From assembly GCA_004193555.1 (NCBI GenBank), contig RPGP01000040.1, positions 191,127 through 255,126 on the forward strand: a DNA stretch of 64,000 nucleotides, written 5' to 3'. The translations under genes and the position numbers were made by a program. Source of the DNA: Desulfobacteraceae bacterium Eth-SRB1. Lineage in GTDB: Bacteria > Desulfobacterota > Desulfobacteria > Desulfobacterales > ETH-SRB1. Positions within the stretch are counted from its first letter, which is position 1; each line of letters begins with the position of its first letter. A model generated the notes under the pieces. That model did not search any database and was not told the DNA's origin. It saw nothing but the letters and a program-made list of their open reading frames with translations. This document shows positions 1 through 64,000 of this stretch, in pieces.

Positions 1-933
1 TGAAGTAGAAGCTTTTAAAAAGAGCACGCCATTTTCAATTTTATAATCGGTGGTTCGCCTATCAATACTTATCCAAAGCGGATCGTTTGGTTTACTTTTT
101 ACAATTGGGCTTCCCATTTCAGTAATCCCGTATTTTTGGATTGCTCTTACTTCAGTTCCAAGCATGATTTTGGTTTTTTTCAGAGTTTCGTCTGCCATTC
201 GTTCAGAACCAAAAGTGATAATTTTGAAATTCGGTAATTCGGAAGAATTCCATAGAGATCTGATAATTAACATAGTTAAGAAACTTGGTGACGTTGGAAA
301 TACTTCTACATGGTTCTCACGCAAGGTTTCATAAACATTATCAGGTGATCTGTCTGTAATCCTGACAAGAGCACCATGAGCAAAAAGAGTATATAATAAC
401 GTGTCAATTCCGGCAATATGATCAAAAAGCAAGAAACCTAATGTTATGTAAGACTTTTTACTAAATTCATATTTTTTTAACAACTTTGTTGCCGAATGCA
501 GGATGGCCTTTGGTTTTCCTGTAGTGCCAGAGGTGAAAAATATTATACCACTTTCATTTTGATGGAATAATTTTGCGGTTAATGAAGGAAGTTTATTATC
601 AGCTAATTTTATGATATTTTCAGTAACATGATCGAAAATAAAATTGGCACCTATTGTTTTTTGAAGCTCAGAGTTTTCTCTGTTATCATTATTCATTAAA
701 GTAACTACATTTCCTGTTATTAACAAAGCCAGAAACATAGTGACAGAATTAATATCGAAATCTCCATATATAATTACGGTTTTTTTTTCAATTCCATTAT
801 TCAGTAAAAGTTTCTCATAATCGTTTACTTTTTGTAGAAGATCACGATAAGTATATTGGTAATTATTGTCTACCAAAGCAGTCTTCTTCTGAAAAGCGTG
901 GTTTTGCAACATCTGCTTAATGAACTTCCTCAT
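1..933 (-). CDS. AMP-dependent acyl ligase, C-terminus cut by window edge
   Basis: The first 310 or so codons of an ANL-superfamily (acyl-CoA/acyl-ACP synthetase) enzyme, read leftwards off the window. The adenylate-binding motif SGTTGKPKA lies near positions 500-530 and the YGITEMGS motif near 100-130. The ATG (931-933) overlaps the TGA of the upstream SDR gene by one base, so the genes are translationally coupled. With the ACP two genes upstream, the likely role is to activate a carboxylic acid and load it on the carrier protein. The substrate cannot be read from sequence. The C-terminal lid domain is outside the window. Confidence 0.88.
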   Translation of the reverse strand, partial: MRKFIKQMLQNHAFQKKTALVDNNYQYTYRDLLQKVNDYEKLLLNNGIEKKTVIIYGDFDINSVTMFLALLITGNVVTLMNNDNRENSELQKTIGANFIFDHVTENIIKLADNKLPSLTAKLFHQNESGIIFFTSGTTGKPKAILHSATKLLKKYEFSKKSYITLGFLLFDHIAGIDTLLYTLFAHGALVRITDRSPDNVYETLRENHVEVFPTSPSFLTMLIIRSLWNSSELPNFKIITFGSERMADETLKKTKIMLGTEVRAIQKYGITEMGSPIVKSKPNDPLWISIDRRTTDYKIENGVLFLKASTS

Positions 934-1637
934 CAGTAACTAACTCCGCCTAAAAAAATTACTTGTCCAGTTATAAAATTACTTTTATCAGAAATAAAGA
1001 AATCAATTACATTGGAAATATCATCAAACTCTCCATATCTATTAATCGTTTGCATATTTAACAAAGAATCCATTTTTTCCTTTGGAACATTCTTTATTAA
1101 ATCAGTATAAATTGGTGTGGGGCCAATTGCGTTTACTGTAATATTATACGTAGAAAATTCTTTTGCTAAAATTTTAGTAATTGATTCGATGGCTGATTTA
1201 GATGCAGCATAAACAGATTCCCCCTCCATTTTTAGCGGTGTAGCTATAGTTGCAAAATTAATAATTCTGCCGAATTTATTTTTAGCCATTATTTTACCTG
1301 CTTCACGGCAAAAGACAAAAGTACCAAACACATTTGTTTTGAAAACTTTTTCCACAACAGAAAGAGGGGTAAGCAAACTATGATTCATTGATGCAATGCC
1401 AGCGTTGTTTATCAGATAATCAATTTTGCCATATTTTTTTGAGATTGCAGAGATCATTTTATTCACAGCTTTTTCATCAGCAACATCCAAACAAAAATGT
1501 TCATATTTTTCGTGTTTTAAATCAGATTCAGACCTTGAGCAACCGATTACAATAAAATTTTTACCAAGATAATATTCAGATAAGTATCTTCCAATACCTT
1601 TCCGTGTGCCTGTTATTACCATTACTTTTTTATTCAT
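933..1637 (-). CDS. Short-chain dehydrogenase/reductase (FabG-like)
   Basis: Rossmann-fold SDR of about 234 residues. It shows the TGxxxGIG nucleotide motif near residue 10, NNAG near residue 78 and YAASK (catalytic Tyr/Lys) near residue 143. The residue 13 before the catalytic Tyr, normally Ser, is Thr. The ATG at 1637 is preferred to an in-frame TTG one codon upstream. The gene overlaps the ACP gene, as in an operon that reduces or modifies an ACP-bound acyl group. Family assignment is firm; substrate is unknown. Confidence 0.9.
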   Translation of the reverse strand: MNKKVMVITGTRKGIGRYLSEYYLGKNFIVIGCSRSESDLKHEKYEHFCLDVADEKAVNKMISAISKKYGKIDYLINNAGIASMNHSLLTPLSVVEKVFKTNVFGTFVFCREAGKIMAKNKFGRIINFATIATPLKMEGESVYAASKSAIESITKILAKEFSTYNITVNAIGPTPIYTDLIKNVPKEKMDSLLNMQTINRYGEFDDISNVIDFFISDKSNFITGQVIFLGGVSY

Positions 1638-1932
1638 CAATTTCCTCGTTTTCTGTTACTTGTTCTCCAATAAAATCCGCTAAAGTTGAAATAGTTCTAA
1701 AAGGACTATTACGACGAGACATTGCCTTTTCAGATGTAAGCGAGATTTCGTAATCTTCATCTAAAAATCTTGATTCTATATCAATTATAACATTTACCAA
1801 ACCCATGGAATCAAGAACAGATTCTTTGCCAAATAAGACAGTATCTTCATTAGCTTTCTCATTAAAATCTTGAGACTCAAAATATTCATTAACTGTTTTA
1901 TTTAAAATTTCCTTTATTCTATGTTTTTCCAT
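1630..1932 (-). CDS. Acyl carrier protein
   Basis: A 100-residue acidic helical protein with the phosphopantetheine site DSMG in the context VLDSMGLVNVIIDIE. It lies between the PIG-L deacetylase and the SDR and overlaps the SDR start. It is a dedicated ACP, longer than the housekeeping form of about 80 residues, and probably carries the acyl group loaded by the AMP-ligase at 1-933. Confidence 0.9.
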   Translation of the reverse strand: MEKHRIKEILNKTVNEYFESQDFNEKANEDTVLFGKESVLDSMGLVNVIIDIESRFLDEDYEISLTSEKAMSRRNSPFRTISTLADFIGEQVTENEEIDE

Positions 1933-1985
1933 TATTTCCCTCTTTTAGAATTTTCTTTGTTCAATTTTTGCTCCAAATTTTATTT

Positions 1986-2657
1986 TTAGATTTCTTCAAA
2001 AACCAATGAAAAACTCTCTGCATACTTCACGCCAATCCGGCTTCCCCTGTATCTTGCCAATGCTTCAATAACTTCTAAACTGCGTGGAAGCGCCGCTTCC
2101 ATTACTTCACTTACGTAAAGACTCATAATTTCCAACTTCTTTTCAAGGTAGGAACTTATATCAACAAAAACATTTGGCATGAAGACATTATTCTGCAGAG
2201 GTGGTGAAAACTCGGTTTCCGACAGACATTCATACATTAGAATTTTCCTGATAAATGGTGCTCGGAAATTTTTACAGCAACTGACAGCGGATTTAAAAGT
2301 AACCTGATGGTCAGTATGGACATCGCTGCGATTTGGAAGATAAACAATCGAGGGCTTAACTTCTTGGATAACGACAGACATTTTAGCAATAAGGTCATTA
2401 TAGGGAATTGCATCCAGCATTGTGGTCGGAAAATTCAGGTTGAAGGTTTCTTCGAAACCATACATTTCCGAAACATAATGGATTTCTTTTTGTCTTTTCT
2501 GAACCTTTTCCTCAGACCATCCATTCTCGACCTGGATATTGGTGATAATCATCCAATAGATCTTATCACCACTGTTTTTATGTTTTAATAAAGTCCCCCC
2601 ACAGCCCAATGTCTCATCATCGGGATGTGGCGCAACTACTAAAACTTTGTCTTGCAT
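1986..2657 (-). CDS. PIG-L (LmbE-like) zinc deacetylase
   Basis: A 223-residue protein with the two metal-binding signatures of the family: PHPDDETLGCGG at residues 10-21 and HTDH at 114-117. These enzymes remove N-acetyl groups from GlcNAc-type sugars. Between a NeuD-like acetyltransferase and an ACP, it could unmask an amine that is then re-acylated (inference). The length is normal and there are no breaks. Confidence 0.9.
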   Translation of the reverse strand: MQDKVLVVAPHPDDETLGCGGTLLKHKNSGDKIYWMIITNIQVENGWSEEKVQKRQKEIHYVSEMYGFEETFNLNFPTTMLDAIPYNDLIAKMSVVIQEVKPSIVYLPNRSDVHTDHQVTFKSAVSCCKNFRAPFIRKILMYECLSETEFSPPLQNNVFMPNVFVDISSYLEKKLEIMSLYVSEVMEAALPRSLEVIEALARYRGSRIGVKYAESFSLVFEEI

Positions 2658-2704
2658 AATTTGTTAAAATCCTTTCTTTGTTGGCTGATAGAGGTGCTGG
2701 AAGT

Positions 2705-3322
2705 CTAAAGCTTGAAGCTTGACGAATTTGGGGGTAAATTCTTGGTAATTTTTGTACTGCAGCCAATTACAAGATTATCCCCTATTTCAATATATTCTTT
2801 GCAAACGGCATTGCTGCCGAAAAAAGTTCCTGATCCAACTTTAACTCCTCCGTTGATAATGGCGCCGGTTGCAATATGGCAGTGATTTCCAATGTCTGCA
2901 TCATGCTCAATCAAGGCTTTGTTATTGATGATGCAGTTACTTCCGATCTTTACCCCGGCGTTAATTAGGGCGTGGTGCATTATTATTGTCCCATCTCCAA
3001 TTTGCGCATGTTTTGACATATATGCAAGAGGTGAAATGATTACAGGAAGTTTTGCCCCCAAATCTTTAAGGGTTTTAAAAAGTCTAATCCGTTTGTCCGG
3101 GGTCTTGATCTGGCCCAGAGTGATCAGGAAATTTTCGTATTCATTTACAAGCCACGACAGGTCATCGTCCGTTGCGATAATCTCATAGCCGAGAATCTTC
3201 TGGTGTAGCTTTTCCGGCAGATCCACAATGCCTGCAATCTGGTACTCTCCTTCCTGCTCGATTACGTCAATGCAGGATTTGCAATGCCCGCCACCGCCTA
3301 TTAGGATGATCTTTTCTTTCAT
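2705..3322 (-). CDS. NeuD/PglD-like sugar O/N-acyltransferase
   Basis: The N-terminus has the PglD-type nucleotide-sugar-binding fold (IILIGGGGHCKSCIDVI). A left-handed beta-helix of hexapeptide repeats follows from about residue 95, with the likely catalytic His in IEHDADIG. The start at 3322 gives an ATGA overlap with the legC stop; a longer reading begins inside legC and is unlikely. With LegB and LegC it fits acetyl-CoA-dependent acylation of the 4-amino sugar in nonulosonic acid synthesis. Confidence 0.88.
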   Translation of the reverse strand: MKEKIILIGGGGHCKSCIDVIEQEGEYQIAGIVDLPEKLHQKILGYEIIATDDDLSWLVNEYENFLITLGQIKTPDKRIRLFKTLKDLGAKLPVIISPLAYMSKHAQIGDGTIIMHHALINAGVKIGSNCIINNKALIEHDADIGNHCHIATGAIINGGVKVGSGTFFGSNAVCKEYIEIGDNLVIGCSTKITKNLPPNSSSFKL

Positions 3323-4482
3323 ACTCTCACGCTGCTCGGTATATTGACGACCCGATCTTCCAGCCACTGTGCATTTTCGAGTGCATCGCTCTGAAAATCT
3401 TTATACATCTCCAGTTTACTCAAAAGCCTCCAGACAGGACGGGTCATGACATTTGCATTGTTGGTCACTTTTAGAAACTCGTCACGCGTTTTGCTATCCG
3501 AAAGGATGACAGCGTTCAGCCAGTAATTTGACCGGGTGTTTACCGGTTCTTTGATAAAGGGAATATCAAGAAGTCCAAAAAATTCCTGATAGCGCTTAGC
3601 CAGTTCCCGTTTGTTTTTTAGAAAAGCGTTCAGTTGCTCAAGTTGAGCGCACGCAAGGGCCGCGTTGAGATTTGGAAGACGATAGTTGTAACCGGTCATG
3701 TCATGAACATATTCGTAGGGATGCGGCACTTTGGCCGTTGTCGTTATGTGTTTTGCCTTTTTTGCGAGAGCTTCATTATTGGTCACAATGGCCCCGCCGC
3801 CGCCACAGGTAATTGTTTTATTACCGTTAAAGCTGTAAACACCAAACTGTCCAAAGGTGCCTGTATGCTTGCTTTTGTAAAGGCTTCCAAGTGATTCGGC
3901 GGAATCTTCGACAAGGGCTATATGATAATAATTACAGATCTCGGCAATCTCATCAATACGGCAGGGATGGCCAAAGGTGTGCATGGGGACGCAGGCCGTA
4001 ATTCGATTGCCGGTGGTTTTGTTGTAACAGGTATCTTCCTCTATACGTGCATAGGTTTGCAGGAAATTTTTTAGAGCGGTTGGATCAAGCCCCAATGTCT
4101 CTCGCTCAACATCGAGGAATATGGGCTTTGCCCCGCAGTGTGCAATGGCATTGGCCGTTGCCACAAAGCTCAAAGGCTGGGTAATTACCTCATCACCCGG
4201 CTGAACACCTGCCAGTTTCAGGGCAATATGCAAGGCGCAAGTGCCGTTTACCGTGGCTATGGCATATTTTGCACCTGTAATTTCACAAATCATTTCCTCA
4301 AAACGATCCACATATTTGCCGACAGAGGAAACAAAGGTGGAATCGATCGCATCAATGACATATTTCTTTTCATTGCCGGTAAAGCTTGGCGCATGCAACG
4401 GCACAGGATTCTCGCTGGGGTAGAGAGATTTGATGAAATCGATAATCTCTGAAAATGAATTTGATGATGTTTTATTTATCAT
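3319..4482 (-). CDS. legC: LegC-family PLP aminotransferase
   Basis: DegT/DnrJ/EryC1-fold aminotransferase of 387 residues. Asp203 in VEDSAESLG and Lys232 in SFNGNK are the expected PLP ligands. LegC enzymes aminate the 4-keto sugar made by LegB. The C-terminus ends at NIPSSVRV, a little short of the usual LegC end. A paralogue broken by a frameshift lies at 9720-11427. Downstream coupling to the acetyltransferase is by a 4-base overlap. Confidence 0.9.
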   Translation of the reverse strand: MINKTSSNSFSEIIDFIKSLYPSENPVPLHAPSFTGNEKKYVIDAIDSTFVSSVGKYVDRFEEMICEITGAKYAIATVNGTCALHIALKLAGVQPGDEVITQPLSFVATANAIAHCGAKPIFLDVERETLGLDPTALKNFLQTYARIEEDTCYNKTTGNRITACVPMHTFGHPCRIDEIAEICNYYHIALVEDSAESLGSLYKSKHTGTFGQFGVYSFNGNKTITCGGGGAIVTNNEALAKKAKHITTTAKVPHPYEYVHDMTGYNYRLPNLNAALACAQLEQLNAFLKNKRELAKRYQEFFGLLDIPFIKEPVNTRSNYWLNAVILSDSKTRDEFLKVTNNANVMTRPVWRLLSKLEMYKDFQSDALENAQWLEDRVVNIPSSVRV

Positions 4483-4517
4483 ATTGCTTTGAGCTTCAAT
4501 CTTTCAGCTTTGACCTT
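4483..4517. repeat. AGCTTTGAGCTT-type short repeat tract
   Basis: The whole spacer between legB and legC is degenerate 10-11 base repeats (AGCTTTGAGCTTCAATC, TTTCAGCTTTGACCTTCTAC). The same words recur at 12480-12600, where they flank a four-helix-bundle gene. It may be a scar of such a cassette (inference). Confidence 0.6.
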
Positions 4518-5510
4518 CTACACATTATAGATATCTGTTTTATACTTCCGCAGATTTTCAGGGTTTGTAAACCATTCAATCGTTTTTTCAAGCCCTTCTC
4601 TGATTGAATACTTCGGCTCAAAACCGGTCAATTCCCGGATTTTTGCATTATCGCACCACAGGCGAAACACTTCAGATTTTTCGGGCCGAATGCGTGTGTT
4701 ATCTGTGATTACTTGTACATCGGAATTCATGATTTTCTTGATGTTATCAACCACGTCTCCGATGGAAATCTCAAAGTTGGAACCAATATTTACCGTCTCA
4801 CCGATTGCCTCTTCGCATTCTGCAAGGGCAATGAAGCCACGGCATATATCCTTAACGTAGCTGAGATCGCGTGTTGGCGTAAGATCGCCAAGCTTTATTT
4901 GTTTTTTGCCGCTCGCAATTTGTGTGATTATTGTGGGAATAACCGCCCGGGCTGACTGGCGTGGTCCATATGTATTAAAGGGACGTGCTATGGCCAAGGG
5001 TAGCTCAAAAGCATTGAAAAAACTTTTCGCCATTGCGTCCGCGCCGATTTTTGAAGCACTGTATGGTGACTGTGGCTGTAATGGATGTTTTTCGTCAATG
5101 GGAACATATTGAGCAGTGCCGTAGACTTCGGATGTGGAAGTGTGAATTATACGTTCGCACCCTTTTTCAAGCGCGGCTTGACATATATTCAGAGTTCCCT
5201 TGATATTTGTATCCACATAACTGTCAGGCGCAACATAGGAATAAGGAATGGCAATAAGAGCCGCCAGATGGAATATCACATCCACATCTTTGGTAATATG
5301 CTTGCAATAATGGGGATCGCGCACATCACCGGTAAGCACTTCTATCTCATTCAAACAATCAATATCCTCCAGCCATCCCCAATAATTGAAGGAATTGTAG
5401 TAGCTCAAGGCTTTTACTTTTGAGCCACGCTTCACGAGCATTTCAGTAAGATGCGAACCTATGAAGCCGTCTGCGCCGGTGATGAGGATTTTTTTGTTTG
5501 AGAGATTCAT
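4518..5510 (-). CDS. legB: LegB-family NAD-dependent sugar 4,6-dehydratase
   Basis: Extended SDR of 330 residues with GADGFIGSH (cofactor) at 12-20, TSTSE at 124-128 and YSASK (Tyr150, Lys154). The sequence style, for example SFNYWGWLEDI and RPFNTYGPRQSARAVIPT, matches LegB, which converts UDP-GlcNAc to the 4-keto-6-deoxy sugar for legionaminic-type acids. It is first in the leftward operon. Its upstream region is filled by a 16-base tandem array. Confidence 0.9.
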   Translation of the reverse strand: MNLSNKKILITGADGFIGSHLTEMLVKRGSKVKALSYYNSFNYWGWLEDIDCLNEIEVLTGDVRDPHYCKHITKDVDVIFHLAALIAIPYSYVAPDSYVDTNIKGTLNICQAALEKGCERIIHTSTSEVYGTAQYVPIDEKHPLQPQSPYSASKIGADAMAKSFFNAFELPLAIARPFNTYGPRQSARAVIPTIITQIASGKKQIKLGDLTPTRDLSYVKDICRGFIALAECEEAIGETVNIGSNFEISIGDVVDNIKKIMNSDVQVITDNTRIRPEKSEVFRLWCDNAKIRELTGFEPKYSIREGLEKTIEWFTNPENLRKYKTDIYNV

Positions 5511-5537
5511 TTGGTTAAAATAGTTCCTGAGTTCTTA

Positions 5538-5665
5538 AGCTCGTAAGCTGTTAAGCTCGTAAGCTGTTAAGCTCGTAAGCTGTTAAGTTCATTAGCTGTT
5601 AAGTTCATTAGCTGTTAAGTTCATTAGCTGTTAAGTTCATTAGCTGTTAAGTTCATTAGCTGTTA
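5538..5665. repeat. 16-bp tandem repeat, 8 units
   Basis: Eight contiguous 16-base units: three of AGCTCGTAAGCTGTTA, then five of AGTTCATTAGCTGTTA. The array lies just upstream of legB and overlaps the 3' end of the acetyltransferase remnant, whose last residues and stop codon it encodes. Confidence 0.97.
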
Positions 5666-5784
5666 AGTTTTTCAACCCTTCGTCTGTTTCCTGGTACATT
5701 TTGTTGCATGCCGTGCATTTCAGATCATCTGCCAACCGCTCGCCGCACTCGCAGACCCAGCCGATGTGTTTGCCCGGATTGCCT
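5640..5784 (-). pseudogene. C-terminal remnant of hexapeptide acetyltransferase (WbpD/WlbB type)
   Basis: In frame, the minus strand reads GNPGKHIGWVCECGERL, then LKCTACNKMYQETDEGLK, ending in the 16-mer array. GNPAK-IGW followed by a Cys-rich tail is the typical end of nucleotide-sugar N-acetyltransferases with a zinc-ribbon-like C-terminus. The upstream body is missing: at about 5785 the sequence switches to a RAYT 3' remnant. This is a relic of a lost sugar gene. Confidence 0.75.
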
Positions 5785-5797
5785 GGGTGGGCTGGGT

Positions 5798-5909
5798 GGG
5801 GACGCTGGTGCTTTTGTTGCTTTATTTAGATTTCACGACCCCTTTTTATCGAACGAATGACATTTGCTCGCCCTATTCCAAGATATCTCGCCACCTCAGC
5901 CGCTGGATA
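5798..5909 (-). pseudogene. RAYT 3'-end remnant (subfamily c)
   Basis: The minus strand encodes PAAEVARYLGIGRANVIRS then IKRGREI and a stop (5826-5828). This matches the end of the DnaA-like HTH of the RAYT copy at 15961. It is followed by the motif GGGGACGCTGGTGCTTTTG at 5798-5816. The rest of the transposase is absent. Confidence 0.8.
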
Positions 5910-6029
5910 ACAATAAAAAAAAATATCTCACAGAGTACACGGAGAGCACAGAGAAAAAACTATTATTTTAAAAAAAGAGCGTTCCCCTCTGCGGGCTCTG
6001 TGAACTCTGCGAGAAATATTTCTCTTCTA
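5910..6029. other. Spacer with ACAGAG-type repeats
   Basis: No gene. It contains CACAGAGTACACGGAGAGCAC and CTGCGGGCTCTGTGAACTC, low-complexity filler similar in style to the other intergenic repeats. Confidence 0.5.
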
Positions 6030-6377
6030 TTAGGCAATTCCATATATCCCAACGCCCGAATGATGGCGGGCTGTAACTAATAGTTCCACTCCTTCATTGC
6101 GCTGTAAAAAATGAAGAATTTCAAAGAAATTGTTTGTTTTTGGATTACCGGAGGGGCTTAGCATCCGGTGAAGACTTTTGCTGGGCTTATTAATCTGTTG
6201 ACTGAGCGCTTCAAAGCCAATGGTAGCGTTTATGTAGTCGCGCAGCATTGCCTTTCCAACCTCCACGTCACCAGACAAAAAACTATCGACCGCCTCAGTC
6301 AGCATAGCTTCGCGGTATGCAGTATCCCTTTTCGCACGAGCCTGTATAGTTTTTCGAAAATCTCTTGTTAAAGCCAT
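6030..6377 (-). CDS. HigA-like addiction module antidote
   Basis: 115 residues: TRDFRKTIQARAKRD at the start and a Cro-like HTH in ALSQQINKPSKSLHRMLSPSGNP, typical of antidotes paired with Gp49/HigB-like toxins. It follows its toxin gene at a 9-base spacing. The protein is complete although the partner is truncated. It would repress its own operon and bind the toxin. Confidence 0.85.
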   Translation of the reverse strand: MALTRDFRKTIQARAKRDTAYREAMLTEAVDSFLSGDVEVGKAMLRDYINATIGFEALSQQINKPSKSLHRMLSPSGNPKTNNFFEILHFLQRNEGVELLVTARHHSGVGIYGIA

Positions 6378-6386
6378 TGCAATACC

Positions 6387-6626
6387 TCACTTACTTTTGC
6401 GTTTACGTGTTTTATAATCTCGCCAGTATGCCTTCGCCGCATCAATATCCTGTTGTTGACGTTTCTTTGTTCCGCCGCCCAAAATGATCACAACACGCTC
6501 ACCATCTTTGCCAAAATAGATGCGGTAGCCTGGGCCAAAATCAAGTTTATACTCAAAAATTCCACCGCCAACGCCTTTTGTATTTGGTACGGGGGACGCT
6601 GGTACGTTTGTTACTTTACTGAACAT
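6387..6626 (-). pseudogene. HigB/RelE-type toxin with replaced N-terminus
   Basis: The native C-terminal part reads [20 protein letters not shown], with a typical [12 protein letters not shown] end. The family is normally about 100 residues. Here the first third is replaced by codons from the dispersed repeat beginning at 6591 ([13 protein letters not shown]). The toxin is probably inactive. Confidence 0.75.
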
Positions 6627-6895
6627 CTCTGGTGTCTCCCATTAATGTGTCCTGGGGTACGCTGGTTACTTGTTAACTTGAGCATTTAATAGGGGACGCT
6701 GTTACATTATGAAGATTATGTCAGATATTCGCCTATAATTTCTGGTTTGAGGAGCAATAGGGGACGCTGGTACGTTTGTTACTTTACTGAACATCTCTGG
6801 TGTCTCCCTAATGTGTCCTGGGGTACGCTGGTTACTTGTTAACTTGTTTTAACTAAATCCCATAAATGTTGATTTCTGTTAATTAGTTTTATTGG
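6591..6895. repeat. Two partial repeat R copies
   Basis: GGGGACGCTGGTACGTTTG to CTTGTTAACTTG occurs at 6591-6680 and again at 6760-6895. The second continues into TTTTAACTAAATCCCATAAATG and TTAGTTTTATTGG. These are the leading part of repeat R, described at 15661-15900. The first copy truncates the HigB-type toxin. Confidence 0.85.
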
Positions 6896-7175
6896 ACCCT
6901 CCAAAGAGATAGGCGGGCAAGCAGGGCAATGATACCGGGACGCTCTTTTAAAATTCAATAACTTTTTTTTGGGCAGGATTTACAGGATATTTTATTTTTT
7001 TCATAACTTTCCAGATGAAAGCCTGGTATGGAGCATCCAGGGGGACGTTATGTTGCGAATTTAATTATGTTGTGAGAATTTAATTCCTGTCCTTCCTAAA
7101 AATTTACCAAACTAAAGTTCCGAAAACTGCGCTTCTAAAAAATGAATTAACTCCGATTTAGATTCGCTGAAATCA
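6896..7175. other. Intergenic, degenerate repeat R pieces
   Basis: A decayed hairpin portion of repeat R (GGCAGGATTTACAGGATAT near 6975, then a broken stem near 7005-7025) and a GGGGGACGTTATG motif near 7041. No gene seen. Confidence 0.5.
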
Positions 7176-7532
7176 TTATTTGTTTTCACCACTCTCTGTC
7201 CCTACTATTTCTCTCACCGCATCCATTAGGGCAGGAAGATCATCCTCAATGATTTTCCACACTATTTCCAAATCAATCCCAAAATACTCGTGTGATAGCA
7301 AGTTTCTAAAATCCTTTATATCCTGCCATTCTACATCTGGACGTCTTTCCTTGGAGGATTCGGGGAGCTTGCCCACCGCTTCACCAATAATCTCGAATTC
7401 TCTGATAACAGCAGAATAAGTCTTTCGGTCATTACAAAAATCCTCAAAAGACAGCTCTTTAACAAAATCAAAGATGGCACTGCCTGACTCCAAAATATCC
7501 TCACAATAGAGGCGACGATCTCTTTCAGACAT
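7176..7532 (-). CDS. hepT: HepT-like HEPN ribonuclease toxin
   Basis: 118-residue HEPN (DUF86) protein with the RX4HXY motif in FRNLLSHEYFGID. The Arg and His are the RNase residues and the Tyr is the AMPylation site in characterised HepT proteins. It overlaps the mntA stop by 8 bases, forming a type VII TA pair. Both partners look intact. Confidence 0.88.
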   Translation of the reverse strand: MSERDRRLYCEDILESGSAIFDFVKELSFEDFCNDRKTYSAVIREFEIIGEAVGKLPESSKERRPDVEWQDIKDFRNLLSHEYFGIDLEIVWKIIEDDLPALMDAVREIVGTESGENK

Positions 7533-7827
7533 ATATAATTCTTCCCTTGATTTTTCCTCGTACTACAGGCTTTAACGAATGCTCAAAACCCATATCTACC
7601 TTCCTTGACAGTTCTTTCTCTAAAAACCTCTTTAGCTGCAGGAAACTATGAATATTTTTTTTTCTTTTTTCAAACGCAACAACCATATCAATATCACTTG
7701 TAATGGTTTGCCTACCTTGTACGAAACTTCCAAAAATTCCCATACTGGTTACACCATATCTGTCGTAAAGAAACCCTTTCTTATTTCTCAGATACGCTAC
7801 TATTTCATCTATTGATAAAATTTCCAT
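7525..7827 (-). CDS. mntA: MntA-like minimal nucleotidyltransferase antitoxin
   Basis: 100 residues with the GSX10DXD signature (GSFVQGRQTITSDIDMVVAF) of antitoxins that AMPylate HepT. It is placed directly upstream of hepT. Confidence 0.88.
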   Translation of the reverse strand: MEILSIDEIVAYLRNKKGFLYDRYGVTSMGIFGSFVQGRQTITSDIDMVVAFEKRKKNIHSFLQLKRFLEKELSRKVDMGFEHSLKPVVRGKIKGRIIYV

Positions 7828-7867
7828 CTTTTGTTTACCTTGTCCTTCCCAAGAATGGTAATAATAA

Positions 7868-8053
7868 TGGGGGACGCTATGTTGCCAGTTTAGTTATGTT
7901 ACCAGTTTTGTATACGGTAATGGGGGACGTTGTTACCTTCTGACCTTATCGCAGATACTCTAACAATTTTTTGTCATTGTCAAGCAGCTTTTTCCCTCTC
8001 TCTATGCACCTGCTAACACTTTTCTCACTCAGCCCTGAAGCTATTTTGAAAGA
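7868..8053 (-). pseudogene. RAYT 3'-end remnant (subfamily b)
   Basis: After two GGGGGACG motifs (7868, 7922) the minus strand ends in LLEYLR and a stop at 7946-7948. Upstream it reads KLLDNDKKLLEY-like and SEKSVSRCIERGK-like sequence to about 8053. This is the C-terminal HTH end of the RAYT kept more completely at 33191-33802. Confidence 0.75.
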
Positions 8054-8062
8054 GGGACGCTG

Positions 8063-8262
8063 AGGGGACGCTGGTTACTTGTTAACTTGTTTTAACTAAA
8101 TCCCATAAATGTTGATTTCTATCAATTAGTTTTATTGGACAGGATTTACGGGATTTTACAGGATTTTGTTTTGTTATTTTTTCCCCTGCCCGGACGGCAG
8201 GCAAATGAACAATCGGCTGCGCCGAAAAGAGAAACTCGAGTGGAAGTTCGAGAATTCTCAGG
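8063..8262. repeat. Repeat R copy
   Basis: GGGGACGCTGGTTACTTG through ATCAATTAGTTTTATTGG, the ACAGGATT block and a terminal hairpin region with CGGCTGCGCCGAAAAG. The middle carries a TTTTCCCCTGCCCGGACGG segment shared with 31130-31310. Confidence 0.8.
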
Positions 8263-8291
8263 TTTTTCTCTTTAATGTAGATCGGGGTGCA

Positions 8292-8662
8292 TTAATCGAA
8301 TGGGTTTAATATTCTAACATCTATATTTTTAAAATCTTCAACATTTCTTGTAATTAGGCATAGATCGTCCGTGTTAGCAGTTGCAGCAATGATTGCATCT
8401 GGAAGTTTAATTCGATATTGCTTTCGTATATCAATTACATTTTCAGCAATCTCTTGATCAATAAACCGAACGTTAAACATAGAGACCAATTCTTTAACAA
8501 AATTTCTTCCTTACTATTGCTGAACCTGTATCCGAGAACTTCCATATATGAAATCACTGAAATAAACAAAGCTGCGAATTGATCAAGGATAGAAAAAGGC
8601 AGCTCATTTTTTGACAAATAAATAAGTATGTTGCTATCCAATAATGCATTATTTCCATTCAT
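8292..8662 (-). pseudogene. PIN-domain toxin, frameshifted
   Basis: The N-terminal frame reads ALLDSNILIYLSKNELPF. The C-terminal frame reads IKLPDAIIAATANTDDLCL and ITRNVEDF. Together these make one VapC-like PIN protein of about 123 residues. A single-base loss near 8495-8510 separates the halves: the frame giving NFVKELVSMFN continues the protein. The ATG overlaps the antitoxin end. Confidence 0.8.
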
Positions 8663-8879
8663 CGCGTAATTCCTGCTGCCATTTTCTTGGATCTTTAATG
8701 CCCACGAAAGGTTTTATGCCTGGATATTTTTTAAACAAGCTTTCAAGCTTTATACTTATCTTGCCCGCATCTTTTAAAGGTCGGATTTTTATTTCAAGAT
8801 CTTTATATAAAAAATCCTCTGGAATTTTTATACAGTGGTGGATACTTGATCCTTTTTTTATGACTCTATATTCCTGCAT
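8649..8879 (-). CDS. Antitoxin partner of PIN toxin
   Basis: 76-residue protein (QEYRVIKKGSSIHHCIKIPE) immediately upstream of and overlapping the PIN gene. The order and overlap identify it as the antitoxin; I do not recognise the family by name. Confidence 0.7.
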   Translation of the reverse strand: MQEYRVIKKGSSIHHCIKIPEDFLYKDLEIKIRPLKDAGKISIKLESLFKKYPGIKPFVGIKDPRKWQQELRDEWK

Positions 8880-8935
8880 TATTCACTCTCCCCTGCTATT
8901 TTTTATAAGAAATTGAAATATAAGGCACGCAATAG

Positions 8936-9221
8936 GGGACGCTGGTACGTTTGTTACTTTACTGAGCAATATCCTTCAAATCTTCATAGTTGTCAAACAC
9001 TTTTTTCCCGCGCTCTGCACAACGCCCAGCATTTACCCGGCTGATCGCCAACGATCGAGCAACCTCAGCGGCCGGATGACCAACTTCTTCTACAGCCAAG
9101 TACGCCAACAAAGCCCGCGCGTCAGCAATCTTCTTTTTTCTGCTTCCAGAACAAATGAATTCGGGAGAAATTCCAACTTTGTCGGCCACCGCAGCTATCA
9201 GATCATCAATGGTTTGTTTTG
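8936..9221 (-). pseudogene. RAYT 3' remnant (subfamily a)
   Basis: The last 80 or so codons of the intact transposase at 24266, ending NYEDLKDIAQ at 8959 and followed by GGGGACGCTGGTACGTTTG. Similarity stops sharply at about 9221 (after TTTGTTTTGG), where the short-repeat array of the next cassette begins. Confidence 0.88.
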
Positions 9222-9318
9222 GTGGTTGGTGTGGATCATAATAGTCGTTGGTGCTGGTGGTTGTGTGCTGGTGTTGGAATTGTCATAACACTATCACCAT
9301 CATTAACACCAACACTAC
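9222..9318. repeat. GGTGTT-type inverted array, 3' flank of four-helix cassette
   Basis: GTTGGTGCTGG and GCTGGTGTTGG words are followed by AACACTATCACCATC and AACACCAACACTACC. The segment is self-complementary and could form a hairpin. It matches, in inverted sense, the array at 9693-9771. Confidence 0.85.
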
Positions 9319-9686
9319 CCCAGCTTGCGATAAAGGGAATTGCTCAATCCGCGTAGCATCTTGCATATTGTGTCAATCTCTTCTTTTAAGTGAAAATAAT
9401 GGTCTTCAGTTATGTATCCTAAATCCTTGGCCAGCAATATATGATATTTTAATTCGCCGGCTGATCCATTTGCTATGCCGACAAACTGCCTGAATTCCTT
9501 TGTTCCAAGGCGATGACTTCCCTCCATCAAATTTGCACAAATGGAACTCGCTGCCCTTTTGATTTGCGATGTCAGAGCATACAATTCTTCTTTGGGAAAA
9601 TTACCGGTAGCCTTATAAAGCTGCAAGGTCAACTCATGGGCACGACCAAACACATCCAGGTCTTCAACTCCCCGCATCAATCCCAT
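9315..9686 (-). CDS. Four-helix-bundle protein (23S IVS / TIGR02436 type)
   Basis: 123 residues: LDVFGRAHELTLQLY, a helix pair ending in IKRAASSICANLMEGS, then FVGIANGSAGELKYHILLAK. This is the classic pattern of four-helix-bundle proteins related to intervening-sequence proteins and DGR Avd. Function is unknown. It sits between two short-repeat hairpins and lies at the 3' end of the PIN-LegC gene, as if inserted there. Confidence 0.9.
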   Translation of the reverse strand: MGLMRGVEDLDVFGRAHELTLQLYKATGNFPKEELYALTSQIKRAASSICANLMEGSHRLGTKEFRQFVGIANGSAGELKYHILLAKDLGYITEDHYFHLKEEIDTICKMLRGLSNSLYRKLG

Positions 9687-9692
9687 CCATTT

Positions 9693-9771
9693 TGTGTTGG
9701 TGTTGGTGTTGGTGTTGACCTACCTACCACTAACACTATCACCAACACTATCACCAACACTATCACCATTC
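9693..9771. repeat. GTTGGTG / CACTATCACCAA array, 5' flank of four-helix cassette
   Basis: About four GTTGGT units, a short loop (GACCTACCTACC), then 12-base CACTATCACCAA units. In the minus reading the array encodes DSVGDSVGDSV, now the C-terminal tail of the upstream aminotransferase fragment. Confidence 0.9.
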
Positions 9772-11427
9772 ACCAACGCCCCTATAACAGAATCGATCTG
9801 ATCCTCGGTTATGTTCACGCTGGATGGTATGTTTAAAGTTTTGCCAATCAAATCATTTGCTTTTTCGATTTGATAAAATTGAAAATTCCTATAGGGCTTC
9901 TGCATATGATTAAGGTACCATACAGGGCGTGTCTGAATATTGTTTTTAGTAAGATAGGCCATTAACTGTTTCCTGTCTTTTCCATATATGCTTTTATCAA
10001 TTTGCAACGCGTACATCCAATAATTGTTTTCTGCATATTCCGGAGTTTTCGCAATATGTAATCCTGAAAATTTATCAATTTTATTTTTATATAATTGATA
10101 GTTTCGTTTTTTTTGTTTTTAGATATTCCGGCAGTTGCTCCATTTGTGCAACTCCCATAGCTGCCTGAATATTTGTTAAACGAAAATTATAGCCTATCTC
10201 ATTATGGATATATTGAATATCATCGTTTTTGGCCTGCATTGTAAGATAGCGTGCTTTTTGGGCATATTCTTCATTATCGGTAACAATCATTCCGCCGCCG
10301 CCGGTTGTAATTATTTTATTGCCATTAAATGAGTAACATCCTATATCGCCAATAGTTCCGGCATGTTTTCCTTTTAGCCCGCCTTGTGTATAGCAGGTTC
10401 CCAGGCTTTCTGTTGCATCTTCTATTATTTTAATGTGTTGATCTTTGCAAACCTGCATCAATTTTTCCAAATCAACAGCATTTCCAAAAACATGGACAGG
10501 AATAATCGCAGCAATTCGACATCCTGTTTTTTTGTTGATCGTTATCGATGCCTCGTTAATTTTATCACCCTGCATTGATTTATTATTAACAACTTCCGTC
10601 TCTTCTTTCAGAAATTTAATGACTTTACCAACATCTATGTTGTAATAATCGTCAGCGTCCATAAAAACCGGCATAGCATTTAAATATCTTACAGTATTAA
10701 TTGGAGCGATGAAAGTAAGAGTTGGAACAATAACCTCATCTCCGGGCCTTACGCCTGCAATCTGAAGAGCAACCTGAAGAGCGGCAGTGCCATTAACACA
10801 GGCTACCGCATGTTGCGCGCCGGTAAATTCGCAAATCTTATCTTCAAAAAGTTCAACATATCTGCCTGCTGATGACACCCATTCAGTATTGAGGCATTCT
10901 TTGATGTACTTCCACTCATTCCCCTGAATAGATGGAACTGAAAGAGGAATAACTTTGCTATATTCTTTCTTTTTCGCTTCTTTATTTTTTTCGCGAGGAA
11001 AAGGGTTAATTACATCAAAAAAATCGTATTTTTTAAAATCCTTGTCGTTTGCTGTAACAAACTTCTTAATATTGTTATGCTTACATATATTGGCAATTAA
11101 GTGGTCATAGATTTCATACTTTCGGACGCTATGATTTGCGGCGCTTTTGAAAGCAGCCTCCAAAATATCTATATTTGTTTCCAACACCTCTATTTTTTTA
11201 TTAAGTAAAACATCCTTAATAATCTTATATGATTTATCCGGTGAAATTGGATCGCCAACCACTTTATCATTAGTAATGATCTGATAAAATTCAATCAGAC
11301 TTATATCAGTAACAGCAAATCCATCTGTCAGGATCAGCTCTTCAAGGATTGCTTCTGCCCTGGCATTAAACTGTGACTGGGCATTAAAAGCGTATATAAG
11401 GATGTTGCTATCTATACAAATATCCAT
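9720..11427 (-). pseudogene. PIN-domain/LegC-like aminotransferase fusion, frameshifted
   Basis: Residues 1 to about 145 are a PIN domain (ICIDSNILIYAFNAQ; VTANDKDFKKY). Without a stop, a LegC-like aminotransferase follows from about residue 157 (VIPLSVPSIQGNEWKYIKEC), with IEDATESLGTC and SFNGNKIITTGGGG as PLP-site motifs. The first frame ends at 10087. Skipping one base at an A8 run (T8 on the plus strand, 10107-10114) continues RNYQLYKNKIDKFSG into the C-terminal domain, which ends at NIPSSVNITEDQIDSVIGAL plus a repeat-encoded tail at 9720. No internal start codon for a separate LegC was found near the junction. Confidence 0.85.
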
Positions 11428-11650
11428 TGTCGTCTCTTCTGTGCAGAAATTCTCTTGTTAAATTATCCTCTTTTAATTTTATTTTTGGTCCTTTTCTCAA
11501 TAGTTCAATAAAATCTTTTGCATCTTTAGTTTTATCTTCCCTTTCAATATGATAAATAATTTTTAGTTGTTTACCTGTTAATTTTTTCAGTAAAACAGGA
11601 TCAATATCCAAAACTCCGTCAGATTTCATTTTGGTAATTATCTGCTGCAT
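11408..11650 (-). CDS. Antitoxin upstream of PIN-LegC fusion
   Basis: About 80 residues (MQQIITKMKSDGVLDIDPVL). The start at 11650 is chosen because GGAGG sits just upstream. It overlaps the PIN start by about 20 bases, the usual antitoxin-then-toxin arrangement. The family is not recognised by name. Confidence 0.7.
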   Translation of the reverse strand: MQQIITKMKSDGVLDIDPVLLKKLTGKQLKIIYHIEREDKTKDAKDFIELLRKGPKIKLKEDNLTREFLHRRDDNGYLYR

Positions 11651-11689
11651 GTTGCCTCCATTGTTCAAAGATTAAAGCATAGAAGGTCG

Positions 11690-11836
11690 AAGGTGAAAGC
11701 ATTGGAGCTCAAAGCTATAAGCTCAAAGCATGGAAGCTTGAAGCTCAAAGAATTGAAGCATGAAGCTGAGAACAAAGCATGGAAGATTAACACTTTCCTC
11801 TTTGCCCTTTCAGCTTTGGGCTTTCAGCTTGGGGCT
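11690..11836. repeat. AGCTCAAAGC-type array, 3' flank of four-helix gene
   Basis: Degenerate 10-11 base units (GGAGCTCAAAGC, GAAGCTTGAAGCTC, AAAGCATGGAAG) run from 11690. At 11800-11836 the sense changes to CTTTCAGCTTTGGGCTTTC, which is read as the four-helix gene's tail. It is inverted relative to the array at 12472-12608. Confidence 0.85.
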
Positions 11837-12033
11837 TATATAGAGAATTGATAAGCCCCTTTATCATTGACGCAATTTCGATTCCTTCAGATTTCAATAA
11901 GGAAAATTTCTCTTCGGAAATCCAGTTTTTTCTTTTAAATATCTCCAACAAGGTCATTGTTTCATACAACGAACCGCGTGCGATATAGCAATACTGTATA
12001 AATTCTTTCTGTGAATTTCGTCCTTTCCCTTCT

Positions 12034-12288
12034 TTACCCTGTTAAATAAGATTTGAGCCTGTTGTGCAAGAACTGCTTCCCCAAATATGATTTCAAATAT
12101 TTTTCCCGTTTTGTCGCATCTTCTTGAGTTAAGCAAGCCTCATAGTAAATCAACTTCAATGGACGTCTATCCTTTGTTGATTTTACCAACCCTTTGTTAT
12201 ATCTATCAAATCTTAGCTTGAGATCTTTCGTAAACCCTGTATAAAATTTCATATCTTTTATACTCTGTAATACATATGTGTAATACAC
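12034..12288 (-). CDS. GIY-YIG endonuclease, small stand-alone type
   Basis: 84 residues: YYTYVLQSIKDMKFYTGFTK (the GIY/YIG motif pair), then REKYLKSYLGKQFLHNRL. It is a complete minimal GIY-YIG domain without a DNA-binding extension. The last four codons (Y-L-T-G) are the terminal inverted repeat itself. It lies inside an interrupted four-helix-bundle gene, so it is probably the active part, or a passenger, of a small mobile element. Confidence 0.92.
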   Translation of the reverse strand: MYYTYVLQSIKDMKFYTGFTKDLKLRFDRYNKGLVKSTKDRRPLKLIYYEACLTQEDATKREKYLKSYLGKQFLHNRLKSYLTG

Positions 12289-12313
12289 TTCACCCTCAAG
12301 CTATTTAACAGGG
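12037..12313 (-). mobile_element. GIY-YIG insertion element with 12-bp inverted ends
   Basis: Bounded by CCCTGTTAAATA (12037-12048) and its exact complement TATTTAACAGGG (12302-12313), 277 bp in all. It interrupts the four-helix-bundle gene. Beyond the inverted end, the minus strand continues GGGTAAAG, the same extension seen at the palindromic insertions at 30052, 32326 and 36206. No clear target duplication is visible. Confidence 0.85.
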
Positions 12314-12471
12314 CAGGAATTCATTGATACGCTGGTTGAACTCGCTTCAATTTGCTCAAGAAGCCTATAGTGTTTCCTCCCTGTATCAATTGTTTCAACA
12401 AGCTCAATAACCTTAACTGCAAAATCAACAGCCCGATTCCAAACCTCCAAATTTTCATAACCAAACTTCAT

Positions 12472-12608
12472 CTTCCTGTTCCTTTGACCTTTTAGCTTTG
12501 AGCTTCAATCTTTCAGCTTCTATCTTTCACCTTTCACCTTTCAACTTTGAACTTTGAACTTTCAGCTTCGAGCTTATATGCTTTCAGCTTTGACCTTCTA
12601 CGCTTTCA
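12472..12608. repeat. CTTTCAGCTT-type array, 5' flank of four-helix gene
   Basis: About a dozen degenerate 10-11 base units (AGCTTTGAGCTTC, TTTCACCTTTCACC, TTTGAACTTTGAAC). It lies directly before the start of the split four-helix gene and is inverted relative to the 3' flank. Confidence 0.85.
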
Positions 12609-12610
12609 GC

Positions 12611-12823
12611 TCACAGATAGCCTTCCTTTTTCATATCCTCGATGATATTTTTAACTGTTTTTTCCTTAAATATTTTTTTGCGGAGTTCAGTATAATTGCC
12701 TTCACCGCGATCATAATCCAATATAAATTTTAAAGCGCTGGTCGGACCTAATTTTTCTGTCAAGGCTTCCCAACCTGCTCTTCTAATTCCAGCAGGAGTC
12801 AGTTCATTCAATGGCATATTCAT
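12611..12823 (-). CDS. Small protein paired with PIN gene (putative antitoxin)
   Basis: 70 residues (MNMPLNELTPAGIRRAGWEA). Its start overlaps the PIN stop by four bases. Here the presumed toxin is first and the antitoxin second, the reverse of the neighbours. The role rests on pairing only. Confidence 0.65.
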   Translation of the reverse strand: MNMPLNELTPAGIRRAGWEALTEKLGPTSALKFILDYDRGEGNYTELRKKIFKEKTVKNIIEDMKKEGYL

Positions 12824-13260
12824 GTCTTAAATACCTCCCTCGATACGAAATCAATCACATTGTAAAATGCAACCCTAATATTATCAATTCGTTTCAGCTT
12901 CTTAATGAGATTGTCATCACACGTTATAAAAAAATCGGCTTTTTCAGCACATGCAATGTGCACGGCATCCATACCAATCAGACCATATTTCTCAAACTCC
13001 AGAGATCTATCCAAAATGCCTTCATCACAGGATATGTAATCTGTGGAATATCCCAACAAGTCTGATATCTTCAGCATGTTTTCGATATTTGGATTCTTGC
13101 TGTTTTCATATTCCAACGCAAACGAATTGATCAGATCAAACCGACCTTTTGATATCATCGGCAGCAGCATAATAAAAACCCGAGTTTCAAGCATTATCCT
13201 TGGCTGACTCTGATCATCAAACGGCCTATTATAGACACACATATCAAGATATAATCTCAA
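12820..13260 (-). CDS. PIN-domain protein
   Basis: 146 residues beginning RLYLDMCVYNRPFDDQSQ, a known PIN subtype, with acidic residues later in GMDAVHIACAEKADFFITCD. Likely an RNase toxin. Complete. Confidence 0.82.
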   Translation of the reverse strand: MRLYLDMCVYNRPFDDQSQPRIMLETRVFIMLLPMISKGRFDLINSFALEYENSKNPNIENMLKISDLLGYSTDYISCDEGILDRSLEFEKYGLIGMDAVHIACAEKADFFITCDDNLIKKLKRIDNIRVAFYNVIDFVSREVFKT

Positions 13261-13300
13261 CTTATTCCACCTTTCAGCTTTCAGCGTCTATGTTGCAATA

Positions 13301-13545
13301 GGGGACGCTGGTACGTTTGTTACTTTACTGAACATCTCTGGTGTCTCCCATTAATGTGTCCTGGGGTACGCTGGTTACTTGTTAACTTGTTTTAACTAAA
13401 TCCCATAAATGTTGATTTCTGTTAATTAGTTTTATTTGACAGGATTTACAGGATATTACAGGATATTTTATTTTCTTATTTTGACAGTTTCCTGCCTCCG
13501 GCTCGGAGAGAAGAAACTGTCAAAGCTAAATCCACCTGCGGTGGA
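13301..13545. repeat. Repeat R copy, full length
   Basis: Runs from GGGGACGCTGGTACG to the second hairpin CCACCTGCGGTGG. Hairpin 1 arms are TGACAGTTTC and GAAACTGTCA. The loop between them has gained an extra GC-rich stretch (GCCTCCGGCTCGGAG). Confidence 0.9.
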
Positions 13546-13668
13546 AAAAAGCTACAACTTTATTTGTATATGACACAGTACGTTCCTCGAAGAGGGTTGA
13601 CACTTTTCTAAAAAATGCCTCTGCGTAACAAAACTGGGTTGTGTTTTTTTATTTAACCCTATCTGCGT
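13546..13668. other. Spacer after repeat R
   Basis: No gene seen. It ends in CTGCGTTTATCCGCGTGCATC, a common filler word that has been read into the C-terminus of the neighbouring rfbH. Confidence 0.4.
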
Positions 13669-15377
13669 TTATCCGCGTGCATCTGCGGCTGAATACAACT
13701 TGCTCATCATAAAATCAACCATTTCTTCCGTCATCCCCGGATACACCCCAACCCAAAACGTCCTGTTCATGATAATCTCTGTATTTGGCAAACGACTATA
13801 TTGTTCATCAGTAAGATTTTTAGAAATTAGAAGAGATGAATTTCCGATACGAAGTTTAATCTTTGCATCGGCAAAAGCAGGCTGCCGTAGCATATTCCCA
13901 GCGAAAACTGTTCTGGTCTGGATATTGTTTTTCTCTAAAAAGGAAGTGATATCCTCTCTTGTAAACTTTGCATTATCACGAACCGTGAGGGCAAAACCAA
14001 AAGGTGAGGGAATAGAGTTTTGGGGATATTTCGGCAGGATAAACAGATTCTTTAAGTCCTTTAACCCTTTTTGCAAACGCTTCCAGTTTTCCAGCCGTTT
14101 TTCAGTAAAAGCCGAAACCTTATCCATTTGAGCAACGCCGATGGCTGCCTGCATATCTGTTATTTTAAGATTATAGCCTATATGCGAATAGGTGTATTTA
14201 TGATCATAGCCAAAAGGGAGCTTACCAAGCTGCTGCTTGAATCGTTTTCCACAGGTATTGTCACATCCGGGTTCACACCAGCAGTCACGGCCCCAGTCGC
14301 GGAACGATTTGGCTATGCGATACAGGTCAATATCCGAGGTGTAAACCGCGCCTCCTTCACCCATGGTTATCTGATGGGCAGGGTAAAAGCTTGATGTGCC
14401 AATATGACCGAATGTCCCTGTTTTTCCTCTGCCGGATACTTTTTTACCTTTGATCAGATTGTATTCTCTTTTCAGGGTGTATTCAGCGCCCAGCGCATCG
14501 CAATTGTCTTCTATCACCCAGAGTCTGTATTTTTCCGCCAACTCTAAAATTTTATCCAGATCAAACGGCATTCCAAGGGTATGAGCTAAAAAAACAGCCT
14601 TTGTTTTTTTGGTTATGGCTTCTTCGATTTGTTCCGCATCAATATTATAGCTTTCTAATTCCACATCCACAAAAACCGGAACAAGCTTATTCTGTACAAT
14701 AGGGGCAATGCTTGTGGGGAACCCAGCGGCAACGGTTATGACTTCATCACCTTCAGAAAGTTTCAAATCCCCCAGCTTGGGCGAAGTTAACGAAGCTATC
14801 CCAGAAGATTGGCTGAAGAACCGGAATTGACTGTAATAGATTTAACATCAGGTATGTCCACAGTGTTAAGATATTTTGAAAGTCTTTCACAGAATTCACG
14901 GTCATACCGGCCGGCAGTAAGCCAGAATTCCAGGGATGAATCAACAAGATTGATCATCTCCTTTTCGTCATAGACACGTCCTGCGTAGTTAATGCGCGAT
15001 TTGCCGGGAACAAATGGCTTGTTCTGAAGCGGCTTATGAATATTTTCAAAGTAACGCTGGGTATCGATCAAGGTGAGATTTTTCAAAACCTGTTCCAGAA
15101 AATCAGATTCTGCCCGGACAATTTCCTTCAGGATTATTTCCTTGTTTAATAAAAATACTTTATCAAGATGAAGGCGCGATTCAAAAGGGAGAAGTCCCTG
15201 TGGAATATCCAGCGCAAATTCAGACTTTCGTGTATGTTTTGTGGTAATAAAAGCAAAGGCAATATCACCGTATTTATCCGGTTCTGATAAAGCCATTGCA
15301 GGTCTAGCTTTGGAGCCGCTAAGATCAGTAAAGGGAAAAGGAATTTTAAAAATTCTACCGGTATACTTATAGCTCAT
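13669..15377 (-). pseudogene. rfbH: MazF/PemK toxin fused to RfbH-type dehydratase, frameshifted
   Basis: The N-terminal roughly 110 residues are a PemK/MazF domain (YKYTGRIFKIPFPFTDLSG). This runs in frame into RfbH (KPFVPGKSRINYAGRVYDEK). RfbH (CDP-4-keto-6-deoxyglucose 3-dehydrase, E1) is marked by His in place of the PLP Lys (SFYPAHQITMGEGG) and by the Cys-rich [2Fe-2S] segment CWCEPGCDNTCG. A one-base loss near 14796-14800 breaks the frame after NSGSSANLL; the next frame continues IASLTSPKLGDLKL. The start at 15377 overlaps the antitoxin. Confidence 0.85.
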
Positions 15378-15582
15378 TCCAGACATCCTCTTTTTCATCT
15401 GCCAGAACATTCATTGCAAACCCTGTTTTTTCCTGAAGTTTCATTATCGCTTCGGAATCTGTTGATAATATTTTTTCTCGCTTCAGGGGAAGAACAATAA
15501 TCTCAACCCTGTCGCCGAATTTTTCCGGCACAAAAATTGATTTTATACTTTCCCGTTTCACTATTTTTCTTACTACCTGCAT
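15367..15582 (-). CDS. MazE-like antitoxin
   Basis: 71 residues (MQVVRKIVKRESIKSIFVPE) overlapping the MazF/PemK start. Acidic C-terminus. Assigned by position and size. Confidence 0.7.
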   Translation of the reverse strand: MQVVRKIVKRESIKSIFVPEKFGDRVEIIVLPLKREKILSTDSEAIMKLQEKTGFAMNVLADEKEDVWNEL

Positions 15583-15660
15583 GTAACACCTCCGGTTTAG
15601 ATATAAACATATAAGCTCGAAGCTGAAAGCATGTAAGCAATAGGGGACGGGTAAGCAATA

Positions 15661-15900
15661 GGGGACGCTGGTACGTTTGTTACTTTACTGAACATCTCTG
15701 GTGTCTCCCATTAATGTGTCCTGGGGTACGCTGGTTACTTGTTAACTTGTTTTAACTAAATCCCATAAATGTTGATTTCTATCAATTAGTTTTATTGGAC
15801 AGGATTTACGGGATTTTACAGGATATTTTATTTTCTTATTTTGACAGTTTCCTGAAGAAACTGTCAAAGCTAAATCCGGCATGGCCGGAAAGAGTGTTAG
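15661..15900. repeat. Repeat R reference copy
   Basis: About 240 bp. Order: GGGGACGCTGGTACG; GGTGTCTCCCATTAATGTG; GCTGGTTACTTGTTAACTTG; AAATCCCATAAATGTTG; AGGATTTACGGGATTTTACA; hairpin 1 with arms TTGACAGTTTC and GAAACTGTCAA and loop CTGAA (about 15841-15867); hairpin 2 TCCGG-CATGG-CCGGA (about 15875-15890). Preceded by a second GGGGAC motif at 15643. Confidence 0.92.
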
Positions 15901-15929
15901 TTTAACTTTAAAGATTTTCTAGGGGGCTG

Positions 15930-16843
15930 GGTGGGGACGCTGGTGCTTTTGTTGCTTTATTTAGATTTCACGACCCCTTTTTATCGAACGAATGACATTT
16001 GCTCGTCCTATTCCAAGATATCTCGCCACATCAGCCGCTGAATGCCCTGTCTCTTCTACTGCCAAATATGCAACCAATGCCCTCGCCTCAACAATCTTTT
16101 GTTGTCTGCTTCCTGAACATATCAACTTTGGTTTAAGACCTAATCGCTCTGCCACAAACTCAATCAATTCCTCGATAGGCCGTTTTGGCTTATATTTCTT
16201 TTCAAGCAGCCTCTCAGATTTCTGAAGTACTGCGCCAACCCCAGTTAAATAGAAAAACAAAGGCCCCGGTTAAATAAAAAGACAAATGCATTTAACGGGG
16301 TAAACATTTCACGGGGCAGGCAAAACCACCGCTACCGAGTATTCTTTGATCAGATTTTTCTCTGTCTTCCTTTTTCTGTCCTAACAACCCTGCCTTGTCA
16401 CCCCCGCTGCTGCGAATCAGTCCGCCGCCCTGCAATTCAGACCGCCTGCCCTGCTTTATTCCTTTTTCTACAAACACCCTGTATCTTCGACGGGCTTCTT
16501 TTAAGCTTTTTCCAAAATACTGTAGAACATCTTCAACTGTTTTTTCAGCTAAAGACTTATCGTTTTTGACCCCAGTACCATCTGCCAGAGCTACGGGGCG
16601 GGCAGGATTAACCGGATTTGCAGGATATTGTTTTTGCTTTTTTCCCTTTCCAGAAGAAAGGGAAAAGGACAATCCGCCTTCGGCAGAAGTAGAATCATTC
16701 GCTACAGTCTCGGGAATAAGGGGGTTTTTGCGTCGGCCAAGGATAGCGCTGTGACCTGTCCACGGATATTTGTCGAGGGCCTTCAAATCTTCGATCAGTT
16801 TTGCTCTTAATGGATTCAAGTGGATATAACGGATTAATTCCAA
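15930..16843 (-). pseudogene. RAYT copy C, C-terminal two thirds
   Basis: From ELIRYIHLNPLRAKLIEDL (16843) through the linker to the DnaA-like HTH ending IKRGREI at 15961, followed by GGGGACGCTGGTGCT. An 82 bp insertion (16240-16321) brings a stop and separates the transposase part from the HTH part. At 16843 homology to the intact copy stops at the heptamer array. The N-terminus lies beyond it at 17501-17653. Confidence 0.88.
16240..16321. mobile_element. 82-bp palindromic insertion in RAYT
   Basis: Compared with the uninterrupted gene at 24581, exactly 82 bases intervene between GCGCCAAC and AAAACCACCG. The insert carries CCCAGTTAAAT, CCCCGGTTAAAT, ATTTAACGGGG and a final ATTTCACGGGGCAGGC, i.e. 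nested inverted ends. The identical insert is present at 21129-21210. Confidence 0.9.
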
Positions 16844-16848
16844 GGTTC

Positions 16849-17092
16849 CAGAGGTCAGATATCAGAGGTCAGATATCAGAGGTCAGAGATCAGATGTCGG
16901 AGATCAGAGGTCAGAGGTCAGATGTCAGAGGTCAGATGTCAGATGTCGGATGTCGGAGATCAGATGTCGGAGATCAGATGTCGGAGATCAGATGTCGGAG
17001 ATCAGATGTCGGAGATCAGATGTCAGATGTCAGAGGTCAGATGTCAGAGGTCAGATGTCAGAGGTCAGATGTCAGAGGTCAAGAGATCAGAG
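16849..17092. repeat. Heptamer array, 33 units
   Basis: 33 contiguous 7-base units GAKRTCR (GAGGTCA, GATGTCA, GAGATCA, GATGTCG, GATATCA) at 16851-17081, with a short degenerate tail. It lies at the 3' side of a four-helix-bundle gene. Units of the same family in the opposite sense flank its 5' side (17474-17500). Confidence 0.96.
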
Positions 17093-17473
17093 CCTCAGAA
17101 TGAATGATTCGGGATTTTTGAGCATGGAGCCGAGCATTTTGCCCACAGAACTGCATTTTTCCTTTAACGGCTCATAATGTTCCCCTTCCAGGTAACCACA
17201 ATTTTTTGCAAAGTCAAGCCAGGTATCTGTTTCGCTGTTTTCACCATCTATATCTGTTAATTTGCTTACAAAGTGAGCCTCGTATCTACGCTTTGCCCAC
17301 GCTTCTCTGAGGTTGCTGCATACTGACCGTGATGATCTCCTAATTTGATCTGTCAGAGAATATCTTTCTTCAGGGGGCCATGTTTTGCTGATTTCAAATA
17401 TCTCCATGGCCAAGTCGTAGGCTGTTTTATATACTCTCAAGTCTTTTCCAGACTTTATTTGTTTTATTTCCAT
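17087..17473 (-). CDS. Four-helix-bundle protein
   Basis: 128 residues from the ATG at 17473 (MEIKQIKSGKDLRVYKTAYD), with QIRRSSRSVCSNLREAWAKR, the family signature. A longer reading to 17599 only adds translated transposase and repeat sequence. The gene plus its heptamer flanks replaces the middle of RAYT copy C. Confidence 0.9.
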   Translation of the reverse strand: MEIKQIKSGKDLRVYKTAYDLAMEIFEISKTWPPEERYSLTDQIRRSSRSVCSNLREAWAKRRYEAHFVSKLTDIDGENSETDTWLDFAKNCGYLEGEHYEPLKEKCSSVGKMLGSMLKNPESFILRL

Positions 17474-17500
17474 ATCCGACATCCGATCTCCGACTTCCGG

Positions 17501-17653
17501 CACTTTACGATCTTTATCGTCCCAAAAGATTTTTCGGCGTTCAATTCCCAGGGCCCCAGTTAAATGCGCTTCGCTGTCCTTCGGAATTTCACAAGGCAAG
17601 CATTACATGTTGCAGGACACCGGGTGCATCAAGTCTGGCTTGGCGCGGCATGG
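17501..17653 (-). pseudogene. RAYT copy C, N-terminal fragment
   Basis: Starts at 17653 with MPRQARLDAPGVLQHVM, is interrupted by a 46 bp palindrome, and continues LGIERRKIFWDDKDR to about 17505, where the four-helix cassette begins. Confidence 0.88.
17555..17600. mobile_element. 46-bp palindromic insertion in RAYT
   Basis: Compared with the intact copy (GGGCCATTACGTG at 25387), 46 bases are inserted: CCCAGTTAAAT, a hairpin loop region (GCGCTTCGCTGTCCTTCGG), then ATTTCACAAGGCAAG. Same end family as the 82 bp insertion. Confidence 0.85.
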
Positions 17654-17658
17654 ATTTG

Positions 17659-18105
17659 TTACTTTTCTAAAAAATCTTCAAGTATCACCACCCTGATATC
17701 ATTTACTTTCTTCAGGCTGGAATCATTGGTCAAAAATGCATCAGCGCCATATATTATGCCAACAGCTATCTGGATTGCATCAGGAGTTCTGATTGAATGT
17801 TTTGCCCTAAGCTTCGATGACAATTCTGAAACTTCATGAAAAATCTCAAAAGTTGTTAATCCTTCAGCGTACAGTAATATATCACGGTATTTTTCGGCCA
17901 AAGATTCATTTTTTGTCTTGAATGGAAGAACCAACACCTCTAATAGTGTGATGGTTGATGTTAACGCATCAATTTTCCCAGCATTGATTTCAGCAAAAAA
18001 CGGTCGCAACATGCTCAGATATTTAGGATTTTTTTCAATGAAATATATAAATGGAGCAGTATCGATACAAATCCTCAACCCTCGTAATTCATCGACTAAT
18101 CCCAT
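17659..18105 (-). CDS. VapC-like PIN toxin
   Basis: 148 residues with PIN acidic residues in ICIDTAPFIYFIE, TLLEVLVLPF, RTPDAIQIA and FLTNDSSLKK. Complete. It ends six bases before the start codon of the RAYT fragment at 17653. Confidence 0.87.
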   Translation of the reverse strand: MGLVDELRGLRICIDTAPFIYFIEKNPKYLSMLRPFFAEINAGKIDALTSTITLLEVLVLPFKTKNESLAEKYRDILLYAEGLTTFEIFHEVSELSSKLRAKHSIRTPDAIQIAVGIIYGADAFLTNDSSLKKVNDIRVVILEDFLEK

Positions 18106-18329
18106 GATTCTCTCTCCTTATGAACATAATCCTGAGCATCAATACCTTTCCATATATTAGCGCCCAGTCCCTCAAGCTCCATAATACTGCTTTTTTTTCT
18201 TCTTTTGCCGATGGATTTTTTGAGCCTGGTTGATATGATTTCCAAGAGGGTCAATTGTTCATCTATGTTTAAAGACTTAATTCCTCTTGCATAGTCACTA
18301 TAGGAAAGTGATGTTCTTCTTGTTTCCAT
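18096..18329 (-). CDS. VapB-like antitoxin
   Basis: About 77 residues from METRRTSLSYSDYARG, ending in GANIWKGIDAQDYVHKER, a motif common in antitoxins of PIN pairs. The start at 18329 has AAGGA upstream. It overlaps the toxin by about 10 bases. Confidence 0.82.
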   Translation of the reverse strand: METRRTSLSYSDYARGIKSLNIDEQLTLLEIISTRLKKSIGKRRKKSSIMELEGLGANIWKGIDAQDYVHKERESWD

Positions 18330-18405
18330 TTTGTCGCATCCTTTCATTTGTTACGGGGGGCCAAGTTATCCAATGACATCCATTGCTTTATTGGTTTCTT
18401 TTATT

Positions 18406-18650
18406 TGGACCCCGGTTGAATATAATTAGACCCCGGTTGAATGGTTTTCAAATTCAACAGGGCAAGCAGGATTTACGGGATTTTACAGGATATTTTATTT
18501 TCTTATTTTGATAGTTTCCTGAAGAAACTGTCAAAGCTAAATCCGGCATGGCCGGAAAGAGCGTTAGGGGGCACCCTGGGGGACGTTGGTAACTTTGTAA
18601 ACTTATTCATCAAGAAGTCCATGCGTTTTTAACTGCATTCCCCTTCCTAC
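18406..18650. repeat. GTTGAAT palindrome plus repeat R second half
   Basis: GACCCCGGTTGAAT occurs twice. The second, with ATTCAACAGGGC, closes a small palindrome (18430-18464). Repeat R follows from the ACAGGAT block: hairpin 1 with TTGATAGTTTC and GAAACTGTCAA (one G-T pair), hairpin 2 CCGGCATGGCCGG, then GGGGGACGTTGG and TTTTTAACTGCATTCCCC. Confidence 0.85.
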
Positions 18651-18945
18651 TGCTTTTTTGACGCCAACTCGACTGATTTCCCAGAAATAGGGATAAAAAC
18701 TGTTGAAGCGCAAGCGCGAAGGTTTTTTTATCGGATTAATTCTGTTTATGGATGAGGAGTGATTGCGATAATGAGCGCAATAGGGGACTCTGGTACGTTT
18801 GTTACTTTATATAAATAAAAGAGTGATAAATCACGACTACATCCTCTCTATCAACTTTTTAGACGGTCCTCTCACCCGCTGGATGTGCAACAGGGGACAT
18901 GCCTCCATTTGGGTTGCCATGAGGTAGTTTGGTTTCAAAACATTT
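18651..18945. other. Intergenic, no gene identified
   Basis: A GGGGACTCTGGTACGTTTG motif at 18782 and a GGGGACATGCC at 18894. The stretch 18830-18930 may be an old mobile-element fragment, but I cannot name it. Confidence 0.4.
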
Positions 18946-19164
18946 TTACAGATTCTTTATGAAGTCAGTCACACTTAAGCCCGCCTGTGAGATAATCGCT
19001 CTTAGAAGTCCTGGCGCTAATTCCTTATGATTCGGGATGGTTAGAGTCGGCCAATTCTGATGTCTGAGAATGATATGACTGCCTGTTTGACGAGCAATCT
19101 GATATCCCAACTTCTCAAATGCCTTTACTGCTCTCTTCCCTGAGATATTCCCAAGCCTACCCAA
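18946..19164 (-). CDS. hicA: HicA-like mRNA interferase toxin
   Basis: 72 residues with the RNA-binding fold and catalytic His in TGSHIILRH. A TTG start at 19164 (LGRLGNISGKRAVKAF) fits the usual HicA N-terminus and overlaps the hicB stop. The longer reading includes hicB sequence in another frame. Confidence 0.85.
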   Translation of the reverse strand: MGRLGNISGKRAVKAFEKLGYQIARQTGSHIILRHQNWPTLTIPNHKELAPGLLRAIISQAGLSVTDFIKNL

Positions 19165-19384
19165 CGGCCACCTCCCCAATGAAGCTTTCTTCCGGCAAAT
19201 GATATGACCTGCCTTCTGCGGATTTTTCGCATTCAACTTCTATATAGGCATTGATGGCATCTTTTATGTTCTGTTTGGCATCTTCCATGGTTTTACCCTG
19301 GCTGACACATCCCGGCAAATCCATAGCATCTGCAACATATCCTCGATAATCCGAATCATAATAAAAATAGACTCGATATTTCAT
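19157..19384 (-). CDS. hicB: HicB-like antitoxin
   Basis: 75 residues: YRVYFYYDSDYRGYVADAMD then LPGCVSQGKTMEDAKQNI, the partial RNase H-like HicB fold. Directly upstream of hicA. Confidence 0.87.
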   Translation of the reverse strand: MKYRVYFYYDSDYRGYVADAMDLPGCVSQGKTMEDAKQNIKDAINAYIEVECEKSAEGRSYHLPEESFIGEVAVG

Positions 19385-19427
19385 GTTTTTACCTCCATGT
19401 TTTTAATATTTCACCGGGCTTTTAAGT

Positions 19428-19690
19428 GGGGACGCTGGTTACTTGTTAACTTGTTTTAACTAAATCCCATAAATGTTGATTTCTGTTAATTAGTTTTATT
19501 GGACAGGATTTACGGGATTTTACAGGATATTTTATTTTCTTATTTTGACAGTTTCCTGAAGAAACTGTCAAAGCTAAATCCGGCATGGCCGGAAAGAGCG
19601 TTAGGGGGCACCCTGGGGGACGCTGGTTACTTGTTAACTTATCCATCAAGAAGCCCATGCGTTTTTAACTGCATTCCCCTTCCTCACTGC
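19428..19690. repeat. Repeat R copy
   Basis: GGGGACGCTGGTTACTTG through hairpin 1 (TTGACAGTTTC/GAAACTGTCAA), hairpin 2 (CCGGCATGGCCGG), then a second GGGGGACGCTGG and AACTGCATTCCCCTTCC. The end matches the copy at 18575-18650. Confidence 0.9.
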
Positions 19691-19744
19691 TTAACTAAAG
19701 TTTTGAGTTGGAAGAACGCGAAGGTTATATTTTTGTGAATTTCA

Positions 19745-20767
19745 TTAGTTATCTTTTTCAGCCTTGTTTTCTATCTGTTTGATATCGTTTTCCAACTCGT
19801 TTAAGCTGTTTTCAAGGGATAATCTTTTTTGTTCCTCTTTATATTTTTCTAACTCTATATTCGATTTTTCTAAAGCCATTTTATGACTTATTTTTCCGGC
19901 ATGTGTCAGCAATTCTCTGCCGTTTAATTGTAAAATGTTATCCAGCCTGCCAATCCAATCTTTCATATACATTGGCGTATGTTGCTGTGCCATTGTCTCG
20001 GCAAAGGCAAGGTATTGTTCAACCAATAATCCAAGCAGTTTTATCTCTTTTTCATCCAAATAATTTTTAGCAATACTGACATCACTTTTTTTGATTTTAA
20101 CAATATTTTCTTTGTCGTAAGACTGCATGCCCATAAGCGGCAATGACGCATCAACTCTTCTGTAAATCAATTCTGCGGCTGTTTGGCTGCTAATTGCCCA
20201 GAGTAGTTTATTTTGAACAATTTTAAAAAACTTGATAGTCATTTCATCTCTCGGGTTATAATCAATGCTGGTTGTATAGATATCTTTGATTTTCTGATAA
20301 AAAAAACGCTCAGAAAGGCGGATTTCACGAAGTCTGTCTTGTAGCTCATTGAAATAATTCATGGAGTTGCCAGTTTTAAACCGCTCATCATTCAGGGCAA
20401 AACCTTTCACTATGTATTCTTTTAACCTTTGTGTTGCCCAGATACGGAATTGTGTAGCAAGTTGGCTTTTCACTCTATAGCCGACAGAAATAATCATGTC
20501 CAGATTATAAAAATCCAACATTCTTTTTATGGCACGTTTACCTTCCTGGCGAACTGACAAGAATTTCTTGTGAGTTGATACTTGTGAAAGTTCTCTTTCC
20601 TTGTAAATGCTTAATATATGCTGGCTTATATTCTGTTGAGTGGTCTGAAATAGTTCTGCCATAAGCTGTTGAGTCAGCCATACAGTTTCATTTTCCAGGC
20701 GGACATCTATTTTGATGTTACCGGTTGGAGATTGGTAGATTAGAATTTCGGAATTTGGATTGGTCAT
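19745..20767 (-). CDS. RhuM-family protein
   Basis: 340 residues from MTNPNSEILIYQSPTG. ETVWLTQQLMAELFQTTQQN and YRVKSQLATQFRIWATQRLK are characteristic of RhuM (virulence_RhuM, with a Fic-like C-terminal region). The biochemical role is unknown; these genes are common in defence and mobile islands. The start at 20767 avoids repeat-derived codons upstream. Confidence 0.88.
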   Translation of the reverse strand: MTNPNSEILIYQSPTGNIKIDVRLENETVWLTQQLMAELFQTTQQNISQHILSIYKERELSQVSTHKKFLSVRQEGKRAIKRMLDFYNLDMIISVGYRVKSQLATQFRIWATQRLKEYIVKGFALNDERFKTGNSMNYFNELQDRLREIRLSERFFYQKIKDIYTTSIDYNPRDEMTIKFFKIVQNKLLWAISSQTAAELIYRRVDASLPLMGMQSYDKENIVKIKKSDVSIAKNYLDEKEIKLLGLLVEQYLAFAETMAQQHTPMYMKDWIGRLDNILQLNGRELLTHAGKISHKMALEKSNIELEKYKEEQKRLSLENSLNELENDIKQIENKAEKDN

Positions 20768-20783
20768 AAGGGGTCCTCGCCAC

Positions 20784-21751
20784 GCAAGAGGGGACGCTGG
20801 TACGTTTGTTACTTTACTGAGCAATATCCTTCAAATCTTCATAGTTGTCAAACACTTTTTTCCCGCGCTCTGCACAACGCCCAGCATTTACCCGGCTGAT
20901 CGCCAACGATCGGGCAACCTCAGCGGCCGGATGACCAACTTCTTCTACAGCCAAGTACGCCAACAAAGCCCGCGCGTCAGCAATCTTCTTTTTTCTGCTT
21001 CCAGAACAAATCAATTCGGGAGAAATTCCAACTTTGTCAGCCACCGCAGCTATCAGATCATCAATGGTTCGTTTTGGCTTATATTTCTTTTCAAGCAGCC
21101 TCTCAGATTTCTGAAGTACTGCGCCAACCCCAGTTAAATAGAAAAACAAAGGCCCCGGTTAAATAAAAAGACAAATGCATTTAACGGGGTAAACATTTCA
21201 CGGGGCAGGCAAAACCACCGCTACCGAGTATTCTTTGATCAGATTTTTCTCTGTCTTCCTTTTTCTGCCCTAACAACCCTGCCTTGTCACCGCCGCTGCT
21301 GCGAATCAGTCCGCCGCCCTGCAATTCAGACCGCCTGCCTTGCTTTATCCCTTTTTCCACAAATTGTCGGTATCTTCGGCGGGCTTCTTTTAAGCTTTTT
21401 CCAAAATACTGTAAAACATTTTCAACTGTTTTTTCAGCTAAAGACTTATCGTTTTTGACCCCAGTACCATCTGCCAGAGCTACGGGGCGGGCAGGATTAA
21501 AGGGAAAAGGACAATCCGCCTTCGGCAGAAGTAGAATCATTCGCTACAGTCTCGGGAATAAGGGGGTTTTTGCGCCGGCCAAGGATAGCGCTGTGACCTG
21601 TCCACGGATATTTGTCGAGGGCCTTCAAATCTTCGATCAGTTTTGCTCTTAATGGATTCAAGTGGATATAACGGATTAATTCCAAAAGATAAGGCTCTTC
21701 CTCGCAGATGACAGATTTATAACGATTTTGGAAAAGATGTCCGCTTCGCCG
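20784..21751 (-). pseudogene. RAYT copy B, 5'-truncated
   Basis: Identical in style to the intact copy from GHLFQNRYKS (21751) to NYEDLKDIAQ (20814), followed by GGGGACGCTGGTACG. It is broken by the 82 bp insertion at 21129-21210 and by a 47 bp deletion in the linker near 21500, which shifts frame. At 21752 it is joined directly to a PIN toxin gene. Confidence 0.88.
21129..21210. mobile_element. 82-bp palindromic insertion in RAYT (second copy)
   Basis: Same insert at the same site as 16240-16321, so copies B and C descend from one already interrupted gene. Confidence 0.9.
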
Positions 21752-21879
21752 ATGACGAATGTAGTTAAAAAAGGGCCGGGATATAATTCAGACGCTTCCA
21801 TGGCGGCGGCGTGGAACTGATCCTTTTTCCTTATAAGGGCGATAAGATAGCCTGTATCAAGAAAAATAATGCGTTTCAT
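21752..21879 (-). pseudogene. PIN toxin N-terminus, truncated
   Basis: RIIFLDTGYLIALIRKKDQF then PGPFLTTFVI, about 43 residues of a PIN domain, after which the frame enters RAYT sequence. The last two thirds of the toxin are missing. Its start overlaps the antitoxin. Confidence 0.8.
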
Positions 21880-22097
21880 TTCTTAGGTGTTCCATATAGA
21901 TAATGGTCATGCTGCTTCGCTAAATCGACAGGAAGATCATCCTCAATAGCGCATTCTGCCAAATCTGAAAGAAGCGAAGGTGGCTTCTGCCGGCTTTTCA
22001 TCTCTCTTTTTTTCTTCTTTACGAATCCTTCCACTTCAACAAGCATGGAAGGCGGTAGCTTAGCAATTTCGTTTTTCAGAGATTCTAATTTATTCAT
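21876..22097 (-). CDS. Antitoxin of truncated PIN toxin
   Basis: 73 residues: KNEIAKLPPSMLVEVEGFVK then SLLSDLAECAIEDDLPVDLA, DUF2281-like. Complete and overlapping the broken toxin, hence an orphan antitoxin. Confidence 0.75.
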   Translation of the reverse strand: MNKLESLKNEIAKLPPSMLVEVEGFVKKKKREMKSRQKPPSLLSDLAECAIEDDLPVDLAKQHDHYLYGTPKK

Positions 22098-22115
22098 TGT
22101 GGCCTCCGTATGTGA

Positions 22116-22345
22116 CAGGGGACATCCTGCTTAACTGCATCACTTTAATACTTCCCACATTTCCTCGTAACTATCAAGCAGTTTCCTGCCTTTTTCCGCA
22201 GGAGCCATATCGAGCCATGGGGGACAGGGATCCTGTGGGACGTTGTTACCTTCTGACCTTATCGCAGATACTCTAACAGTTTTTTATCATTATCAAGCAA
22301 TTTTCCCCCTCGTTCTATGGGAAAAATGGGTCATTGGTTTATTGG
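22116..22345 (-). pseudogene. Two RAYT 3' remnants in tandem
   Basis: 22118-22205: GGGGACATCCTGC followed by the code for KGRKLLDSYEEMWEVLK-stop (subfamily d). 22237-22325: GGGACGTTGTTACC followed by a LLEYLR-stop end (subfamily b). Confidence 0.75.
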
Positions 22346-22590
22346 TTTATTTTATCTGGACCCCGGTTAAATAAAGTTTTGAGTTTTGAATGAAAAAACA
22401 AATTTATTATTGGACAGGATTCACAGGATTATTTGGATTGTTTTGTAATTACTCAGCCACCGATCTACGCTGATTATCACGGATGTTTTTTTATAATTCT
22501 TTAAAAGCTCACAGTTCAAGGGGTTAAGCGCTTTGCAATTTTCTTCGTCTTTTTGCTTTTAAGTTCAGCAAAAGACTTTTTACGAGACCA
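22346..22590. other. Intergenic with GGACCCCGGTTAAATAAAG and ACAGGATT block
   Basis: One half of a GTTAAAT-type end near 22359 and a partial repeat R core near 22415-22440. No gene seen. Confidence 0.5.
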
Positions 22591-22827
22591 TCAAATTTGT
22601 TTTAAGAGCTCAAAGTACTCATCCCGACTCATTCCAATAGTTCGCATGTTGTTCTTGATGATATCAATATCAATTTCAATTTCATCGTATTCAGGAATTA
22701 CAACTGCCCGTTTTGCATTTGGATGAGTCAAAATATGATGAGACCCTTTTTTACGTTTGTATCTGCAACCGTAAAGTTGTAAAATTTCCATTTGTACTTT
22801 CCAATTAGTTGGCGCTATTCTTGCCAT
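22591..22827 (-). CDS. hicA: HicA-like toxin
   Basis: 78 residues with KKGSHHILTHPNAKRAVVIP, the HicA catalytic His segment. It follows hicB with no gap. Confidence 0.85.
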   Translation of the reverse strand: MARIAPTNWKVQMEILQLYGCRYKRKKGSHHILTHPNAKRAVVIPEYDEIEIDIDIIKNNMRTIGMSRDEYFELLKQI

Positions 22828-23097
22828 TTATGCCACCTGCAATGAATGTTTCTCAAATCCAATCATTTCTGTATTAAGAATGATTGTATTATTTTGCTTT
22901 TCATACCCACACTCGGCAAGATATTCATCTAAAGCGCCTATTTCATTCATTTCTTCAAATTGTATTTGGATAACCTCTAAAAGATTGCTCTTGGCTTCTT
23001 CGCAAGTTTTCCCCTGGGAGATAAAATCCAATTCAGGGCATTTAGCAATATACCATTTGCCCTTACGCCAGACTTCAATGGTTACATTTAGATTCAT
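22828..23097 (-). CDS. hicB: HicB-like antitoxin
   Basis: 89 residues: WRKGKWYIAKCPELDFISQG then KTCEEAKSNLLEVIQIQFEE, the HicB N-terminal fold. Adjacent to hicA. Confidence 0.86.
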   Translation of the reverse strand: MNLNVTIEVWRKGKWYIAKCPELDFISQGKTCEEAKSNLLEVIQIQFEEMNEIGALDEYLAECGYEKQNNTIILNTEMIGFEKHSLQVA

Positions 23098-23132
23098 TTT
23101 AAAAAGCCTCCTTTTAAAAAATCTTGTGTCCT

Positions 23133-23302
23133 GGGGGACGCTGGTTACTTGTTAACTTGTTTTAACTAAATCCCATAAATGTTAATTTCTGTTAATTAGT
23201 TTTATTGGACAGGATTAACTGGATTTTACAGGATATTTTCTTTTTTATTTTCATAACTTTCCTGATGAAAGTGATGAAGAATAATCCCGCTGAAGGCGGG
23301 AG
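23133..23302. repeat. Repeat R copy, alternative stems
   Basis: GGGGGACGCTGGTTACTTG to hairpin 1 with arms TTCATAACTTTC and GAAAGTGATGAA (loop CTGAT) and hairpin 2 CCCGC-TGAAG-GCGGG. Both stems differ from the 15661 copy yet still pair. Confidence 0.9.
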
Positions 23303-23326
23303 GCACTGACCTCTTCCTTGGGGACA

Positions 23327-23728
23327 TTATTCAACCCAGTTTTCCAGATAAAGACCAACAATTCTTTCAAATTCTTTGGTATTGTTGGTCACCAATATCA
23401 TATCCCGTGATCTGGCCAGACCTGCTATGAGCAGATCATAAGGACCAATCGGCATTCCTTTCTTTTCAAGTTGTGCGCGAATAGTTGCGGCTTCTATAGC
23501 AGAGGAATGATCCAAGTTAATAAGGTTTAATGGCAGAAGAAATTTGGCAAGGGCATCCTCGGAACGTTGCCGGTATTGACTTTTTTCAACCCCATATTGA
23601 AGTTCGAACAGTGTGATTGTGGAAATTGCAACATCCTGTGGAGAATGTTGCCTGAATCGCTCAAGAACCTCCGATGGGTGCTTTTTAATAAGGTATATGC
23701 AAATATTGGTATCAAGCAGATAGCGCAT
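23327..23728 (-). CDS. vapC: VapC-like PIN ribonuclease toxin
   Basis: 133 residues with all PIN acidic positions visible: YLLDTNICIYLIK, TLFELQYGVEKS, GPYDLLIAGLA, LVTNNTKEF. The ATG at 23728 overlaps the vapB TGA. Confidence 0.93.
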   Translation of the reverse strand: MRYLLDTNICIYLIKKHPSEVLERFRQHSPQDVAISTITLFELQYGVEKSQYRQRSEDALAKFLLPLNLINLDHSSAIEAATIRAQLEKKGMPIGPYDLLIAGLARSRDMILVTNNTKEFERIVGLYLENWVE

Positions 23729-23958
23729 CAAAAAGACTCCCTCTTCTGCATGCCAGGCTGATTACGTCCGTCTTTCATAAAGTCTTCCGGAAATTCACTG
23801 AGAGATTCGAACAATGAGTCCCATGTTGTTTTTAGGGGCTCCAGTATAACCTGGTTGCCTTTTTTGAATATTTTTACCTCATTACCAGAAATTCTGAATG
23901 CTTTGGGCAGTCTTACTGCTTGAGAACTGCCATTTTGAAATAATTTTGCTGTTTCCAT
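23728..23958 (-). CDS. vapB: VapB-like AbrB-fold antitoxin
   Basis: 76 residues from METAKLFQNGSSQAVRLPKA, the swapped-hairpin AbrB domain typical of VapB. AAGGAAGG lies about 8 bases upstream of this ATG, and a TATA-rich stretch (23980-24000) may hold the promoter. Confidence 0.92.
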   Translation of the reverse strand: METAKLFQNGSSQAVRLPKAFRISGNEVKIFKKGNQVILEPLKTTWDSLFESLSEFPEDFMKDGRNQPGMQKRESF

Positions 23959-24058
23959 TTTATTATCCTTCCTTGTCGTATATATTTTTAATATATACAC
24001 AAATAATCTAAAAGTCAATTTTCAAGAAGCTTTGTTTTGTGGGACGTAGGCAACTCCT

Positions 24059-24228
24059 GGGGGACGCTGGTTACTTGTTAACTTGTTTTAACTAAATCCC
24101 ATAAATGTTGATTTCTGTTAATTAGTTTTATTGGACAGGATTTACGGGATTTTACAGGATATTTTATTTTTTATTTTCATAACTTTCCTGACGAAAGTGA
24201 TGAAGAATAATCCGCCAGGGGCGGAAAG
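24059..24228. repeat. Repeat R copy
   Basis: GGGGGACGCTGGTTACTTG to hairpin 1 (TTCATAACTTTC / GAAAGTGATGAA, loop CTGAC) and hairpin 2 (CCGCCAGGGGCGG). Confidence 0.9.
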
Positions 24229-24241
24229 CAGGTACGCAAGA

Positions 24242-24265
24242 GGGGACGCTGGTACGTTTGTTACT
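24242..24265. repeat. GGGGAC end motif of intact RAYT
   Basis: GGGGACGCTGGTACGTTTGT lies directly beyond the stop codon. The same word follows the 3' ends at 8959 and 20814. RAYT-associated REPs are known to carry a GGAC or GTAG guide tetranucleotide. Confidence 0.7.
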
Positions 24266-25441
24266 TTACTGAGCAATATCCTTCAAATCTTCATAGTTGT
24301 CAAACACTTTTTTCCCGCGCTCTGCACAACGCCCAGCATTTACCCGGCTGATCGCCAACGATCGAGCAACCTCAGCGGCCGGATGACCAACTTCTTCTAC
24401 AGCCAAGTACGCCAACAAAGCCCGCGCGTCAGCAATCTTCTTTTTTCTGCTTCCAGAACAAATCAATTCGGGAGAAATTCCAACTTTGTCAGCCACCGCA
24501 GCTATCAGATCATCAATGGTTTGTTTTGGCTTATATTTCTTTTCAAGCAGCCTCTCAGATTTCTGGAGTACTGCGCCAACAAAACCACCGCTACCGAGTA
24601 TTCTTTGATCAGATTTTTCTCTGTCTTCCTTTTTCTGCCCTAACAACCCTGCCTTGTCACCGCCGCTGCTGCGAATCAGTCCGCCGCCCTGCAATTCAGA
24701 CCGCCTGCCTTGCTTTATCCCTTTTTCCACAAATTGTCGGTATCTTCGGCGGGCTTCTTTTAAGCTTTTTCCAAAATACTGTAAAACATCTTCAACTGTT
24801 TTTTCAGCTAAAGACTTATCGTTTTTGACCCCAGTACCATCTGCCAGAGCTACGGGGCGGGCAGGATTAACCGGATTTGCAGGATATTGTTTTTGCTTTT
24901 TTCCCTTTCCAGAAGAAAGGGAAAAGGACAATCCGCCTTCGGCAGAAGTAGAATCATTCGCTACAGTCTCGGGAATAAGGGGGTTTTTGCGTCGGCCAAG
25001 GATAGCGCTGTGACCTGTCCACGGATATTTGTCGAGGGCCTTCAAATCTTCGATCAGTTTTGCTCTTAATGGATTCAAGTGGATATAACGGATTAATTCC
25101 AAAAGATAAGGCTCTTCCTCGCAGATGACAGATTTATAACGATTTTGGAAAAGATGTCCGCTTCGCCTGTGACGTATATTGAATGTTACTGCATATCCGG
25201 TCATCAAGCGTCTCATGACAGTACTCAGCGGAGTTGCCCCTGTACGTAAAAGCAAATGAAAATGATTTGGGATCAGCGCCCACGCATAACATTGGGTCTG
25301 AGTCTCCTCAAGGATTACAGCAAGTCGTTCAAGAAATGAAGAGCGATCTTTGTCGTCCCAAAAGATTTTTCGGCGTTCAATTCCCCGGGCCATTACGTGT
25401 TGCAGGACACCGGGTGCATCAAGTCTTGGTTGGCGTGGCAT
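24266..25441 (-). CDS. REP-associated tyrosine transposase (RAYT), intact
   Basis: 391 residues. Y1-type HUH nuclease domain at about 1-150, with His60-Phe-His62 in IPNHFHLLLRTG and probable catalytic Tyr83 in MTGYAVTFN. A variable linker at about 163-205 is coded by repeat-R-like sequence. Then RRYRQFVEKGIKQGRR, and a DnaA-like HTH at about 305-390 (ALLAYLAVEEVGHPAAEVAR). It is the only uninterrupted transposase here and the reference for copies B and C. The stop is followed by GGGGACGCTGGTACGTTTG. Confidence 0.93.
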   Translation of the reverse strand: MPRQPRLDAPGVLQHVMARGIERRKIFWDDKDRSSFLERLAVILEETQTQCYAWALIPNHFHLLLRTGATPLSTVMRRLMTGYAVTFNIRHRRSGHLFQNRYKSVICEEEPYLLELIRYIHLNPLRAKLIEDLKALDKYPWTGHSAILGRRKNPLIPETVANDSTSAEGGLSFSLSSGKGKKQKQYPANPVNPARPVALADGTGVKNDKSLAEKTVEDVLQYFGKSLKEARRRYRQFVEKGIKQGRRSELQGGGLIRSSGGDKAGLLGQKKEDREKSDQRILGSGGFVGAVLQKSERLLEKKYKPKQTIDDLIAAVADKVGISPELICSGSRKKKIADARALLAYLAVEEVGHPAAEVARSLAISRVNAGRCAERGKKVFDNYEDLKDIAQ

Positions 25442-25499
25442 GGGTTTTTGTTTTTTGGACAGGATTAACGGGATTGTCCGGTTATAATGCAGATTTTTC

Positions 25500-26048
25500 T
25501 CATTTATTTTTCTTTTTTATCGTGTGCTTAAACTTCAAAACAGCGAAGTTCAGTTCTATCGATGTTTCTGTGTCGGTTGTTTGCAGGTCGTCATCCAGGA
25601 TCTCAGCGATAATCTCTCCACTTTTCTGCATCAGGGCTTGTTGCTTGCGTTTGTCCTTGACGTTTGAAAGGGTCTTGATATTGCGAGTCAGTTTTCGCAT
25701 TTTGGAAAAGGTTTCAATTATCGCCAAGGTAGCCTGAACCGCTTGCGGGCTTTTGAGGATGGTATCCAGCATGTACAAACCCTTTTCTGGGAAGGCTTTT
25801 GGATTAACTGTAGCATGTTTCAGCCTATTGAACCGGTGGAAATTTTTCACCAGTTCTTTTTTTTCCGCCTTTGAGAGTTTAACAACATAACCCGCCGGAA
25901 ATTTGTCCGGGTTATTGCTTACGGCTTTATTGATATCCCTCGTCTTTACCGCATATATTTGAGCGACATCAGCATCCAGCAAGACCTTTTGACCTCTGAG
26001 TTCAATGATGCGGTCCTGCAAATCCTCAAGCTTCACAATTTCGCTCAT
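25500..26048 (-). CDS. ORF6N-domain protein
   Basis: 182 residues: LEDLQDRIIELRGQKVLLDA, DVAQIYAVKTRDINKAVSNN, PDKFPAGYVVKLSKAEKKEL, the ORF6N DNA-binding domain of phage and mobile-element proteins. A coiled C-terminal half follows. Role unknown. It stands alone. Confidence 0.9.
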   Translation of the reverse strand: MSEIVKLEDLQDRIIELRGQKVLLDADVAQIYAVKTRDINKAVSNNPDKFPAGYVVKLSKAEKKELVKNFHRFNRLKHATVNPKAFPEKGLYMLDTILKSPQAVQATLAIIETFSKMRKLTRNIKTLSNVKDKRKQQALMQKSGEIIAEILDDDLQTTDTETSIELNFAVLKFKHTIKKKNK

Positions 26049-26323
26049 ATTAGTTCATCCTTTTCATCCTTTCATGGGGTCAGGCTTTCCTTATTGTCGT
26101 TATTAGGATGACTCGTCGCGGAAACGCTGAGGCCGCAGAGGTTAATTTTTTTTCTGTGTGGGGACACGATCCCGATTTGGAAAAGATAAAAACGTCCTCA
26201 CCAGGTACAGCTCCGCCCTCTGGTTTACATCATGGAAAATTTTTCCTAACAAATTACAGTGCTTATGTCGGGAGAGGGAGTTAGGGAAAATATTAGCACC
26301 GGGGGAGAGTGCCTTAACCGTTT
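26049..26323. other. Intergenic, no gene identified
   Basis: Contains GGGGTCAGGCTTTCCTTATTG (similar word at 35495) and a GGGGACACGATCCCG motif at 26160. No reading frame of interest. Confidence 0.4.
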
Positions 26324-26486
26324 TTAGTCCCGCATATCGGAGGGAACTCCGATTTCCATGACCTCTCTTTTCAACTGCCTAATCTCTTCTTCCAGTTGTT
26401 CGTATTCTTCCATCTTCCTTTTCAGGAAGTGATAGGTGATCCTTGCTTTTTCCTCAAGACCACGCGGGGTCAGAAGGTATGTGATC
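26324..26486 (-). pseudogene. C-terminal remnant of EPS-associated MarR-type regulator
   Basis: The minus strand reads [20 protein letters not shown], then [20 protein letters not shown], with a stop at 26324-26326. LTPKG-EEKA followed by a coiled coil is the end of EPS-associated MarR regulators. The winged-helix part is cut off at the GGGGGACGCTGG motif at 26489. Confidence 0.75.
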
Positions 26487-26488
26487 CT

Positions 26489-26555
26489 GGGGGACGCTGG
26501 TTACTTGTTAACTTGGGATAGTCCGGGGACGTTGTTACCTTCTGACCTTATGAAA
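26489..26555. repeat. Two adjacent GGGGAC end motifs
   Basis: GGGGGACGCTGGTTACTTG (26489) then GGGGACGTTGTTACC with CTTCTGACCTTATG (26524-26549), fragments of repeat R and a subfamily b RAYT end. Confidence 0.75.
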
Positions 26556-26565
26556 GATATTCCAT

Positions 26566-26850
26566 TTAATAAACCTCATCATGAGTTCCTATTGCTAACA
26601 GGAGTATATCATCTGCACTACCTTTTTCCGCCTTCACAAAATCAAATACAATACGCAGATCGTACCCCACGCTGCATGCCCATGAGCCTGAAAGTTTTCC
26701 CTTAAGCTTGTGGGTCTCAAGTTGAGGCGCAAATGGATTTACAACCAAAAGCCTTAACGCTTCAGCTATATCATTATCCAGGTCCGGCCGTTTTCGCATC
26801 CACCTTTTGAAAGATCTTGTAAACGCATTACTCCAGCTGAGTGCTCTCAT
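26566..26850 (-). CDS. RelE/YafQ-type toxin
   Basis: 94 residues: LSWSNAFTRSFKRWMRKRPD, then HKLKGKLSGSWACSVGYDLR and LLLAIGTHDEVY, the RelE-fold order with the usual terminal GTHDEVY. ATGA overlap with its antitoxin. Confidence 0.9.
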   Translation of the reverse strand: MRALSWSNAFTRSFKRWMRKRPDLDNDIAEALRLLVVNPFAPQLETHKLKGKLSGSWACSVGYDLRIVFDFVKAEKGSADDILLLAIGTHDEVY

Positions 26851-27059
26851 TGGGCAATCTCTCGAATAAGATCATCCACTGTGCCCCGCCTGACTTCACC
26901 GCGGGCATATTCTTCCCGCGCTTCCTTAATAGTTTGCGCAAGCTGTTCTCTTCGTTCCTCTGTCAAGCGACGTTTGACAATTTCGACAATGGACTCTCTT
27001 TGATCTTCTGGAAAAGATTCTATGATGTCCAAAGCTTCATCAAAAGTTGCAGTTTGCAT
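26847..27059 (-). CDS. Antitoxin of RelE-type toxin
   Basis: 70 residues: MQTATFDEALDIIESFPEDQ then RESIVEIVKRRLTEERREQL, ending in a helical toxin-binding tail. Paired by a 4-base overlap. Confidence 0.83.
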   Translation of the reverse strand: MQTATFDEALDIIESFPEDQRESIVEIVKRRLTEERREQLAQTIKEAREEYARGEVRRGTVDDLIREIAQ

Positions 27060-27327
27060 TACGCCACCTCTCTATTCTCTTTTTTTTCATGAAATTTATT
27101 GAAAAAACATAGGGGTCACCCATTAAAGGGCCTGTCAAGAAAAAAAACACCTCTCCCTTAAAAAAAATACATCCTTTTTTGCTTGTCCTCTTACTTTCGC
27201 CACAGCACAGCCCCTGGTCCACTCGGACCCCAGAAAATCTTCAGTGCCATACCGTGTTCAATTGGATGTATTAGAAATCTTATGGTTATTAGCCAACCCC
27301 TTACAGACTCACGGTATACATGATCCT
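27060..27327. other. Intergenic, no gene identified
   Basis: Low-complexity A/C-rich tracts; nothing recognised. The sequence just upstream of the antitoxin (TACGCCACCTCTCTATTCTC) recurs at 35415. Confidence 0.4.
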
Positions 27328-27489
27328 GGGGGACGCTGGTTACTTGTTAACTTGTTTTAACTAAATCCCATAAATGTTGATTTCCGTCAATTAGTTTTAT
27401 TGGACAGGATTTACGGGATTTTACAGGATATTTTATTTTCATAACTTTCCTGACGAAAGTGATGAAGAATAATCCGCCAGGGGCGGAAA
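27328..27489. repeat. Repeat R copy
   Basis: GGGGGACGCTGGTTACTTG to hairpin 1 (TTTTCATAACTTTC / GAAAGTGATGAA) and hairpin 2 (CCGCCAGGGGCGG). Nearly the same as 24059-24228. Confidence 0.9.
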
Positions 27490-27520
27490 GAATCATGCAG
27501 GCCTCATTGTTCATGTCTAA

Positions 27521-27898
27521 TTATACTTTTTCAGGTTTTCTATACTTCCTTTTTACATCTACACCATTTGTGCCGATGTTGATGAGGAGGCCTATTTCTT
27601 TTTTAAGGCCATTTAAGTAATTTACCAATTGGACCTCATGGGCTTTGCTTAGATTTTCCACAGATTTGAGTTCAATTACTACCGCATCCTCTACAAAAAT
27701 ATCAATCGTGAAGTCTCCGATTACAATATCGTTATAGTAAACTTTTAGCGCTTTTTCAGACTCCACTTTTAACCCGACTTTTTTGAGTTCAATCAACAGG
27801 GCTTTGTGGTAAATGCTTTCCAGAAAGCCAAAGCCAAGGGTATTGAATACCTTGTATGCTGCGCCGATTATTTTGTGAGTGATATCTTCTTTTTTCAT
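27521..27898 (-). CDS. GxxExxY-family protein
   Basis: About 125 residues from MKKEDITHKIIGAAYKVFNT. The defining GxxExxY is GFGFLESIY, followed by TIDIFVEDAVVIELKSVENL, a PD-(D/E)XK-like core. Function unknown. The start at 27898 is preferred because upstream codons are repeat-derived. A paralogue is at 61368-61730. Confidence 0.88.
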   Translation of the reverse strand: MKKEDITHKIIGAAYKVFNTLGFGFLESIYHKALLIELKKVGLKVESEKALKVYYNDIVIGDFTIDIFVEDAVVIELKSVENLSKAHEVQLVNYLNGLKKEIGLLINIGTNGVDVKRKYRKPEKV

Positions 27899-27955
27899 TT
27901 GGTTATTGATTTGGACAGGATTCACTGGATTTTACAGGATTTTGTTTTGGCTTCA

Positions 27956-28333
27956 TTACAAATGACTTATAACTTCATCAATAAAATCAAACAGATCTGG
28001 CAACGCAGCTTCATAGATTGTTCCATCGCTTAAATGTTTATGCTCATTGAAACCTAATGCAGGCCTGTGCGCGGCATTATCGTACCTGAAAATCAGTCGA
28101 CCAGTTCTATCCTGATATTGATAAGCATAACTCACTCTGTTTATTCTATATTTAGCATCAAAGTACTCTTTGATATGTAAAACAGATTGGTTAATCAAAA
28201 CAACTTTTACATTTAAAATTGCTTGCTTGTTAGCGCGTATTTCTTCTCTAATATCAATAGAATCCGCATAGCCATAATTCTCAATCTTTTGTATGCCTTT
28301 ACGAAAACGATTTAGATATTCATTAAGTAACAT
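27956..28333 (-). CDS. tumE: TumE-family toxin (DUF6516-like)
   Basis: About 125 residues with SYAYQYQDRTGRLIFRYDNA and HKHLSDGTIYEA, the TumE core (aromatic strand, RxDNA, HKH). ATG at 28333 overlaps the antitoxin end. Confidence 0.82.
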   Translation of the reverse strand: MLLNEYLNRFRKGIQKIENYGYADSIDIREEIRANKQAILNVKVVLINQSVLHIKEYFDAKYRINRVSYAYQYQDRTGRLIFRYDNAAHRPALGFNEHKHLSDGTIYEAALPDLFDFIDEVISHL

Positions 28334-28616
28334 TTTCAATGCTTTTTAGGGTAAAAAGGCGTTCATTTAATCGTAAAGCTAACTGATACTCACCAGACCA
28401 TTCTACATATTCCATATCTTGACCTTTTAGATCTTCAGCACTCCATTCAGCAATAAATTTATCCGATGAAACATTATATTTTTTTTCAAATTTTTTGAGT
28501 CGTTTCTTTGCAAGACTAAGACTGTATTGCAAACGCCTCTCTTCAGTTTCCAATGCTTCAAATAATATACTGGCTGTCTTGCCAGGCTCATTTGTTTTTA
28601 AAATTATTTTGCTCAT
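28323..28616 (-). CDS. tumA: TumA-like antitoxin
   Basis: 97 residues from MSKIILKTNEPGKTASILFE, with a helical body (LSLAKKRLKKFEKKYNVSSD) and VEWSGEYQLALRL. The start at 28616 has GGGAG upstream. Confidence 0.8.
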   Translation of the reverse strand: MSKIILKTNEPGKTASILFEALETEERRLQYSLSLAKKRLKKFEKKYNVSSDKFIAEWSAEDLKGQDMEYVEWSGEYQLALRLNERLFTLKSIENVT

Positions 28617-28819
28617 CTTTGCTCCCTTTTTGTTAGGTAAGGATTTCAGCAAATTTTATTTTCTTATTTTGACAGGATTTACAGGATTGACTGGATTATT
28701 TTTTAGGAAAACCTATGAACAACACAATAAAAATACAAGCTTTTTTATTGTACCAAATGCTATAACACCTGCAGTTTATAATAACTATCCTGCTTATCCT
28801 ATTATCCTGTTTGAAAAAG

Positions 28820-28993
28820 TTATTTCTCCATATCATAAAACTCTTTCTTCAAGATATTGCTCAAATCAAATTTTTTGATGATCTTTTTGATATTCTTTGC
28901 TGTATTTTCTTTTTCATAGGGATTTATCATTTCCTGTATGCTCTGTCTGAACTCAGGAAAAAGTGCTTTCTTGCTTGAATAATTGTAACGAAG
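28820..28993 (-). pseudogene. C-terminal remnant of NeuC/LegG-like UDP-GlcNAc 2-epimerase
   Basis: The minus strand reads YNYSSKKALFPEFRQSIQEM, then INPYEKENTAKNIKKIIKKF, with a stop at 28820-28822. This resembles the end of hydrolysing UDP-GlcNAc 2-epimerases (FR-S-..NPYG.G.A..I). The body is cut at the GGGGACGTTGTTACC motif at 28996. It fits the LegB/LegC pathway as a lost member. Confidence 0.65.
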
Positions 28994-28995
28994 TT

Positions 28996-29215
28996 GGGGA
29001 CGTTGTTACCTTCTGACCTTATCGCAGATACTCTAACAGTTTTTTATCATTATCAAGCAATTTTTCCCCTCGTTCTATGGGAAAAATGGGTCATTGGTTT
29101 ATTGGTTTATTTTATCTGGACCCCGGTTGAATGGTTTTCAAATTCAAGAGGGCAAGCAGGATCCGGTGTAATTTTGAGTTTTAAGTTTTGAGTTTTGAAT
29201 GAAAAAACGAATTTA
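28996..29215. repeat. RAYT subfamily b end plus GTTGAAT palindrome
   Basis: GGGGACGTTGTTACC with a LLEYLR-stop remnant (28996-29080), then GACCCCGGTTGAATGG with ATTCAAGAGGGCAAGCAGG (29118-29160), similar to 18430-18470. Confidence 0.75.
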
Positions 29216-29614
29216 TTATTGGACAGGATTTACTGGATTATTTGGATTGTTTTTTTGCTGCGTCTTCCGGACACGAAATTTCGTTCTTAATGCAATGACA
29301 ATGGCTCCGGATTCCAAATCCCGGCTATGACGATCAAGTACATCGCGCAAAAGCACTATTCTCTCAGATCGTGGCAGATTCTCCAAACGTAAGACACCAC
29401 AATGTGACTTCCCTTGCCGCCAGATCATTTCCTCAAAATCGTTGTCTGTCGTAACAAAAATCCTACGGTCTCTCGCAGCCCAGCTCAAGATCTTATCATC
29501 ACTCATTCTTGGATCGGTTTGACTGACCTCTGCCACATTATGCCCTCGTTCAAGCAACCAACGAGCTACAGCTCCACTCGCGTTAACATCTAACAAGAAA
29601 TCCATAAGAATCAT
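29216..29614 (-). CDS. DUF5615 PIN-like toxin
   Basis: About 130 residues: DFLLDVNASGAVARWLLERG, DPRMSDDKILSWAARDRRIF, VTTDNDFEEMIW, the Mut7-C/PIN-like core. The last 11 residues (NNPNNPVNPVQ) are translated ACAGGATT repeat. Start either 29614 or the Met three codons in. Confidence 0.87.
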   Translation of the reverse strand: MILMDFLLDVNASGAVARWLLERGHNVAEVSQTDPRMSDDKILSWAARDRRIFVTTDNDFEEMIWRQGKSHCGVLRLENLPRSERIVLLRDVLDRHSRDLESGAIVIALRTKFRVRKTQQKNNPNNPVNPVQ

Positions 29615-29854
29615 CTATCCCGCTGCGACTCGATCAAAAACATCTTCTCTGGCTACCATATGATGGGCATAGAGCAGTGCAGCGCGCAGGTCATCTGATT
29701 CAAGCTGAGGATAGTCTTGCAGAATTTCTTCTTCTGTAGACCCCTTTGCCAATAGCTCCAATATCATATCAACAGATATACGCAAACCTCGAATGAGAGG
29801 CTTACCACATAGAACATCTTTATTAAAGATAATACGATTAAGCAAATCTTGCAT
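29615..29854 (-). CDS. DUF433 antitoxin
   Basis: 79 residues from MQDLLNRIIFNKDVLCGKPL, with RISVDMILELLAKGSTEEEI, the DUF433 HTH. GAGGGAG lies just before this ATG. Standard DUF433-DUF5615 pair. Confidence 0.88.
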   Translation of the reverse strand: MQDLLNRIIFNKDVLCGKPLIRGLRISVDMILELLAKGSTEEEILQDYPQLESDDLRAALLYAHHMVAREDVFDRVAAG

Positions 29855-30029
29855 ATTCTCCCTCCTGTCAGTACAAAAAATAGGGTCAGGGACGGACAGC
29901 AATTGGGGACATCCTATCTAACTGCGTTATTCCAAGTCCTCGGGGACGTCCATTGCTTTATTGGTTTCTTTTATTTGGACCCCGGTTGAATAAAGTTTTG
30001 AGTTTTGAATGAAAAAACGAATTTATTAT
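29855..30029. other. Intergenic with GGGGACATCCT and GTTGAAT ends
   Basis: GGGGACATCCTATCTAACTGC at 29905 (subfamily d end) and GGACCCCGGTTGAATAAAG at 29972. No gene. Confidence 0.5.
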
Positions 30030-30030
30030 T

Positions 30031-30163
30031 AGGATTTACGGGATTTTACAGCCCCGGTTAAATGGCCAGCTTGCTGGATTTAACGGGGTAAAGATATTTT
30101 ATTTTCTTATTTTGACAGTTTCCGGAAGAAACTGTCAAAGATAAATCCGGCATGGCCGGAAAG
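30031..30163. repeat. Repeat R second half carrying a 41-bp insertion
   Basis: AGGATTTACGGGATTTTACAG, the insertion, then GATATTTTATTTTC, hairpin 1 (TTGACAGTTTC / GAAACTGTCAA), hairpin 2 (CCGGCATGGCCGG). Confidence 0.9.
30052..30092. mobile_element. 41-bp palindromic insertion
   Basis: CCCCGGTTAAAT, loop GGCCAGCTTGCTGG, ATTTAACGGGGTAAA. Uninterrupted R copies read TTACAGGATATTTT here, so the insertion is exactly between TTACAG and GATATT. Confidence 0.9.
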
Positions 30164-30239
30164 AATCATGTGAACCTCATTGATGTCTAATTAGGACGGG
30201 GATGCGGGACATCCTACTTAACTGCATTACTTTAGGGTC

Positions 30240-30332
30240 TCAAGGACACTTCCGAAAGCCCATCCCAACATGCTCAAAATGCTCGTCAAATGCAAGCCAA
30301 CCCCATGTGTCTATGAATACCAAATCAGACAT
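30240..30332 (-). pseudogene. PIN toxin N-terminal stub
   Basis: MSDLVFIDTWGWLAFDEHFE, then nonsense and a stop at 30240. The first PIN aspartate is present; the rest is lost at a repeat boundary. It overlaps the antitoxin stop (TAATG). Confidence 0.75.
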
Positions 30333-30553
30333 TACGCCGAATCTCTCCCATAGAGTTCCTCTTCTAATTCCTGCGTAGATAAAGATTTTCCCGAAAGGCA
30401 ACCTATTACATCTAAAATTGGATCATCGTCCTTTTGACTGCGACTTCTTAGAAAATCCACGAAGTCTATCACCTCCAAAACGCGAGTCTGAGGGAGTTCT
30501 CTAATTTTCCCCAAGAGTATTTCTGCAGTGTCATTGGCATGCTGCTGTATCAT
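30332..30553 (-). CDS. Orphan antitoxin (DUF2281-like)
   Basis: 73 residues: ILLGKIRELPQTRVLEVIDF and VDFLRSRSQKDDDPILDVIG. Complete, but its PIN partner survives only as a stub. Confidence 0.75.
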   Translation of the reverse strand: MIQQHANDTAEILLGKIRELPQTRVLEVIDFVDFLRSRSQKDDDPILDVIGCLSGKSLSTQELEEELYGRDSA

Positions 30554-30799
30554 CTTTTATCACCTCCCGATAGAACATAAGGGACATCCTGTGTTGTGAG
30601 TTTATAATATATTTTTCTTTGAATATCAAAAATATATTTTCTTTGAATTTGATTCTTATACTTAAGTTGTCATCAGAATACAAAAGAAATTGCATGACAA
30701 TTAGTAGTAAGAACAATTAGCCCAGTTTTAGCTTCTCCCATATCTTAACCCTATAGTTGCATAAATAACATGGCAAAATGGGTTTAAATACCGTAGGTG
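30554..30799. other. Intergenic, AT-rich
   Basis: A GGGACATCCTG at 30581 followed by AT-rich sequence (TTATAATATATTTTTC). No gene identified. Confidence 0.4.
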
Positions 30800-31125
30800 G
30801 GGACGTTGCTACTAACTGCATTACTTCAGCACCTCCCACATTCCTTCGTAACTGTCAAGCAGTTTCCTGCCTTTTTCCGCGCACCTTCCCGCTGTTACAG
30901 AAGATCTCTGGTGTCACATCTTGATTAGCACCCTGGGGGACACTGGTAGTTTTGTTAGTTTGCCATCTTTTATAACGGTGATGGTAAATTCTCATACCAG
31001 TTAAATAAAAGCAGGATCGGATTTAACGGCACAAGAGAACTTTTTTTCCTTTTTTAGCTGCATGATGAATGCTCACCCTCTTAATCCCTAAAATTCTCGC
31101 AACATCTGTTGCTTTATGTTTAGTA
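30800..31125 (-). pseudogene. RAYT 3' remnants (subfamilies d and e)
   Basis: 30800-30900 codes for CAEKGRKLLDSYEGMWEVLK-stop with GGGGACGTTGC beyond it. 31035-31120 codes for KHKATDVARILGIKRVSIHH then AAKKGKK, a different DnaA-like HTH end. Between them lies a CCAGTTAAAT...ATTTAACGG palindrome (30997-31030). Confidence 0.7.
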
Positions 31126-31129
31126 TTGG

Positions 31130-31310
31130 ACAGGATTTACAGGATTTACTGGATTTTACAGGATTTTGTTTTGTTATTTTTTCCCCTGCCCGGACGGCAG
31201 GCAAGATTCACAGGATTATTTGGATTATTTTTTTGTATTTGAAATTTCGGAAGAAATTCCAAATGAACAATCGGCTGCGCCGAAAAAAGAATACTCTGAG
31301 TTAGCGTGGC
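31130..31310. repeat. Repeat R second half, stem variant
   Basis: ACAGGATTT blocks, a CCTGCCCGGACGGCAGG insert, then hairpin 1 with arms ATTTGAAATTTC and GAAATTCCAAAT and hairpin 2 TCGGCTGCGCCGA. A third pairing sequence for the same structure. Confidence 0.85.
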
Positions 31311-31321
31311 ATAGGAGCGAT

Positions 31322-31678
31322 TCAGCCTTTCAGTTTATCTTCAAATTTCTCGCTGATCCTGTTCAACACATCACCAACAGATGTTTCTGTTGATTCAAAT
31401 ACTTCATTACCAGCAGTATGTTTATGATGCGGAGAAGTCGAAATACCCGGCCAATGATTTGCATTATCCCAACGACAGATTAGATTTCCAGAGGTATCTG
31501 TCCAATGATAGGCATACTTTCTCTCTTTGTTTTCAAAAACATATTCTTTTATGAAGAGCTTCGAGTCGTTCGTGAGTGTTAATTGCGCCTTAAACCGAAG
31601 CATCTCTCCTTCCCGCTCATACAGGGAAATATGGAAAGATTTAATAAAACGTTCGTACCTGGCGATTAGATCAAGCAT
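31322..31678 (-). CDS. tumE: TumE-family toxin
   Basis: 118 residues from MLDLIARYERFIKSFHISLY, with KYAYHWTDTSGNLICRWDNA and SPHHKHTAGNEVFE. The start at 31678 overlaps the antitoxin stop by eight bases. Confidence 0.85.
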   Translation of the reverse strand: MLDLIARYERFIKSFHISLYEREGEMLRFKAQLTLTNDSKLFIKEYVFENKERKYAYHWTDTSGNLICRWDNANHWPGISTSPHHKHTAGNEVFESTETSVGDVLNRISEKFEDKLKG

Positions 31679-31985
31679 ATTCCAATTCCCGTTTTTGTCT
31701 CGCAAGTCTATCAATCGCCTCTTTTGCAAAGCGCCAGTCTAAGTAATCGTCATCTTCTGTAAACACCTCTTCATTTTGCAAGCCTTCAACTTTTGCCTGA
31801 AATGCCTTAAAGGGCATATGATATTTGGCCTCAAAACGCTTGTTCTCCGCCTCATATTTTTCAATTCTGGCCATAAGCATAAGCAAAACCTGATTTTTCA
31901 CAAAGGATTTCAAATCCTTAAAACCAAACTGAGTAACGATTGACTCCGACCTTTCTGCAAATTTTATATCTAAAGAAGTATCCAT
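31671..31985 (-). CDS. tumA: TumA-like antitoxin
   Basis: 104 residues: RSESIVTQFGFKDLKSFVKN, a helical coil (LLMLMARIEKYEAENKRFEA) and DYLDWRFAKEAIDRL. Same design as the other two TumA proteins here. Confidence 0.82.
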   Translation of the reverse strand: MDTSLDIKFAERSESIVTQFGFKDLKSFVKNQVLLMLMARIEKYEAENKRFEAKYHMPFKAFQAKVEGLQNEEVFTEDDDYLDWRFAKEAIDRLARQKRELEYA

Positions 31986-32036
31986 TTTATCTTCTCCCCT
32001 AAACGCTTTATACCTTATTTTTTAGACACCCTGGGG

Positions 32037-32282
32037 GACGCTGGTAGTTTTGTTAGGGTGCCAGTCACCATAGGGGACGTTGTTACCTTCTGACCTTATC
32101 GCAGATACTCTAACAGTTTTTTATCATTGTCAACCAGTTTTCCCCTCTCTCTATGCACCTGCTAACACTTTTATCACTCAGTCTTAACTCTGACGCTATT
32201 TTTGCTCCACTATGCCTTAACTCTATCGCTGCCAAATAGCTGATGATTGCCCTGGCATTGCTAATATCCTTTTTGCGCTTAA
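32037..32282 (-). pseudogene. RAYT 3' remnant (subfamily b)
   Basis: GGGGACGCTGGTAG at 32036 and GGGGACGTTGTTACC at 32073, then the code for ISNARAIISYLAAIELRHSG, KIASELRLSDKSVSRCIERG. A small frame change near the end separates the terminal LLEYLR. It stops at about 32282 at another GGGGACGTTGG. Confidence 0.8.
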
Positions 32283-32325
32283 GGGGACGTTGGCACTTTG
32301 TCACTTTATTAGACAGGATTTACAG

Positions 32326-32378
32326 CCCTGGTTAAATTCGCCTACGGCTGACCGCAAAGCGGTATTTAACGGGGTAAA
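32326..32378. mobile_element. 53-bp palindromic insertion
   Basis: CCCTGGTTAAAT, a loop containing GCCTACGGCTGACCGCAAAGC, then ATTTAACGGGGTAAA. It follows ATTTACAG and precedes GATTTTTT, the same junction as 30052 and 36206 but with a different loop. Confidence 0.85.
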
Positions 32379-32420
32379 GATTTTTTGTTAAAACAAAGGG
32401 AACAAGGGCTTATTTTCTGT

Positions 32421-32816
32421 TTACCAGATAGTAGCAACTTTTTTGGATTGTCTTAATTTCTTGTCAGCAGTAATTAGTTTGGCGTTTTCGATAATTGAAG
32501 TTGCAGCGATGATTCTATCAGCAGGATCCTTGTTGTTGTCAGAAAACAAATCAGTGGAAAGTTCCGCTATTTCCGGCGTAATTCCCAGAAAAACATATTC
32601 GTCGGATTCTAATACCAGTTTTATGAATTCCAGGTATTCGATATCTATACTGAGTCTTCCTTTGTGCATCAGCATTGCTATTTCCCACAGCGAGATTTCA
32701 CAAAATATTATTCCATCCGAATTATTGGCAGATGAAATGGCTTTTTCTGCTTTTTTGGAGAGCATCTCTGGTTTCAAAGCATTCCAAATGATTATGTGCG
32801 TATCTACAACAATCAT
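32421..32816 (-). CDS. VapC-like PIN toxin
   Basis: 131 residues from MIVVDTHIIIWNALKPEMLS, with ISLWEIAMLMHKGRLS, DPADRIIAATS and LITADKKLRQ, the PhoH/VapC-type PIN order. The start at 32816 gives an ATGA overlap. Confidence 0.92.
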   Translation of the reverse strand: MIVVDTHIIIWNALKPEMLSKKAEKAISSANNSDGIIFCEISLWEIAMLMHKGRLSIDIEYLEFIKLVLESDEYVFLGITPEIAELSTDLFSDNNKDPADRIIAATSIIENAKLITADKKLRQSKKVATIW

Positions 32817-33043
32817 TTCATAGCCTCCCACTCTTCATCAATTGGGGATAGGATATCACCAATAGTGGCATTCTTGCCCAGTTTCAGCAAAAATTCTCTT
32901 GACTTCTCCCTCTTATCTTCCACAGGGACAAGTCTCGCCATTTCATGACCGCGTGAAGTAATTGTAACAACCTGCCCTTTCTGAACCTTTTTTAGAAATA
33001 TTGACAGATTTTCTCTCAGCGTACTGACACCTATTTTTTCCAT
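32813..33043 (-). CDS. Phd/YefM antitoxin
   Basis: 76 residues: GVSTLRENLSIFLKKVQKGQ, VVTITSRGHEMARLVPVED. Typical prevent-host-death fold. AAAAATATGG start context. Confidence 0.92.
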   Translation of the reverse strand: MEKIGVSTLRENLSIFLKKVQKGQVVTITSRGHEMARLVPVEDKREKSREFLLKLGKNATIGDILSPIDEEWEAMK

Positions 33044-33137
33044 ATTTTTGTTACCCCCATTTTTTGTACAAATTAATCGTACAAGTCAATCCAAGGGAAA
33101 TCAATGTTTTTTTACTTTTTCTGATCGGAATGCCGGG

Positions 33138-33802
33138 ATGGGGGACGCTGGTTACTTATAAGACATAGGGGACGTTGTTACCTTCTGACCTTATTGCAGA
33201 TACTCTAACAGTTCTTTATTATTGTCAACCAGTATTTTTCCTCTCTCTATGCACCTGCTAACACTTTTCTCACTCAGCTTTAGCTCTAACGCTATTTTTG
33301 CTCCAGTATGCCTTAACTCTATCGCTGCCAAATAGCTGATGATTGCCCTGGCATTGCTAATATCCTTTTTGCGCTTAGATGATATCAAATCCTTGAGATC
33401 TATGTTTTTGTCTTTACTTACTCTTTTTATCAATTGCTTTGAAGAAATCAGGGGGTTAATGCTTCGTTCGTGAAGTTGGTTTGACCTTTTCAATGCCTGA
33501 ACAACAAAATCTCCACTCCCCAAAATTCTTGCATCACCCTTCTCGCGCTCTTCATTTTTCTGCCCTAACAACACTGCCTTGTCACCACCAGCGCTTCGCA
33601 TCAGGCCACCACCTTGCAAATCTGTTCGCCTGCCCTGCTTTATTCCTTTTTCTACAAACCGGCGGTATTTTCGACGGGCTTCTTTTAAATTTTCTCCAAA
33701 ATGTTTGAGGACATCTTCGATGGTTTTTTCAGCCAAAGACTTATTTTTGACCCCTGTACGATCTTCCGCACCTACCCCAGAGGAATGGCCTTCAGATTCC
33801 AC
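33138..33802 (-). pseudogene. RAYT subfamily b, C-terminal half
   Basis: 203 residues readable: KSLAEKTIEDVLKHFGENLK, RRKYRRFVEKGIKQGRRTDL, then the HTH (ISNARAIISYLAAIELRHTG) to LLEYLQ at 33191. The HUH domain is missing. It is followed by GGGGACGTTGTTACC and preceded by repeat R material. It explains the many shorter remnants of this subfamily. Confidence 0.87.
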
Positions 33803-33930
33803 AGGGCAGGCGGGGCAGGCAGGATTTACTGGATTATTTGGATTATTTTTTTGTATTTGAAATTCCCGGAAGAAATTTTAAATGAACAATCGGCTACGCC
33901 GAAAAGAAAAACTCTGGGTGGCGTGGCATG
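33757..33930. repeat. CCCAGAGGAAT palindrome and repeat R hairpins
   Basis: CCCCAGAGGAATGGCC with ATTCCACAGGGCAGGC, then hairpin 1 arms ATTTGAAATTCC / GAAATTTTAAAT and hairpin 2 TCGGCTACGCCGA. Similar arrangements are at 34715-34880 and 36115-36190. Confidence 0.75.
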
Positions 33931-33989
33931 GTTATCTATCAAAAACGTCTGCGGGCTCTGTGGGAAATTTATTTATTCTTGTTGGTCAT

Positions 33990-34229
33990 TTATCTGAGCA
34001 GATCCTCTATTTCCCCATCTGTAAATCCAAACTGGCGAAATATTCTTAAGACATAAGGAGGTGAAAATTCCCTCTCACCAATGTCAATGGGTACTACTCT
34101 CTTTTTTCCCGCAACATAACGCACGTATAGTTTGTGATCTCCCTTACCTTCTCTATAAAACTTGCAGCCACCGGATTTTAACAGTCGGATGAGTTGTTTT
34201 GCTTTCAAAGACGGCACATTTTTAGGCAT
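33990..34229 (-). CDS. hicA: HicA-like toxin
   Basis: 79 residues: SLKAKQLIRLLKSGGCKFYR, GKGDHKLYVRYVAGKKRVVP. His in GDHKLYVR is the catalytic position. Overlaps hicB. Confidence 0.86.
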   Translation of the reverse strand: MPKNVPSLKAKQLIRLLKSGGCKFYREGKGDHKLYVRYVAGKKRVVPIDIGEREFSPPYVLRIFRQFGFTDGEIEDLLR

Positions 34230-34488
34230 ACAACGCTCTCATTTCCAACGGTTCTGGAATGGCTTGCAAGCCTTCTACCTTCAAAAATTCATGCAACTCC
34301 TTTATTGACAAAGGAGCAGAATAAATATCCTCGTCAGCCTTTCGAATTTCCTCGATAGAATCTATTGCTTCTTTTAGCTTTGCTACTGCCTTTTCCTTTG
34401 TATGACCCTGTCCGACAATTCCGTTTTCTAAACATAAGGCAACCCAATATGGGCCACTTTTTCTTAATACAGTTGTATAAAAATCCAT
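34222..34488 (-). CDS. hicB: HicB-like antitoxin
   Basis: 88 residues from MDFYTTVLRKSGPYWVALCL, GIVGQGHTKEKAVAKLKEAI. CAGGAGG lies nine bases before this ATG. A MITE ends a few bases further upstream. Confidence 0.87.
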   Translation of the reverse strand: MDFYTTVLRKSGPYWVALCLENGIVGQGHTKEKAVAKLKEAIDSIEEIRKADEDIYSAPLSIKELHEFLKVEGLQAIPEPLEMRALYA

Positions 34489-34502
34489 CGTATTACCTCC
34501 TG

Positions 34503-34644
34503 GAGACCTTTGCAAAACGTCCCCTTTTACCCGATTACTGTGTCAGTCTCGAATTTCAATCCTCGAAATATTCAATATATTCCTCCGGTTGAAATTTTCG
34601 CCTTCCTTTTACTCAAACAAAATTGAACATTTTTCAAAGGTCTC
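34503..34644. mobile_element. 142-bp MITE with GAGACCTTTG ends
   Basis: Begins GAGACCTTTGCAAAACG and ends TTTTTCAAAGGTCTC, a 10-base perfect inverted repeat with a few more matches. No coding content. The ends resemble the IS remnant at 38857-39213 and the element at 44434-44488. Confidence 0.85.
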
Positions 34645-34714
34645 GAAACCTGCTTGTCGAAAATGGTCATCAAAAGTCAAAGGGACGGGGGACATTCTAT
34701 TGGTTTATTTTATT

Positions 34715-34880
34715 TAGACCCCAGTACGATGCTTCGCACCTACCCCAGAGGAATGGCCTTCAGATTCCACAGGACAGGCGGGGCAGGCAGGATTTACTGG
34801 ATTATCAGGATATTTTTTTGTATTTGAAATTCCCGGAAGAAATTTCAAATGAATAATCGGCTACGCCGAAAAGAGAAACT
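34715..34880. repeat. CCCAGAGGAAT palindrome and repeat R hairpins
   Basis: GACCCCAGTACGATGC, CCCCAGAGGAAT...ATTCCACAGG, the ACAGGATT block, hairpin 1 (ATTTGAAATTCC / GAAATTTCAAAT) and hairpin 2 (TCGGCTACGCCGA). Confidence 0.8.
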
Positions 34881-34920
34881 TTTGCAAAAAGACCAGAGAG
34901 AACGCCGATGGTTAGCTACG

Positions 34921-35186
34921 CTATAAACCTTTTAATAACTGCTCATATTTATTATGGTCACCAATCCAGTACCAAATCACTGACTTATCATTTTTTACAG
35001 CAAGCGCCCGATAATCCATCGTCACTCTTACTGACCAGATATTGTATTCCGTATTTACACATTTGAAATTCAAAGAAGGATGAAACGGGTTCTTCTTCCA
35101 AAAATCATTCTATCTGCATCCCTTTGAATCTTCTTTGATAATCCCTTATATGATTTCCAATACGACTTTACAGTAAATGGATTCAC
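34921..35186 (-). pseudogene. RelE-like toxin, frameshifted
   Basis: First frame: NPFTVKSYWKSYKGLSKKIQ, RDADRMIFG. Second frame from the same point: NDFWKKNPFHPSLNFKCVN, VRVTMDYRALAVKNDKSV, WYWIGDHNKYEQLL. This is a RelE-like protein ending in the usual WIG-H-YE-LL. One missing A (AGAATG for AGAAATG) near 35095 explains the break. A GTG start overlaps the antitoxin stop. Confidence 0.8.
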
Positions 35187-35416
35187 TATATTACCTGACT
35201 TTTTCCATTAATATGTTCTTGAAGAGCTTGTTTTGCCATATTAATCATTGGCTCCGGGGACTTTGATAATAATTCCTGCCATTTTTGTTCACTATAAAGT
35301 TCACTTGCAAAATTTCTTAACATTTCCAGAGCCTGATCTCTATGAACTTTATCAATCCCTTCCAAAATCTCAACAGCAGTCAAAGATTCCGGAGTCAAGG
35401 ATTTTACAGTTTGCAT
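35186..35416 (-). CDS. Antitoxin of RelE-like toxin
   Basis: 76 residues: SLTPESLTAVEILEGIDKVH, RDQALEMLRNFASELYSEQK. Its MQTxxF-like start and upstream sequence resemble the antitoxin at 26847. Confidence 0.75.
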   Translation of the reverse strand: MQTVKSLTPESLTAVEILEGIDKVHRDQALEMLRNFASELYSEQKWQELLSKSPEPMINMAKQALQEHINGKSQVI

Positions 35417-35640
35417 TACGCCACCTCTCTATTCTCTATTTTCTCATGAAATGTATTGTACAGATTTATTTTCGAAAAATCCAGGGACCTAAGGGGGTCA
35501 GGCTTTGCTTATTGGTGTTATTGAACCACAGTTTTGGGTTTTTAGCTTTTGGTTTTGGGAAACACGACCCTGCCGGAAAAAAGCACTGGATTCCGGTTTT
35601 CACCGGAATGACGGCGTTCCGGGGACACGATCCTGATTAT
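35417..35640. repeat. Intergenic with CCGGTTTTCACCGG unit
   Basis: A palindromic unit GATTCCGGTTTTCACCGGAATG at 35590-35611, followed by GGGGACACGATCCTG. The same pair is at 37650-37700. No gene. Confidence 0.7.
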
Positions 35641-35829
35641 TTAAAATTTTGGTTTAAGTCCGGCTTGTTTGCAAATTTCGTTGGCAGTAATTCTATCGAG
35701 GACTCGATGTCTCTTGACAGGAATGGTTTTTACATCATTTGTGTATATCGAATGATTTGCACCCTCACGCAAAAACCGAAATGCGTTTTCTTCAAAGTAT
35801 CGTATCAGATCACGCCGTTTGATAGACAT
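35641..35829 (-). CDS. hicA: HicA-like toxin
   Basis: 62 residues: MSIKRRDLIRYFEENAFRFL, EGANHSIYTNDVKTIPVKRH. Small HicA with His in ANHSIYTN. Overlaps hicB by 20 bases. Confidence 0.85.
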   Translation of the reverse strand: MSIKRRDLIRYFEENAFRFLREGANHSIYTNDVKTIPVKRHRVLDRITANEICKQAGLKPKF

Positions 35830-36049
35830 CCTGAACCTCTATTGGAAGTTGCTCAATCAGGGCGCCTCCTATCGGTATTTCCTTCCGCTGTTGCTTATAA
35901 GCCAGAAGCATTTCATTGAGGGCATCTCTTAACATCATGCGACACTCTTCTATGTCCTTGCCTTCAGTCACGACTTCCGGCCATTCGACTAACTGACCCA
36001 TATAACCGGAAGCAATTTTGGAATATTTTGCAGTATAATTCAGTAACAT
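35810..36049 (-). CDS. hicB: HicB-like antitoxin
   Basis: 79 residues from MLLNYTAKYSKIASGYMGQL, EWPEVVTEGKDIEECRMMLR. GGAGG lies six bases before the ATG at 36049. Confidence 0.87.
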   Translation of the reverse strand: MLLNYTAKYSKIASGYMGQLVEWPEVVTEGKDIEECRMMLRDALNEMLLAYKQQRKEIPIGGALIEQLPIEVQDVYQTA

Positions 36050-36114
36050 TTTACCTCCTGAAAATATAATGTAATCGGGGACGTCCATTGGTTTATTGTT
36101 TTCTTTTATTTAGA

Positions 36115-36315
36115 CCCCAGTACGATGCTTCGCACCTACCCCAGAGGAATGGCCTTCAGATTCCACATGGCAGGCGGGGCAGGCAGGATTAACTGGATTT
36201 TACAGCCCCGGTTAAATGGCCAGCTTGCTGGATTTAACGGGGTAAAGATATTTTATTTTTATTTTCATAACTTTCCTGATAAAAGTGATGAAGAATAATC
36301 AGCCAGGGGCGGAAA
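36115..36315. repeat. CCCAGAGGAAT palindrome plus repeat R with insertion
   Basis: GACCCCAGTACGATGC, CCCCAGAGGAAT/ATTCCACATGG, ACAGGATT block, the 41 bp insertion, hairpin 1 (TTCATAACTTTC / AAAAGTGATGAA) and hairpin 2 region (GCCAGGGGCGG). Confidence 0.85.
36206..36246. mobile_element. 41-bp palindromic insertion
   Basis: Identical to 30052-30092 (CCCCGGTTAAAT, GGCCAGCTTGCTGG, ATTTAACGGGGTAAA) between TTACAG and GATATT, though the host R copy has the other hairpin 1 stem. Confidence 0.9.
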
Positions 36316-36375
36316 GAATCATGTGAACTTTAGTGATCTACGGGACATTTAATTACCTGGTTGTTGGCGCTTTTT

Positions 36376-36762
36376 CTATTCTACATCACCCTCTAACCCG
36401 GCAATGACAATATCCTCTATCCTGTCAAGGACGCCAATAAGGGTGACTTGTTTGCTTTCCTTTACACCATCCGGCAAATGGACATGGTAGGGGAATGTTT
36501 TCAAGCCCTTGTGATGTGGGGCAGTGTCCCAGCGGAATATAAGATTGTTTTTATTGTCCATATAGTGGAATCTATAATGCACGTTTTCTTCTAAAAGAAC
36601 TTCTTTAAAGTGGAATATAGAGCCATCCTTAAAGGTTATACTTCCACCGATAATACCGACATCAGCGTCTTCATCATATTCCGTGTCAATGCTTACTCGC
36701 TCTGTTAACCATTCTAACTTTCCTATCCTGTTTTTGATCTTCTTAAAATAGCGAATGGTCAC
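36376..36762 (-). CDS. tumE: TumE-family toxin
   Basis: 128 residues: DGSIFHFKEVLLEENVHYRF, HYMDNKNNLIFRWDTAPHHK, FPYHVHLPDGV. Third TumE in the window. ATGA overlap with its antitoxin. Confidence 0.85.
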   Translation of the reverse strand: MTIRYFKKIKNRIGKLEWLTERVSIDTEYDEDADVGIIGGSITFKDGSIFHFKEVLLEENVHYRFHYMDNKNNLIFRWDTAPHHKGLKTFPYHVHLPDGVKESKQVTLIGVLDRIEDIVIAGLEGDVE

Positions 36763-37031
36763 AGGGAGAGTCCTTCTATTATCTTTTTCTGCTTAATTAT
36801 TTTGCTGTACGCCTCATATACAAAGAGCCAATCGAACCATTCAGCATCATCACCAAGTTTTCCGGCAGTGAACGCTTTGTAAAACTCCGTGCTTTTCATC
36901 TTATGCTTCCTTTCAAAGCCTTTGAGGCGCTTGAGATAGTTCTCTGCCTTTACGCTCAAAAGTTTCTCTTTTAAGACTATACCGGATTTAAGTATCGGCA
37001 ATGCCTCGCCCGTTATCTCTATTTGTTGCAT
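36759..37031 (-). CDS. tumA: TumA-like antitoxin
   Basis: 90 residues from MQQIEITGEALPILKSGIVL, coil (ENYLKRLKGFERKHKMKSTE), EWFDWLFVYEAYSKI. GGAGGAGC precedes this ATG. Confidence 0.83.
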   Translation of the reverse strand: MQQIEITGEALPILKSGIVLKEKLLSVKAENYLKRLKGFERKHKMKSTEFYKAFTAGKLGDDAEWFDWLFVYEAYSKIIKQKKIIEGLSL

Positions 37032-37061
37032 ATGCTCCTCCAATTTTCCCTGCCACAAAAA

Positions 37062-37135
37062 ACATGGATCGAGGTAGAACAGCCAGTTACCCGACTGCCC
37101 CTCACAGACCCAGGCGTGCGGAATTACCGCACCGT
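37062..37135 (-). other. Possible group II intron fragment
   Basis: The minus strand has GTGCGGTAATTCCGCAC followed by GCCTGGGTCTGTGAGGGGC and GTAACTGGC-type sequence. This resembles the structured region near the maturase gene of group II introns. No maturase is present. Assignment by resemblance only. Confidence 0.35.
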
Positions 37136-37164
37136 GCGACCGTGGGCGACCGTGGGGGACGGGG

Positions 37165-37295
37165 ACCGTGGGGGACGCTGGTGCTTTTGTTGCTTTATTT
37201 AGATTTCACGACCCCTTTTTATCGAACGAAGGATATTTGTTCGTCCTATTCCAAGATATCTCGCCACATCAGCCGCTGAATGCCCTGTCTCTTCA
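37165..37295 (-). pseudogene. RAYT 3' remnant (subfamily c)
   Basis: GGGGGACGCTGGTGCTTTTG, then the code ending SIKRGREI and, upstream, GHSAADVARYLGIGRTN. It stops inside the HicB gene end at about 37295. Confidence 0.82.
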
Positions 37296-37511
37296 ACAGC
37301 CAACAGTCCATGTCGGGTCGGAAATGTCAATCATGGTCATTTCGGCGCCAAGCTCAAAAGGCACTTCGGTGTCCAGCATATCTTCAGCGCCAACTCGTAA
37401 CGATTCGATAAGTTTCGCTTTTGTTTTCTCCTGTGCATTTACTCCGGGTAGATCAATAAGCCAGCCAATCCACCATCCATCAGACTTTTTTATAACTGCT
37501 CTATATTTCAT
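37293..37511 (-). CDS. HicB-like antitoxin without partner
   Basis: 72 residues: YRAVIKKSDGWWIGWLIDLP, VNAQEKTKAKLIESLRVGAE. A HicB-like N-terminal fold. The place where hicA would lie holds a RAYT remnant, so the toxin may have been lost, or this is a solitary HicB. Confidence 0.75.
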   Translation of the reverse strand: MKYRAVIKKSDGWWIGWLIDLPGVNAQEKTKAKLIESLRVGAEDMLDTEVPFELGAEMTMIDISDPTWTVGC

Positions 37512-37723
37512 ATTATCACCTCACAAAGGGTATATCCACGCGAAATAAGGGGACAGTATACTTAATTCGTTTTTATCTTGATCGTTCCGGGGACACGATC
37601 CCGAGAATAATGGACAGTTTTGAGTTTTGAGTTACAACATTTTCCGGGTACACGATCCTGCCGGAAAAAAGCACTGGATTCCGGTTTTCACCGGAATGAC
37701 TGGGCTAAATCGGATCTTGTCTC
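37512..37723. repeat. Intergenic with CCGGTTTTCACCGG unit
   Basis: GGGGACACGATCCCG (37591), GGTACACGATCCTGC and GATTCCGGTTTTCACCGGAATG (37676-37698). No gene. Confidence 0.65.
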
Positions 37724-38824
37724 CTAAACTACGACCAGTTCATGTTTCGGCATCAGCTCGCGGAGTATGTAGTGCCGGTGGAGGCTGGCGGCCTGGTAGA
37801 AATGGTATACATTGCTTGCGGCGATTTTTTCCGGTTTGTCCATGGCGGGGAAGTGGTCTCTTTGTTTGTCCCAGGGTGCGTGGTCGTAAGGAGGTATCTC
37901 CTCGCCGGGTTTTATTCCAAGCTGGCCGTTGGTGAAGGCTGTCCGCCATTTTTCGGATCGCTCTGTTTTTCCGTTTTGAAATGAGAGGATATCTTTCACT
38001 CGTTCTTCAACTGTGCCAAAATTAACGCCGCTTGTGCCGTCGTCATGGGCTGTGCCGCGAGACGCGAATCTTTGAAACAGTTTGTGCAGTTTTTCGCATG
38101 CTTCAAGAAATGCCCGCGGGTTGTTACGCTCGGATATTTCTGACGACTGTTCGTATTCGAAGCTCCATTCAAGATATGGAAGATCGGGCAGGGTCGCCAC
38201 CGCGCCATGTCCAAGGGCGCCTGATGCTGTTTCTGCGGTATCGCTTATGATTGTCCTTCTGATATTAGTCCAGAGGCCACCCTCAAGGCCGAACTTGCTG
38301 AAGAAACTGCCCATCTTTCTTTCCAGATATGTCGCGGTCGGGGCGGTGGCATTTCCGGGTGTAATGCTGCCGGCATCGACTTTGTTTCGCCTTGAGCTGA
38401 CACCGGAAAAACCGGCATGTGAGAAGGTATCGGCATATACGTGGGCGGCAAGGCCGATCAGCTCCAGGGCAAACGGGCGATCGTGCAGGTCGAGATAGTG
38501 GTCGATCAGTTCGTTGATCAGAGGGCTGTCCTTGCGGCAGATCAGCCGTTCGGTGAAATCTGTCCCTTCGTTTCCGGGGAAAAAGTGGAAGGGGAGCCAG
38601 ACAAAGGGCTGGTCGTTGACATCCCTGTTATCGATGATTTCTCTAAGGCTGTGCGCTGTTACAATCGGGACAAGCTTGCTGCCGTTTTCATGATGCTGAA
38701 TATTTTCTTCGATTGCGTCATCCACGTATTGTGACGCCGTGGCGATTGTTTTGGCTGCGTCGGGTCTTATACCGGCGAGCCGGGCCATCGCGTAGGTTGC
38801 GTAGTAGTGGATGTCTATCTGCAT
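37724..38824 (-). CDS. DUF6765-type protein
   Basis: 366 residues from MQIDIHYYATYAMARLAGIR, with IATASQYVDDA, ELIGLAAHVYADTFSHAGFS and VYHFYQAASLHRHYIL. His-rich motifs in an all-helical protein suggest a metal-binding fold like zinc-dependent phospholipase C; activity is unproven. The start at 38824 is chosen because upstream codons come from a repeat (TTTTGAGTTTTGGG). No operon partner. Confidence 0.78.
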   Translation of the reverse strand: MQIDIHYYATYAMARLAGIRPDAAKTIATASQYVDDAIEENIQHHENGSKLVPIVTAHSLREIIDNRDVNDQPFVWLPFHFFPGNEGTDFTERLICRKDSPLINELIDHYLDLHDRPFALELIGLAAHVYADTFSHAGFSGVSSRRNKVDAGSITPGNATAPTATYLERKMGSFFSKFGLEGGLWTNIRRTIISDTAETASGALGHGAVATLPDLPYLEWSFEYEQSSEISERNNPRAFLEACEKLHKLFQRFASRGTAHDDGTSGVNFGTVEERVKDILSFQNGKTERSEKWRTAFTNGQLGIKPGEEIPPYDHAPWDKQRDHFPAMDKPEKIAASNVYHFYQAASLHRHYILRELMPKHELVVV

Positions 38825-38856
38825 AAAAACAGTTTTGAGTTTTGGGTTTTTAGTAC

Positions 38857-39213
38857 GAGAGCTTTGCAAAACTCCATAATTTTGGTTAAAATTTAATTTT
38901 ATGGTTTTATTTATAGAAAACAAATTTTATTGATAAAAAAGACCTCGAAAATCCCGCTATTAACCTCTAATAAAAATGACATATCTAATTGTTTTTACTT
39001 GACATAACATCTATTTTATGCCATATTTTCGTCACAATTTAACCACTTTTGGGAGGATAATATGGGATACAAAAAATTAAATCAGGAAATCAGTTTTGCC
39101 GACCTAATACTTAAAAATTCCATGGATAAAAACCGCTGTTTAGAGCGCTTGATTAATATCAACAATTCAATTGGAGTTGCCATAAGCTGAGACCTTTGAA
39201 AAATGCCCTTTTG
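38857..39213 (+). mobile_element. Remnant of an IS with GAGAGCTTTGCAAAA end
   Basis: Left end GAGAGCTTTGCAAAACTCC at 38857. A transposase start is at 39061. A second end-like GAGACCTTTGAAAAATGCCC begins at 39190 in direct orientation. The body is deleted. Confidence 0.65.
39061..39189 (+). pseudogene. Transposase N-terminal stub
   Basis: After GGGAGGATAAT, the frame reads MGYKKLNQEISFADLILKNS then MDKNRCLERLININNSIGVA and stops. FADL..K..DKNR.L.RL is the usual start of IS5-like DDE transposases. It is cut where the second end motif begins. Confidence 0.65.
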
Positions 39214-39311
39214 AGATAGCTCAGCCCCTTGGATTACGTCGGGAGAAGTTGCTTAATTGATTGATTTTATTGTCAATATGTTGCAATAAGCAGGCGACTG
39301 TATCTCAAAAA

Positions 39312-39866
39312 TTACCAGAGAGAAATTACCCTGTCAGAAGAAATTCCCATCTGTTTTTTTATCTTTGGATCCTGATTTGCGTTAAATTCTACAACAAGAT
39401 CAAAGAAATTGTCATCATACTGTTCGACATCATTCCAGTTCTCGCAGTGAGCCACCAGAACCAGCGCTAAAGCTTTTTCATATATTATGCATTCAATAAA
39501 GTTCTTTAGTATTTCAGGCCCGATAAAAAGAATGCGATTATGGCCGTTTTTTGCAATGGCAATTAATCTTTTTGCCAGTTTACCACGGATATTATTATAC
39601 TCTTTTAGTTTGGATACTATAAAACGCGCCGCCAACTTCGATTTTGCCTCAATCCCTTTTGGGGTTAAAATGTAAGCATAACCTATCTTGTGGGGATTTT
39701 TACGGAAATTGCCGATTTTGACAAAACCTTTTGACAGAAGCTGCTTCAGGACATAATTGATCTGTCCCAGGCTGATTCCTGTATGCTCAGCTAATTGGCG
39801 CTGGGTTGAAATCTCCTGCCCGCCCAAGGTCTCTAATATTTGAAAGTGCTTTTCTGAAAGGAGCAT
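39312..39866 (-). CDS. MarR-type winged-helix EPS regulator
   Basis: 184 residues: winged helix at about 1-75 (STQRQLAEHTGISLGQINYV, YAYILTPKGIEAKSKLAARF), then a C-terminal alpha/beta region (NRILFIGPEILKNFIECIIY). The N-terminal part matches EPS-associated MarR regulators; the extra domain is longer than in the remnant at 26324. It lies next to the exopolysaccharide genes and has a palindrome at its promoter. Confidence 0.82.
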   Translation of the reverse strand: MLLSEKHFQILETLGGQEISTQRQLAEHTGISLGQINYVLKQLLSKGFVKIGNFRKNPHKIGYAYILTPKGIEAKSKLAARFIVSKLKEYNNIRGKLAKRLIAIAKNGHNRILFIGPEILKNFIECIIYEKALALVLVAHCENWNDVEQYDDNFFDLVVEFNANQDPKIKKQMGISSDRVISLW

Positions 39867-39912
39867 GGTTTATAGTTTTGAATTTTGAGTTCTGAGTTTT
39901 TAATTTTGAATG

Positions 39913-39962
39913 ACTGTTCAGTTTTGAACAGTATTTTTATATTGAACGAGCTGTTTAGTCAA
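39913..39962 (-). promoter_or_regulatory. Promoter with palindromic operator for the MarR-type gene
   Basis: On the minus strand TTGACT (39962-39957), a 17-base spacer, and TAAAAA (39939-39934) resemble a sigma70 promoter. Just downstream is the perfect inverted repeat ACTGTTC-AGTTTT-GAACAGT (39913-39932). TGTTC/GAACA words recur in the spacer. This suggests autoregulation (inference). Confidence 0.55.
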
Positions 39963-39989
39963 GAGAAATTATCTGCTTTTAGAAGTAAT

Positions 39990-40718
39990 TTAACCAATTG
40001 GTAATGCTTCCCTTTGTATTATTAATTTTGGTGTTTTCGTTACCATCTTAAAGGCGTTATCTTCGCCTATTATTTCTTTTGCAGCTCTAACTCCATTTGA
40101 AAGGATGGGGGGCCTCCAGGTTGAGGAATGGGCATCAGTTGCTATGATGTGTGCCAATCCACTTTCCAGTATTTTTTTTGAAGTTTTTTGGGCACATGTT
40201 CCGAAACCTCCGGTAATACTCATAGCCGTTATCTGTGACAGGGCTCCTGCTTTGACAAATCGTGAGAGTATAGTGACATTTCTTTGAATGGTCATGTTTC
40301 TTTCCGGGTGTGCGATTATGGGTATCATATTATTTGCGGTAAGATTTTTTATAAAATTCTCAATTTGCTCTTTTGGAAAATAATCGGTTAATTCGAGAAA
40401 AATATGGCTGCCACAGTCATTTATTGTCAGCAGAACACCTTTTTGAATAAGTGAAAGAATGTCAGGGTCCATGACAATCTCTGCACCGGGAAGTATCGTC
40501 AATGGTATATTTTTTGCTTTAAGGGTGAAATTCAGTTCTCCCACCTTTTTCAGAGCATCTTTTTTGGAAAAATTATAGATACCCTTAAGCATGTGGGGTG
40601 TGGCGACGATTGTGTGAATTCCATCATCTGCTGCCATACGGCACATCCGTATGGATTCATCGATATCATCTGGACCATCATCGAGACCAGGAAGGATATG
40701 GGTATGCATGTCAATCAT
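39990..40718 (-). CDS. CpsB/YwqE-type PHP tyrosine phosphatase
   Basis: 242 residues with the PHP metal motifs in order: DMHTHILPGLDDG, VATPHML, PGAEIVMD, IIAHPERN and ATDAHSS. These Mn-dependent phosphatases act on the tyrosine-rich tail of capsule/EPS autokinases such as the one encoded next (40952-43255). Confidence 0.93.
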   Translation of the reverse strand: MIDMHTHILPGLDDGPDDIDESIRMCRMAADDGIHTIVATPHMLKGIYNFSKKDALKKVGELNFTLKAKNIPLTILPGAEIVMDPDILSLIQKGVLLTINDCGSHIFLELTDYFPKEQIENFIKNLTANNMIPIIAHPERNMTIQRNVTILSRFVKAGALSQITAMSITGGFGTCAQKTSKKILESGLAHIIATDAHSSTWRPPILSNGVRAAKEIIGEDNAFKMVTKTPKLIIQREALPIG

Positions 40719-40734
40719 TTATTATAACAGTTCA

Positions 40735-40923
40735 CGGTTCACGGTTTTTTTAATGAATTTTGTAATGATTGAAGCATGTTTGATATTGATATTAATTCTT
40801 AAATTTTTTTCAGGAAATATCTTTGTCGATTATTTTTTTACAATCATCAATCGACAACCATCAATTCTTTGAGCCTCTGGCTGATATGTTTTGAATAACC
40901 GTTAACTGTGAACCGTGAACGGT
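40735..40923. repeat. TTCACGG-type inverted repeats
   Basis: CAGTTCACGGTTCACGG at about 40735-40752 and TGTGAACCGTGAACGG at about 40905-40921 are inverted copies of a 7-base unit. Between them is AT-rich DNA with no gene found. Confidence 0.7.
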
Positions 40924-40951
40924 TACCATCTGTTTAATCAACGTTACGTTT

Positions 40952-43255
40952 TTACGTTGACTGTTTTTTCTTTTTTTCCCCATCTTCTGTGTAATAGTAA
41001 TCATATTTATAATAACGGCGGTAATTGCGGTAATATCTGCTGTATTTACCATACTTGCCGAATTTTCCATAATATCTTGCCGTGGCCATGGCAACTTCAT
41101 TAAGAACGGTCCCCAATATCTTTGCGTCAAGTTCCTCCAATTGTCTGGCAGCATGTTTGACGGCCTTTCTTTCAGTTTCCCCTCCTTTTATTATTAAAAC
41201 AGTATTTCCTACGGCTTTGGAGAGGATCAGGGAGTCTGTTACCGACATCATGGGCGGGGTATCGTATATTATGATATCGAATGTCTTGTTGAATTTCTGT
41301 TGAAATTCATCCATCTTCTCGCTTGTGAGCAGTTCGGCGGGGTTGGGAGGCAGGGTGCCTGCCGGAATGACATAAAGGTTGGGCAGCAGGACCTGCTTGA
41401 TGATAGAGGATAACTGTACCTCCCCTATCAGCGCATCGGAAAGCCCGGGTGTCCTGTCTATGTTGACAAGCTTGTCGATCCTTGGTTTTCTCATATCAGC
41501 ATCTATCAGGCCTGTTTTTTTTCCCATGCTTGCGAACAGTATGGCCATATTTATGGCAAAGAGGGTTTTGCCTTCCCCGGGATTGGCGCTGGTAATGACT
41601 AATGATTTGTCATCCTTTCCTTTGAGCCTGAAAGATATGTTGGTACGTATATTTCTGAGCGCTTCTGCAGTTGTAGATTTGGGATCATTCAGGGCAAATA
41701 ATTCCCATTTTGTTTGTTCCGAGTTTTTCTTGGGATTCTTTACGTAGGCCAGAGGTCCCAAAAACGGGATTTTCAGGTGCTTTTCAATATCTTCTGGGGA
41801 TTCGATTGAGTCATCCATGTATTCCAGGAAAAAGGCCATACCGGTTCCCATAGCAAGCCCCACTATTATGGCGAGGAGTATATTTCGTTTCTTTTTCGGT
41901 TTAATCGGCAAAATCGGCGCTTCGGCCCGGTCTATTATCTTTAAATTACTGGTGTTAAGCCCGCTGGTGAGTGAAGTCTCCTTCATTCGTGTAAGAAGGG
42001 TATTATATATCTGTTTGTTGCTTTCCACCTCGCGCTGCAATACAGAGAACTGGATGGACTTTCGGGTCAGATTCTTTGCCTTCTTTTTTTCACGCTCCAT
42101 TTCCGCATATATGGATTTTTCCTGGGCAAATGCTATTTCATACCGGGTCGATATGGATTTTGCGACCATGGCAATTTGCTCGATGATTTTATTTTCCTGT
42201 TGTTTTATTTCCGCATTCAGGGCCATGATTTTGGGATGTTTTTCCCCGTACTTTTCTCTTAATTCAGATTTTTCCCTCAAAAGGTCTGCAAGGGACTTCT
42301 TCAGATTATTGATCAGGGGATTGTCGATGATATTCGGGAAAGATTCTATCATTTCAGGTTTTTTTTCGATTTTTTTCAGCCTCTTCTGGATGGTCTCAAG
42401 GTTTAATCTCTTTATCCTTGCCTCGGTAAGGGCGGAATTCAATTCTGATATCTTCTGGTGTATTATACTATCTCCCTTTGTGCTCAGGGACACAATATCC
42501 CCCAATGATACAATATCTTCCTTTTCTTTGAAATGTTGAAGTGTATTTTCAGCATCAGTCAACCTGTTTTTTATATCACTGAGTTTTTTGCTTAACCAGC
42601 TTATGGCATCCTGGGCTGCCTGGAATTTCAGCTCCAGATTTTTATCGATATATGCCTGCACATGTTCGTTGGCGATCTTTGTGATAATTCCCGGGTTATA
42701 TCCCACAAAGCTGATATCGATGAGTCGTGTGCGCCGGATCGGCTCTATTTCGAGCCTGCCAAGATACGCGCCGACAATAGGGGAATATATGGCCTCCTCT
42801 GCCATGAATTCTTCCTTTTTCTCCTCGTCTTTTATGAAAAACGACTTGACCCAGTCCTTAACCGATTTGATCCATTCCTTGACGGCATCTATCCAGCCAA
42901 GTTCGGTTTCTTCCTCCAACTCCTTGAACTCCGGGCTTTCTTCAAGGTTCATCCGCATGATGACTTCATTGGCAAGGGATCTGCTTTTGAAGATGTCCAC
43001 CTGGGTTTGCATATAATCTGCCTGGCTCGCATCCATCTGGAGCACTTCCTGAATGGAAATGATATTGGGATTTTCCTTTTCTATGGTAACCCTCACAGTA
43101 CTCTGATATTCCGGACGGGCAAGAAAACTATGGATGGCAACGGTGACCACGACCACAAGGAAGAAGGTGATGACAACCCATCTCCATTTTAAGATAACAT
43201 CGAGATATTCTTTTATGTTGATTTCTTCGCCCGCAGTATTGTTTTCATCCATCAT
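40952..43255 (-). CDS. Wzz/Wzc-like polysaccharide co-polymerase with BY-kinase domain
   Basis: 767 residues. Wzz domain with TM1 at about 27-47, long coiled coils (200-420), TM2 at about 457-477, then a bacterial tyrosine kinase: Walker A ANPGEGKT (about 557-564), Walker A' LIDADMRKPR, Walker B DIIIYDTPPM. The C-terminus is a tyrosine cluster (RYYGKFGKYGKYSRYYRNYR and more), the autophosphorylation tail. It controls chain length and export with the Wza-like protein and the PHP phosphatase. Confidence 0.95.
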   Translation of the reverse strand: MMDENNTAGEEINIKEYLDVILKWRWVVITFFLVVVVTVAIHSFLARPEYQSTVRVTIEKENPNIISIQEVLQMDASQADYMQTQVDIFKSRSLANEVIMRMNLEESPEFKELEEETELGWIDAVKEWIKSVKDWVKSFFIKDEEKKEEFMAEEAIYSPIVGAYLGRLEIEPIRRTRLIDISFVGYNPGIITKIANEHVQAYIDKNLELKFQAAQDAISWLSKKLSDIKNRLTDAENTLQHFKEKEDIVSLGDIVSLSTKGDSIIHQKISELNSALTEARIKRLNLETIQKRLKKIEKKPEMIESFPNIIDNPLINNLKKSLADLLREKSELREKYGEKHPKIMALNAEIKQQENKIIEQIAMVAKSISTRYEIAFAQEKSIYAEMEREKKKAKNLTRKSIQFSVLQREVESNKQIYNTLLTRMKETSLTSGLNTSNLKIIDRAEAPILPIKPKKKRNILLAIIVGLAMGTGMAFFLEYMDDSIESPEDIEKHLKIPFLGPLAYVKNPKKNSEQTKWELFALNDPKSTTAEALRNIRTNISFRLKGKDDKSLVITSANPGEGKTLFAINMAILFASMGKKTGLIDADMRKPRIDKLVNIDRTPGLSDALIGEVQLSSIIKQVLLPNLYVIPAGTLPPNPAELLTSEKMDEFQQKFNKTFDIIIYDTPPMMSVTDSLILSKAVGNTVLIIKGGETERKAVKHAARQLEELDAKILGTVLNEVAMATARYYGKFGKYGKYSRYYRNYRRYYKYDYYYTEDGEKKKKQST

Positions 43256-43269
43256 TATTGCAATCCTCT

Positions 43270-43342
43270 ATTGGACAGTTGATTGATGATTGATAGAATC
43301 GCTTCGCTCTATTGATTTTTAATCGACAATCATCAATTCCCT
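43270..43342. repeat. Hairpin between wza-like and kinase genes
   Basis: TTGATGATTGATAG, GCTTCGC and CTATTGATTTTTAATCGACAATCATCAA form an imperfect inverted repeat. The word ACAATCATCAATC also occurs near 40846. Confidence 0.6.
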
Positions 43343-43353
43343 ACTCGACCAAA

Positions 43354-44307
43354 CTAAAACAAACTTTCAGGTACAACAACGATATCCCCTGATTTCAGGA
43401 TGATATCCTTGCTCTTTTCTCCCTTGATGATATCCTTCATCCTTACGAATATAGTCCTTTCCTCTCCCTCTTCGACTCTGATAACGCGTGTTTTATTGGG
43501 TGAAGCTATTGGTGTAAAACCACCCGCCATTGTTATGGCCTCAAGGATGGAGATATCTTTTTCATACAACTTATAAGAACCCGGTTTTTTCACCTCGCCG
43601 ATGATATAGACATATTCCGCTTGAGGCACAAAGACTACATCTTTGTTTATGAGGGGAACGTTTAAATTCATATCACCCTGCTGAAGGAGTCTTTCCATCC
43701 CTATCTTTATAAGTCTGCCATTCTTCCCCCGGCTTTTTTGTCGCCAGATCAGAATGAATTTACCAGCTTTTTCGTTTTCAATGCCGCCCGCAGTAGAAAT
43801 GATTTCCAGGAGCCTCTCCTGGCCGCGCAATGGATAAACTCCCGGCTTTTCAACCGCGCCAAGAATGAAAGCTTTTTTGCTTTTAAAGCTTTTTACCGAG
43901 ACAGTCACCTGGGGATTAACGATATAACCGTTGGCTAACAGACCCGCAATCTTCTTTTCGATTTCCGGTGTGGTGAGCCCCTCAACATGTACCCTGCCTG
44001 TCAGGGGGAAGGAGATATAACCCTCCTGGGATACGATCAGCCCGTCCAGTGAAAGGTCTTCTTCTCCATATACGGCGAAGGAAAGAGAGTCACGCGGACC
44101 AACGCCATAGTCTCCGGTCTCATCCTCTTCTATACTGGAGGTAATCGATGATGTGAATTTTTCTTCATATTGAGGTTTGATCTGAACATCTGTTTTGGTT
44201 AAAACGTCTTCCGTAGTTTCAGAATATGACGCGCAGCCTGCAATGAAGAATATCGAGATCAACAAAATGATACACTGGACGAAATATTTCTTACATGATT
44301 TAAACAA
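43354..44307 (-). CDS. Wza-like polysaccharide export lipoprotein
   Basis: 317 residues: signal peptide with lipobox FIAGC at about 21-25, Poly_export domain (YGVGPRDSLSFAVYGEEDLS), then two SLBB domains (AFILGAVEKPGVYPLRG; VYIIGEVKKPGSYKL). It forms the outer-membrane channel for the EPS exporter. Confidence 0.94.
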   Translation of the reverse strand: MFKSCKKYFVQCIILLISIFFIAGCASYSETTEDVLTKTDVQIKPQYEEKFTSSITSSIEEDETGDYGVGPRDSLSFAVYGEEDLSLDGLIVSQEGYISFPLTGRVHVEGLTTPEIEKKIAGLLANGYIVNPQVTVSVKSFKSKKAFILGAVEKPGVYPLRGQERLLEIISTAGGIENEKAGKFILIWRQKSRGKNGRLIKIGMERLLQQGDMNLNVPLINKDVVFVPQAEYVYIIGEVKKPGSYKLYEKDISILEAITMAGGFTPIASPNKTRVIRVEEGEERTIFVRMKDIIKGEKSKDIILKSGDIVVVPESLF

Positions 44308-44378
44308 TATTATGCCTCATAACGGGATATCTTTAGCGCAAATTATATTATCTAATAGCATCTCACCAAAAGATCAAT

Positions 44379-44429
44379 AAAAAAGGGCGGAAGGTTTATA
44401 TGTGACATATTACCTTCAACCCTTTTTTA
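44379..44429 (-). terminator. Rho-independent terminator, probably bidirectional
   Basis: On the minus strand GGGTTGAAGGT, a loop, then ACCTTCCGCCC and a T run. A T run also occurs on the other side. It lies downstream of the beta-barrel gene (stop at 44505) and upstream of the wza-like gene. Confidence 0.75.
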
Positions 44430-44433
44430 CAAT

Positions 44434-44488
44434 GAGACCTTTGCACAACCCCTATTTTTGCTCAATTCTGGGGTTTTTCAAAGCTCTC
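44434..44488. mobile_element. 55-bp MITE with GAGACCTTTG ends
   Basis: GAGACCTTTGCACAACCCC at the left and GGGGTTTTTCAAAGCTCTC at the right are inverted copies. Same end family as 34503-34644. Confidence 0.78.
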
Positions 44489-44504
44489 TTATTATCAAAT
44501 TTTT

Positions 44505-45782
44505 CTAAAACGAACCGGTAATTTTAAACATTGTCTGATGATCCTTGTATTCTTCATCCTTAGTCTGAGCATTGATCTGGTTTGCGTCTTTCTTCTTATA
44601 TGTGTAACTGATCCCCGCTCTTAGCCACTTCATGATCTGGTAATTGATTCCAGCGTTAGCCTGGTAAAGGTTAAATTTCTTTTCCGGAGTGCCTGCCGCG
44701 CTGTTGTTGTAATCATCGATTTCATAGTTGCCGCCTACGGTTATCGAAAGCTTGTTTACCACCTGCTGGTTCAGTCTCAAACCCGCAACGAACTGATCAT
44801 AAGAATAGTAAGTCGCATCCACACTGTCTACTTCTCCCTTTGTCAGATCAATCATAATCGTAGTTCTGGTAAGTGGTTTCCACCCTAAATGCGTAGTTAT
44901 AGTCCATGTGTTGAGATCTTCGAGAGGGACACCACCATTGTTCACGGCATTATCCCATTTTTTCCAGTAATATCCAACCTTAACAGATCCATTAAGTTTT
45001 TCGGTCTGATCCCAGAAAAGTCCGAAATCCAAATTGTGATTTTTTGAATCCTTCCCGCAGTCAGACAACCCCTTGGTATCATAATCAAAATAATCGGTGC
45101 TTTTTAACTGATATCCAAGCAGGGCATAAGTCTTGGGCAGGATTTTGTAATAGAGGGTAGCTCCTGCTATATGATCCTTCTCGTTGGAATCCCTGTCTCT
45201 GGTATAACTGTCATATTTCAAATAATTATTGGTGTAGGAAAGGTGAAAGGCTATCCGATCTGCCATGCCATATCCTACCTCAATTCCCGCAATGTTGCTC
45301 TTCTTTTTAGTTGCCAGGCCCAGCCTGTAATTCGTATCTCCGACATATCCGACCCCCGACTTTGAGTAAGGATCCTGTGTGTCCATGAACTGCTCGTTGA
45401 ACTTGAAATACAGCCCCGTCCTTCCGATGCTGCCATACTGGCCGCTGAAATTCGCCATATAGTTTTCAGCATCGTTTTTGTCATATTCATCATATCTCAC
45501 AATATCAACATTCGCACCGAAGCTGACATCGAGAAGGGATTTTTTTAATTGAAATTTCACTGCAGGGGTAAGCGTATTGATGTAATCGCCCTTTCGCTCT
45601 TCTCCTGCTGTTCCATTATCGGCATTCAGATCGATATTGCTGTCCCACATTCCCTTTTCGGTAATGGAGGGATGAACCGCAATGTTACCAATCTTGATAT
45701 TGCCGATAGCCATGGCCGATCCCACGAAGCCCATAACCATCAACAACGCTGTTCCAAGTATCACAATAAATGTCTTTTTCAT
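44505..45782 (-). CDS. Outer-membrane beta-barrel protein (BBP2/EpsL-like)
   Basis: 425 residues: signal peptide ending near SAMA, then alternating strands such as YALLGYQLKSTDYFDYDT and INYQIMKWLRAGISYTYKKK, ending in Phe (KITGSF), the BAM signal. It resembles the putative beta-barrel porins next to EPS export genes. Confidence 0.87.
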   Translation of the reverse strand: MKKTFIVILGTALLMVMGFVGSAMAIGNIKIGNIAVHPSITEKGMWDSNIDLNADNGTAGEERKGDYINTLTPAVKFQLKKSLLDVSFGANVDIVRYDEYDKNDAENYMANFSGQYGSIGRTGLYFKFNEQFMDTQDPYSKSGVGYVGDTNYRLGLATKKKSNIAGIEVGYGMADRIAFHLSYTNNYLKYDSYTRDRDSNEKDHIAGATLYYKILPKTYALLGYQLKSTDYFDYDTKGLSDCGKDSKNHNLDFGLFWDQTEKLNGSVKVGYYWKKWDNAVNNGGVPLEDLNTWTITTHLGWKPLTRTTIMIDLTKGEVDSVDATYYSYDQFVAGLRLNQQVVNKLSITVGGNYEIDDYNNSAAGTPEKKFNLYQANAGINYQIMKWLRAGISYTYKKKDANQINAQTKDEEYKDHQTMFKITGSF

Positions 45783-45803
45783 AATCAGATATCCTCCCTT
45801 TTC

Positions 45804-47795
45804 TTATGGACACGTGGTTGTCGTGGTTGTTGTTGTCGTGGTTGTTGTGGTTGTTGCCCAGGTTGTAGTAGTTGTAGTCGGTTCTTCAGTCGTGGTTGTC
45901 GTGGTTGGTTCCTCGGTTGTCGTGGTTGTCTCTTCCTCGGTTGTTGTTGTCTCTTCCTCAGTCGTGGTTGTTGTAGTTGTTGTAGTTACTTTTTCAGATT
46001 CTTCTTCGGCTTCCTTCGCGCTTTCGCTTGCCTCTTCAGAGCGTTCTTTAGTTTCTTCCAACGCTTTATCAGCGGCCGCTTCATCGCCTTTCTCAACGGC
46101 TTCTTCTACCTTTTCAGCGGCCTTTTCAGTTTTTTCAGCGGCCTTTTCAGTTTTTTCAGCGGCCTTTTCAGTTTTTTCAGCCACTTCTTCAGCCTTCTCA
46201 GCCGCCGCCGTATCACCGACAAGTTCAGCCTCTGCAACCGCAGTGTTTGTTGTTGCTACTGCCGCCTGGGCACTCGCTGCATCGGCATTTGCCTTGGCTG
46301 CCTCTTTATTGGCCTCGGCAGTTGCCATATCGCCCTTAGCAACGGCTTCCTCTACCTTTGCAACGGCATTAACAGTTTTTTCAGCAGCCTTTTCAGTTTT
46401 TTCAGCGGCCTTTTCAGTTTTTTCAGCCACTTCTTCAGCCTTTTTGGATATTTCTTTATCTCCGATCATTTCAGCTTCAGCCACCACAGCATTTGTCTTT
46501 GCGGCATCAGCATTCGCGCCGGCGGCATCCGAGTTTGCCTTGACGGCCGCAACGGCAGCCTCAGCAGTTATATCATCTCCCTTTACTTTGGCCTCTATAA
46601 CCTTGTCGGCGGCCTTTTCGGTTTTTTCAGCGGCCTTTTCGGTTTTGTCAGCGGCCTTTTCGGTTTTGTCGGCCACTTCTTCAGCCTTTTTTGCAGCCTT
46701 ATCATCGTTTTTTGCCTGTGCCTCCGATGTTGCCGCGTTTGCGGCTGCCGCATCTGCATTTGCATTTGCAGCATCAACATTTGTTTTTCCTGCTAAAAGC
46801 GCCGCTTGTGCTGACACAGTGTCATCTTTTTTAATTGCATTAACGACCTTTTCTGCTATTTTTACTATTTTCTTCTTAGCTGTATTTGCCTTTTTTACAG
46901 CATTAGCTGCCTTTTTTACGGATTTATTGGCTGTACTTTCTGCCTTTTTGGCCAGTTCGCTTACTTTTTTATCAGCGTTTTTTGCGAAGTCTTTGGCTTC
47001 TGCTGCGTTCTCTTCAGCGGCTGCCTTGGCTGCCTCTGCATTTAACGCGGCTTCTGTGGTTTCTTCAATTTGAGACTTAAGAATAGCCCTAGCATTTTCA
47101 ACAGTCTTAACATTTTCAATTGTTACTGCTTCTGCCATGGCGCGAATTGTTTTGTCTTTAGCTGTTTTTGCCGCAACAGCAGCCGTTGCAGCGTTAACTG
47201 CCGCTCTCTGCGCCGGATTTCTTTTTGCAAGATCAGCGGAAATATCTCGCACAACATCTTTAATGAAGTTTCCGATAAAGTCACTGGTTCCTTCAGTTTG
47301 GTTTATAGTATTCTCTGCGCCGTTAGTGCCGAAGGCACCCGCTGAACCCCTGAGGGCAGCGACGGCTGTCGGAGTGATGAGTCTTGTCTGCACTTTGGAT
47401 TTATGACCTGTCTTGAATGAAATCTTTCCAATGGAGAGTTTAAAATCACGACGTTTTACCTTCTTTTTGAAGATAAACCCCTTTTTTACTTCCTGTTCCG
47501 TGATTCTGAGGTTCGAATTCTTGCTGACCTCAATTACAGCGCCATCTTTGAATTTTACTGTTGCTTTTCCATTTTCTGTAGTAACGATCTTATCCCCATT
47601 GTACAGCGTCATGCCATTTACGGGTGTGGCGCCCCACTTTCCCTTGGTTTTCAGCATGATTTTTCCACTGAATGACTCTAAGGTACAGATACTCTCAACT
47701 GCCGCGGATGCCGGTATAACCGCCAGCAGCATTATGAGCGCCGCACATACCAATAGAATAAAATATTTGACTGTATAACACTCCGCTCTTTTCAT
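45804..47795 (-). CDS. FecR-domain protein with Ala/Glu coil and Thr-rich tail
   Basis: 663 residues from MKRAECYTVKYFILLVCAAL (GGGGG lies six bases upstream). Signal peptide; FecR domain at about 45-150 (LESFSGKIMLKTKGKW, LYNGDKIVTTENGKATVKFK). Then long Ala/Lys/Glu repeats with EKTEKAAEKTEKAAEK-type blocks in at least three cycles, and a C-terminal tail of Thr runs spaced by EEE/EEP. Secreted and probably elongated. The DNA coding for the tail is a GTTGTN array. Plus-strand frames here are shadows. Confidence 0.85.
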   Translation of the reverse strand: MKRAECYTVKYFILLVCAALIMLLAVIPASAAVESICTLESFSGKIMLKTKGKWGATPVNGMTLYNGDKIVTTENGKATVKFKDGAVIEVSKNSNLRITEQEVKKGFIFKKKVKRRDFKLSIGKISFKTGHKSKVQTRLITPTAVAALRGSAGAFGTNGAENTINQTEGTSDFIGNFIKDVVRDISADLAKRNPAQRAAVNAATAAVAAKTAKDKTIRAMAEAVTIENVKTVENARAILKSQIEETTEAALNAEAAKAAAEENAAEAKDFAKNADKKVSELAKKAESTANKSVKKAANAVKKANTAKKKIVKIAEKVVNAIKKDDTVSAQAALLAGKTNVDAANANADAAAANAATSEAQAKNDDKAAKKAEEVADKTEKAADKTEKAAEKTEKAADKVIEAKVKGDDITAEAAVAAVKANSDAAGANADAAKTNAVVAEAEMIGDKEISKKAEEVAEKTEKAAEKTEKAAEKTVNAVAKVEEAVAKGDMATAEANKEAAKANADAASAQAAVATTNTAVAEAELVGDTAAAEKAEEVAEKTEKAAEKTEKAAEKTEKAAEKVEEAVEKGDEAAADKALEETKERSEEASESAKEAEEESEKVTTTTTTTTTEEETTTTEEETTTTTEEPTTTTTTEEPTTTTTTWATTTTTTTTTTTTTTCP

Positions 47796-47819
47796 GACAA
47801 CCCCCTGTTTTCTAAACAA

Positions 47820-47873
47820 AATGTTAATGACGGTTTCGTATATTTATAATATATCCAGCTTAATATTTAAAAT
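47820..47873. other. Region upstream of FecR gene
   Basis: AT-rich (TATTTATAATATATCC) and may hold the promoter. No clear -35/-10 pair can be chosen. Confidence 0.3.
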
Positions 47874-48180
47874 AATTTACTCAAGTTTCGCACCCTTAAT
47901 TCCCATCAATGTCAAGACGGTAAGGGTTGAAAATAACATTTTTACAGCGAAATCATTTGCTTATATTTTGTAACCAGCAACCTGTTCGCTATACATTATG
48001 ATCAGGCGCAAAGGAGATATAACATATTGAATTTAACGATGTATTAAGCATCAATCTTATATTAATTGATTGGCGCCGCCGTTAAAACTACAGGTAGTAT
48101 ATTTCGCTTTAAAAATTTATTTTTAGCCCTTACCGTCCAACGCTTTGGCTAAATTAAAGGGTGCGAAACTTGAGTAATTT
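47874..48180. mobile_element. 307-bp MITE-like element with 25-bp inverted ends
   Basis: Left AATTTACTCAAGTTTCGCAC... and right ...GTGCGAAACTTGAGTAATTT are inverted over about 25 bases. Inside them a second inverted pair, GACGGTAAGGG (near 47915) and CCCTTACCGTC (near 48127), is nested. No coding content. Confidence 0.82.
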
Positions 48181-48237
48181 ATATAAAGCAGTTTTTTAAA
48201 TGTCAAGATAAATTAGTGCCTGAACGAAAAATCCCAC

Positions 48238-50469
48238 TTATTTTTCTTTGGCAACAAATACCCCGTCCCAGTCTTCCGGGGGAGACGAGTTTTGCATTTG
48301 AATGCAGCGGCTTATGAAAAGTTCTGTTGGCTTATCATCCGGTTTAATTACAAGGACTTTATTAAAAGAACCTATAGCTTCGCTCCATTTCCTTTTTCTG
48401 TACCTTTCAAGACCTTTTTCAAATGGCGTAACAAAGGTGTATGCGCCGCCGGAAAAATAGTCGCCGCTAAAAAGTTCATAGATCCTCACAGGTTTCTTTT
48501 TCCCCTTGACCCTGACAAGATCAATCTCCCTGCAGACCAGATCTTTTTTTATTTTCTCATATGTGAATTCGCTTATGATGATTTTCACACCATATCTCTT
48601 GGTTAACCCCTCCAGGCGTGATCCCAGATTGACATTATCTCCCATTACGGTGTAATCGAACCGTTTTTCCGAACCCATGTTTCCCACGATCATATTGCCC
48701 GTGTTTATGCCGACACCTATATGAACCTCCGGAAATCCCTGTTTGGCCCATTCACTGTGGATATCATACAGGGTTTTAAACATGTTTATGGCTGAACAAC
48801 ATGCCTTCATAGCATGGTCGTCCTGATCCACCGGCGCCCCATAGACCGCCATGAGCGCATCTCCTATGTACTTGTCCAGAGTGCCATTATGGTCAAGTAC
48901 AATGTTTGTCATGACAGTTAAATATTCATTCATGAATTTTACCAGATCTTCGGGAGACATTCCCTCTGAGATGGTCGTGAAGCTGCGAATATCGCTAAAA
49001 AGAACAGAAAGTTCCTTGTTTTCACCCCCCAATTTCAGCATGTCAGGATGTTCCAGCACCTGGTTCACAACAGCAGGATTCATATATTGCTGAAAGGCTC
49101 CCTTTATTTTTCTTTTTTCCCTTTCCTCAGTAAAATATTTATATGCCGATACCGCCGTATATATGAGGGTTATTTCAATCATAGGAAGCACAAACAGTAG
49201 AACCAGCTTTTGTTTTACAAAAATATACTGGTTTGCAGCCACAAATACCACAACTGTAGCCAAGCAGAAACACATCATGGCGCGCATATTTATACGGGAG
49301 GAAAATATTCCTAAAACAAGACCTATAAACAAAACTATTGCGGTATTGATATACTTTATGCAGCCTGGACACTTCAGAAAATTTTGCGAAATGATGTTGT
49401 CAACAATCGTGGCCTGAGCTTCCACACCCCAAAAGCTTCGTACAAACGGATTGGGCCACATATCGCCCAGACCCACGGCAGCGCCGCCCACAATGACAGC
49501 CTTTCCCTTGAATGTTTCAGGTGTAACTTTACCGGTCAGCACATCCGCAAAGGAATAATAGGGAATAGTTTCGTTCGGCCCGTAATAATTTATATGGCAC
49601 ATGCACTCTGTATCCATGGGAATTATATAGGGACCTATTTCAATCCTGCCATCGAAATTAACGGTTATATCTTCATTTTCCATGTTTAGATATTGCTGTG
49701 CTATGCGGACACTCAATGGCGCAAAAAGGGCGCCATTGCTTTCCAGGGCCACTATACCGCGCCGCATGGCCCCGTCCCCATCGGGTATGAAATTTACGAA
49801 ACCAAGACCTGTTGCCGCCTCTCCGAGTATGGGAATCGGAAGCAGCCTTCCATAAAGGCTAATGGGATTATAAGAATCGATCTTTCCCATTTCTTGAAAC
49901 GATTCATATGCGGCCTTTATCATGAAAGGATCGAAATCCTCCGGGGGTTCATCTGAAGGCACGAAGGCAAACGCAAAGACTACTTTGCCGGTTTCCGTGG
50001 TCACGGAGGCCAGGATTGCGTCGTTACCGGGTCCCTCGGAGGCATCCACAAGTTCCTCAAAAAATGCCTGGCTTTTTCCGCTTGCATCTAAAAGGCCAAG
50101 TTCCTGAAATGTGGCGGCAAGCTCCCTGATTTTGCTCATTTCAGGGTTTTCCTCCGGTTCTGTAAAGAGGAGGTCAAAACCGATGACAGCAGCCTCTGCT
50201 TCGTGTAATATGGCAATAAGCTGGGCAAACCGCAGCCGCGGCCAAGGCCACCTCCCAAGCATTTCAATGCTCCTGTCGTCTATGGCAACCACAACGACCT
50301 TCCCGCTCGGTTTTTTTATACCTCTAACATGAAACCGAAAATCGCGGCTTTTTAATTCAAGATCATTAATATAGCCTAAATCAACATCACTAATCACGAT
50401 CGCACAAATTATCCCGGTGATTATAAGAACGATCTTGAAAGCGGTTATTTTCAGCATTTTTTTCAACAT
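48238..50469 (-). CDS. CHASE2-domain adenylate/guanylate cyclase
   Basis: 743 residues. N-terminal TM; extracytoplasmic CHASE2 domain at about 30-390 (VVVVAIDDRSIEMLGRWPWP, AVIGFDLLFTEPEEN, GKAVIVGGAAVGLGDMWPNP); three TM helices at about 370-450; class III cyclase at about 480-680 with metal Asp residues in VLFSDIRSFT and KYIGDALMAVYGAP, and TVMGDNVNLGSRLEG. A short TPR-like tail follows. It probably senses the envelope and makes a cyclic nucleotide; it is adjacent to a FecR protein. Confidence 0.93.
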   Translation of the reverse strand: MLKKMLKITAFKIVLIITGIICAIVISDVDLGYINDLELKSRDFRFHVRGIKKPSGKVVVVAIDDRSIEMLGRWPWPRLRFAQLIAILHEAEAAVIGFDLLFTEPEENPEMSKIRELAATFQELGLLDASGKSQAFFEELVDASEGPGNDAILASVTTETGKVVFAFAFVPSDEPPEDFDPFMIKAAYESFQEMGKIDSYNPISLYGRLLPIPILGEAATGLGFVNFIPDGDGAMRRGIVALESNGALFAPLSVRIAQQYLNMENEDITVNFDGRIEIGPYIIPMDTECMCHINYYGPNETIPYYSFADVLTGKVTPETFKGKAVIVGGAAVGLGDMWPNPFVRSFWGVEAQATIVDNIISQNFLKCPGCIKYINTAIVLFIGLVLGIFSSRINMRAMMCFCLATVVVFVAANQYIFVKQKLVLLFVLPMIEITLIYTAVSAYKYFTEEREKRKIKGAFQQYMNPAVVNQVLEHPDMLKLGGENKELSVLFSDIRSFTTISEGMSPEDLVKFMNEYLTVMTNIVLDHNGTLDKYIGDALMAVYGAPVDQDDHAMKACCSAINMFKTLYDIHSEWAKQGFPEVHIGVGINTGNMIVGNMGSEKRFDYTVMGDNVNLGSRLEGLTKRYGVKIIISEFTYEKIKKDLVCREIDLVRVKGKKKPVRIYELFSGDYFSGGAYTFVTPFEKGLERYRKRKWSEAIGSFNKVLVIKPDDKPTELFISRCIQMQNSSPPEDWDGVFVAKEK

Positions 50470-50555
50470 GTTATGTTATTAGCCGCAGATAAACGCAGAT
50501 AAAACAAAAAAGAGCTTGTATCCGCGTTAATCAGCGGCCAATTTGTCTTTTTCTT

Positions 50556-52829
50556 TTATTCCGCAGTCAACAAATCCGCGAGCCTCTTTTTATATTTTTC
50601 AGCCCCTCTGGACAGGGAGACTGCTTTTGATAACTCGTCAATTGCGAGGTCGATCTTTCCGGCCTGTTCATAGATCTTTCCAAGCGCTTCATGTAATTCA
50701 GGATCATTCGGCCTTTTTTCAATGGCTTTTTTCATATGATCTTCCGCTTCTTCAAACTTTTTTACCCCTGTTAGACTTACTGCGTAGGCCTTTTCATATT
50801 TGTAGTTTTCCGGCGAGAGGGAGATAGCTGTTTCATAATGATTTTTGCTGAACTCCCATGTGTAATCGTGCGCATTTCCACTGTCGAATGAATATTCGGC
50901 AAGAAGAAGGTGACCCTCCGGATTATCAGGATCTATTCCTGTTGCCTCATTCAAAACAGAGACAGCTTTCCTGTAATTACCTTTTTCCACGTAAACATCA
51001 GCGAGTGTCCTGTAATATGATAGAAGCCATGGCCGGATTCTCTTTTCCTTGTCTGTATCGCCCTTTGATTTTTCAAAATTTGTTTTTGCCCTGTTAAGAT
51101 CCGCCATAAACCGGCTTTTATTCCTGCTCCAAGCATTATTTCCGTAGAGAAACAGGACAAGTTTGTTAAGGGAATCGGGCGACAGAGAAACAAGCTTTTT
51201 TAATTTATCATAATCGTGAGTTGTCTTGAAATATTCCTCAAAGAGCATATCAGGATGTATCATCCTGTTGAAATAGCTTTTGTATCGCGTGTTTAAAAGG
51301 GTTGCTTTTTTATAATTTTTCCGGGCTTTTCCCTTGGTTTTTTGACGTTCATACATTTTACCAAGCAGGAAATATCCCCTAGCCTTGTCCGGTGTATAAA
51401 ATATAAATTTTTCGTAAGCAATTTTTGCTTTTTCCTGTTTTCCCTCGCCTTCATACAATTTGCCAAGCAGGAGATATCCTCGCGCCTTGTCCGGGGTTTT
51501 TGATGTAATTTTTCTGTAAACAGCCTCTGCTTTCTCAAAATGCTTTTGGCGAAGATACAGATTCCCAAGGGTTTCGCCTATAAGCACGTTTTCAGGATTG
51601 ACTTTGAGCAACGATTTTAATTCCGTTTCCGCTTCGATCGGCTCTTTCCATGATGCTAATACCAACACATATTTCTTGAGATAAGAGGTGTTTTCAGGGT
51701 CAAGCTCTATGGCCCTCTCAAAATAGTGTTTTGAAGATTCATGTTTCCCGACCGAGAGGTAAAAGTTAGCCAGCGTGAAATGTGTCTTGGCGTGGGCAGG
51801 ATCGATTTTCAGGTATTCCTGAAGAACGTCTGCCACCTTTTCAGCCTTTTTCTCTTTCTGAAGCAGCGTCGCTAAAGTGTTGTAATAGGGGTATAAAATC
51901 TCCGGCGATTGATTGTTGAAATCGTATTGGTCGATCTGCAGATCCATATCTGCCAAAAATTTTTCTCTGTTTTCCTCCCATTCTTTCTTGTTGTACAGGA
52001 AAAATACGAGATTCTTTAGCTTTGTGTTATCTTCCTGCGCAATGGGCTTGAGCACATTGTAATCAAAAGTCAATCTTGTCATTGATTTGAGAGTTTCGTT
52101 GAACAGGGGGGGTTTGAGGAAAACTGCCTTTTTGTATTCGCGAACTGCTTCTTCAGAGAGAAACTTGAGTTTCTTGTCATATTGTTCAGCAATATCCCGA
52201 TCCTTTGAAAGAAAACAGATGTGATCCACAATCCAATCCGCAAAATACCTGTGGAGATAACTCCTGCTTGGCGCAAGGGCGATTGCGAGCTTTAATTCCT
52301 TTAAAACATTCGAAAAATTAACCGGTTTTTCATATGAGTATCCGGAGCTGCCAATCAACTCTTCCATTGTCCTGTTTCCAACCATCAGTTTCGTCTTAAG
52401 GAGCCAGGCAAGGTCCAGGTGATAGTAATTGGCTCCCGGACTCAGATAGATGCTCCGGTAGTATTGTTTGATTGCCAGATCCTCGAAGGCTTTTGATAGC
52501 CAGCCAATGTTATATACCGGTTTGCCGTCGATGGTTTCCCACGTTCCCATCTCACGATCATACTTGTACATAAGCTTTTCGTATAATTTTGCTAAATAAT
52601 AATGAGTTTCCGGGTTGTTGTCATCCCATTGAAGAGCCTTACGAAAGCTTGAATCGGAGAGCAGCGGTTTTGAATAAGCGTTTTCAGTTTCCTTCCCATA
52701 CGCATCATACTCACGCAGTTCGGAATATCCCTTCTTGAACCACCTGTCCCCCATGAATTGTTTGGCAACGAGTAGTTCAAGAAAAACAAGGGTGATAAGA
52801 ATTAATATCGAGAAGATTTTTTTTCTCAT
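50556..52829 (-). CDS. TPR-repeat membrane-anchored protein
   Basis: 757 residues from MRKKIFSILILITLVFLELL, a single N-terminal TM, then many TPRs (SLLKVNPENVLIGETLGNLY; IDPDNPEGHLLLAEYSFDSG). Probably periplasmic, a scaffold of the EPS machinery (inference). The longer start at 52853 adds repeat codons and is not favoured. Confidence 0.85.
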   Translation of the reverse strand: MRKKIFSILILITLVFLELLVAKQFMGDRWFKKGYSELREYDAYGKETENAYSKPLLSDSSFRKALQWDDNNPETHYYLAKLYEKLMYKYDREMGTWETIDGKPVYNIGWLSKAFEDLAIKQYYRSIYLSPGANYYHLDLAWLLKTKLMVGNRTMEELIGSSGYSYEKPVNFSNVLKELKLAIALAPSRSYLHRYFADWIVDHICFLSKDRDIAEQYDKKLKFLSEEAVREYKKAVFLKPPLFNETLKSMTRLTFDYNVLKPIAQEDNTKLKNLVFFLYNKKEWEENREKFLADMDLQIDQYDFNNQSPEILYPYYNTLATLLQKEKKAEKVADVLQEYLKIDPAHAKTHFTLANFYLSVGKHESSKHYFERAIELDPENTSYLKKYVLVLASWKEPIEAETELKSLLKVNPENVLIGETLGNLYLRQKHFEKAEAVYRKITSKTPDKARGYLLLGKLYEGEGKQEKAKIAYEKFIFYTPDKARGYFLLGKMYERQKTKGKARKNYKKATLLNTRYKSYFNRMIHPDMLFEEYFKTTHDYDKLKKLVSLSPDSLNKLVLFLYGNNAWSRNKSRFMADLNRAKTNFEKSKGDTDKEKRIRPWLLSYYRTLADVYVEKGNYRKAVSVLNEATGIDPDNPEGHLLLAEYSFDSGNAHDYTWEFSKNHYETAISLSPENYKYEKAYAVSLTGVKKFEEAEDHMKKAIEKRPNDPELHEALGKIYEQAGKIDLAIDELSKAVSLSRGAEKYKKRLADLLTAE

Positions 52830-53140
52830 AATTAGTGCCTGAACGAAAACCACCTCTTTTTGTCATTTCGACCATAGGGAGAAATCTTTTTCTCGTTCCC
52901 ATGCTCCAGAGTGGGAACGCATACTATATGGGTCCTGCCGCGACGCGAGCGAACACGGCGGGTTCCCACGCTAGAGCATAGGAACCAGGCAAGTGTTGGG
53001 TTTCGCAACGCTCAACCCAACCTACAAAATCTTGTCGCGAATCCTGATTGATAGAAATGATATCCTGTAAGAACTGAAGCTCTCAATTATCAGCTTCAAT
53101 CATTGCGTTATTGTTGAATAAATGTTAATAATTAATAATT
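52830..53140. repeat. Intergenic with GGGAACG palindromic unit
   Basis: CGTTCCCATGCTCCAGAGTGG, GGAACGC and GGTTCCCACGCTAGAGC form an inverted pair at 52893-52975. TTGGGTTTCGCAACGCTCAACCC follows. ATTAGTGCCTGAACGAAAA at 52830 also occurs at 48212. The plus-strand promoter for 53141 may be in TTGTTGAATAAATGTTAATAATT. Confidence 0.65.
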
Positions 53141-53968
53141 ATGAAAGTATATATGCACATTTACGTCATTGTTTCAATGCTTATCCTGAACTCGTCTATT
53201 GTTTATGCTGGGACAATTAGAATGGCGTTTTCTCTTCGGACAGCTATTGTGGGGGACCAGATTACGGTGGGCGTTGAACTGGAAAACAGGGGTGATGAGG
53301 CTGCCTTTGATGTGAAGACATGGGTTGAATTAAGGGGGATCAAAAGGCTGTTGTTTCTGAAGAAAAAGCTAGAGCCCCGTGATCCGTGCGGAGGAGAACT
53401 TGTTTTTCCGCTGAGTTCAAGGCAGGGGTGGTATCCGATCTTTGCAGAAATATACTACACTGATGTAAATGGACATCCTTATTACGTGGATGCCGTGTCC
53501 AAATATGCCATAGACGGGAGGAAATCAGAAGTTACTGTTGAATTTAAGAACCCCGAGAATCGGAATATACCCCTTCGGCTCGATATAAACAAGTACAAGA
53601 AGAAAGAATTCTTTGTCATTTTGACAAATAATTCGTCCAAAAGAAAAACAATAGAAGTAAGGTTTGTCTATCCTGGCAATATCGCAATAGAGCCTGCAAG
53701 AAGCAGTGTCTCCCTTGGTCCCAGGGAGGGGAGAAGGATAACTTTAACTATACAAAATCGCTCCTCCAATCCCGGTTCATCCCTGCCCGTGCATGTCCTT
53801 GCTGAATATGATGAAGATGGCCTGCACTATCTCAACGATTCGTCCATGATCATTACCGTTGAAAAGGAGGGGGATCAATCTTCATTAATCTGCAAAGCCC
53901 TTGTGGTCGCCGGTATTCTTTTGGGCATCATAATCATCACATCACTCTTCCGGGGCGGTCGTCCATAA
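53141..53968 (+). CDS. Secreted beta-sandwich protein with C-terminal TM
   Basis: 275 residues: signal peptide cleaved near VYAG; two Ig-like/CARDB-like segments (GDQITVGVELENRGDEAAFD; RRITLTIQNRSSNPGSSLPV); C-terminal TM (ALVVAGILLGIIIITSLF) with a short basic tail. The only full-length plus-strand gene in the window. Function unknown; the neighbours suggest an envelope role. Confidence 0.8.
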   Translation: MKVYMHIYVIVSMLILNSSIVYAGTIRMAFSLRTAIVGDQITVGVELENRGDEAAFDVKTWVELRGIKRLLFLKKKLEPRDPCGGELVFPLSSRQGWYPIFAEIYYTDVNGHPYYVDAVSKYAIDGRKSEVTVEFKNPENRNIPLRLDINKYKKKEFFVILTNNSSKRKTIEVRFVYPGNIAIEPARSSVSLGPREGRRITLTIQNRSSNPGSSLPVHVLAEYDEDGLHYLNDSSMIITVEKEGDQSSLICKALVVAGILLGIIIITSLFRGGRP

Positions 53969-54132
53969 TTTTATCTGACAGGCGTTTCCTCAATCCCATC
54001 CGCAGACTACGCAGATTTTCGCAGATTATTGGGAATTTAAGAATTGAGGAATTGAAGGTATTCTATTGATTTTAATCCCTCAATTCCTTTCAATGGCGAA
54101 CACAGGGGTTCGCCCTTACACGTTATAATTCC
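53969..54132. other. Intergenic filler
   Basis: GCAGACTACGCAGATTTTCGC, AATTGAGGAATTG and its inverse, and TTCGCCCTTACACG words. No gene or clear terminator. Confidence 0.4.
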
Positions 54133-57100
54133 TTAATCCCTCAATATGGCATCAACAGACTTTCTTATATCTTCATCATGGCAGCGGGAAAGTATGGCGG
54201 GGCCTTTTCCTCTGATGTAGTTACGTTCCTTTTCCAAATCCCGTCGAGCGTATCGTGCCCATACAGAGTATGGGTCATTTGAGATTGCCTGGTTGAAATA
54301 CCGCAGGACCTCGCCTGTCTGTTGGAGCGCCTTTCTTACTGATTGGAGTCCCTCAGCCGTGTCTTTTTGAAGCAGTTTTTTGAGTCCATCCTCGAGGGCA
54401 CTGTTTCTCCCGCGTTTCTTAATACGGCCGATCTTGACGTACGCCTCTCCTGTATAGCGGCTGTAAGGAAAATCAGTCAATATGGTTCGGTACATGGTTT
54501 CGGCTTTGTCCCTTTCCCCGAGATTCTCATAGGACATTGCCGTAAAAAGTATGCAGTGGATTACATCCGCATGGTCGTATCTAAATCTGTTTTTTGTTAT
54601 TGGCTCCATTATGCGGATGGCATCTTTGAAGTGTTTTCTGGCAGTCTCCGGTTTGCCGGCTGAACAAAGATTCTGCGCTGTTTTAAACGCCCTGTGACCC
54701 TGTATATACAATCTCACCTGTTTATTTCTTAACAGGGTTCCGCCTGTTACTAAGGCGCAGGAACAAAAAATCACGATAACCAGCATGTATGGTCTTGCAA
54801 AAGTCAAAACCCGTTCAACCGGTTTGATTATATACTTTAAGGCACAGGAAATCCATTCAGTAAACGATCTTCGGATTCGTCGTGGCATCATTCGGAATAT
54901 CCCGATTAACAACAGGATTATCAACGTACCTGCGGTCAGGGCCATGCCCGCCTTTTCCCAGAGCGATGTTTTATATGTCAGCGTTACCTCATTTTCCCTT
55001 GGGATAACAAGCATAAGGTGGGGACTTACCGGATATACGGCATTGGCGCCTTCCACTTTCCAGTTTGGGAAATAGGATACCTTGATCAGGTGCGGAAGAC
55101 CAATTCCGTTTGTTGTAAATCGAATGCGAAGATGTTCGAGATAAGTATTTATCTTGAGGTCATTTTGATCTATGACGTTTTTTTTGAAATCAGCGAGGTT
55201 GTCGATGTCCGACGTTTCACCGGCGAAAGTTGCCCTGTCTTCTTTATTTTTTACAAATTTTCCCGGAACGAAAAGAACATCGGCAAGTTCCGGTCTTTTG
55301 TACCATTGAAAAAATGCGTTAACCCAGTCATCCCGCAAATACAGGACAGGATAAACCTTTGGCGCGTCAACATATCTGCCATTGCATGCTTTATACCTGT
55401 AAACGGAGATCGCTCCAAATTCGGCCTCTTTCTCAAAGAAAGGGGAAGCAGCCGCGGCATTCCTGGCTTCATCGGTCATTAAGATTAATTGAGAGAGGTT
55501 ATAAAGGTCAAAATGCTGAGGAAGAGACTTTGGATTTATCTTTGAAAATATATATGACGTCGGTGTTTTGATATCTCTCGAGAACTCGGTCTGCAAAAAC
55601 GCGTTGAATTTCGCTGCAATAGAAGACGCATAGTGAATTCCTTCGAGGGTCTGCCGCCCTGAAAACAAAGGAATAGACTCAAAGACCCTGGCTCCACCAT
55701 ACTGGCCATAGAGATCACATTTCTCGTATCCCACCCTCGGCGCGTTCAGAGCGTCTATGAATTTTCCATGATAACAAGTTTTTAAATAATTATTGACACT
55801 GATAAAATCGTGATAGCCCGCTCTATACTCATACCCTTCGTTATTGTATCTAAACCAGTCGTCCGCCTTTGAAGTCCCAAGATACACGGCAACGATGCAA
55901 ATATAGGTAATCGTTATGGCTCCTATTATTTTTTTCTTCAGGCTTAATGATCCGAGGAATGGTCCGAGTGTGTCTGCAAAAAAAATGAGTATGAGTGCAA
56001 ATATCAGGGGAGGGAAAAAGCGTATGTCAGGGATCTCCATGAAATGGGCCGAAAAATAACCAACAATGCAACCGAAAGCAAGGCTCAGGAACATCATAAA
56101 TCTGTCCGGCTTATCATCGGCAGTTAGTAGCACAAAGGTCTTCAACCGTTTGGAAAACAAAAAAAACCACGTGGCCGTCATTGCCAGGACGCCATGTACA
56201 ACAACCATTGTGGAACTTTTCATAAGGAACGTTCTTATCTCCCATTCTGTTATGGAACTGCTTATAATTATATAAAACTTCATAAAGACCAAAGTCAGTC
56301 CGATTAACAGCGACACAGAACCGGTAATCCAGCAGAAGTTCTCATACCGTGTCTGTTTTCTGAGAGACCAAAGACCGGCCCCTGTCACAACGGCGGTGAC
56401 AGCAAGGGCTATATGTACTACGAAGGGATGAAAAATATATGCCGTGTCGGCTCCGAGGATGGATTCAGAAAAAATAGGAATACTAAGACCTGTGTTCCAC
56501 ATTTTTCTTCCGAAAATCATATAAGTTTCAGCCAGGTATGTAAGGATAAAAACCCCTGTGCCGGATATGGATAATATTGAAAATTTCCACATTTTTCCGA
56601 ATGGACCGGAGTCTGCATATCGCCCTATCGCATACAAGGTCAGACCGGGACATATAAAAAGGATAATAATGCCCAATCCCGCGAATGAATAGCGCCAGTT
56701 TGCAAATTGATTCCAGATGAAATATACGGGCGTCGTGTAGGGGTGTCGATAGGCCATGAGCGGGAGAATCCAGAAGGCCATGATGCCCGCGGCAATAAGG
56801 GATATCTTCAATAGGTATCTGATGTCGCCCTTCCTGAGATACCAGTAGATCAGCAGAAATACCGCAGGCATAAACACAAACAGGTGGGACAGGCCTATCA
56901 GCCCTAAAAGAATGCCGTTCAGGATAACCCTCCCTCCGCCATTCATCCCTCGGTAGAGAGAACCCATGAAATATGGGAAAATCGCAAAGGCAAACATATA
57001 ACAGAATTCCCCTGCAAATGTACTCAGGGTGTTGCCTCCGAACATCGTGTATGACTCATTAAAGAGAAACAGCAGCGAAACGGACGCACCCACTATTGGC

Positions 57101-57492
57101 GTGGGAAAGGTGTATCGCATGGCGCGAAGACCGAAGTAGGTCATAACTGGAAGTGCAAAGATGCCTGTCATGATTGCCAGTTTTAATGTTATAGTGAGTG
57201 GGATATTAAATAGATAGCTTGGAAGGACGGCCATGAGGAAGGGGGGGATAAAATAAAAGTTGAAGTTCGGGTAGCCGCAAAAATTCCCCATATCCCACCC
57301 ACTTAGACGTCCGTTTGGGAGGAGCACATTCAACATATGGTCGGCTACCCCATACCAGCTTGCCGTATCGCCGCCTGTAACAATCGTATCATAAAAGAGA
57401 TATCTAACATCAAAAAAACACGCCATGAACAGGATAATCATTCCGAGCAGGATGAGGTCGGCGAGAGCAACAGCGTAATTTTTGAGCTTCAT
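54133..57492 (-). CDS. Large multi-pass membrane protein (GT-C/YfhO-like) with TPR tail
   Basis: 1119 residues. About a dozen TM helices in the first 560 residues, with an early acidic loop (YDTIVTGGDTASWYGVADHM) and FCGYPNFNFYFIPPFLM, as in PTPS-related/YfhO-like GT-C membrane proteins. A soluble region follows, further TMs at about 850 and 905, and a TPR-like C-terminus. Probably a lipid-linked glycosyltransferase, working with the GT2 gene upstream (ATGA overlap). Confidence 0.8.
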   Translation of the reverse strand: MKLKNYAVALADLILLGMIILFMACFFDVRYLFYDTIVTGGDTASWYGVADHMLNVLLPNGRLSGWDMGNFCGYPNFNFYFIPPFLMAVLPSYLFNIPLTITLKLAIMTGIFALPVMTYFGLRAMRYTFPTPIVGASVSLLFLFNESYTMFGGNTLSTFAGEFCYMFAFAIFPYFMGSLYRGMNGGGRVILNGILLGLIGLSHLFVFMPAVFLLIYWYLRKGDIRYLLKISLIAAGIMAFWILPLMAYRHPYTTPVYFIWNQFANWRYSFAGLGIIILFICPGLTLYAIGRYADSGPFGKMWKFSILSISGTGVFILTYLAETYMIFGRKMWNTGLSIPIFSESILGADTAYIFHPFVVHIALAVTAVVTGAGLWSLRKQTRYENFCWITGSVSLLIGLTLVFMKFYIIISSSITEWEIRTFLMKSSTMVVVHGVLAMTATWFFLFSKRLKTFVLLTADDKPDRFMMFLSLAFGCIVGYFSAHFMEIPDIRFFPPLIFALILIFFADTLGPFLGSLSLKKKIIGAITITYICIVAVYLGTSKADDWFRYNNEGYEYRAGYHDFISVNNYLKTCYHGKFIDALNAPRVGYEKCDLYGQYGGARVFESIPLFSGRQTLEGIHYASSIAAKFNAFLQTEFSRDIKTPTSYIFSKINPKSLPQHFDLYNLSQLILMTDEARNAAAASPFFEKEAEFGAISVYRYKACNGRYVDAPKVYPVLYLRDDWVNAFFQWYKRPELADVLFVPGKFVKNKEDRATFAGETSDIDNLADFKKNVIDQNDLKINTYLEHLRIRFTTNGIGLPHLIKVSYFPNWKVEGANAVYPVSPHLMLVIPRENEVTLTYKTSLWEKAGMALTAGTLIILLLIGIFRMMPRRIRRSFTEWISCALKYIIKPVERVLTFARPYMLVIVIFCSCALVTGGTLLRNKQVRLYIQGHRAFKTAQNLCSAGKPETARKHFKDAIRIMEPITKNRFRYDHADVIHCILFTAMSYENLGERDKAETMYRTILTDFPYSRYTGEAYVKIGRIKKRGRNSALEDGLKKLLQKDTAEGLQSVRKALQQTGEVLRYFNQAISNDPYSVWARYARRDLEKERNYIRGKGPAILSRCHDEDIRKSVDAILRD

Positions 57493-58265
57493 AGAACCTT
57501 GCCTCGCCGCTGCCTTTCATACAGTCTCAGAATATCGGTTAACATAATAAAGACATCACGAGAAAGGCGAATTTTTGAGTGTTTGTTCCGCACTAAGGTC
57601 ACAGGGACCTTCTGTATATGGAGATTCATATGTTTTGCCAGAAGGAAGATCTCAACATCAAAGGCATATCCGCCTATAGTAGATTTTGAAAATATTTTTT
57701 TTGCGGCATCTTCAGTAAAACCCTTGAATCCGCACTGGGTGTCTTTAATATCCGTCTTTATCAAATTGTCAACAATGGTGGAGAATATGTAACTCGAAAT
57801 CTTTCGATTCAGATTCGGTTTCGATTTGTCGGTCGATTCTGGCAACTCCCTTGCGCCGACTACCATATCGCAACCATGGGCATTAAATAATTCAATTGAT
57901 GACAGGAAACTTTTGGGTTCATACGGGAGATCTGCATCGGTGAAAAATCGGTATTTACCACTAGCTTGCAGCATTCCCAGTTTGACAGCATGTCCCTTGC
58001 CCCGGTTCTCCGGGAGTTGTATTGCTTTCAAAGAGGAATCAAATGCGATGTCATTCACAATATTCCACGTATGGTCAGTGCTGCCGTCATCCACGAAAAT
58101 GATCTCATGCCGTTCGAAGTGTTGGCTGCAAAATTGCAAAATTGCCTTGAGGGTTGAATGTATCCTTTTTTCCTCATTATAACCGGGAATAATGATTGAT
58201 ATGTAGTCTTTATATTTGTGCATATCGTTTAGAGTCGTTCGGAACAAGCGCATCAATATTTTCAA
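57489..58265 (-). CDS. GT2 glycosyltransferase, dolichyl-phosphate-sugar synthase type
   Basis: 258 residues: SIIIPGYNEEKRIHSTLKAI, FVDDGSTDHTW, FFTDADLPYEP, GARELPESTD and TQCGFKGFTEDAAKKIF, the DPG synthase/Dpm1 pattern. It would load a sugar on a polyprenyl phosphate for the adjacent membrane transferase. The Met at 58223 (MHKYKDYISIIIPG) may be the true start. Confidence 0.9.
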   Translation of the reverse strand: MKILMRLFRTTLNDMHKYKDYISIIIPGYNEEKRIHSTLKAILQFCSQHFERHEIIFVDDGSTDHTWNIVNDIAFDSSLKAIQLPENRGKGHAVKLGMLQASGKYRFFTDADLPYEPKSFLSSIELFNAHGCDMVVGARELPESTDKSKPNLNRKISSYIFSTIVDNLIKTDIKDTQCGFKGFTEDAAKKIFSKSTIGGYAFDVEIFLLAKHMNLHIQKVPVTLVRNKHSKIRLSRDVFIMLTDILRLYERQRRGKVL

Positions 58266-58290
58266 GCAGCTTTCTGTATTTGGATTACTC

Positions 58291-58522
58291 CATCGGCGCG
58301 AAGGGCAATCGTAAAAAAACGGTTTTAAAATATCTTAATGCTATTGACCATGGTTCCTCTTACGTCATTGAAATTATTTACAGAGCGTGGCGTAACAAGA
58401 CAAAGATCATAGAGATACCAGTCTGGTGTGAAGATACCAGGGGAAGTAAATTCAACCTTCTGCATGAAGGAGTTTATCGTTTCTCCAATCTGTTCAAGCT
58501 ATGGTTGAAAGAAAAAAAGTAG
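58291..58522 (+). pseudogene. C-terminal remnant of a GT2 glycosyltransferase
   Basis: The plus-strand frame reads SSYVIEIIYRAWRNKTKIIE, IPVWCEDTRGSKFNLLHEGV. This is the end of dolichyl-phosphate mannosyltransferase-like GT2 proteins (V-E..Y.A...G..I.EIPV...R..G.SK). No N-terminus is present. Confidence 0.65.
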
Positions 58523-58536
58523 GAACGAGTAATCCC

Positions 58537-59970
58537 TTAATTAGTTATGCTCAATCTATACGTCATCCCCGCGATCGCCATAAACACCACCGCATTCGAC
58601 GGCAGGACAAACAGATAATCAAACTGGCAGTGGATCAGCGCGGCAGTCATGGCTGTAATGCCACCCAATATCAGGGCCTGGCTGACCACGTCAACACCTT
58701 TTCTCAGCGCCTTTATCGCCTTTCTGTATATCATGAACAGAAACGCCGCCACACACGCCAGCCCCGCGAACCCCGTCTCCGCCGTAATCTGGAGAGTATC
58801 ATTATACGCGATGGCAGGCATCCATGTCTCTCTCCCAACCATCGTATGATACTTCATAATGATATCATGCCAAGCCCCTAACCCCACGCCGAAGATGGGA
58901 AAATCCTTGATAATATCAATTGCGTCACTGTACGTAAACAGACGTGAGCCAGGACTAAATATCGTCATCGCCTCTTTAATGATAGGCCCCGCTCCCATCC
59001 ATATAAGATACGCGAAACCTCCAGCGACAACAAAACCAAACAGGACAAAAGAATACCTGTCATGAAGCCTGTACGAAAGAACCATGAATATGAGGGTAAC
59101 AACCATTGTCACCGGAAAAGTCACAAATCCGCCCCGGCAGAGAGAAAAGAAAAGGGCCGGAATCAGGATGATAATGCCGAATGACAGCAAGCCGGTCTTT
59201 GAAAAGAGAGCAACCATTCTCGCGGTTTTAACGCCAAGGCGTTGGGAAAACCTCTTTACCTCCGCATAATTTTGAACGATCAACAGACCCATCGCCAGCG
59301 GAACCACCATCTCCAGAAATTCCGAAAAATTATTCGGAGACTTGAACGTGCCCAGATAACTACCCGGCGGCGCCAAAGGGCGCAGCCACTGGATCTGCCC
59401 CCTGGACACTTCCTGAAGAAACGAAAAAAGGGCATTAAAAATACCCAGAAAAAAAATCAACCAGATCAATTTGAAAATAAAATCCGGTACAGCACCCTTT
59501 CTTGACCTGACGGATACGCTTGACTTTTCCTGCCTGTTCCCTTTTTGACCCGATGGGTTAAAATAAAGAACAATAAAGAAAATCCCTATATACGACAAAA
59601 ACTTCAAAAGTATCCGCAAAGTCCCATGCCGATTAATAGAAATCGACCGCCACTCCCTCCCGACCTCTAACTTCTGATCTCCGACCTCTGTCCCTTGCTC
59701 TTGCCCTTCTGACTTCTGCCTGCCCGTCGTCCTTCTGACGGGACTTCTGACCTCTGACCTCTGTCTTTTCCCGACCTCCGGCAGCATCTCTTCATACAAC
59801 TCATACGTCGCCGGCGACACGACCTTCAACACCACAGCCGGCAGCGGAATCATCTGAAACAGAACCAGTAAAACAAAAAGGGCAGCCGGAATCCAAACGG
59901 CTACCCCACGTAGGAAAAATTCGCGGGAATCCCGCGGTTCTCTGTCCTTTTCTAATTCATCTTTTATCAA
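58537..59970 (-). pseudogene. O-antigen ligase/polymerase-like protein, main part
   Basis: 477 residues: LFQMIPLPAVVLKVVSPATY at about 40-60, many TMs, and the periplasmic loop FGVGLGAWHDIIMKYHT then ITAETGFAGLACVAAFLFMI, the Wzy_C pattern. A hydrophilic insert at about residues 67-108 is coded by GAKRTCR heptamers. The usual N-terminal TM is missing here and is found at 60119-60268, beyond a repeat R copy. Confidence 0.85.
59650..59776. repeat. Heptamer-type array inside the ligase gene
   Basis: On the coding strand GAGGTCA, GAGGTCA, GAAGTCC, GAAGTCA, GAGGTCG, GAGATCA, GAAGTTA, GAGGTCG units occur with other purine-rich words. Same unit as 16849-17092. Translated as RSEV-type repeats. Confidence 0.88.
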
Positions 59971-59994
59971 TATCTTAACACCTAATCACTTAAC

Positions 59995-60118
59995 ACGTTT
60001 CGTAAATTTGTTCTTTTCCGGCCACGCCGGATTATTCTTCATTACTTTCGTCCGAAGTAATGAAGAATAAATAAGAAATATCCAGTAAATCCTGTTAATC
60101 CTGTCCACTATTCACTAT
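59995..60118 (-). repeat. Repeat R second half, opposite orientation
   Basis: Read on the minus strand: GGACAGGATTAACAGGATTT, ATATTTCTTATTTATTC, hairpin 1 (TTCATTACTT / GAAAGTAATGAA), hairpin 2 (CCGGCGTGGCCGG). The only R copy in this orientation. It sits exactly between the two parts of the ligase gene. Confidence 0.88.
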
Positions 60119-60268
60119 TCAAGATTTACCAATTCCTACAATAAACAAAAAAACCAACAGAAACACAACAAACTCCACAATCGAAAAAGCCCACACCTCC
60201 GCCGCACCAAAAGCCAGCACCGAAAACACCACGACAAAATACAGCCCATATTTAATTAAACTGTTCAT
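60119..60268 (-). pseudogene. N-terminal fragment of the O-antigen ligase-like gene
   Basis: 49 residues: MNSLIKYGLYFVVVFSVLAF, GAAEVWAFSIVEFVVFLL, then a stop at the R copy. (L)AFGAVEPWA...E is the usual first TM of Wzy_C proteins, so it belongs to 58537-59970. Confidence 0.8.
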
Positions 60269-60331
60269 ATTTTAACGTTTCAACTTTATCTCTTTTGGCT
60301 TTTTTTCGCGAAGCAATGACTATTTTTTAAT

Positions 60332-61278
60332 TTATAGTAGTTTGTCAAAATATTCAATAGTCTTTTTCAGTCCCTGGTCCAGCTTTACTGCCGGCTGCCA
60401 TTTAAGTTTTTCTTTAGCAAGGCTGATGTCAGGCCGGCGCTGCATGGGATCATCCTGAGGCAACGGTTTAAAGATAATCTTTGATTTTGAACCTGTAATT
60501 TCCATGATCTTTTGGGCCAGCTCAAGGATAGTAAATTCATCAGGATTGCCCATGTTTACGGGACCGATAAAATCGTCCGGCCCGTTCATCATCCGCACGA
60601 AACCTTCTATCAGATCATCCACATAACAGAACGAACGTGTCTGGATTCCATCGCCAAAAACCGTTATGTCCTGATTCGTAAGGGCCTGCACAATAAAATT
60701 GGAAACAACGCGTCCGTCATTCGGGTGCATGCGCGGGCCGTATGTGTTAAATAGCCTGACGACTTTGATTTTCAGATTGTGCTGGCGATAGTAATCGAAA
60801 AAAAGGGTCTCAGCGCACCTTTTGCCCTCGTCATAGCAGGACCTCGGCCCTATGGGTTTACCCTGCCCCAGTAGGTTTCCGGCTGGGGGTGAACATCCGG
60901 GTCTCCGTAAACTTCGCTTGTGGATGCCTGTAATATCCTGGCCTTAACCCGCTTGGCCAAGCCCAACATATTGATAGCCCCATGCACGCTGGTCTTTGTG
61001 GTCTGAACAGGATCAAACTGATAATGAACGGGAGAGGCAGGACAGGCAAGATTATAAATTTCATCCACCTCGAGGTAAAGAGGAAATGTTATGTCATGAC
61101 GGATAAATTCAAAATTCGGCTTATCTAAAAGATGAAAGATATTTTTTCTGGAGCCGGTAAAACAGTTGTCCACGCACAACACCTCGAAACCTTCGGCAAC
61201 AAGCCGTTCGCAAAGATGAGAGCCAAGAAAGCCGGCGCCGCCGGTTATTAATACGCGTTTGTTTTGATGATATTCCAT
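60332..61278 (-). pseudogene. UDP-glucuronate decarboxylase (UXS-type), one frameshift
   Basis: The N-terminal frame has [16 protein letters not shown] and [20 protein letters not shown]; it stops at RVNP. One base further the frame continues [19 protein letters not shown] (Tyr/Lys of YxxxK), [19 protein letters not shown] and [16 protein letters not shown] to the end. It would convert UDP-GlcA to UDP-xylose. The missing base lies near 60853-60858 (AACCCATAGGG). Confidence 0.88.
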
Positions 61279-61367
61279 AAAAATCCTTTTTTTTTATTAG
61301 CCACAGACACACACAGACACACACAGATATTTTTCTTGGGTAATAACTAAAGCCTTTTAATCCTTAA
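61279..61367. repeat. CACAGACACACA array, 3' flank of GxxExxY gene
   Basis: TTAGCCACAGACACACACAG and ACACACACAG at 61296-61326. It is the inverse of the array at 61843-61873. Confidence 0.85.
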
Positions 61368-61730
61368 TTACATTATAAATCGTTTAATAACTGCTTTTGG
61401 AAATGTGAAATTTACAAGCAAACCAACCTTCATTCCTGTAGCTTTCAAGTAATTCAACATCTGTGCCTCATGAATTTTTTGTAATTTATCAACTGCCTTT
61501 AGTTCAATTATCACCCTGTCTTCAACAACAATATCGGCAAAATACTCTCCGACATTTTTACCCTTGTACTTCACAGAAATCGGGAATTGACTTACGGCTT
61601 TAATTCCCCTTAAATGCAACTCCATAATTAAGGCGTTCTCATAAACTTTTTCGAGGAATCCAGCGCCCAGCAATTTGCTAACTTCGAATATCGCACCATT
61701 TATCTGGTATGTAAGCTCATTAATATCCAT
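61368..61730 (-). CDS. GxxExxY-family protein
   Basis: 120 residues: GAGFLEKVYENALIMEL carries GxxExxY; YFADIVVEDRVIIELKAVDK is the nuclease-like core. Complete. It lies between inverted CACAGA-type arrays and between two sugar-nucleotide genes, as if inserted just after the stop of the dehydrogenase. Confidence 0.9.
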   Translation of the reverse strand: MDINELTYQINGAIFEVSKLLGAGFLEKVYENALIMELHLRGIKAVSQFPISVKYKGKNVGEYFADIVVEDRVIIELKAVDKLQKIHEAQMLNYLKATGMKVGLLVNFTFPKAVIKRFIM

Positions 61731-61739
61731 ATTCCTTCA

Positions 61740-61873
61740 TCTTTGCCACAGACTCACACAGAAACACACTAACGAAATAACATTGGTTTTTTTTCGCGAA
61801 GCAATGACTATTTTTGTCCAGCGACATCCGCTGGGCAAAATTCTGTGTCCGTCCGTGTGTGTCTGTGGCTAAT
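61740..61873. repeat. CACAGA-type arrays, 5' flank of GxxExxY gene
   Basis: GCCACAGACTCACACAG at 61744, then TGTGTCCGTCCGTGTGTGTC and TGTGGCTAAT at 61844-61873. The right edge abuts the dehydrogenase stop codon. TTTTTCGCGAAGCAATGAC at 61792 recurs at 60303. Confidence 0.82.
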
Positions 61874-63254
61874 TTATTTAAAATGTGTTAATGCTGGTTT
61901 GCCGATTGAGTAAACATTGAATCCGATTTTAAAAAGTTTGTTCCGGTCGATAATATTTCTGCCGTCAAAGATAAAGGCAGGCTTTACCATTGATTTGTAT
62001 ATTTTTTTCATAATCAAGGCCCCTGTACAATTCCCATTCCGTCATTATTGCGATTGCATGACTTCCGGAGGCTGCTTCATAAGGATTATCGATATAGCTT
62101 ACATTTTCGTCGATTCCTTTTAGATCGATTCCTGCGTTCTTTAATGCCTTTGGATCGGTAATTGTCAGGTGCGCTCTTTCCTCAATTAATCTCTTTGCAA
62201 TATAAATGGCCGGACTCTCCCTTGTGTCTCCGGTGTTGGCCTTGAAAGCAAAGCCAAAAAGGGTTATTTTCTTGCCTGCCAATGTGTTGAACATGGCTGA
62301 GAGCATGTTGGACACAAAACGATCCTTTTGAAAATCATTTATTTTGAGAACATGGTTCCAGTAGTCAGCGACTTCATTAAGGCCCTGATACCGGCACATA
62401 TATACAAGATTCAAAATATCCTTTTTAAAACATGATCCACCAAACCCGATGCTTGCGTTCAGGAATTTATCGCCGATCCTGCTGTCAAATCCCACTGCTC
62501 TGGCTACATTGGTAATATCGGCGCCGGTCTTCTCACACAGGGCGGATATGGCATTTATTGATGATATTCTCTGGGCCAGGAATGCATTGGCCACGAGTTT
62601 GGAAAGTTCACTGCTCCAGATGTCGGATGTAATAATCAGGTCACGCGGCACCCAGTTGGCATATATTTCAACCAGCTCGTCTCTTGCTTTTAAACCGCTT
62701 TGCGTTTGACGGGAACCGACGAGCACACGATCAGGATTTTCCAGATCGTTGATGGCCGTTCCTTCAGATAAAAATTCAGGATTGGAAAGAACCTCAAAAT
62801 GAAGATTATTGTTTGAAGTCAGGATTCTCTCCATGGCGAGGGCGGTTTTGACAGGAAGCGTGCTCTTTTCTACAATGATTTTTGGGGACTGAGAATACTG
62901 TAGAATCTGCCTTGCGGTCTTTTCCCAATACTGCAAATCAGCAGCCATGCCCGCGCCGACGCCAAAGGTCTTTGTAGGAGTGTTTACGCTGACAAAAATA
63001 ATGTCGGACTCTATTATGCCATGCTGTATATTACTGCTGAAGAAAAGATTTCTTCCCCGAGCCTTTTTTACAATCTCATCAAGGCCCGGTTCATAAACCG
63101 GCAGGTCATTTGAATTCCATTCATCAATGCGTACTGGGTTGATGTCCACAACCGTGACTTTGTATTGCGGGCATTTATAAGCAATCATCGCCATTGTCGG
63201 CCCGCCCACGTAACCTGCGCCTATGCAAAGGATGTTTTTTTTAAATTTTTTCAT
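61874..63254 (-). CDS. ugd: UDP-glucose 6-dehydrogenase, frameshift near C-terminus
   Basis: Main frame 429 residues ending at 61965: ILCIGAGYVGGPTMAMIAYK (NAD), VEKSTLPVKTA, FLSEGTAINDLENPDRVLVG, and the catalytic Cys in NASIGFGGSCFKKDI. It is of the eukaryote-like subtype. At a T7 run (62002-62008) the other frame gives KPAFIFDGRNIIDRNKLFKI, then NVYSIGKPALTHFK-stop at 61874, the normal end. It makes UDP-glucuronate for the decarboxylase downstream. The break leaves the catalytic part whole. Confidence 0.92.
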
Positions 63255-63275
63255 TTTTAATTAAGTGTTGACGGT

Positions 63276-63418
63276 CTCGTAAAAAGTCGTCACTCCGGTG
63301 AAAACCGGAGTCCAGATGTTCTGTAACTACTTGAAAAGACTGGATAGCGCTAAAGCTTCACTATGTGCCCGGCTTTCGCCGGAATGACGGAAAACGGTAT
63401 TTTTCGACTTTTTACGAG
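63276..63418. repeat. 143-bp repeat with CTCGTAAAAAGTCG inverted ends
   Basis: CTCGTAAAAAGTCG (63276-63289) and CGACTTTTTACGAG (63405-63418) are exact complements. Inside are the hairpins CTCCGGTGAAAACCGGAG and CCGGCTTTCGCCGG. It is a MITE-like or terminator-like element between ugd and the ComEA-like gene. Confidence 0.85.
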
Positions 63419-63456
63419 TGCATCAAGTGTTAGATGAATAAAAAAAAACAGAAAAC

Positions 63457-63984
63457 CTAATTAACTGTAATATAGTGCTTAATGGCATTAAAAACGCCGG
63501 CGCCTATCCCTTTTACCTTTTTTATGTCTTCAATAGTTTCAAACAGGCCGTGCATATTTCTGTATTCCACAATCTTCACAGCAGACACAGGCCCAATTTG
63601 CGGAAGGGAAACCAGTTGGATAAGCTTTGCCCTGTTGATGTTCACAGGAGCCTGAAGGCCTTTTTTCATAACCTTTGCAATAAATTTACCATAGTGTTTT
63701 TTCAGATGCTTTCCGGCAATCTTCTTATTTTCCGGATAAATCCATATCTCATGGTCCAGAGTTCCCAGCACATATATCAGTTGTTCTTCATCAATCTTGC
63801 CGTTTGAATCATGATGCGGGCAATGCCTGATTTTCTTGCCTGGCTTTACTTCAACCACCGCAAAACTGGAATCAGGAAGAAGACGTATAGTGAGGTCTGT
63901 CCATCCCTGGCAAATAGCGGAATTCACGTTGAACACAAATAAAACAAAAAAAATAATGACCAGCAAACAATAATTTCGTTTCAT
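63457..63984 (-). CDS. Secreted ComEA-like helix-hairpin-helix protein
   Basis: 175 residues: signal peptide (IIFFVLFVFNVNSAICQG), a central region (HCPHHDSNGKIDEEQLIYVL), and a C-terminal HhH pair (VNINRAKLIQLVSLPQIGPV, IEDIKKVKGIGAGVFNAI). ComEA-type HhH proteins bind DNA outside the membrane. The central domain is unfamiliar to me. Confidence 0.85.
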   Translation of the reverse strand: MKRNYCLLVIIFFVLFVFNVNSAICQGWTDLTIRLLPDSSFAVVEVKPGKKIRHCPHHDSNGKIDEEQLIYVLGTLDHEIWIYPENKKIAGKHLKKHYGKFIAKVMKKGLQAPVNINRAKLIQLVSLPQIGPVSAVKIVEYRNMHGLFETIEDIKKVKGIGAGVFNAIKHYITVN

Positions 63985-64000
63985 AATAACTCCTAATAGT

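Follow-up and report, generated by a model that had tools for sequence, protein, structure and literature searches.

GxxExxY genes between matched inverted short-repeat arrays: a probable small element widespread in bacteria and archaea

GxxExxY genes of bacteria and archaea recur between paired inverted arrays of short repeats, and gene and arrays together very probably constitute a widespread element of ~500 bp, in which one gene is bounded by matched inverted arrays of 9- to 10-bp units. The joint reading that best fits the evidence, with a probability of roughly 0.55, is a selfish element whose nuclease would act on its own self-complementary ends. The element from which the analysis starts lies in the window, the 64,000-nucleotide stretch of contig RPGP01000040.1 of Desulfobacteraceae bacterium Eth-SRB1 (the source genome), where a GxxExxY gene is placed between ugd and a uxs-type gene. 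The features of this locus are as follows:

61296 to 61332, + strand: left (3') inverted array, TTAGCC followed by CACAGACACA units of 10 bp
61368 to 61730, - strand: GxxExxY gene, 120 aa, predicted PD-(D/E)XK nuclease of Cas4/RecB-like fold (TIGR04256/PF13366, AF2 model)
61742 to 61769, + strand: third array, directly 5' of the GxxExxY gene, oriented like the left array and complementary to the right array
61787 to 61836, no strand: spacer within the 5' hairpin, containing TTTTTCGCGAAGCAATGACT (repeat search)
61837 to 61873, - strand: right (5') inverted array (window comparison and unit search)
61874 to 61876, - strand: ugd stop codon as set by homologues; the called ORF (61965 to 63254) breaks frame earlier

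The gene matches the profiles TIGR04256 (E value of 3.4e-43; 146.7 bits against a cutoff of 35) and PF13366 (PDDEXK_3; E value of 6e-42; 143.1 bits against a cutoff of 22). A sequence-only reading had placed it between inverted short-repeat arrays, and these are real: the arms are 37 nt each, are 86% complementary, and score 26.5 in the inverted-arm test (threshold of 14). The arrays proposed there, 61296 to 61326 and 61843 to 61873, are indeed reverse complements, but their extents fell short (to 61332 on the left and from 61837 on the right) and the third array was missed. All five copies of CACAGACNCACACAGA found in the window at ≤2 mismatches lie inside these arrays (0.02 expected from shuffles), and the ends of the element pair when it is folded as single-stranded DNA with DNA parameters (z = -6.35 against 100 shuffles). 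The third array matches the left array directly at 89% and is 79% complementary to the right array, so that the 5' flank can itself fold as a small hairpin with the right array. The right array had also been said to end at the ugd stop codon. It immediately adjoins the stop at 61874 to 61876, which homologues reach in another frame, but the stop of the called ugd ORF is at 61965, with a frame break between; this early end is either a sequence error or real. Comparison with the gene at the same site in a related genome (G005; 119 codons) gave a dN of 0.032 and a dS of 0.295, and the gene at the window site is under purifying selection (dN/dS of ~0.11).

The called ugd ORF is shorter than the open frames of most homologues (~460 aa), the remainder being in another frame. 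The uxs-type gene (60332 to 61278) is present as two ORFs (60332 to 60730 and 60850 to 61278), which suggests a frame break. TTTTTCGCGAAGCAATGACT is another small dispersed repeat; it occurs twice in the window (60302 to 60321 and 61790 to 61809), and related text is found inside the array hairpins L030 and L171. The spacer of the gene-less hairpin L030 resembles that of the window 5' hairpin. Upstream of ugd, a long palindrome unrelated to the arrays (AAAAAGTCG .. CGACTTTTT) was seen by eye at 63261 to 63425. Several ACAGGATTTT arrays (9 to 10 bp) stand among small ORFs at 8139 to 31230, and the same unit stands as direct repeats beside another GxxExxY gene of the source genome (L005).

The survey of GxxExxY genes for inverted flanks that the sequence-only reading had suggested bears the pattern out. 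Of 80 named loci spread over archaea and many bacterial phyla, 74 are usable, and 65 of these reach an inverted-arm score of ≥14, versus 9 of 1,011 shifted positions taken from those loci; direct repeats are also enriched (24/74 versus 23/1,011). In an enlarged set of bacterial and archaeal loci, matched inverted arrays are present at 95 of 116 usable loci (of 122), versus none of 20 usable ndk control loci (21 of 22 loci entered). Detectable arms were not found at about one in five of the usable GxxExxY loci (21/116), and these relatives with the gene but without arrays weaken a strict rule, but the association stands. The arm-to-arm span has a median of 504 bp (10th to 90th percentile, 442 to 600 bp), and 75 of 91 elements have a 5' arm that is A-rich in the CCACAGAT sense.

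The 122 loci comprise all 80 named loci, five of 10 source-genome matches (excluding fragments and remnants), 20 of 29 loci from the genome search (excluding five fragments and four loci close to contig ends), and 17 of 30 later loci. The threshold is reached by 24 of these 30. Ten of the 13 left out duplicate loci of the set, and two are tandem copies of L152; the last, L278, is positive. L064 and L127 are one sequence, counted twice. Six more GxxExxY loci stand outside the count, with inverted scores of 8.0, 9.5, 9.0, 16.5, 16.5, and 14.0; three copies on G003:C32 lack arms (scores of 8.0 to 9.5 against the threshold of 14), and the copies on G030:C99 have arms of another kind than short-unit arrays. 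In the source genome, GxxExxY is present as fragments and at five full-length loci. Inverted arrays, not uniform in sequence, were seen by eye at L002, L003, L006, and the remnant L008; L005 has direct arrays and L004 is ambiguous by eye, both being under the inverted-arm threshold. Spread by plasmid or phage was considered and rejected, as GxxExxY was matched in 8 of 72,556 plasmid records and 0 of 50,697 phage records (one query), and a second plasmid query returned the organisms of the same eight records. Arms are present at three of the six plasmid loci fetched from these eight records, a count made without a control.

Gene plus arms behave as a single unit. The unit sequence varies between elements (CACAGAC, CACGGAT, CGCAGAG, CACGAAG, ACAGGATT, and others), but in 81 of 91 elements no foreign arm matches better than an arm's own partner does (median of 22 versus 5.5 for foreign partners). 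When arms were compared between elements, counting loci that have arms and whose match frame is open, a similarity of ≥16 was reached by 10 of 11 pairs whose proteins share ≥75% identity (one pair being a duplicate), by 8 of 28 pairs at 65 to 75% identity, and by 84 of 3,789 pairs below 65% identity. Arms are thus alike mainly between close proteins, which argues that gene and arms are inherited together, with the arms changing in concert.

The sequence-only reading had further proposed that the layout copies that of cassettes with four-helix (S23/Avd-type) genes. In the source and related genomes, PF05635 genes do have inverted arms, at 31 of 34 usable loci versus 2 of 89 shifted positions, and their own partner arm is best in 28 of 28 elements; the unit length, however, is specific to each family. 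The best-fitting unit length is 9 or 10 with GxxExxY (67 of 88) and 7 or 14 with four-helix genes (23 of 28). The four-helix set consists of eight of 16 source-genome loci and 26 of 28 new loci, fragments and one short-flank locus being left out. On plasmids, arms are present at 11 of 12 four-helix loci fetched from 44 records (10 of the 12 cyanobacterial; no control entered this count), with a unit of 7 or 14 in nine of the 11, and one match is annotated as Avd. An exception is L211, where the units beside the four-helix gene are longer and the ends are GTAACTACT. Because the best-fitting unit length differs by protein family, the GxxExxY and four-helix elements look like two related classes, and a mechanism common to both is plausible. 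On cyanobacterial plasmids, four four-helix genes (L399, L400, L404, and L408) separate the subunit genes of ribonucleotide reductase, cas6 from cas4 (twice), and cas10 from a Cmr3-family gene.

By its modeled fold and its D..ExK residues, the window protein is a predicted Cas4/RecB-like PD-(D/E)XK nuclease. The AF2 model (pLDDT of 97) has the PD-(D/E)XK nuclease fold, and its best structural neighbor is the Cas4 protein SSO0001 (Z score of 10.0; root mean square deviation of 2.9 over 97 residues), followed by a restriction-endonuclease-like protein (Z score of 8.5) and archaeal Hjc, whose Z score of 7.7 is rated as common by the search tool. All 62 members share D66 and E76, and K78, Q90, and Y94 are conserved at ≥90%; the Q..Y spacing of GxxExxY resembles the RecB/Cas4 motif. 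Cas4b profiles match 20 of the 62 members (best E value of 2.3e-5). For the window protein itself, no Cas4 profile match was found at an E value of 0.01, and a sequence search of solved structures returned nothing below an E value of 0.15. The iron-sulfur cluster of Cas4 needs cysteines, and the window protein has none and therefore does not carry that cluster. GxxExxY thus shares the PD-(D/E)XK fold and D..ExK residues with Cas4, lambda exonuclease, and archaeal Hjc but differs from them as a 120-aa protein without cysteine that stands alone between repeat arms. The neighbors of the window gene are ugd and uxs rather than the CRISPR context of Cas4.

The elements occupy boundaries between genes, break down into internal-deletion remnants and hairpins without a gene, are dispersed, and are polymorphic between related genomes. 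GxxExxY matches were found in 26 of 38 genomes searched, with up to 20 per genome, many of them fragments. The window array type occurs at 61 sites across the source genome (≤2 mismatches; control, 16), including the gene-less hairpins L030, L042, and L049, and further copies of a locus's own array were found in 15 of 35 named loci of ≥12 kb (31 copies, versus 0 for reversed arms). Named insertions are tight between genes (e.g., fabD-GxxExxY-fabG), and several arms abut stop codons. Geobacter sp. L1geo carries one intact element in triplicate, all inside 2.9 kb. Copy 1 shares 96.9% identity with copy 3 and 96.2% with copy 2 over just 472 to 480 nt, its homology stopping 12 nt beyond the 5' arm and 26 nt beyond the 3' arm; copies 2 and 3 have a longer common stretch (609 nt, 94.6%).

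Thirteen ugd loci, including that of the source genome, were compared. G005 has the same CACAGAC element as the window between ugd and uxs, G003 has a CACAGAC element with a second, alpha element (described below) nested inside, and G014 and G001 have CACGAAG elements containing gene remnants. A lone arm remains in G004 and G011, another palindrome is present in G002 and G016, and G024 (order level) has one CACAGAC arm plus a 7-bp array. In G026 (order level), no array or element was seen at this site. Downstream of ugd, G008 has neither uxs nor an element, and the G007 contig stops. On the 5' side of ugd, G001 has an intact CACGAAG-type GxxExxY element and G007 has a CGCAGAG-type arm together with a 3' portion of a GxxExxY gene. 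L066 and L062 (58% identical) were rejected as a pair from this 5' position, L062 being another G007 copy ~3 kb away.

A subfamily, alpha, has sharp ends with termini GTAACTATTCAGCC and contains GxxExxY remnants and 10-bp arrays. It has the hallmarks of a transposon or MITE: sharp terminal inverted repeats, target duplication, and empty sites. Alpha matches number at least 50 in the source genome, at least 36 in G001, at least 27 in G003, at least 22 in G008, and at least 18 in G005, each end being counted as one match where the middle is lost. For each of six source-genome copies, one relative or more has a match to the joined flanks that spans the junction. Five of the six were aligned; a duplicated target relative to the empty site is seen for L289, L291, and L292 and is not clear in the alignment for L290 and L294. 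Among 35 alpha end pairs (spans of ~110 to 360 bp, including alternative pairings at one locus), an exact 8-bp duplication occurs in four (null, 0.7%) and a score of ≥5 in 14 (null, 7.1%). For gene-bearing GxxExxY elements, an 8-mer duplication with ≤1 mismatch is in weak excess (7/90; null of 2.3, maximum of 4.1), and L057 and L072, which have GTAA-type ends, match at seven of eight positions. Four-helix elements lack such a signal (1/28 versus a null of 0.6).

An 8-bp target duplication is typical of IS66. The alpha termini GTAACTATTCAGCC and the related GTAACCGTTCACG resemble the start of an IS66 terminal repeat of the source genome (GTAAGCGCTCA..), and termini of this GTAA..TTCA type occur on GxxExxY, four-helix, and gene-less elements. 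They bound both sides at 2 of 122 GxxExxY loci and 3 of 34 four-helix loci, all in the source bacterial family. The IS66 transposase domain PF03050 was matched in 6 of 15 genomes and was not matched in 5 of the 10 alpha-bearing genomes covered (G001, G004, G005, G007, and G008; drafts). Of 14 control genomes, that of E. coli gave no GxxExxY match but did match IS66. The source genome also has 209 GTAACYRTTCASS sites at ≤1 mismatch (control, 35), which apparently belong to many small elements whose ends are IS66-like.

A scan for GTAA pairs covered the sample of loci apart from the 80 named ones rather than whole genomes. A transposase between widely spaced GTAA termini was rejected, as 41 of 51 inverted pairs in this limited sample are 100 to 499 bp apart. 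Long GTAA-bounded pairs with a large ORF were likewise rejected as transposase units, their contents being ordinary host genes, and an apparent flanking palindrome at L205 and L208 is best taken as the same end of an element seen twice. Upstream of ndk, the source genome has alpha and its sister G001 a different array (L238/L237); the G001 array has an apparent four-helix C terminus, and a terminal CTGAATAACTAC and flank are common to it and the alpha site. At L009, a GxxExxY fragment lies inside a 387-aa open frame, with an alpha right end close by.

How such elements move can be read in several ways. Because the arm sequence is free while the pairing is kept, the nuclease may act on arm structure, a putative role that we put forward tentatively. 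The nuclease would recognize the folded self-complementary ends more by structure than by sequence and would cut there, driving spread, and repair that copies one arm from its partner would keep the arms alike. The main rival, at least for alpha, is mobilization in trans, in which a DDE transposase, probably an IS66-like one in the source family, would move MITE-like units with arms plus gene as cargo, and GxxExxY would have another role in mobility or none. The IS66-like alpha termini and the 8-bp target duplication speak for it, as does G008, which has alpha ends and no GxxExxY match. Furthermore, since GTAA..TTCA termini bound four-helix elements too, besides GxxExxY and gene-less ones, a factor in trans is indicated. 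As an account of the elements in general it is nevertheless unlikely: PF03050 is unmatched in half of the alpha-bearing drafts covered, IS66-like termini stand on both sides of just 2 of 122 GxxExxY loci, and the pairing of arms and gene in very distant hosts is left unexplained.

Two further accounts are improbable. The transcript might fold via its arms and then undergo copying or splicing at the RNA level, a reverse transcriptase possibly taking part. Kinship of the four-helix elements with Avd/S23, including the plasmid match annotated as Avd, might point to such an enzyme, the ends of the window element pair when folded (with DNA parameters), and, in the accessible text of PMC4990558, a 23S rRNA insert of Coxiella combines an S23p ORF with a 28-bp stem and heptamers; the best structural neighbors of GxxExxY, however, are DNA nucleases, and the 8-bp alpha target duplications point to a staggered DNA cut. 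Alternatively, regulatory or terminator hairpins dispersed long ago may have been domesticated, with a host nuclease kept beside them in the manner of single-copy RAYTs. Such a history has a precedent in REPINs and RAYTs (PMC3116915, as far as its accessible text goes) and would suit both the arms next to stop codons and the purifying selection at the window site (dN/dS of ~0.11), but the many fragments among up to 20 matches per genome look like continuing turnover, relatives hold different elements at one site, and insertions separate neighbors such as fabD and fabG. Arrays common in these genomes could in principle flank a gene by accident, as the 61 sites of the window array (control, 16) might suggest, but such a chance origin is contradicted by the shifted positions (9/1,011), the ndk loci (0/20), the reversed-arm control, and the match of each arm to its own partner, and its probability is practically nil. 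The selfish element with a nuclease that would act on its own ends thus remains the preferred reading.

Alpha resembles IS66-type MITEs in its terminal repeat GTAACTATTCAGCC, 8-bp target duplication, and length of ~110 to 360 bp but differs in its GxxExxY remnants and 10-bp arrays, and most GxxExxY loci are without such termini. Dispersed heptamer arrays are known in cyanobacteria as STRR. GGGAATC heptamer arrays of Xanthomonas are mostly intergenic and often form inverted pairs (PMC4692102), and TAACTGA heptamer arrays of Beggiatoaceae are dispersed and mostly intergenic (PMC4679880); in the accessible text of these two papers no link to a gene family was found, whereas here heptamer arrays are the arms of four-helix genes. 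GxxExxY elements are extragenic inverted doublets able to fold as hairpins, as REPINs are, and the likeness to the REPIN/RAYT system in the accessible text of PMC3116915 extends to intergenic dispersal, lone-arm remnants, an associated gene, and tandem clusters. They differ in that the gene lies between the arms, encodes a predicted PD-(D/E)XK nuclease rather than a Y1 (HUH) transposase, and is often multicopy, and in that the arms are short-unit arrays varying from element to element.

The intervening sequences of 23S rRNA, according to the accessible text of PMC4990558, are likewise small selfish elements with one ORF and terminal inverted repeats. In that of Coxiella, an S23p ORF is accompanied by adjacent heptamer repeats, and the terminal inverted repeats build a 28-bp stem, so that the adjacency of heptamers and S23p in Coxiella is already in print. 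GxxExxY elements differ from these inserts in being intergenic, with a nuclease gene and 9- to 10-bp units; the window element lies between ugd and uxs, and its ORF is GxxExxY rather than S23p. The four-helix elements are nearer kin of the 23S rRNA intervening sequences than the GxxExxY elements are. In the literature searched, as far as its texts were accessible, mentions of GxxExxY do not concern gene flanks, no assigned role for these proteins (named after a motif) was found, and no general link of GxxExxY or four-helix genes to arrays appears, including in PMC8934634 and PMC12085832. Six array sequences had no match in the same literature.

The GxxExxY and four-helix elements may, as a tentative generalization that we hold a little short of even odds, represent a prokaryote-wide class of mobile elements whose ends are defined by self-complementarity and unit period rather than by sequence and whose unit length is fixed by the core protein family. 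Units of ~10 bp would then belong to the PD-(D/E)XK GxxExxY proteins and units of 7 bp to the four-helix S23/Avd-type proteins, with the sequence drifting in both arms together; such coupling of unit length to a protein family while the sequence drifts is unusual. The heptamer arrays of cyanobacteria, Xanthomonas, and Beggiatoaceae would be arms or remnants of the four-helix class, and S23p-bearing rRNA intervening sequences would be its insertions in rRNA. If GxxExxY is the core gene of an element across bacterial phyla and archaea, the family gains a context, dispersed 9- to 10-bp arrays would gain an origin, and heptamer arrays next to four-helix genes could be explained along parallel lines.
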